IMG/VR virus record: IMGVR_UViG_3300024518_002874
Coordinates: 1-20,617 of that record
Source of the DNA: a virus
DNA: 20,617 nt
Direction: 5' to 3' (one strand)
Positions 1 through 20,617 of the stretch are shown one piece after another. Position numbers and translations under genes: made by a program. The notes beneath the pieces were generated by a model. The model did no database searches. It worked only from the letters and a program-made list of their open reading frames with translations, and was not told the DNA's origin. How positions within the stretch are numbered: the stretch's first letter is position 1; the number at the start of each line of letters is the position of its first letter.

Positions 1-1752
1 CATAAACGAAAGCATGTCCGTAGAGAACGTGACGGGGGCCGCCGAATTGCTGATCCCTCCACTGAACGACGCGGCGGTGGCATTAGGCATGAGGAAGATG
101 TCACCGGCTGCCGCCCCGTTCTGATACTTACAGGATTCGAACGTTGGCCCGGTGATGATGCCCGTGTCGAGATGGACCCCATAGCTGAACTCGCTCGGGG
201 TGGATGCTTTATTGCCGTTGTCGAACATCGAGCAGCCGAAGAACATCGTATCGTTGGGTCCCTTGAGTGTGACTCCCGGACCATCGCAGGATTGGAAGTG
301 GTCGTTGCTGAACGAGATGTTAGAGAACGCTGCACCCCCCTTGAACATCGTGATCGTTCCGGTTGCCGGAGAAGCACTCGGAATGCCGTTTAGGAAGAAC
401 GTGAGAGTGTCAGCGGTTGGGGCTGTCGCGACTGTAAACTCCCCGTCGTAGAACTCTTCAGCTGCGCCCTCGATAGAGATCTGATCTCCCGGCGAATACC
501 CGTGACCAACGTGAGTGATCGCCGCGGTATTGCTTGAGGGGTTGGTCAGCAGGCCTGCCCCGACAGACAGCGGCGTGGAGCGCGTAGACATGAGAAGCCC
601 TGCCGCGTCACTCGTGCCCGCAACGTCGTTTATACCAGCCGACGCGATCCAGTTCGAGTCAAAGTTGATGGATCGAATGATCGCAGGGTCTCCTGGAGTG
701 ACAGGGTTCTGCGTAGTTGAATGCATATTGATGACTGCATCGTTGGTGGTCGCCTCGAACGAGTTCCCGATGAACTTGTGATTCGAGCATAGCCTCGTCG
801 GATCCAACTCCATAGCGTGTTCGAGATACCCGGCGACGTTGTTGTTATACATGAACACCGCATCGACGTCGTATAGTGCGATACCCACGTTGCCGTATAC
901 CGTGTTTGTCCCTATACCGAGATACCCGAGAGCGTTGCCCTGGAAGAAGCAATCTCGGATGTCGATCGCGCTACCTTCTGTGCCGCCGGACTGGTCGCCA
1001 AGCGTGAGAGTGATCCCGCCAGCAACCGACCCCGGGTAGTGCATCCAGCATTGCTGCATGTTGATGATCTCGAACCGCCCGAGGAGCATCGCGTTGATGT
1101 GGGCCGTGATGTTGAGTAGCTTGAAGTCACAGCCTCTCCAGCGGTTGAGCAGCTCGATCATGTAGCCACCCGTCCGAGTCGTCTGGGTGTCGGCGGTGAT
1201 CGACATGTTCTCAATGGAACACTGGAAGTTCTGGCCGGAGCCGGCAGCTGCGTAGAATACTGCCTCGGTTGCATGGCTCGTCGTGATGATCGTGCAGTCG
1301 CGTCCCTCGCCGACGATTCGGATTCCGCCGGTCGTGTTGGTTGGGATCGTGACCTTGCCGTCAACCTGATAGGTGCCGGCTTGCATACGAACCGTCCCGC
1401 AGCCTCTGGCGTTGATTGCGTCGACCGCGTCTTGGATGAGCTGGGTAGCGACGACAACACCAGTGGGATCCGCACCGAAGGCTACCGGATCGATTCCGGG
1501 GCGTGCGTCGATCTCGAACTCATTGCCAACCGAGTCGTATATCTTGCCCACCTCGTAGCTCGTAGAGACCGGGGTGCCGGTGTTGCCCGTTGCGACCCAA
1601 AGCGCCGCGCCGCCGTCATTAGCTGCAGTGTGCCCCGTAGTCTCGACCGAACCGATGCCCGTTAGATCCGTCGTGAGGATCTCGGCCGTGGTGATGTCGG
1701 CCATGAAGCTATTGGTTGCCGAGTCGTTTGTTCTCGTGCGGCCCGTGCTCAT
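1..1752 (-). CDS. Tailspike, parallel beta-helix (3' end off window)
   Basis: The reading frame stays open from the ATG at 1752 to the left edge (584 codons seen), so the C-terminus is missing. The start overlaps the stop of the upstream gene as ATGA. Residues 1-85 look like a virion-anchoring head. From residue 88 a pectate-lyase-like beta-helix begins with the typical first-rung pattern GIDPVAFGADPTG, then IQDAVDAINARGCGTVRMQAGTY. Rungs rich in N, G and hydrophobic residues follow, such as NMSITADTQ and IDIRDCFFQGNALG. Residues about 405-470 form a separate beta-rich module (THVGHGYSPGDQISIEGA) between rungs. It is the last gene of the structural run, where P22 carries ejection genes and later its gene 9 tailspike. 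Known role of such proteins: binding and often cleaving host polysaccharide. The substrate and catalytic residues cannot be read here. Confidence 0.85.
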   Translation of the reverse strand, partial: MSTGRTRTNDSATNSFMADITTAEILTTDLTGIGSVETTGHTAANDGGAALWVATGNTGTPVSTSYEVGKIYDSVGNEFEIDARPGIDPVAFGADPTGVVVATQLIQDAVDAINARGCGTVRMQAGTYQVDGKVTIPTNTTGGIRIVGEGRDCTIITTSHATEAVFYAAAGSGQNFQCSIENMSITADTQTTRTGGYMIELLNRWRGCDFKLLNITAHINAMLLGRFEIINMQQCWMHYPGSVAGGITLTLGDQSGGTEGSAIDIRDCFFQGNALGYLGIGTNTVYGNVGIALYDVDAVFMYNNNVAGYLEHAMELDPTRLCSNHKFIGNSFEATTNDAVINMHSTTQNPVTPGDPAIIRSINFDSNWIASAGINDVAGTSDAAGLLMSTRSTPLSVGAGLLTNPSSNTAAITHVGHGYSPGDQISIEGAAEEFYDGEFTVATAPTADTLTFFLNGIPSASPATGTITMFKGGAAFSNISFSNDHFQSCDGPGVTLKGPNDTMFFGCSMFDNGNKASTPSEFSYGVHLDTGIITGPTFESCKYQNGAAAGDIFLMPNATAASFSGGISNSAAPVTFSTDMLSFM

Positions 1753-4088
1753 TGTGGCACCTCTTCGTCTGGGATTTCTTCGGAGCTTCGGGCTGCCGAT
1801 GCGGCCGTTGCCGCTACTGCGGTTCGGACCTCTGGCTTCGACGCTGCGTCAAGTAGCTTCTTCATGGCCTGCTGCGCCTTGTTCGGGTCCTTGATCTGGC
1901 GCACTGCGGACAAATCAGGAGTCCAGTCTGGATCGAATAGGATCTTCGCCGCAGTCTCGACGCCTCGGTTGTACGCGGTCGTATCGATCGCCTCGGCTGC
2001 GCCTTGTTTGGGCGACATCACGAACTCGCGGAGCGCAACGAATGGCCCCCGGAATTCCTTCTCGATGACTCGCCGGATTCCAGTCTGAGATCCACCTGGG
2101 CGACCAATAGCGGCACGCCCTAACCACTCTTCGAAGGCGACGAGATTCTTCCTCATCTCACCATCGACTGAATCTAGAAGCACGCGCCTGTCTTCGGTCC
2201 CCTTGCCGTACAGAAGGCGCCGCAACAGTGCCGGCTCATTGCCCGCCAACAGGATCTTGCGTTCCTCTTCTGTCGCCTCCTCGATTATTCCGGGAACACG
2301 AGCCTTGTCTACGCGCCAGCGAATATTCTCTCGCGCCAATGCGTTCCACGAATCGCCAGATGGATCAGCTGCGTTCACCGCCTTCTTGACCTGGGCAACA
2401 GATCGAGGATTCGCGAAAGTGAGACGTCTTATCGCGTTGAAATCGACTTTGTCTAGATCTGCGATTGCCGCCACTGGGGTCTTTTCAAACGCATCCAAAG
2501 CTGGAGAAGCCTCGCGGTATGCCTTCGTCGCTGCGGCATAGCGCGGTGATGCTTCGTTCATTGCGTCGGTCAAATCAGCCCATACGCCAGACAGCTCCCT
2601 AGATGTAGTTCTGGCTCCATCTTTCCTAGCTTGGGCCATCTGCTGAAAGAGCGTTTCGCGTGCCCCGTGCAGTGTCCGAAGGTTAGACCGTGGGGAGTCG
2701 GCGGATTTCTTAATATTAGCCATCGCCGTTTTGAGTGCGTTGTGAACGTCGCCCGATGTGTGCTCATGGGTTAGCTTGAATTTCAGCCGGGCGGCGACTC
2801 CGTCGATATCGACTTGCGTGCCAGCCCTTCTCGCGTCCTGCCACGCTCTCTTGTAGATCGGAGAGGAGACTGCAGCCCTCGACTGGTCCAGCGCGCCTCG
2901 CGCAATCTCAGCAGCTGCGAACACCGCGTCAGCTGAGTCGGCTGCCTCTTTAACGGTCGACAGGTCATTCATGAAGCTAATTACAGCTTCGCCTGCGTCT
3001 TTGTTTTGCGCCTGCAGCACTTCGACAGCGTCTATTGCTACTTTCGGATGACTTGCCAAGAACGCTTGCCGCTCGGCCTCGAACAGGTCTGACGGCTTCT
3101 TCTGCGCCACGAGCAGCGGGCCAAATTGCTCCGCCAGCTCTTCCCCCCTTTCGACCTCAGGGCGGATCTTCTCAAACTCGGTAGTCTCAACTCGTAGCTG
3201 CTCCGCGTCCTGCGCTGCCTGCTTAGTGGCTCGCCTTGCGCCGACCTTTCGCCCGGCTGCTGCTAGCAGAGGCGCGGCCTCTCCGATGCTAGCGCCAGCA
3301 CCAGCCAGAGCCGCACGCCCTAGGCTTACGGGCTGATCTGAACCGAGATCCTGGGCGGCCTTGTCCAGCACGACGCTAGTGCCGAATGCGCCAAGCCCCT
3401 GCCTCATAATCCGAGTGCCGAGAGTCTTGGCCAGCGAGGCCCATTTGACGGCAGGGATAAAGGCTAACGCCTGAACCATCAGCTGTGTACGATCCGCCGC
3501 GCTTAGCCCGGGCCGGTTGAGCAAGAGCGGTTGATCGCCAATCGTGATCATGGTCGTTCCGCGCCCCGTGACGACTTCGGCGTCTGGGAAGAACTCCTTG
3601 AGGACATCGATTTGCCCCTCTGGATCCACCGATGTAAGGATGCCCGCTCCTAGCTTCAGCTGGTCCAAGAACGAAGTATCCTCAGGAAACTCCCCTGTGA
3701 ACAGGATCTCGGAGACCTCTTTCGCGTCTTGGAACCTCTCGGGGAGTTGCGCTATCCGCCCGGCCCCCGTGAACATTTCGCGCTCGGTCATGAGAGGTTC
3801 GCGGGCTGCTGCTCGGTCGGCTGCGGCTTGAGCGGCACCGCCCTTCGCGGCAATCGCGGCGTCTATTTGATCCAGAGTCGGCGGCGATTGGGCCTGTGCT
3901 TGGGCTGGGACTGCACCTTGAACAGGGATGAACTGCTGGACCGCAACCGGACCTTCGGCGGGTGAGAGTGTTGGCTGCGCGGCTGGCGCAGGGCCACCAA
4001 CAACGTCGAGCGGAGCTGGGCCCTGCGCTGGGTTTAGAGCGCGGACCCTCTCGGCTATCTCGGCGTCTATTTCGGCTAGTGACGGCAC
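1749..4088 (-). CDS. Large ejection (internal virion) protein, P22 gp16 position
   Basis: The 779-aa protein starts at GTG 4088, which shares its first base with the TAG stop of the upstream gene (TAGTG), suggesting translational coupling. The N-terminus (1-90) is Pro/Ala/Gln rich and contains two copies of a short motif, PSLAEIDAEIA (2-12) and PTLDQIDAAIA (70-80). Residues about 203-285 are hydrophobic to amphipathic with many Gly and Ala, and could contact a membrane. The rest is long, charged and helical, with an acidic end. Its position after the gp7- and gp20-like genes and before the tailspike matches P22 gene 16, whose product is ejected with DNA and helps it cross the inner membrane. 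P22 gp16 is about 609 aa, so this one is longer. The assignment rests on order and composition, not on a clear domain. Confidence 0.65.
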   Translation of the reverse strand: MPSLAEIDAEIAERVRALNPAQGPAPLDVVGGPAPAAQPTLSPAEGPVAVQQFIPVQGAVPAQAQAQSPPTLDQIDAAIAAKGGAAQAAADRAAAREPLMTEREMFTGAGRIAQLPERFQDAKEVSEILFTGEFPEDTSFLDQLKLGAGILTSVDPEGQIDVLKEFFPDAEVVTGRGTTMITIGDQPLLLNRPGLSAADRTQLMVQALAFIPAVKWASLAKTLGTRIMRQGLGAFGTSVVLDKAAQDLGSDQPVSLGRAALAGAGASIGEAAPLLAAAGRKVGARRATKQAAQDAEQLRVETTEFEKIRPEVERGEELAEQFGPLLVAQKKPSDLFEAERQAFLASHPKVAIDAVEVLQAQNKDAGEAVISFMNDLSTVKEAADSADAVFAAAEIARGALDQSRAAVSSPIYKRAWQDARRAGTQVDIDGVAARLKFKLTHEHTSGDVHNALKTAMANIKKSADSPRSNLRTLHGARETLFQQMAQARKDGARTTSRELSGVWADLTDAMNEASPRYAAATKAYREASPALDAFEKTPVAAIADLDKVDFNAIRRLTFANPRSVAQVKKAVNAADPSGDSWNALARENIRWRVDKARVPGIIEEATEEERKILLAGNEPALLRRLLYGKGTEDRRVLLDSVDGEMRKNLVAFEEWLGRAAIGRPGGSQTGIRRVIEKEFRGPFVALREFVMSPKQGAAEAIDTTAYNRGVETAAKILFDPDWTPDLSAVRQIKDPNKAQQAMKKLLDAASKPEVRTAVAATAASAARSSEEIPDEEVPQ

Positions 4089-5377
4089 TATTGCCCTTGC
4101 GTTGCTATCTGCTCTCGGAGTTGGATTAGCTCTTCGAGTGACATATCAGCGGAGCCGGGGAAGGACTCGGCGCGCTGTTGTATGTCGGCCATTCTGGACG
4201 CGGGGGGCTTGAATACGAAGTTCTCGGCGTCTCCATCGAACGCCCTGAACTGCTTCCCCTCTTCTACCGCATCACTGAGGCGGGTGATCAACCGCTTGAT
4301 GATGATGCGGTTAGCCTCGGTTGAGTTGCTCATGTTGGCCGTCGTTTCCATTGCGAACTCACGCTCTGGGTCGGATATTGCGCCCACGAACTTCGCCAGC
4401 TCATCAAACACGAGAAGGTTCAGCTCTGCGTTGAGCGCCTGCTCGTTCGTAGGGTCGATCCCGTGTATGAACGGGCCGAGCAAGCGCTTGGCTTGAGCGA
4501 GCTTGCCGGTTTCGATCTTGTTCAATCCGTCCATCACCCTGCGAAGCGTGGGGATCGTCTTATTCGCCTGCCGAGCCGCATCGCGTATATCTTCTGCGAT
4601 TGCGCTCCGCTCTTTCCCTAGAGCAACGCTGCCCGCCGTAAGCCTCGCGGTGCGTACTTTCCTTCTGGCCTGCTGCTCAGGCGAGTCCTTGGCAACCGTA
4701 AATCCGGGCGGAAAGTCTACCCCTAAAGCCTCTGCCGCTCCCGTTGTGGGGTTTACTACAGGACTGACTAGCCGCGTCTCGCCTGTCTCCTTGTTCTCGA
4801 TCAATACCGGAGCGAATGCCTTGATACCGGACGCCCGGGCGTTTGGGGCTCCAGCTCCAGCCTTCACCGGGGGCCTGATGCCGCCTGGTATCTCCCTCAA
4901 CGCGCCCTCTGCCCCCCGCTCCGCGAATATCGGCTGGCCCTGCGCGTCGACCGCTTGGAATGGCTTGGTGAACTTCTGTTGGGGCAGGCGGTCGATTACA
5001 CCCTTTCGCTCAAGGAGAGTGCGAAGCTTCGGTATGGTTGCCTCTTGCTCCTCTGGGCTCATCCTGAGGAGTTCCATCGTGTCCTTGTTGTCGCCATTCT
5101 CTTGGGCGACACGCTTAGCCCTTGTTCTGAGGAACTCGTTCCGCTCCTCCGGGTCTTCGATCGCCTCTAGTTCGAGGAAATCGTTTGCGATGGACCTCAG
5201 GTTCTTCTCTTTGGTGAAGCGTTCCACCTCCTGCTTGCGCTTCTGCTGCTCGAGCCCGAAGCGCTGGATGTCGCGTTGCTCGGCCGCGCTCGCGCGTGCG
5301 CCTGCAGCGCGCTGAGCTTGGATATCACGCCCGCCCCTGAACCCTGCTGTGAAGCTGGAAAAGATATTATCTGCCAT
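4088..5377 (-). CDS. DNA ejection protein, P22 gp20 position
   Basis: The 429-aa protein has an ATG at 5377 and an AGGGG ribosome-binding site 7 bases upstream. Residues 1-140 are highly charged and predicted helical (QRDIQRFGLEQQKRKQEVER). A Pro/Gly-rich middle follows, then a helical C-terminal region with HGIDPTNEQALNAELNLLVF and REFAMETTANMSNSTEANR. The latter is a segment type often seen in podovirus internal virion proteins. No signal peptide or clear membrane helix is seen. P22 gp20 is 471 aa, so the length is comparable. It lies 13 bp after the gp7-like gene and touches the next gene. Inferred role: packaged in the head and ejected with DNA to build the channel across the envelope. 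It could be a generic internal protein without direct gp20 ancestry. Confidence 0.65.
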   Translation of the reverse strand: MADNIFSSFTAGFRGGRDIQAQRAAGARASAAEQRDIQRFGLEQQKRKQEVERFTKEKNLRSIANDFLELEAIEDPEERNEFLRTRAKRVAQENGDNKDTMELLRMSPEEQEATIPKLRTLLERKGVIDRLPQQKFTKPFQAVDAQGQPIFAERGAEGALREIPGGIRPPVKAGAGAPNARASGIKAFAPVLIENKETGETRLVSPVVNPTTGAAEALGVDFPPGFTVAKDSPEQQARRKVRTARLTAGSVALGKERSAIAEDIRDAARQANKTIPTLRRVMDGLNKIETGKLAQAKRLLGPFIHGIDPTNEQALNAELNLLVFDELAKFVGAISDPEREFAMETTANMSNSTEANRIIIKRLITRLSDAVEEGKQFRAFDGDAENFVFKPPASRMADIQQRAESFPGSADMSLEELIQLREQIATQGQ

Positions 5378-5390
5378 CAGTTGCCCCTAG

Positions 5391-6125
5391 TTACCCCTTC
5401 ACCACGGGGGGGCCGAAACCGCCGCCAAGTGCCATCCCGCCCAATTCCGCCAAACCGAAGAGAGTGCTCTGGAATTGCCGCCCGGCGTTGCGTGTGCCTT
5501 CGGCTCGAGCCATGCCCGCTCCGAGGGTGCCTTGGCCCTGCGTCTGGCCGATCCCGACCAGTCCCGCGGACTGCGCAGCGCCGAGACGGGTCTCAATGTT
5601 CGAGATGTCTTGCTGTAGACCCAGGTCGACATTCGCGACGTCCTTCAGATCGCCAAACCGGCTCTGGAAACTCTGCTCTGCAAGATTCTGGCTAAATTCG
5701 GTGAGCGCCTGGAGTCGCCTCCCACCCCCCAGACCGCCCGTAGCCGCTGCGCCCCTGTCGATGCCACGCAGCCCCCGCTCTCGCAGGAAAGCCACTCCTG
5801 GGCTGTCCTGGAAGCCCTCGAAGGCCTGTCGCTGCGCCCCGGACCCTAGGGCCCCAGAGAAGGCTCGAACCTGATTGAGGGCGGCTCCAGGCGTATCAGA
5901 TACGAACGGCTCGAAGCCCGCCAAGGCTCGCTGTGAAGCTGCCTCTTGCTTCTCGAGAGCCTCGCGTTGGAATGCGATATTCTGCGCAGTCGCGCGCTCC
6001 TGGGCGCTGGCGAGTTCCTGCCCTGCCTCTTTTTCGGAAGCTCCTGTGAGGGCCCCGAAGGCGTCCTCACCGACGCCGACAACGGTATCGACCACGTCCC
6101 CAAAGAAATCACCCACTGCGCCCAT
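5391..6125 (-). CDS. DNA ejection protein, P22 gp7-like
   Basis: I chose the ATG at 6125 because AAAGGAGA lies just upstream. An in-frame ATG 27 bp earlier has no such site. The product is 244 aa and overlaps the preceding gene by 17 bp. Residues 1-30 are glycine-rich and hydrophobic (GAVGDFFGDVVDTVVGVGED). A helical Ala/Gln/Glu region covers 32-70. The centre holds the conserved pattern FQDSPGVAFLRERGLRGIDR followed by GAAATGGLGGGRRLQAL (106-141), which I recognise from gp7-like injection proteins of podoviruses and from many prophages. The C-terminus is Gly/Ala rich. P22 gp7 is an ejected protein acting early at the outer membrane. The gene starts the ejection trio gp7-gp20-gp16 here, in P22 order. 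Confidence 0.75.
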   Translation of the reverse strand: MGAVGDFFGDVVDTVVGVGEDAFGALTGASEKEAGQELASAQERATAQNIAFQREALEKQEAASQRALAGFEPFVSDTPGAALNQVRAFSGALGSGAQRQAFEGFQDSPGVAFLRERGLRGIDRGAAATGGLGGGRRLQALTEFSQNLAEQSFQSRFGDLKDVANVDLGLQQDISNIETRLGAAQSAGLVGIGQTQGQGTLGAGMARAEGTRNAGRQFQSTLFGLAELGGMALGGGFGPPVVKG

Positions 6126-6615
6126 CGGGTTCTCCTTTCTCGACCCACTCACGTAGTTCGCCGCGTGTTATACCGAGCCGCCATACGTCGATGAATTCGC
6201 CGCCTTTTAGAAACGCCTCTCGGCTGATGCCCTCATCGGTAAACCCATGCTTCCTGGCGAATCCGTAGACGTCCCCGAAGCACACCGGGATCTCGGCTAT
6301 GATCTTGTTGACTCGGCCGAAAAGGTTCTCATGCATCCACCTCATCATCTCCCGGCCCGCCGCTGCCGTGTGCTCCTTGCGATACTGGGCCAGAATGTGA
6401 GCATGCAGCCAGATCGTTGAGCCGTTGTGGCGGTGCAGGGCGAACATCCCGACCGGACCGCATTCAGCCTCGCACTGCAGAAACGTCCATTCGCGGAACT
6501 TCGCCATGTCGACGTCAGATGGGTCCTGATCGTCCTCTGCGATCCGACTCCAGATCTCGGGGTCGGTGAGAACCGAGTGGATGTAGTCCCAGTCTCGGGT
6601 GGGGGATACTTTCAC
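6109..6615 (-). CDS. GNAT-fold-like protein, P22 gp14 position
   Basis: The 168-aa protein starts at GTG 6615, overlapping the previous stop as GTGA, with GGAG 8 bases upstream. The sequence runs like a small acetyltransferase fold: beta strands around CGPVGMFALHRHNGSTIWLHAHIL, a helix with RKEHTAAAGREMMRWMHENLF, then VNKIIAEIP, and a C-terminal FARKHGFTDEG of the kind found late in GNAT domains. In P22 the gene between the tail needle and gp7 encodes gp14 (DUF2824, as I recall it), which is GNAT-like and linked to head assembly. The classic acetyl-CoA loop (Q/RxxGxG/A) is degenerate: KEHTAAAG is the nearest match. Enzyme activity is therefore uncertain, and a structural or assembly role is as likely. 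Confidence 0.6.
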   Translation of the reverse strand: MKVSPTRDWDYIHSVLTDPEIWSRIAEDDQDPSDVDMAKFREWTFLQCEAECGPVGMFALHRHNGSTIWLHAHILAQYRKEHTAAAGREMMRWMHENLFGRVNKIIAEIPVCFGDVYGFARKHGFTDEGISREAFLKGGEFIDVWRLGITRGELREWVEKGEPDGRSG

Positions 6616-6956
6616 GTGCTGAACTCCGTGCCGGTCATGGAGATGCTCGAGGTGATCGCGCCGGATATCACCTTGATGGTGCCGCCGGCGTTGATGGAAT
6701 CCCCGATGATCTCAGACAGGAGGACTGTATCACCGGCCCCGACCGACTTGGAATCGATCGCCTTAAAGTTGTCAGCCTCCGACTCCCCGCTCTGCAGAAC
6801 CCACACTGAGACTGGGACCGCTACTGGGCCAGTGTTCACGATCCGGGCTTGGTTAATCACAACCCGGTCAACGTCAGCCGGGGCTGTGTAGACCACAGCA
6901 GAGGACGTGCTCAGGGCGACGCCATTCGCCAGATTTACGCCGTATGTCACTGCCAT
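6612..6956 (-). CDS. Small beta-rich virion-associated protein
   Basis: The 114-aa protein is almost entirely beta strand by pattern: ALSTSSAVVYTAPADVDRVV, VNTGPVAVPVSVWVLQSG, VGAGDTVLLSEIIGDSINAG, TIKVISGAITSSISMTG. This order (YTAPA, then VxNTG, then a strand with a W, then GDTVLLSE, then a late SxSMTGTE) is common in small phage structural proteins, and I read it as a jelly-roll or Ig-like sandwich. The start overlaps the end of the upstream coiled-coil gene by 10 bp, and the stop overlaps the gp14-like start as GTGA. It sits between the gp26- and gp14-position genes. P22 has no counterpart there, so it may be a tail or head-surface decoration. The function is not established. Confidence 0.6.
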   Translation of the reverse strand: MAVTYGVNLANGVALSTSSAVVYTAPADVDRVVINQARIVNTGPVAVPVSVWVLQSGESEADNFKAIDSKSVGAGDTVLLSEIIGDSINAGGTIKVISGAITSSISMTGTEFST

Positions 6957-7366
6957 AGTATGAGGTTCCTCAAATCTTGGATGTCATCTTCCAGCTTCTC
7001 GATCGTGGCTTCGTGGACCCCATGCAGGGCAACCAGGCTCGCGATGTGCTGGTGGATGTCGCTATCCCCGCCTTCGAGGGCTGAGATCGTTGCTCGCTGC
7101 ACGGAGATGGTCGAGAGAAGGCCTGCAATCAGGTTCTGGATGTCGGAGATGTCACCGCCGGCCCGGGCAAGCTCCGCCGTGAGCACCCCGAGCTGGCCAG
7201 CTACCGCTCCGCCGAGTAGCGCTTGGATTTCGTCCTCGTCGTCGACGGGCTCTTCGTTGACCACAGGGCCCAGTGCTTCGATGAAGCGGGCGAAGCGCAT
7301 GTCAAGCAGGCCATCCGCGCCTACGGGCATCTGGTCGCGCCGAGGGACTACGATCGGGTCTGCCAT
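6947..7366 (-). CDS. Coiled-coil virion protein, possible short tail needle (gp26 position)
   Basis: The 139-aa protein starts at ATG 7366, sharing one base with the TAA stop of the gp10-like gene. The N-terminal 35 residues (MADPIVVPRRDQM, then LLDMRFARFIEAL) are followed by an acidic linker (NEEPVDDEDE). Heptad-like helices run from about residue 47 to the end, with hydrophobic residues every 3-4 positions and one glycine-rich break (EGGDSD). In P22 the gene right after gene 10 is gene 26, a trimeric coiled-coil needle that plugs the portal and pierces the envelope. P22 gp26 is 233 aa, so this would be a short version. Neither a globular C-terminal tip nor clear gp26 N-terminal similarity beyond MADP is visible. 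The call is from position and coiled-coil character. Confidence 0.45.
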   Translation of the reverse strand: MADPIVVPRRDQMPVGADGLLDMRFARFIEALGPVVNEEPVDDEDEIQALLGGAVAGQLGVLTAELARAGGDISDIQNLIAGLLSTISVQRATISALEGGDSDIHQHIASLVALHGVHEATIEKLEDDIQDLRNLILWQ

Positions 7367-8829
7367 TAGAAGCCCGCCTCCATCTCGGCTGCCATGCCGT
7401 TGAATGCGATCTTGACATCCTCCTGCACCGTTAGTCGGAAGATGCGGGTCTCTGGCGTGCGGCCGATGCGATGCCAGATCTGCCTGGCCGCTCGATCGTC
7501 TTGGATACCGAGGGCCTTCGATCCGAGATCGCTGAAGTTGTGGCCACCGTCGTCGGATATCGCGAGGGAGACCACCGGGCGCTCATCGCCGTCGCCAGCC
7601 TCGTTCCCGACTCCGCTCTCGGCGAATAGCTCGATGCTGGACACGAACACGGGCCGACCCTGGTTCTCGACGTAGGCGCCTGCGGTCCTGCGCTCCGGGG
7701 CGGTGCCGTAGTCATTGGTGTAATCGAGCGAGAGGTGGCCGATCTTCCCGTCGTTGAGGTCGCCGACGATCGTCTTCCCGAAGGCATCGACCATGCCCTG
7801 CACTCGCCATCGGCTGTCGGAGGTCTCTCGAGCGTGCCAGACTGGCCGGCCTTGGAGAGCCGATTCGGTGCCGTCGTAGACCAGCGTAATGTCGGCGAGC
7901 GAGAACCCTACGAATAGGTGCCCATGCTCCGAGTAGGTGAATGCTGACGCTGCCTGCCGTTCCAAGAGCGTGTGATCGGCCAGAATCTTGTCTATCGCAG
8001 TCGTCGAGATCTTCGTCGCAGAGCCGCTCAGGCCCCGCCACACGGCGTCAGTCTCGCCCTTAGCCCCACCTACCCAGACGAAGGAATTGTCGAACTCGAC
8101 GATACTGAATTGGGCTGTAGCCCCCTTGTCGATCGTGGCGCCGTCGATGCGCTGGAATGGGAAATCGACCGTGCTTATCGTGCGGTACAGCTCCACGGAG
8201 TCATCGCCGAAGATATACAGCTCGTTCTTGGTGGTGAACGGCATGACATTCGTGTCCGGCTTCACCTCGGCAGTGCCGAAATCCAGCGCGTTGAAGTCTT
8301 GACCGTCGTTGGTCGTCCTCACCGAGCCGTTGAAGAACTCCTCTTTGGTCGCGTAGACGAAGTAGGAGTCGACGTAGGTAACGCCCAACACCCCGCCGGT
8401 CTGCGCCATGAACGAGAGGAACACGGCGTCCGTGATCGGGATTGCTACCGCACTTCCCAGCAGGAAAAACCAACCTGCCACCCCCGGCTCTATAATCGCG
8501 ATCGTGGCCCCGTTGAAGGCCATTGACAGCTCGCCCGTCCCGGTTCCGAAGACTGCCCCCCTCGAGTGAACGGTACCGCTGGAGTCGATCTGGTAGAGCG
8601 TGTCGCCGTTGACCGCGTATGTGTCATCCCCCGCCTTGATCAGCATCCGATTCGGAGATGCCCCGAGGTTGGCGAATTGCTTGATGCCCGGAGTCTGGAA
8701 GAGGGCCTGCCGAGACGATGCCCCCGGAGTCTGGGGCGTGCTCGGGTAGAGGTTCACGCATTCCTGTGCAGCGAGTTTCTTGGAGAAACTCTCATAGTGC
8801 CCGAGTGCGATAGGGAGGGCGGTGGGCAT
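7366..8829 (-). CDS. Packaged DNA stabilisation protein, P22 gp10-like
   Basis: The 487-aa protein has an ATG at 8829 with AGGA upstream, and its start overlaps the previous stop by one base (TGATG). The N-terminus is diagnostic for gp10-like plugs: a short PIALG segment, then AQECVNLYPSTPQTPGASSRQ and LFQTPGIKQFANLG. A repeated beta pattern follows, suggesting a propeller-like body (ELSMAFNGATIAIIEPG, LGVTYVDSYFVYATKEE, NELYIFGDDSVELYRT, EFDNSFVWVGGAKGETDAVWRG). The C-terminus ends with another beta segment around FRLTVQEDVKIAFNGM. P22 gp10 is 472 aa, close in length. Known role: it binds under gp4 at the portal vertex and keeps packaged DNA in. Gene order (gp4-like upstream, gp26-position gene downstream) agrees. 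Confidence 0.85.
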   Translation of the reverse strand: MPTALPIALGHYESFSKKLAAQECVNLYPSTPQTPGASSRQALFQTPGIKQFANLGASPNRMLIKAGDDTYAVNGDTLYQIDSSGTVHSRGAVFGTGTGELSMAFNGATIAIIEPGVAGWFFLLGSAVAIPITDAVFLSFMAQTGGVLGVTYVDSYFVYATKEEFFNGSVRTTNDGQDFNALDFGTAEVKPDTNVMPFTTKNELYIFGDDSVELYRTISTVDFPFQRIDGATIDKGATAQFSIVEFDNSFVWVGGAKGETDAVWRGLSGSATKISTTAIDKILADHTLLERQAASAFTYSEHGHLFVGFSLADITLVYDGTESALQGRPVWHARETSDSRWRVQGMVDAFGKTIVGDLNDGKIGHLSLDYTNDYGTAPERRTAGAYVENQGRPVFVSSIELFAESGVGNEAGDGDERPVVSLAISDDGGHNFSDLGSKALGIQDDRAARQIWHRIGRTPETRIFRLTVQEDVKIAFNGMAAEMEAGF

Positions 8830-9332
8830 CAGTTTCCTATGATGTGCCAGTTGGAACCGTCGGAGATGATCGAGACCACAGCTTGGCCGCCCGATGCGAG
8901 TTCGTGGGTAGCGTTGCCGTCGATGGTCTCAGCGCCAGAAGCGTCGAGGGTGACCACGTTGGAAGATACGATGTTGGTTTTCTTGACCATGAAGACTTGC
9001 CCCTTACTGTTCGCTGAGTCCCAGGCATCAGCGGCGGCCACTAGGTTCACCGTCACGCTATTGCCGGTCACATCGGCGAGAATCACGTCCTCGGTGATCA
9101 GTAGGGTATGCGCCGCTGCAGTGACGTTCGTTACGACGTGCTTATTGGCGATACCGGCGCCGATCGTGGTGCTGGTAAGGAACCCGAGGGCAACTAGCGG
9201 GTCCTCCAGTACCGACGCGAAGTTGGTCGGGGTCATCTTCCGAGAATCGCCGCTGATGACGACTCGCGCAAAGTCCTGCGAGGTTGACATCGTGGTGTTG
9301 GCGGTCAGGTCGGCTTCTTTGACTTGGCTCAT
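8829..9332 (-). CDS. Beta-rich structural protein between gp4- and gp10-like genes
   Basis: The 167-aa protein starts at ATG 9332, overlapping the gp4-like stop as ATGA, with GGAG 8 bases upstream. The C-terminal half carries a pattern frequent in phage tail and fibre tips: GNSVTVNLVAAADAWDSANS, then KGQVFMVKKTNIVSSNVVTL, DASGAETIDGNATHELASGG, then VSIISDGSNWHIIGN. This block of short beta strands ends in SDGxNWxII. The N-terminal 75 residues are less regular. P22 has no gene between genes 4 and 10, so this is an extra component. It might be an adsorption or vertex appendage protein, since it sits among portal-vertex genes. The exact role is unknown. Confidence 0.6.
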   Translation of the reverse strand: MSQVKEADLTANTTMSTSQDFARVVISGDSRKMTPTNFASVLEDPLVALGFLTSTTIGAGIANKHVVTNVTAAAHTLLITEDVILADVTGNSVTVNLVAAADAWDSANSKGQVFMVKKTNIVSSNVVTLDASGAETIDGNATHELASGGQAVVSIISDGSNWHIIGN

Positions 9333-9832
9333 TCTGGTATCTCCGCTCCAAGGTCTTTACCTTCGTCGGTTAGCAGCACCCCATCCCCATTGGACACGAG
9401 ATCGCCGGATGATTCATCGGTGAAGAACGGGCTGGATCCGTCATAGTGCGAGGATGTATTCCCGGCGCCCTTTGGCAATGTTCCGGGGAATCCCATCTCG
9501 GGAACTTCGGTGGTCTTCTGGATCACGGCAGCTTTAGCGAGAGTGCCGATGTCTGCGAACGCTGGAGATAGGACCCTCCCGAACTCTGGGGCGAGCGCTG
9601 CGGCTAGTTCGTACTTCACTGCCCTAACGGCCCAGTCGGGTAGAGAAGTCTCGCCAGTGGCCGCTGAGACCTTCGTATATCCGATATTGATTCCGGTGGC
9701 GGTCCATTCGCTGAGCATGTCGTTGAGTGACTCGATGCCAGTGGCGATCTCGTCTGTCGTCAGCGATACGCCAGCGGGCTTCACTCCAATCAGGGAGTAG
9801 GCCTTGTTTATGAACTCACTCGCCAGAGGCAT
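9329..9832 (-). CDS. Head completion / tail accessory factor, P22 gp4-like
   Basis: The 167-aa protein is the same size as P22 gp4 (about 166 aa). The N-terminus is characteristic: LASEFINKAYSLIGVKPAG, then TDEIATGIESLNDMLSEW, then AVRAVKYELAAALAPEFGR. This pattern of helices is found in gp4-type portal adaptors. The C-terminal 50 residues (GAGNTSSHYDGSSPFF onward) are polar and disordered-looking, as expected for the arm that wraps the portal. The ATG at 9832 has AAAGG upstream, and the gene overlaps the end of the preceding small gene by 17 bp. Known role: after packaging, twelve copies bind the portal and create the docking site for gp10 and the tail. P22 gp4 also has a reported muramidase activity; I cannot show that here. 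Confidence 0.8.
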   Translation of the reverse strand: MPLASEFINKAYSLIGVKPAGVSLTTDEIATGIESLNDMLSEWTATGINIGYTKVSAATGETSLPDWAVRAVKYELAAALAPEFGRVLSPAFADIGTLAKAAVIQKTTEVPEMGFPGTLPKGAGNTSSHYDGSSPFFTDESSGDLVSNGDGVLLTDEGKDLGAEIPE

Positions 9833-10031
9833 TGCGTGCCTTTCGCTTGCGGGTGAGGGCCTTTCTCTTCGGCTTCGGTGGGTCGGGCTTGGGCGTTGGG
9901 GCAGGCTCCGGCTCGTTCAAGAACACGGCGGGAGTATCCACCCACCCCTCGCCGAGTGCAGCTAGCTCTTCCTCGTTCTCCACCCTGCAAGGCTTCTCAG
10001 TTCGGTGGTAGCGAGTCGTTGGGAATACCAT
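9816..10031 (-). CDS. Small basic-tailed phage protein (YHR...GW motif)
   Basis: The 71-aa product starts at ATG 10031, preceded by TTGAGGGG. A longer in-frame ORF would overlap the coat gene and is not needed. The N-terminal half, MVFPTTRYHRTEKPCRVENE followed by EELAALGEGWVDTPAVF, matches a motif seen in many small phage proteins encoded near capsid genes (YHR, then E-x-E-L-AALG-x-GW-x-xTPA). The C-terminal 30 residues are a Pro/Lys/Arg tail (EPAPTPKPDPPKPKRKALTR), probably disordered and able to bind nucleic acid. It follows the coat gene after a 47-bp gap containing a strong hairpin, and overlaps the gp4-like gene by 17 bp. The function is unknown. Coexpression with the coat gene suggests a virion or head-assembly role. 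Confidence 0.65.
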   Translation of the reverse strand: MVFPTTRYHRTEKPCRVENEEELAALGEGWVDTPAVFLNEPEPAPTPKPDPPKPKRKALTRKRKARNASGE

Positions 10032-10045
10032 AAAGCCCCTCAAGA

Positions 10046-10067
10046 GGGAGGGCCGCGAAGCCCTCCC
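10046..10067 (-). terminator. Strong hairpin after coat gene (partial terminator or RNA stabiliser)
   Basis: GGGAGGGC and GCCCTCCC pair perfectly around a 6-base loop. The hairpin lies 12 bp after the coat stop and 14 bp before the next start. Downstream on the minus strand is CTCTTGAG rather than a run of T, so full termination is doubtful. A partial terminator or 3' protection of coat mRNA fits better. Confidence 0.55.
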
Positions 10068-10078
10068 CCCAGTGTTGA

Positions 10079-11308
10079 TTAACCCCAGTGTCGGACTGCG
10101 AAACCCGGGTTCTGCACCTTGATCCCGTAGAGCACGTCGAAACGCCACGTATTGACATCGGTCAAGATGTTATGCGCGGCCGCCAGCCGGACGGAAACCC
10201 CGTCGAGCGAGTGACGCGCTGCCATCGTACCATCGACGGGCATCGCCAGCGGAGCGAACGCGAGAGTCATCGCGTTCTTGTGCATCGCCAGGTTCTGCGG
10301 GTAGGCGGTGCTCTCGGTTCCCTTCGGAACGATTGCAGCTCCATCACCCGGTTCTGCGGCGACGTTCTGATACGGACCAGAGACGATAACCGGAGGCGAT
10401 ACGGTCGTAGTCATATCACCAGAACCATCCGATGAGCTGGCCGCCGTGCACGTGAACACCTGCAAGTTGCCGGTGTCCACCTTCGTTTCCAGGTTGACTG
10501 AATTGCAGCCTGCGATTGTGAACTGATCTCCAGCCGTGAAAATCGCAGTACTTAGCGCCCACCCGTCTGTTACCAGAGACATCGTGTAGGTGTCTTTGGA
10601 TGACAGGTAGGTGACGGCCGTGGTGCCATTGGTGAGCGGCGTGGTGCTGCCCGTAGTGTGAACGCCGGTCGTATGGGTCGGGATGGACGCGCTCTCGTAA
10701 ATGTCCATATCCCCAAGCCGATTGATCCGAGCATCTTCGAGGGCTGTCCTCGCGACCGTTGGGAGGTTGAGCGCCTTCAGTGAATCGGCGATCTTGACCG
10801 TTGCTAGAGGGGTGTAGAGCGCGAAACGATCCCCCTTCGGAACGCCGGCCTCTGTCATATTCGCGCCTGCGGTCGCCACCTCAAGAGCGGTTGACGGGGT
10901 GGTCCCCGGCGTGCCCGTGAAGGAGTATATCTTGTCATACTCCCCGAAGAGCGAACTCTCGACCTTTTGAGCCAACCGCTTCATCGCCGGCATGGTGTAT
11001 CGCGTATCGAAGTCTTGGATATTGAGAGACAGGTCTTCAGATGTTGCGTTGAAAGACACCGTGCGCCGGAAGTTCAGACTGAGGGTGAGGTTACCTTCCT
11101 CGATGTCCGTCTGGGTCGACGTGATGTCTGCGGTGGTGCCTGCCTCGAACTCGACCGGGCGCCGGATACGAATATCCGTCCCCGTGCCAGCTTCCGAAAC
11201 CTGCGAGTCCCACTGCCGGTCTACCAAAGCGCCCAGCACTAGGTTGTTCTTGAAAGCGAGCGTCGCCCGCCGCGTTACTGCATCAATAACCTTGAATGCA
11301 TTGGCCAT
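10079..11308 (-). CDS. Major capsid protein, P22 gp5-like (HK97 fold)
   Basis: The 409-aa protein compares with 430 aa for P22 coat. The start MANAFKVIDAVTRRATLAFK, then NNLVLGALVDR, is typical of the P22 coat family, as is the late segment AMHKNAMTLAFAPLAMPVDG (341-360) and the end FDVLYGIKVQNPGFAVRHWG. Residues about 205-320 are Thr/Gly/Ser-rich and beta-like (GVHTTGSTTPLTNGTTAVTY). They occupy the place of the P22 insertion domain, which stabilises the subunit. The ATG at 11308 has GGGG just upstream, overlapping the scaffold stop region (3-bp gap). A strong hairpin follows the gene. No decoration or cleavage site is seen; P22-type coats assemble on a scaffold without proteolysis. Confidence 0.9.
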   Translation of the reverse strand: MANAFKVIDAVTRRATLAFKNNLVLGALVDRQWDSQVSEAGTGTDIRIRRPVEFEAGTTADITSTQTDIEEGNLTLSLNFRRTVSFNATSEDLSLNIQDFDTRYTMPAMKRLAQKVESSLFGEYDKIYSFTGTPGTTPSTALEVATAGANMTEAGVPKGDRFALYTPLATVKIADSLKALNLPTVARTALEDARINRLGDMDIYESASIPTHTTGVHTTGSTTPLTNGTTAVTYLSSKDTYTMSLVTDGWALSTAIFTAGDQFTIAGCNSVNLETKVDTGNLQVFTCTAASSSDGSGDMTTTVSPPVIVSGPYQNVAAEPGDGAAIVPKGTESTAYPQNLAMHKNAMTLAFAPLAMPVDGTMAARHSLDGVSVRLAAAHNILTDVNTWRFDVLYGIKVQNPGFAVRHWG

Positions 11309-11311
11309 TTC

Positions 11312-12160
11312 TTACCCCGTTCGTCCGTGCTCCCGAACCCATTCCGCCTTCTGGCGTCTGTCCATTTCTTCCATGGAGATGCCTTCAGCGTTGGGGTCAA
11401 GCGAGTCATTCCCGCTAGATGATCCCGTGCTGACTGGCGTAATCGGGTTCGGTGCTTGAGTGGTTTTCTTTTCTGGCGTGGTGGTTGTCTGGCTCATGCG
11501 TTCCTCGATGCGGCCTAGGAAGGCGGCGACTTTCAGGGGTTTGAGTGCGTTGAGTGCTTTGATTTCACTCGGGTTCGAAAGCAAGTAATCATGCAGCGCC
11601 GGCCCGTTGTCGCTTTCCAGGATTGTCTCTTGGATCGCGTCGCTGAACTCGATGCGTGCCTGTGCGGCTTGCGCGTTGCGCTCAACGTATTCGGGGTTGT
11701 CGGCTGCGTAAGCCGCTCCCTTCTCGTTGAATGCGGCAATCAGATCATCGCCCGCTCTCTTGTCTGCCTCTGCGGCTCGCTTGGTCTCGGCTGCGGCGAC
11801 TTGTTTTGACACTTCCCGCGCGATCACTGCCGCGTTGAATTTGTCATCGTCCCAGTCGAACTGTTCGCGAGATAGGGGCTCTTGATCTCCCTGTGGTGTT
11901 TGGGTCTGCGAGGTGAGCTGAGCGCGCAGATCTTCATTCTCGCGTCGAAACGCTTCGCGCTCTCGCTCCGCTTCTGATTTCTTGTACCACGCCTTATTGA
12001 AATCCTTTTTCGAGACGGTCTCTTCCGCCTCAGCACCGGACTCGGGTGCGACTGTTTCCTGAGATCCGCTCTCAAGGGGCGCCTCGGTGGTCACTTCCGG
12101 GGTGATCTCAGTCGGAGTTGCGTCCGACTCTGTGACCTCGATCTGTTCGTTTTCGCTCAT
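11312..12160 (-). CDS. Scaffolding protein (P22 gp8 position)
   Basis: The 282-aa protein is close to P22 gp8 (303 aa). The N-terminal 50 residues are strongly acidic and Thr/Glu rich (MSENEQIEVTESDATPTEI). A charged helical middle follows (SEAEREREAFRRENEDLRAQ, then a helix with VSKQVAAAETKRAAEADKR). The end is short, with mixed charge (MEEMDRRQKAEWVREHGRTG), in the place where P22 scaffold has its coat-binding helix-turn-helix. The pattern of acidic start, coiled helices and charged C-terminus between portal and coat genes is typical for scaffolds. It is probably released from the procapsid during packaging. A Ser/Thr/Pro-rich stretch precedes the last helix. Sequence alone does not prove homology to gp8. 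Confidence 0.75.
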   Translation of the reverse strand: MSENEQIEVTESDATPTEITPEVTTEAPLESGSQETVAPESGAEAEETVSKKDFNKAWYKKSEAEREREAFRRENEDLRAQLTSQTQTPQGDQEPLSREQFDWDDDKFNAAVIAREVSKQVAAAETKRAAEADKRAGDDLIAAFNEKGAAYAADNPEYVERNAQAAQARIEFSDAIQETILESDNGPALHDYLLSNPSEIKALNALKPLKVAAFLGRIEERMSQTTTTPEKKTTQAPNPITPVSTGSSSGNDSLDPNAEGISMEEMDRRQKAEWVREHGRTG

Positions 12161-12172
12161 TGTGTTTTGCCT

Positions 12173-14296
12173 CTAGCCGGGGAAACCCGGTGTCTGTTGC
12201 GGTGTGGGTGTTGGTGTCTGTTGCTGCTGCGCCGCGGCCAATTGGTCTGCACCGCGATTCATTCGTAGGAGTTCGCCAACTTGGGCACGCGTAAGCTCGC
12301 CGGGCGGGATATCGATACCGGCTTCAGTGAGGAGCATTTCGGACATCTCTTGCTGGATCTGCTTGACCTCTGCCAAGTTCTCGATGGTCTCCGATACCGT
12401 TTTGGCGCGCTCTGCATCGAGTTTCGCGATCTCCGCCTTCGTCTTCTCGTTTTCCACTTCGATCTTGTCCAGCTGGCCGGCCTGCATCATCTCCTCGGGC
12501 GTCGGGGGCTGCTGCTCGGGCTGATTCTCCTCGGCCTCTTGCTTCTCCTCGTCGGTCGGCTCAATAAAGCCCTGCTGAAGCATGAACCGGCGCATCCGCT
12601 TGGTCAGCTCGGGGGCGATCGGGCTATCGATTTGATCCATCACGAGATCGAGGATCACGGGAGCAGTGCCAGGCACGTTGGACATGACCGCTTGGAGCAA
12701 CTCGAGAGTCTCTTGGCGTTGCGTGGAATGACTCGGGCCGACATCGACCACCACATCGTATTTGCCGATGCTGAGGTCGTTTACGAGCACGAGGTCGCCG
12801 GTCTCTTCGTCCAGCACAGTCTCGTTGATGGTCACAATGTCGCTTTTGCCGTCCTCTGCAACGATACGGACCTGCCGCTCGGCGTCGTAGTATTTCGGGA
12901 TCAGGTCGACGAATATCTCACCCGTGTACTCCACGCCCTTCGCCAGCGAGTCGAGGAGAGGGAACGTGCCGGCATCCCCTTGGCGCTGTTGGGACACAAG
13001 GGCTCGGCCGCTCTGGTTGCGGGGGTTGTCACCCAACGACGGGGCAAATTTGCCGGTTGTCGCTTGGATGTCCTCAACCGCTTGCTGGGACTGGGAGAAC
13101 ATCTCGGATTGGACGGCGGGAGCTCCGGTGCGGGTCGGTGGGCCGGGGGCTGCGGGGTCCGGATTGTACTGCTGGATCGGGGCGTTGCTGGTGTTCATGA
13201 CCTTTAGCGCCGCTGTATTCCCCTGCATTTGCTTTGGGGTCATCCAGAAGGGGTCGATCGGAGCGAGGGCCACAGACTCGACACGGGCGCTTGTGAGGTA
13301 GTTGAAAACGCGCTGAGGGTCTTTGGCGAAGCGGACCATGCCGCGCCAGAAGTGCTTGCCGCTCAGCCAGTGGTTGAAGCCGTAGATCGGGACCACCGGG
13401 ATGTGCTTCCCGGGGTACTCGAGCGGGCCTTCGAGGATCTCGGCGCCGCTCATTTTGTAGAACACGACCTTGTGGGACTGAACCGTCTTCTCTCGCTCGA
13501 TCGTGATGCCTTTGGCTGCTAGCTCGTCCTCGACTTCCTCGATCTCGGCGAAGTCGACCACCCGGCCATCGGTGAGCTTGACGATCCGCTTCGTCGTGGG
13601 CTCTTTCACCCAGTATTCCGCGATCTGAACGACTTCGTCCCCGATCCAGTTGGCATGGTAGGCCTTGACGTAGTCGATGTTGGATAGGCTGTTGATCAGG
13701 GCGTCGGGCCACTTCTTTCGGAATACAGAGGTAGGCATCCGCTCGACCACCCAGCACCGGCGGGCGTCGCGCTTGTTCGGGTCGGTCGCATTCGAGTCGA
13801 AATAGACCGAGCTGGCGGCGTCTTGGATCGTCTTGACCAAGATGTCTTGATCGAAAGACTTGTCGTCGGTGAAATCGGTCGTCACCCGCCAAGCGCCGAA
13901 TCCACCCGTGAACATCTCCTGGGCGGCATTATCTCGAGCGTGGCCGAAGTGGCTGGACCCTGAGATATTGCGAATCAGCCCGTTGTAGGTCTCGGCCAGC
14001 TCTGGGTCGGCCCCATCGCCGAAGGGGCGCACCTTGATCGAGATGTCGCTCTGGCGCTGGTCGCCGATCAGCTGGGCTACGGGGAGGGCCACCCGGTTCA
14101 CTTCGTAGCGTGGGCGGTCTTTGCGGCGCGAGATGGCGTGATCGTCCCATTGCCCACCGGCGACCTGCGAGAACTGGATATCCTCACGAGATAGATCGCG
14201 CTGATTCAGCTCGGCGGATTTGACCCGCTCGAACTCCTCGAGCGCATCCCTGTGAATCTGCCCTAGATCTCTCGCCAATCCCCACCCCTGCAACAT
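12173..14296 (-). CDS. Portal protein, P22 gp1-like
   Basis: The 707-aa protein compares with 725 aa for P22 gp1. Supporting blocks are RPRYEVNRVALPVAQLIGDQ near residue 60 (the N-R-x-x-x-P-V-x-Q-L-x-G pattern of P22 portals), EMFTGGFGAWRVTTDF, VYFDSNATDPNKRDARRCWV, PVVPIYGFNHWLSGKHFWRG and NPRNQSGRALVSQQRQGDAG. The last 150 residues are a Glu/Gln-rich helical region and a Pro/Thr/Gln tail, matching the long barrel of P22-type portals. The start is unsure. The ATG at 14296 has no clear ribosome site, whereas an in-frame TTG at 14278 has AGGGGTGGGGA in front. It is the first gene of the structural run, next to a structured divergent region that probably holds its promoter. Role: a twelve-subunit DNA channel at one vertex. 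Confidence 0.88.
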   Translation of the reverse strand: MLQGWGLARDLGQIHRDALEEFERVKSAELNQRDLSREDIQFSQVAGGQWDDHAISRRKDRPRYEVNRVALPVAQLIGDQRQSDISIKVRPFGDGADPELAETYNGLIRNISGSSHFGHARDNAAQEMFTGGFGAWRVTTDFTDDKSFDQDILVKTIQDAASSVYFDSNATDPNKRDARRCWVVERMPTSVFRKKWPDALINSLSNIDYVKAYHANWIGDEVVQIAEYWVKEPTTKRIVKLTDGRVVDFAEIEEVEDELAAKGITIEREKTVQSHKVVFYKMSGAEILEGPLEYPGKHIPVVPIYGFNHWLSGKHFWRGMVRFAKDPQRVFNYLTSARVESVALAPIDPFWMTPKQMQGNTAALKVMNTSNAPIQQYNPDPAAPGPPTRTGAPAVQSEMFSQSQQAVEDIQATTGKFAPSLGDNPRNQSGRALVSQQRQGDAGTFPLLDSLAKGVEYTGEIFVDLIPKYYDAERQVRIVAEDGKSDIVTINETVLDEETGDLVLVNDLSIGKYDVVVDVGPSHSTQRQETLELLQAVMSNVPGTAPVILDLVMDQIDSPIAPELTKRMRRFMLQQGFIEPTDEEKQEAEENQPEQQPPTPEEMMQAGQLDKIEVENEKTKAEIAKLDAERAKTVSETIENLAEVKQIQQEMSEMLLTEAGIDIPPGELTRAQVGELLRMNRGADQLAAAQQQQTPTPTPQQTPGFPG

Positions 14297-14323
14297 TGGT
14301 TGGCATGCAGCCTAATGTGGCAG

Positions 14324-14351
14324 AGTATGCATACACCCGAGGGGATTGCAA
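14324..14351 (-). promoter_or_regulatory. Possible promoter for the portal/structural run
   Basis: On the minus strand TTGCAA (14346-14351) and CATACT (14324-14329) are 16 bases apart, each matching four of six consensus bases. The -10 region overlaps the perfect 10-bp palindrome GTATGCATAC (14325-14334). Transcription would begin about 20 bp before the portal ATG. This is a weak match that could arise by chance. Confidence 0.3.
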
Positions 14352-14360
14352 GTAGGTAGC

Positions 14361-14413
14361 GGCCCGAAGGGACCAGCGGGCTGAGTTTCACCCGCCCCGG
14401 TCGCCTTCAGGCC
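14361..14413. other. Long imperfect stem-loop in the divergent region
   Basis: Arms pair outward to inward as GGCC/GGCC, GAAGG/CCTTC, GACC/GGTC and GCGGG/CCCGC, about 18 base pairs. There is one mismatch, one bulge and a small internal loop; the end loop is 10 bases (14381-14390). A second hairpin follows at once, CCCCAC (14418-14423) with GTGGGG (14433-14438). No T run follows on either strand, so it is not an ordinary terminator. A structured leader RNA or a protein-binding DNA element is possible. Confidence 0.55.
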
Positions 14414-14454
14414 TAGCCCCCACGCCGAGGCGGTGGGGAGTTCTGGCAGTCTAG

Positions 14455-14484
14455 CCTCTCAGATTACAATTGTGATTTGAGAGG
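14455..14484. promoter_or_regulatory. 30-bp imperfect palindrome, operator-like
   Basis: CCTCTCA and TGAGAGG form the outer arms, and the centre is the perfect palindrome ACAATTGT. In total 13 of 15 base pairs are symmetric. It lies midway between the portal gene and the plus-strand gene. The AT-rich core and long symmetry resemble a site for a dimeric repressor or activator. No repressor gene is seen in the window. Confidence 0.5.
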
Positions 14485-14523
14485 ATCAGGTCAAAGTAGC
14501 TCTGGCCTGATGCGAAACGGCCC

Positions 14524-14577
14524 CATGTCGCATTGTTAGGTTCAACCCGACATTCTGATACGATTCAATGCGACATG
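14524..14577. repeat. Perfect 11-bp inverted repeats flanking a promoter
   Basis: CATGTCGCATT at 14524-14534 is matched by its exact reverse complement AATGCGACATG at 14567-14577, with 32 bp between. The arms bracket a candidate plus-strand promoter: one is just upstream of the -35 element, the other covers the expected transcription start. Paired operator half-sites used for looping or cooperative binding would look like this. A simple RNA hairpin is unlikely to be the function, because the left arm would not be transcribed from this promoter. Confidence 0.55.
14536..14564 (+). promoter_or_regulatory. Possible promoter of the plus-strand gene
   Basis: TTAGGT (14536-14541) and TACGAT (14559-14564) are 17 bp apart, with TG one base before the -10 element (TGATACGAT). 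The -35 element is a poor match. The start point would fall near 14571, inside the right arm of the inverted repeat, about 40 bp before the gene. Confidence 0.35.
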
Positions 14578-14610
14578 CTATTCACGCCGCAACCAAAGGA
14601 GGATCCACCT

Positions 14611-14898
14611 GTGGCAGACGACGAGAAAACGCACGACCCGGCAGAGATGCGGCTAGTCCTGATCGAGTGGGAGGATTCCGTGGGCGCCGACCCGCGGTGG
14701 CAGCTGCTCGAAGATACGGAGCCTCGGCACCCAGCCCAGTGTCGATCGGTCGGGTGGCTCGCCTGCGACGAGGACGACTACAAGACGGTGATTCCCCACA
14801 CTATCCTGCCAGGCGTGGGGGTCTGCGCTCAGGGCAGCGGGGATATGACGATCCCGACCTCGGCGGTGCGTCGGATTGTGGATCTAGTCGTCAGCTAG
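14611..14898 (+). CDS. Small conserved phage protein, only plus-strand gene
   Basis: The 95-aa protein starts at GTG 14611; AAAGGAGG lies 8 bases upstream, far better than the upstream in-frame ATGs. The sequence VLIEWEDSVGADPRWQLLED, then CRSVGWLACDEDDYKTVIPH, then GSGDMTIPTSAVRRIVDL follows a pattern I know from small proteins of many phages and prophages: W-x-DS near the start, SVGWL in the middle and IP-x-x-x-V-x-x-I-x-x-L at the end. Their function is not known. No membrane segment or signal peptide is seen. It faces away from the portal gene across a dyad-rich region, and its last 15 bases overlap the end of the HNH gene on the other strand. The separate direction suggests separate, perhaps earlier, expression. 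Confidence 0.8.
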   Translation: MADDEKTHDPAEMRLVLIEWEDSVGADPRWQLLEDTEPRHPAQCRSVGWLACDEDDYKTVIPHTILPGVGVCAQGSGDMTIPTSAVRRIVDLVVS

Positions 14899-15150
14899 GC
14901 CTGCCAGCATCCGCTCGCGCATTTTGACCTTCTCGACCACAGAGAGGGAGCCGGCTGCGTTGTTGCACCGCCTGTGGGCCAGGGCAAGGTTGGCAATGCC
15001 GTTGGCTCCGCCTCGGGAAATGGCAACAATGTGCTCCAGCGTGAACTTGTCGCCGGCGCGCTCTCGCTCCCCGCAGAAGAAGCAGAAGGGTCCGTCTCTC
15101 TTCTTGAGATCCTCTTTGTAGCGAACGAGCAAAGAGCGTGATCCGCGCAT
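14884..15150 (-). CDS. HNH endonuclease
   Basis: The 88-aa protein starts at ATG 15150 with GGGAG 5 bases upstream. The motif is complete: CFFCG (C23, C26), LEHIVAISRGGAN (H40), IANLALAHRRCNN (N54, H59, C62). The first and last Cys pairs would hold zinc, and H40 would be the general base. The N-terminal 20 residues are basic (VRYKEDLKKRDG). Small HNH proteins next to terminase genes are known to work with the terminase in DNA packaging (HK97 gp74 is the model), but free-standing HNH genes can also be homing elements. Here it lies between the large terminase block and the portal, with a hairpin-rich gap upstream. It ends in a 15-bp convergent overlap with the plus-strand gene. Confidence 0.85.
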   Translation of the reverse strand: MRGSRSLLVRYKEDLKKRDGPFCFFCGERERAGDKFTLEHIVAISRGGANGIANLALAHRRCNNAAGSLSVVEKVKMRERMLAGLADD

Positions 15151-15176
15151 AACTGCTCCCGAGGATGGTGACGAAA

Positions 15177-15221
15177 CGGCCGTTTAGCCCAATCTCCCGT
15201 GGCAGGAAAGCTAAACGGCCG
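15177..15221. repeat. Perfect 12-bp inverted repeat upstream of the HNH gene
   Basis: CGGCCGTTTAGC (15177-15188) and its exact complement GCTAAACGGCCG (15210-15221) flank a 21-base spacer. It lies 26 bp in front of the HNH start. On the minus strand TTTCGTC follows, so weak termination is possible, but the long loop argues against it. A regulatory or packaging recognition site is an alternative. Confidence 0.6.
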
Positions 15222-15299
15222 CCTAGGACCACACTTATTCTGTCTGGCTCCACCAGAGTTGGCGGGATCGTAGCACGCTTCTTGGCGCCAGACGCAGAA

Positions 15300-15334
15300 A
15301 AGCCCGCACATCAGGAGGAGTGACATGCGGGCTT
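15300..15334 (-). terminator. Hairpin with T run, likely minus-strand terminator
   Basis: AAGCCCGCA (15300-15308) and TGCGGGCTT (15326-15334) pair perfectly around 17 bases. On the minus strand the stem ends in GGGCTTTTCTG, a modest intrinsic terminator about 110 bp after the coiled-coil gene. A second hairpin, CTGCCC/GGGCAG with a 5-base loop (15341-15357), sits just before it in that direction. On the plus strand the loop holds AGGAGG and the 3' arm covers an ATG. Confidence 0.55.
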
Positions 15335-15441
15335 CCCTTGCTGCCCCGTGCGGGCAGGGCGGTGCTCTACCTAGAAGATTGATGCGATAGAAACCACAGC
15401 GTGAGAACTTGCGGGGAGACTAGCGCGGGGTCAGGGGGATG

Positions 15442-15741
15442 TCATCGGCCAAGGGGCGGCGGCCCATTCCCACCGTATCCGAGAGCGTTTGGCCTGGTGA
15501 AGACCCGAGTAGGGAGGGGTTGGCTCCGGGGATCGGGAATAGTAATCCACACCTCTTCACTCTGGCGCTTCCCGTAGTATGGCCACCCCACGTTGCGAGG
15601 TGACAGCCTTCTCGGGCCCGGGCGCTTCTCGGCAGGCACCGCCGTGCGGAGCAGGGCAGCCCGAGCCACCTCAAGCTCCCCGCGCAGCTTCCCGTTCTCC
15701 TCAATCAACCTCTCCATGAGTTGCGTCTCTGAATCCGTCAT
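15442..15741 (-). CDS. Small coiled-coil protein, downstream paralog
   Basis: The 99-aa protein starts at ATG 15741, preceded by AAGGAGG 3 bases away; an upstream in-frame start lacks a ribosome site. Residues 1-35 (MTDSETQLMERLIEENGKLR, then GELEVARAALL) form a short coiled coil that matches the start of the neighbouring 68-aa protein at about 10 of 22 positions (MTD-x-ET-x-L...E-x-NG...E). The remainder is Pro/Arg/Gly rich and probably unstructured (GPRRLSPRNVGWPYYGKR). The first 41 bp overlap the end of the upstream paralog in another frame. After it comes the hairpin-rich gap. I do not recognise a family, and the function is unknown. Confidence 0.6.
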   Translation of the reverse strand: MTDSETQLMERLIEENGKLRGELEVARAALLRTAVPAEKRPGPRRLSPRNVGWPYYGKRQSEEVWITIPDPRSQPLPTRVFTRPNALGYGGNGPPPLGR

Positions 15742-15907
15742 CTGCCTCCTTTTTTTGCTGCATGCCATCGTCAGGATCAGGCGTGCGAAACCTTGCAATT
15801 TCCGCTCTCACTCTCTCCAGCTCTAGCTGCAGCCGTAAAATCTCTCTCAAATAGTGGCCGTTCATCTCCACCGTGTCCCGCAAGAGTTCCGTCTCGGCGT
15901 CGGTCAT
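15701..15907 (-). CDS. Small coiled-coil protein, upstream paralog
   Basis: The 68-aa protein starts at ATG 15907, overlapping the previous stop as ATGA; the longer in-frame ORF would run across the conserved 119-aa gene and is rejected. MTDAETELLRDTVEMNGHYL followed by REILRLQLELERVRAEIARF is a continuous amphipathic helix, likely a coiled coil. The charged tail (PDPDDGMQQKKEADDG) overlaps and carries the ribosome site of the next gene. Similarity to that gene's N-terminus points to a tandem duplication with different tails. The function is unknown. Its place in the run suggests coexpression with the zinc-ribbon genes. Confidence 0.6.
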   Translation of the reverse strand: MTDAETELLRDTVEMNGHYLREILRLQLELERVRAEIARFRTPDPDDGMQQKKEADDGFRDATHGEVD

Positions 15908-16263
15908 TTGGGGGATTCCTCCACAAGCTTCTCGACCATCGCGTCGAAAGCCTCGTTGACTACCGGCGGCCCAGAGCCCTTCCCTCTGCGCATAGCCAGG
16001 GCTTTGGCCACAGCCTCTTCCGGCCTCCACTGCCCCTCTAGTCCCATGCATGAGCAATGGGAGCCGTTCACTTCCCACAGCTTTCCGTCGCGGGTGAACA
16101 CGACTACAGCCTCCATCTCGTAGTCGCTCCAGCAATCGTACCCGGTGTATGCGGCATGCAGCACTTCGGCCCCATCTAGGCATCCCGGCTTCTCGAAGTT
16201 CGCCTCAATGTCTTCGACGTCACCCCATTCGCCCCAGAATATCGGTCCCCTGGTTTCTCTCAT
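15904..16263 (-). CDS. Conserved phage protein with HCSC-GLEGQW motif
   Basis: The 119-aa protein starts at ATG 16263 with GAGGGGGAGGG directly before it, overlapping the previous stop as ATGA. The core, AEVLHAAYTGYDCWSDYEME, then AVVVFTRDGKLWEVNGSHCS, then CMGLEGQWRPEEAVAKAL, matches a motif I know from small proteins in many phages and some bacteria (VLF-x-x-DGKLYEVNGSHCSCYGLEGQWxPEE). The two Cys and His (residues 68-71) might bind a metal. It has no membrane segment. No function is established for the family. It lies between the zinc-ribbon/coiled-coil gene and the coiled-coil pair. Confidence 0.75.
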   Translation of the reverse strand: MRETRGPIFWGEWGDVEDIEANFEKPGCLDGAEVLHAAYTGYDCWSDYEMEAVVVFTRDGKLWEVNGSHCSCMGLEGQWRPEEAVAKALAMRRGKGSGPPVVNEAFDAMVEKLVEESPK

Positions 16264-17297
16264 CCCTCCCCCTCCTCGGTGAGTTGGGTTTCGTTTGGGA
16301 TGCTGTAGCCCATATTCTTCAGCATCTCACTATTAAGTTTCTCCATCCTCTTCCGGTGCCCGCCGTAAGTCTCGCGCAATCGTGTGTGCACAGCCGGCAT
16401 GAGGTCGTCGTCGTGGGGTTGGTCGTTGCAGCACATGCACGCAGCCAGCCTCTCAGCTCGCGCTTCCGCAGTCTCACCGTCAATAATCGGATGCCCTCTG
16501 ATGATCTCCTCCAACTCCCCAATCCGCGCATCCTTCTCATCCGGCGTCCATGTCATCGAGCGCAGGCGGTGCTGGGCGTTGGAGAGCTTGGCTTGCAGTT
16601 CATCGTTGTCCACCACCAACCCGTCGATCCGTTCCCCGTGCCCGATGTTGGACTCGACCAGTGTTGAGTTCTCGGCCTCTAGCTTGTAGATCCGCGCCTT
16701 CTGCTTCTCGATCCGGTTCAAGAGAGCCTCGCGCCGGATCCCCTTCTTGTCGAACATCCTCTTGATTCGGGCGCGTAGTTCGGTGTTCTGTTGGTTCACC
16801 TCGGTCCAGAGGCCTCCGAGCATCGTGTTCTTGTCGTTGAGTCGCGCCCGGAGTTCGACGATCAGTGCCGCTTGATCCTTCTCGCGCCTCCCGAACTCAC
16901 TCAAGCCCCGCTCGTAGTCTTCCCGTAACTGCTGCTTCTCTGACGGTGTCGCTGCCTCCCCTGAGATCTGCGACCGGAGCAGGGTCAGCGTTTTGACCAT
17001 CCCGCTGAGAGTCTCACCTCGTGCCCTGTTCTCATGCGTCAAGAAGCTGTTTGTGTCTAGGAGGCGGTCCTTGATTTGGCTGTTCTTCTCCTCCCTGGCG
17101 GCGATCTCGCAGACGTTCTTCACCAGGCTCTCTTTGTCTTCACACAACCCAGCCAGCTTTGCGCAGTTGGGGCACCCGATCTTAGGCCAATCCAACGCCA
17201 CCCCTTCGTCGCGGAAGAAATGGCTGCACTTGGCGCACAATCCGCCCTCCGCCTCTCCAGCGATCCTTGGGACATTCCTCCAATCATTCTTTGCCAT
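16260..17297 (-). CDS. Zinc-ribbon plus long coiled-coil protein
   Basis: The 345-aa protein starts at ATG 17297. Residues 21-45 form a zinc-binding module, CAKC then 17 residues then CPNC, ending CPNCAKLAGL. Residues about 60-260 are almost all predicted coiled coil (LRARIKRMFDKKGIRREALL, then RIEKQKARIYKLEAENSTLV). A second Cys pair (CMCC) lies near residue 287, and the end is acidic (QLTEEGEG). The zinc module resembles that of the next gene upstream, and both starts share the same 21-bp leader, so a local duplication is likely. Large coiled-coil proteins with a zinc ribbon could bridge DNA and protein partners. I do not recognise a known family, and no enzymatic motif is seen. It overlaps the 119-aa gene by 4 bp. 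Confidence 0.7.
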   Translation of the reverse strand: MAKNDWRNVPRIAGEAEGGLCAKCSHFFRDEGVALDWPKIGCPNCAKLAGLCEDKESLVKNVCEIAAREEKNSQIKDRLLDTNSFLTHENRARGETLSGMVKTLTLLRSQISGEAATPSEKQQLREDYERGLSEFGRREKDQAALIVELRARLNDKNTMLGGLWTEVNQQNTELRARIKRMFDKKGIRREALLNRIEKQKARIYKLEAENSTLVESNIGHGERIDGLVVDNDELQAKLSNAQHRLRSMTWTPDEKDARIGELEEIIRGHPIIDGETAEARAERLAACMCCNDQPHDDDLMPAVHTRLRETYGGHRKRMEKLNSEMLKNMGYSIPNETQLTEEGEG

Positions 17298-17315
17298 CTC
17301 ACTCCTCCCCTTCGG
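17295..17315. repeat. 21-bp direct repeat, copy 1
   Basis: This copy covers the ATG and ribosome-binding site of the 345-aa zinc-ribbon gene plus the last codons of the gene before it. It is identical to 17734-17754. The flanking bases differ. Confidence 0.8.
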
Positions 17316-17736
17316 CTTTGCGCATCCTCCAATGCTGGAGGTCGAACAACTCCTGGAATTCAGCCAGCTCGGTGGCTTGCTCCGCCAGCTTCGCTGCCTG
17401 CTCGTTGGCTAGTGCGTTCTTTCGTATCGGCTGTCTGCAATCCTCGAGACTGGCGTGCCATGCCCTGACTAGAATGTCTCCATCGATACAGCGGAACTCC
17501 ATTTCACGCCCTTTGAACCCAAGGAACGTTCCCTGGGTTGGCTGGCTCTTGTTTCTGCGTGAGATGAACGCGCCCGCGCTCAACCTCGCCTGGATCTTGT
17601 CCAGCCTCGCCAGCTTTTTGCAGTTGGGGCACTTAATGCACCCGGGCCGCATTACCACGTCCGCAGGCTCCCAATGCCCGCACTTCGAGCACCTGTAGTC
17701 CTTGCCGCTCGTTCCCATCCAGAACATGTGGCTCAT
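17299..17736 (-). CDS. Zinc-ribbon protein, short paralog
   Basis: The 145-aa protein starts at ATG 17736, which has AAGGGGAGGAG 4 bases upstream; an upstream GTG extension would overlap the small membrane ORF and is rejected. Residues 16-39 hold CSKCGHWEP, CIK and CPNCKKLARL, a C-x2-C and C-x2-C zinc ribbon with 16 residues between, plus an extra Cys at 33. The spacing and the CPNCxKLA ending match the start of the following gene. Residues 60-90 are beta-like (GTFLGFKGREMEFRCIDGDI), and the last 50 are helical (ANEQAAKLAEQATELAEFQE). The stop overlaps the ribosome site of the next gene, one base before its ATG. The function is unknown; DNA, RNA or protein binding through zinc is plausible. 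Confidence 0.7.
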   Translation of the reverse strand: MSHMFWMGTSGKDYRCSKCGHWEPADVVMRPGCIKCPNCKKLARLDKIQARLSAGAFISRRNKSQPTQGTFLGFKGREMEFRCIDGDILVRAWHASLEDCRQPIRKNALANEQAAKLAEQATELAEFQELFDLQHWRMRKAEGEE

Positions 17737-17754
17737 CTCACTCCTCCCCTTCGG
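17734..17754. repeat. 21-bp direct repeat, copy 2
   Basis: This copy covers the ATG and ribosome-binding site of the 145-aa zinc-ribbon gene. Unlike copy 1 it lies outside any upstream coding frame, in the 26-bp gap after the small membrane ORF. Confidence 0.8.
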
Positions 17755-17762
17755 TGGTGGGC

Positions 17763-17918
17763 TTACGTTGCCAACGCATTGTAGATGTGTCCGCACACAC
17801 CTAACACAAGTGAAAACACCGCCACTTTCAACAGCCACTCCGCCTTCCGCATGTCACTCTCGGCGCCTTCCATGAGTTCACTTACAGTCTTCTCGCTGTC
17901 TGGCTTTCTTCCGAACAT
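17763..17918 (-). CDS. 51-aa single-helix membrane protein
   Basis: The ORF runs from ATG 17918 to TAA 17763. The ATG is 2 bp after the terminase stop, and the terminase end supplies a GGGGGTAGG ribosome site. The first 26 residues are charged (MFGRKPDSEKTVSELMEGAE), followed by one hydrophobic helix (WLLKVAVFSLVLGVCGHIYN, about 28-47) and a short tail. Tight coupling and a clean membrane segment support a real gene. It might be a holin, antiholin or other envelope protein, but single-helix miniproteins cannot be assigned from sequence. It lies between the large terminase and the first zinc-ribbon gene. Confidence 0.6.
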   Translation of the reverse strand: MFGRKPDSEKTVSELMEGAESDMRKAEWLLKVAVFSLVLGVCGHIYNALAT

Positions 17919-17920
17919 AC

Positions 17921-19207
17921 CTACCCCCATTCGCTCTCAAATGTGATGCTCTCTGTCTCCACAACCGCCCCGACCTTCTCTAAGGCCTCGGGCAATAACC
18001 GGAACGAATCAGACGCATGGCTTGACCAGTCATGCACTGGCACAGCGCTAAACCGCCCCATTTTCTCGCTCCACTCAAAGTGATATGCCTCCAGCGAGTT
18101 GCGACCCTCTTCGGTCTCCTCCTGGTCGAACCAGCACCGATCCAGGATGTGCCGCACAGCCTCTATCTGATCCTCTATCGCCAGCTTGTTGCGTGGCCGG
18201 GGCAATACAGTCGCCTTGATACCCAGGTTCGCCAGCGTCTCGACACGGGACCCAGAGCCAAGCTCCGATGCCTTCGCGTCGTGCGGGAAGATGTGATCCC
18301 CGTAGATGTAGTCTCGGTCCTTCAGCACCTTCGCGTAGTGGTCGAACGTAGCACGGTTGTTGGCGTAGAAGTCAATGATGTGCACCTCGCGACCAATCAC
18401 TTGAAAGAACCAGATCGCAGTGTCATCACCGAAGCCTAGATCCCATAGCGTATGGACTGAGTGATCTTTCTCGTACGGTACCGACCTGATCCGCCCATCC
18501 TTCTCGGCGGCGTGCATCTGCTTGCCGTAGACAGAGCCCTCCAGCACGCCTTGGAACGAGCAATAGAACTCCTGCTCGATCATCTCATCGGACATGCCGG
18601 CTTTGCGCTCTTCCTCGATCGCTTCGAGGCTAATACGCCCCGTATCCTCGACGGTCAGCAGCGAGCAGAACCAGCTCGGGTTGTTCTTCGCCATATCGTA
18701 CAGCACCTTGCCGTGGTTCCTTCCACGCGGTGTGTACTCGAATGTTGCCCACCCACCGTTCTCTGCAAGGATCGGTCGGATGTAGTCCCATGCCCCAGGC
18801 CTCGAGACCGAGTACTCACTGAAGTTCACACCGATCGGGTTGGGGCCGACAAGCGAGTCAGCCTCCGACCCAAGCACGTTGATGATGGAGCCATTGAGTA
18901 GCTCGATCATCATGTCGACGTTGTTTGTGCTCTTGCGCAGCTCCATCGGCACAGCCTGGTCGATAACCTTCCGCCCCTCGCTGTCGATGTTGTTCCAGAT
19001 GAACTTGCGGGCTTGGGTCTTCGTCGGTCCGATGTGCCAGTAGACACCAGTGGTCTGCGCTGCGCACTTCGCAAGGAAGTTCAGCGCCGTGCTGTCCTTG
19101 CCCGCCCTGCGATGCCATACGAGGCAAGCACGCAAGCACCCCTCGTCCATCGCCCGAAGGAACGGCAGTTCATAGTCGCGCGGCCACCAGTCATTCGGCA
19201 TCTGCAT
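17921..19207 (-). CDS. terL: Terminase large subunit
   Basis: The 428-aa protein starts at ATG 19207; the longer ORF would cover the small membrane gene upstream. The ATPase domain shows a Walker A-like loop WHRRAGKDS (31-39), a Walker B-like strand PIGVNFSEYS (124-133) with E131 as the likely catalytic acid, and a coupling motif EYTPRG (158-162 region). The nuclease domain has D256 in HTLWDLGFGDD, D310 in IFPHDAKA and acidic residues near the end (VHDWSSHASDSFRLLP), as in RNase H-like terminase nucleases. The family role is to cut concatemers and drive DNA into the procapsid through the portal. P22 gp2 is 499 aa, so this is shorter. Membrane miniprotein genes lie on both sides. Confidence 0.92.
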   Translation of the reverse strand: MQMPNDWWPRDYELPFLRAMDEGCLRACLVWHRRAGKDSTALNFLAKCAAQTTGVYWHIGPTKTQARKFIWNNIDSEGRKVIDQAVPMELRKSTNNVDMMIELLNGSIINVLGSEADSLVGPNPIGVNFSEYSVSRPGAWDYIRPILAENGGWATFEYTPRGRNHGKVLYDMAKNNPSWFCSLLTVEDTGRISLEAIEEERKAGMSDEMIEQEFYCSFQGVLEGSVYGKQMHAAEKDGRIRSVPYEKDHSVHTLWDLGFGDDTAIWFFQVIGREVHIIDFYANNRATFDHYAKVLKDRDYIYGDHIFPHDAKASELGSGSRVETLANLGIKATVLPRPRNKLAIEDQIEAVRHILDRCWFDQEETEEGRNSLEAYHFEWSEKMGRFSAVPVHDWSSHASDSFRLLPEALEKVGAVVETESITFESEWG

Positions 19208-19211
19208 TGCG

Positions 19212-19370
19212 CTACCCCGGGAGTGAAGGCGCGAACATATAAGCCAACACCATTGTCCAAGCCGCAACAAAGCCTACGTTCCACCCGGCCCCAAGTCTAC
19301 AGTTGCCGACTATCATCCCTCCGATGTACGCCGAAGCCACCGCTATCACAAGATTCCACCCTTCCACCAT
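19212..19370 (-). CDS. 52-aa two-helix membrane protein (holin-like)
   Basis: The ORF runs from ATG 19370 to TAG 19212. GGAGGGGGAG lies just upstream, inside the last codons of the small terminase gene, whose stop is 2 bp away. Two hydrophobic helices are visible: NLVIAVASAYIGGMIVGN (6-23) and VGFVAAWTMVLAYMFA (32-47), joined by a short basic turn (CRLGAG). The end is PSLPG. Two-helix proteins this small are typical of pinholin-like or other phage membrane proteins. There is no endolysin nearby to support a lysis cassette, so holin is only a suggestion. Confidence 0.6.
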   Translation of the reverse strand: MVEGWNLVIAVASAYIGGMIVGNCRLGAGWNVGFVAAWTMVLAYMFAPSLPG

Positions 19371-19372
19371 TA

Positions 19373-19660
19373 TCACTCCCCCTCCGGCTTCCCCGCATAG
19401 CTCACAACACTAACCGCCAAAGGCTCACCGCCCTCGCCGGTTACCTCGATTGCCTTGCGCTTCGGTGCGACGTATTGGGCTAGCTCTTTGAACATCTGGC
19501 CAGCCAATGCCCAGTCCTCTGCCTTCTCCGCTTGCTTCGCGATCCTCGCCATACCTTCGATCGGATCGCACTTCAGCTTCGCAAGTTTCTCTTGGACCGC
19601 GAGGGTCTTTTTCGGAATGGACCCCTTAACCCGGCCCCCAGTTTTTCTGCCTTTAGCCAT
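19373..19660 (-). CDS. terS: Probable terminase small subunit
   Basis: The 95-aa protein starts at ATG 19660 and ribosome-site support is weak. The N-terminus MAKGRKTGGRVKGSIPKKTL is basic and matches the GRKTGGRxKGxxNK-type start of small phage proteins placed just before large terminases. The core, CDPIEGMARIAKQAEKAEDW then ALAGQMFKELAQYVAPKRKA, is a helical pair ending in the YVAPKRKAxE pattern I know from proteins annotated as small terminase. The C-terminus is beta-like and ends in PEGE, encoding the next gene's ribosome site. Expected role: binding the packaging site and loading the large subunit. It is shorter than P22 gp3 (162 aa) and not evidently related to it. It might instead be an accessory DNA-binding protein. 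Confidence 0.6.
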   Translation of the reverse strand: MAKGRKTGGRVKGSIPKKTLAVQEKLAKLKCDPIEGMARIAKQAEKAEDWALAGQMFKELAQYVAPKRKAIEVTGEGGEPLAVSVVSYAGKPEGE

Positions 19661-19677
19661 GTCTATGCCCGTCTATG

Positions 19678-19914
19678 TTAGATTTGAGTTTCGGCATCCG
19701 TGTCGCTCTTCCTGAGCGCCTTGATCAGCACTCTGTAGTTCCTAAAGATGCGATCGCCATCCCCATCAATCGACCACCCTCCGGCCACATTCGGTACCCA
19801 CCTCGACCTGTTGTCTAGTAGGGTTTGAATATCCGCAGTCAATTCTCTGCACTGTTGCTCACGTAGCAGCAATCGATCTATCACTCGTCCCTCCCAGCCG
19901 CCGTCGTCGTCCAT
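19678..19914 (-). CDS. 78-aa protein of unknown function
   Basis: The ATG at 19914 lies 2 bp after the stop of the resolvase gene, with GAGAGGGGGAG in front. The product has an acidic start (MDDDGGWEGR), a helix (VIDRLLLREQQCRELTADIQ, then TLLDNR), a Trp-containing turn (WVPNVAGGWSIDGDGD) and a basic helix (RIFRNYRVLIKALRKSD). No membrane segment or known motif is seen, and I do not recognise the family. It lies between RusA and the probable small terminase, so a DNA-processing context is likely. Confidence 0.6.
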   Translation of the reverse strand: MDDDGGWEGRVIDRLLLREQQCRELTADIQTLLDNRSRWVPNVAGGWSIDGDGDRIFRNYRVLIKALRKSDTDAETQI

Positions 19915-19916
19915 CC

Positions 19917-20426
19917 CTACTCCCCCTCTCGATTCACATGCTCAAAGTATTCTCGCAACGACCTAGGCCTTCGCCCCTCCAACTGATTCATCCGTCGGCG
20001 CCAAGCGTCGAAGCCTCGCAGCTCTTCTTTGAACTCGTCCCGCTCCATCACCCGAACATCACCCCTCTCCTTAATCACCATCCGCACAAACCCTTTCTTC
20101 GGCGGCGCATACTCCCAACGATAGCGCCCATCAGCCGAACCGAGAACCTCTGGCGAGTCATCCGTGACCACCAACCCCACGAGGGCGTCGATCAAAGGCT
20201 TGAACGACTCCGCCAAGTTGTCGCTATCCGGCTCGCTTGAGCTGTACCGAGTGCACGCCACCGAAGCTTGATCGAGTAACCGCTTCGGCACCCCCTGCGC
20301 ATTCACTGAACTCCTCACCCAAGTCTGCCAGCGATCCTTATTCCGATTCTTCGTCCGCCAGTGCAGATTGCTCGCACTGTTCAGGTTCGGCAGGCCCGGG
20401 ATCTCAAATTCGATTCGGTAGTTCAC
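19917..20426 (-). CDS. rusA: RusA-like Holliday junction resolvase
   Basis: The 169-aa protein starts at GTG 20426, overlapping the previous stop as GTGA, with AGGAT 6 bases upstream. A longer ORF from 20528 would overlap the preceding gene by over 100 bp. The N-terminus YRIEFEIPGLPNLNSASNLH then WRTKNRNKDRW fits the RusA beta strand and basic loop. The active-site block is EPDSDNLAESFKPLIDALVG then LVVTDDSPEVLG, with the acidic residues PDxDN, D in IDAL and DD that hold magnesium in RusA. A charged helical tail of about 50 residues ends in NREGE. E. coli RusA is 120 aa, so the tail is extra. Role: resolving branched replication intermediates before packaging, which suits a place beside terminase. 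Confidence 0.85.
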   Translation of the reverse strand: MNYRIEFEIPGLPNLNSASNLHWRTKNRNKDRWQTWVRSSVNAQGVPKRLLDQASVACTRYSSSEPDSDNLAESFKPLIDALVGLVVTDDSPEVLGSADGRYRWEYAPPKKGFVRMVIKERGDVRVMERDEFKEELRGFDAWRRRMNQLEGRRPRSLREYFEHVNREGE

Positions 20427-20611
20427 GCGCCATCCTGCCTTACTATCCGTGGTGCCGGTGGGCTTCTCGTAGTGAGCCCGTCGCGGCCAAAAAATACCAG
20501 ATACAGCTTGCTCCGAGCTGACTGCCATTGGTCTCGGTCAAACTTACCTCCGAACCACATACCATCACATGTATCCTCGAAAACTTGCAGCAATTCTTCT
20601 TCACTCATCAT
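20423..20611 (-). CDS. Small unknown gene at right edge, start uncertain
   Basis: The reading frame is open to the window edge. The ATGs at 20611 and 20608 are candidate starts, but the ribosome site may lie outside, so the gene could be longer. The visible product of about 62 aa (MMSEEELLQVFEDTCDGMWF, then GGKFDRDQWQSARSKLYLVF, then FGRDGL) has an acidic helix, an aromatic middle and a Pro/Arg tail. It overlaps the resolvase start as GTGA. I do not recognise a family. Confidence 0.5.
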   Translation of the reverse strand: MMSEEELLQVFEDTCDGMWFGGKFDRDQWQSARSKLYLVFFGRDGLTTRSPPAPRIVRQDGA

Positions 20612-20617
20612 CCCCAC

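Follow-up and report, generated by a model that had tools for sequence, protein, structure and literature searches.

Two putative membrane miniprotein genes flanking the large terminase gene of an uncultured podovirus

Small genes beside phage terminase genes

The closest described arrangement is that of the Burkholderia phage JG068, where, according to the available text of the paper describing it, gp42, a putative 60-aa pinholin with two transmembrane segments and a positive C-terminus, is encoded just before the terminase genes, ORFs of 68 and 74 aa lie between TerL and a SAR endolysin gene, and a pinholin before the terminase is said to be present also in SP6 (PMC3765740). The Klebsiella phage JKP2, as far as the available part of its description goes, has its lysis cassette after the packaging genes (PMC10194101), while terminase and holins are not mentioned in the available part of one review on small phage genes (PMC11323111).

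Here we analysed a 20,617-base virus record (hereafter the window), in which the core head and packaging genes all lie on the minus strand. These include a P22-type portal (PF16510, E 1e-171), a coat protein (phrog_283), a head-tail adaptor (phrog_637) and a P22-type stabilisation protein of 487 aa (PF11134). The large terminase subunit, TerL, comprises 428 aa from its ATG (17921..19207, minus; PHROG phrog_2, E 5e-22) and carries HRRAGKD, WDLG, PHD and HDW at positions common with its homologues (up to 54% identity), which we take to be the Walker A and nuclease motifs. Upstream of it lies a 95-aa TerS candidate (19373..19660, minus), with tblastn matches at 18 loci (E<1e-3); it adjoins TerL in relatives, and its label rests on this position, since no family model names it.

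The sequence-only reading had proposed that two ORFs of 52 and 51 aa, missing from the annotation, fit into the gaps on either side of TerL, and both were found there on the minus strand. ORF B (19212..19370) encodes a 52-aa predicted two-helix membrane miniprotein from an ATG start and fills a gap of 165 nt, leaving 2 nt to TerS and 4 nt to TerL, and its assignment draws on this spacing, its ribosome site and its hydrophobicity. ORF A (17763..17918), also starting with ATG, has a charged N-terminal half and one predicted C-terminal transmembrane helix, and fills a gap of 184 nt, 2 nt from TerL and 26 nt from the next gene. That gene (17299..17736, minus) encodes a zinc-ribbon-like protein, with weak zinc-ribbon matches below the cut-off and a ribosome site of -11.2. 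Two neighbouring genes within 16260-17736 (minus) have in common an N-terminal zinc-ribbon-like pattern, CxKC...CPNCxKLA, whose score was equalled in 1 of 1000 shuffles. From ORF A onwards, the genes that separate TerL from the portal form a poorly conserved block. Two consecutive small ORFs (~15640-15907, minus) start with MTDAETELLRDTVEMNG and MTDSETQLMERLIEENG and by eye resemble a tandem duplication. A stretch of 1.6 kb separates the portal from the minus-strand gene that ends at 15904, and in it lie a 121-codon plus-strand ORF (14533-14898) and an HNH endonuclease gene (14884-15150).

Coding evidence for ORFs A and B

Each ORF starts 2-3 nt beyond the stop codon of the gene before it, in a gap that would otherwise be anomalous, and draws its ribosome site from the end of that gene. 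The earlier claim that these sites are strong was borne out, both falling in the top 2-3% for the 288 ATGs of the minus strand. The site of ORF B, GGAGGGGGAG (19371..19390, minus), consists of the last codons of the TerS candidate and has an anti-SD pairing energy of -11.2 kcal/mol, as strong in 1.7% of these ATGs; that of ORF A, GGGGGT (17919..17938, minus), lies inside the TerL end and reaches -9.7 kcal/mol, as strong in 2.8%. An alternative in-frame ATG at 17930 would extend ORF A to 55 aa, but with a weak ribosome site (-2.7 vs -9.7 kcal/mol). TerS, TerL and the portal have weaker ribosome sites than the accessory genes. The sites of the latter (16263-19914, minus) are near-identical, with a purine-rich ending, GAGGGGGAG or GGGGAGGAGTGAG, serving the genes at 19914, 17736, 17297 and 16263, and several arise where the gene ahead codes for an EGE-type C-terminus.

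The proposed membrane character, two helices in B and one in A, also held, as a prediction, in hydropathy and modelling. The Kyte-Doolittle peaks are moderate (1.55 and 1.64 for B, 1.78 for A), and a mean of 1.5 over 19 residues was reached by only 3 of the 97 ORFs on the minus strand that have 30 aa or more, namely A, B and, through an internal segment, the 487-aa stabilisation protein. AlphaFold2 run without an alignment modelled B as a pair of helices (pLDDT 79) and A as a single long one (pLDDT 87), although such single-sequence helices carry no information on membranes. In B a short loop with one arginine joins the helices, the net charge is 0 and the C-terminus, YMFAPSLPG, is uncharged. 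In A a charged segment of ~27 residues precedes the C-terminal helix, the tail NALAT is uncharged, and the K/R residues ahead of the helix suggest an N-in topology.

How often such frames would arise by chance was assessed by shuffling each gap 20,000 times with dinucleotides kept, and scoring gap-filling ORFs with a hydrophobicity at least that of the real one. Equivalent ORFs appeared in 0.87% (B) and 0.01% (A) of the shuffled gaps; the ribosome sites lie mostly within the preceding gene, hence outside the shuffled stretch. Codon usage was compared, leaving one gene out at a time, with 515 in-frame windows from 20 other phage genes, bearing in mind that about 50 codons per ORF give such statistics little power. 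Synonymous codon choice was atypical, with 99.2% of the in-frame windows outscoring A and 99.4% outscoring B, while off-frame windows equalled or exceeded the ORFs on this score in 82% of cases for A and 89% for B; the full codon score of ORF B was equalled by 22.6% of off-frame windows. This atypical choice fits recent acquisition and non-coding sequence equally well. In the reading frame both ORFs have their highest GC3 (by frame, A 0.63/0.53/0.39 and B 0.64/0.56/0.50) and their highest share of first-position purines (A 0.69/0.49/0.65 and B 0.68/0.37/0.60).

A rival reading takes either ORF, or both, for open frames that arose by chance in short stretches of non-coding DNA, or for recombination remnants at the TerS-TerL junction. 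It would account for the atypical codon choice and for the lack of homologues among the sequences searched (see below), and a gap filling like that of B in 0.87% of shuffles keeps it in play for that ORF. Against it stand the strong ribosome sites, the starts and stops fitted to the neighbours, a hydrophobicity nearly unique on the minus strand, and the tight packing that is otherwise usual in this operon, where spacing is mostly -20 to +26 nt and the two longer gaps listed (246 and 1607 nt) contain other ORFs. We regard this reading as unlikely. Given their position, their ribosome sites, their rarity in shuffles and their hydrophobicity, we judge with good confidence that both ORFs are real genes.

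The TerS-TerL junction in relatives

Relatives of TerL were collected by a single-sequence search, which gave 2 viral-contig loci, and by an alignment search, from which the best 80 viral-contig and best 80 genome-contig loci were taken; among the relatives listed the best TerL identity was 54%. No homologue of either ORF was accepted among 175 TerL-relative loci, 16 coat-relative loci, 50,697 phage records, the viral contigs searched by peptide pattern, or 385 genomes from the class to which Pelagibius litoralis (L119) belongs. Neither ORF matched a family in PHROGs, Pfam or NCBIfam, a search of Rfam gave no match, and ORF B had no match among solved structures. A portal search for closer relatives confirmed none, and the 16 loci of the coat search, with a best full-length match of 34%, included none close enough for dN/dS on A or B.

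Several candidate matches were rejected. One locus (L016) matched ORF B with 42% identity over 45 residues, but the matching part lies inside an open frame that runs for at least 1092 aa and by eye reads like a tail-tip protein. Marginal matches in alphaproteobacterial genomes, in 5 of 385 for B and 3 of 385 for A (best E 1.5e-4 and 1.1e-3 per genome), comprised five with an internal stop and three within longer frames of 220, 357 and 83 codons. The best weak match of ORF B was to the membrane proteins TIGR04086 and DUF3792 (E 0.0083 and 0.013), at 16.3 of 30 and 16.1 of 31.3 bits, under the curated cut-offs, and likely reflects composition only.

In relatives a match to this TerS candidate adjoins TerL at 11 loci besides the window at E <= 1e-3, some of them probably near-identical (looser settings counted 18). 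Since the two genes overlap in 9 of these 11, by 14-26 nt, with one further pair 2 nt and another 130 nt apart, ORF B is a one-gene insertion at this junction. A mechanical scan for small hydrophobic ORFs touching TerL found 5 in 159 listed relatives upstream and 4 in 167 downstream, and we rejected recurrence on this basis, as these counts do not exceed those of the opposite-strand control (15/159 and 9/167), a harsh control given that antisense frames tend to be hydrophobic. The suggestion that gene callers miss such genes appears doubtful, because 4 of 12 annotated relatives have an annotated CDS of 49-66 aa directly beside TerL, showing that callers do not generally overlook them. A further TerL relative (L003:2862-5816) reads as a single frame of 984 aa containing two long insertions, which by eye resemble inteins.

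Prophages of Acetobacter offered a clearer case. In A. lovaniensis (L156) a 53-codon ORF with two hydrophobic segments (1465-1626) directly follows the gene in the TerS position, and 1 of 48 other genomes of the genus searched holds a copy with 93% identity (L194). The two-helix ORF in the terminase cassette is kept there across DNA with ~79% identity. The two copies differ at 22 DNA positions, distributed 4/1/17 over the codon positions (pS 0.468, pN 0.029), while the other two frames lack such a codon-position pattern, which indicates that, in at least one prophage group, a gene for a membrane-type miniprotein occupying the TerS-TerL slot is under selection. This ORF resembles ORF B in its size, its two hydrophobic segments and its slot between the TerS-position gene and TerL, but their sequence similarity is unconvincing (BLASTP E 0.014 in a single gapped comparison; local score reached by 0.65% of 2000 shuffles) and, unlike ORF B, it is in frame with the upstream gene. 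It starts with TTG right after the TGA of that gene, a junction also present in L194 and one that either re-initiation or stop read-through could explain.

A second look-alike is XRM24263.1 of the Vibrio phage vB_VibP_ZCVPP1, a 60-aa protein annotated as hypothetical and encoded directly upstream of TerL, which is hydrophobic with two segments recognised by eye and has no sequence similarity to ORF B. With the phage of the window, the Acetobacter prophages (under purifying selection) and this Vibrio podovirus as instances, the TerS-TerL junction of this terminase group might be a recurrent landing site for unrelated two-helix miniproteins of ~52-60 residues sharing a job in a late membrane event, an idea to which we give little credence.

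Possible roles of the two products

On balance, and with some reservation, we favour the explanation that A and B are real, separately acquired accessory genes in the packaging and structural operon of a podovirus with a P22-type portal. Ribosomes finishing TerS and TerL would re-initiate on B and A, and the products, to judge from their place in the operon, would be made late, alongside the packaging and head proteins. Their destination would be the inner membrane, in which B would form a helical hairpin and A would cross once in the N-in orientation, leaving its charged helix in the cytoplasm. There B might, like small two-span holins, help to damage the membrane or to time lysis, and A would be an accessory membrane protein; the two need not act as a pair.

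Since a putative small two-span pinholin lies beside the terminase in JG068, the arrangement is said to recur in SP6 and the lysis cassette follows the packaging genes in JKP2, a lysis role is the leading guess for B, albeit one that we hold tentatively and would expect to fail more readily than to hold. Both gp42, as far as the available text describes it, and ORF B are predicted small two-span proteins whose genes adjoin TerS or TerL and are preceded by a strong ribosome site, and both phages have small ORFs after TerL. They differ in position, as gp42 precedes TerS whereas ORF B lies between TerS and TerL, and in their features, gp42 having 60 aa, a positive C-terminus and a SAR endolysin nearby, and B having 52 aa, a net charge of 0 and no endolysin in the window. 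Measured against the two-span pinholins or class II holins, for which we took ~60-70 aa and two transmembrane segments, ORF B has 52 aa and two moderately hydrophobic segments, with two helices in AlphaFold2. Pinholins are described in the same text as having a positively charged C-terminus (PMC3765740), a feature that ORF B lacks.

Single-span holins of the T7 type have one transmembrane segment and a charged C-terminal tail, and ORF A, whose helix is C-terminal and whose tail is uncharged, does not fit such a holin or antiholin. An Rz/Rz1 spanin, taken as an N-terminal membrane anchor with an overlapping lipoprotein ORF, was rejected for A on the position of its helix and because the minus-strand ORFs listed include no lipobox-like one. 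Elsewhere in the window a 139-aa protein (6947-7366, minus) weakly matches Rz-like spanins (phrog_89, E 0.0043) and has no segment above the hydrophobicity cut-off, and its spanin identity was left as weak.

The sequence-only reading had offered two roles for the pair, and neither fared well. That A and B form a holin/antiholin pair timing lysis is improbable. In its favour, the coding strand of the 20.6 kb has no other candidates for small membrane proteins, and holins lie beside the terminase genes in JG068 and, by the account in that paper's available text, SP6 (PMC3765740). Yet no holin family model in PHROGs, Pfam or NCBIfam matched either ORF at E up to 1, neither has a charged C-terminal tail, they are not alternative starts of one gene, and the proteins scanned in the window, which is a 20.6-kb fragment, include no endolysin or SAR endolysin. 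The other role, a membrane tether for TerL or for the packaging complex, is not supported and seems to us highly improbable: adjacency with probable co-translation, and the charged segment of ~27 residues ahead of the helix of A, speak for it, but lying side by side is in itself a weak argument, homologues of A and B are missing from the TerL relatives searched, and phage packaging has no known requirement for a link to the membrane. A better placed alternative, although still a minority possibility, is that A and B are moron-type membrane proteins that modify the host, for example by blocking superinfection or host defence. It would suit a lineage-specific insertion with atypical codon use, and A opens the poorly conserved gene block between TerL and the portal; it sits less well with the lack of a family match in PHROGs, Pfam and NCBIfam and of a promoter of their own, as no sigma-70-like site was seen in 15000-20617.

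None of this alters the picture of packaging, and A and B are probably lineage-specific accessory miniproteins of a familiar kind. The Acetobacter analogue, being under purifying selection, is a more solid and testable result than A and B themselves. If translated, A and B would add two more orphan membrane miniproteins to the many small phage proteins that have no assigned function and, in an uncultured podovirus, would be simple candidates for an effect on lysis or on the host membrane.
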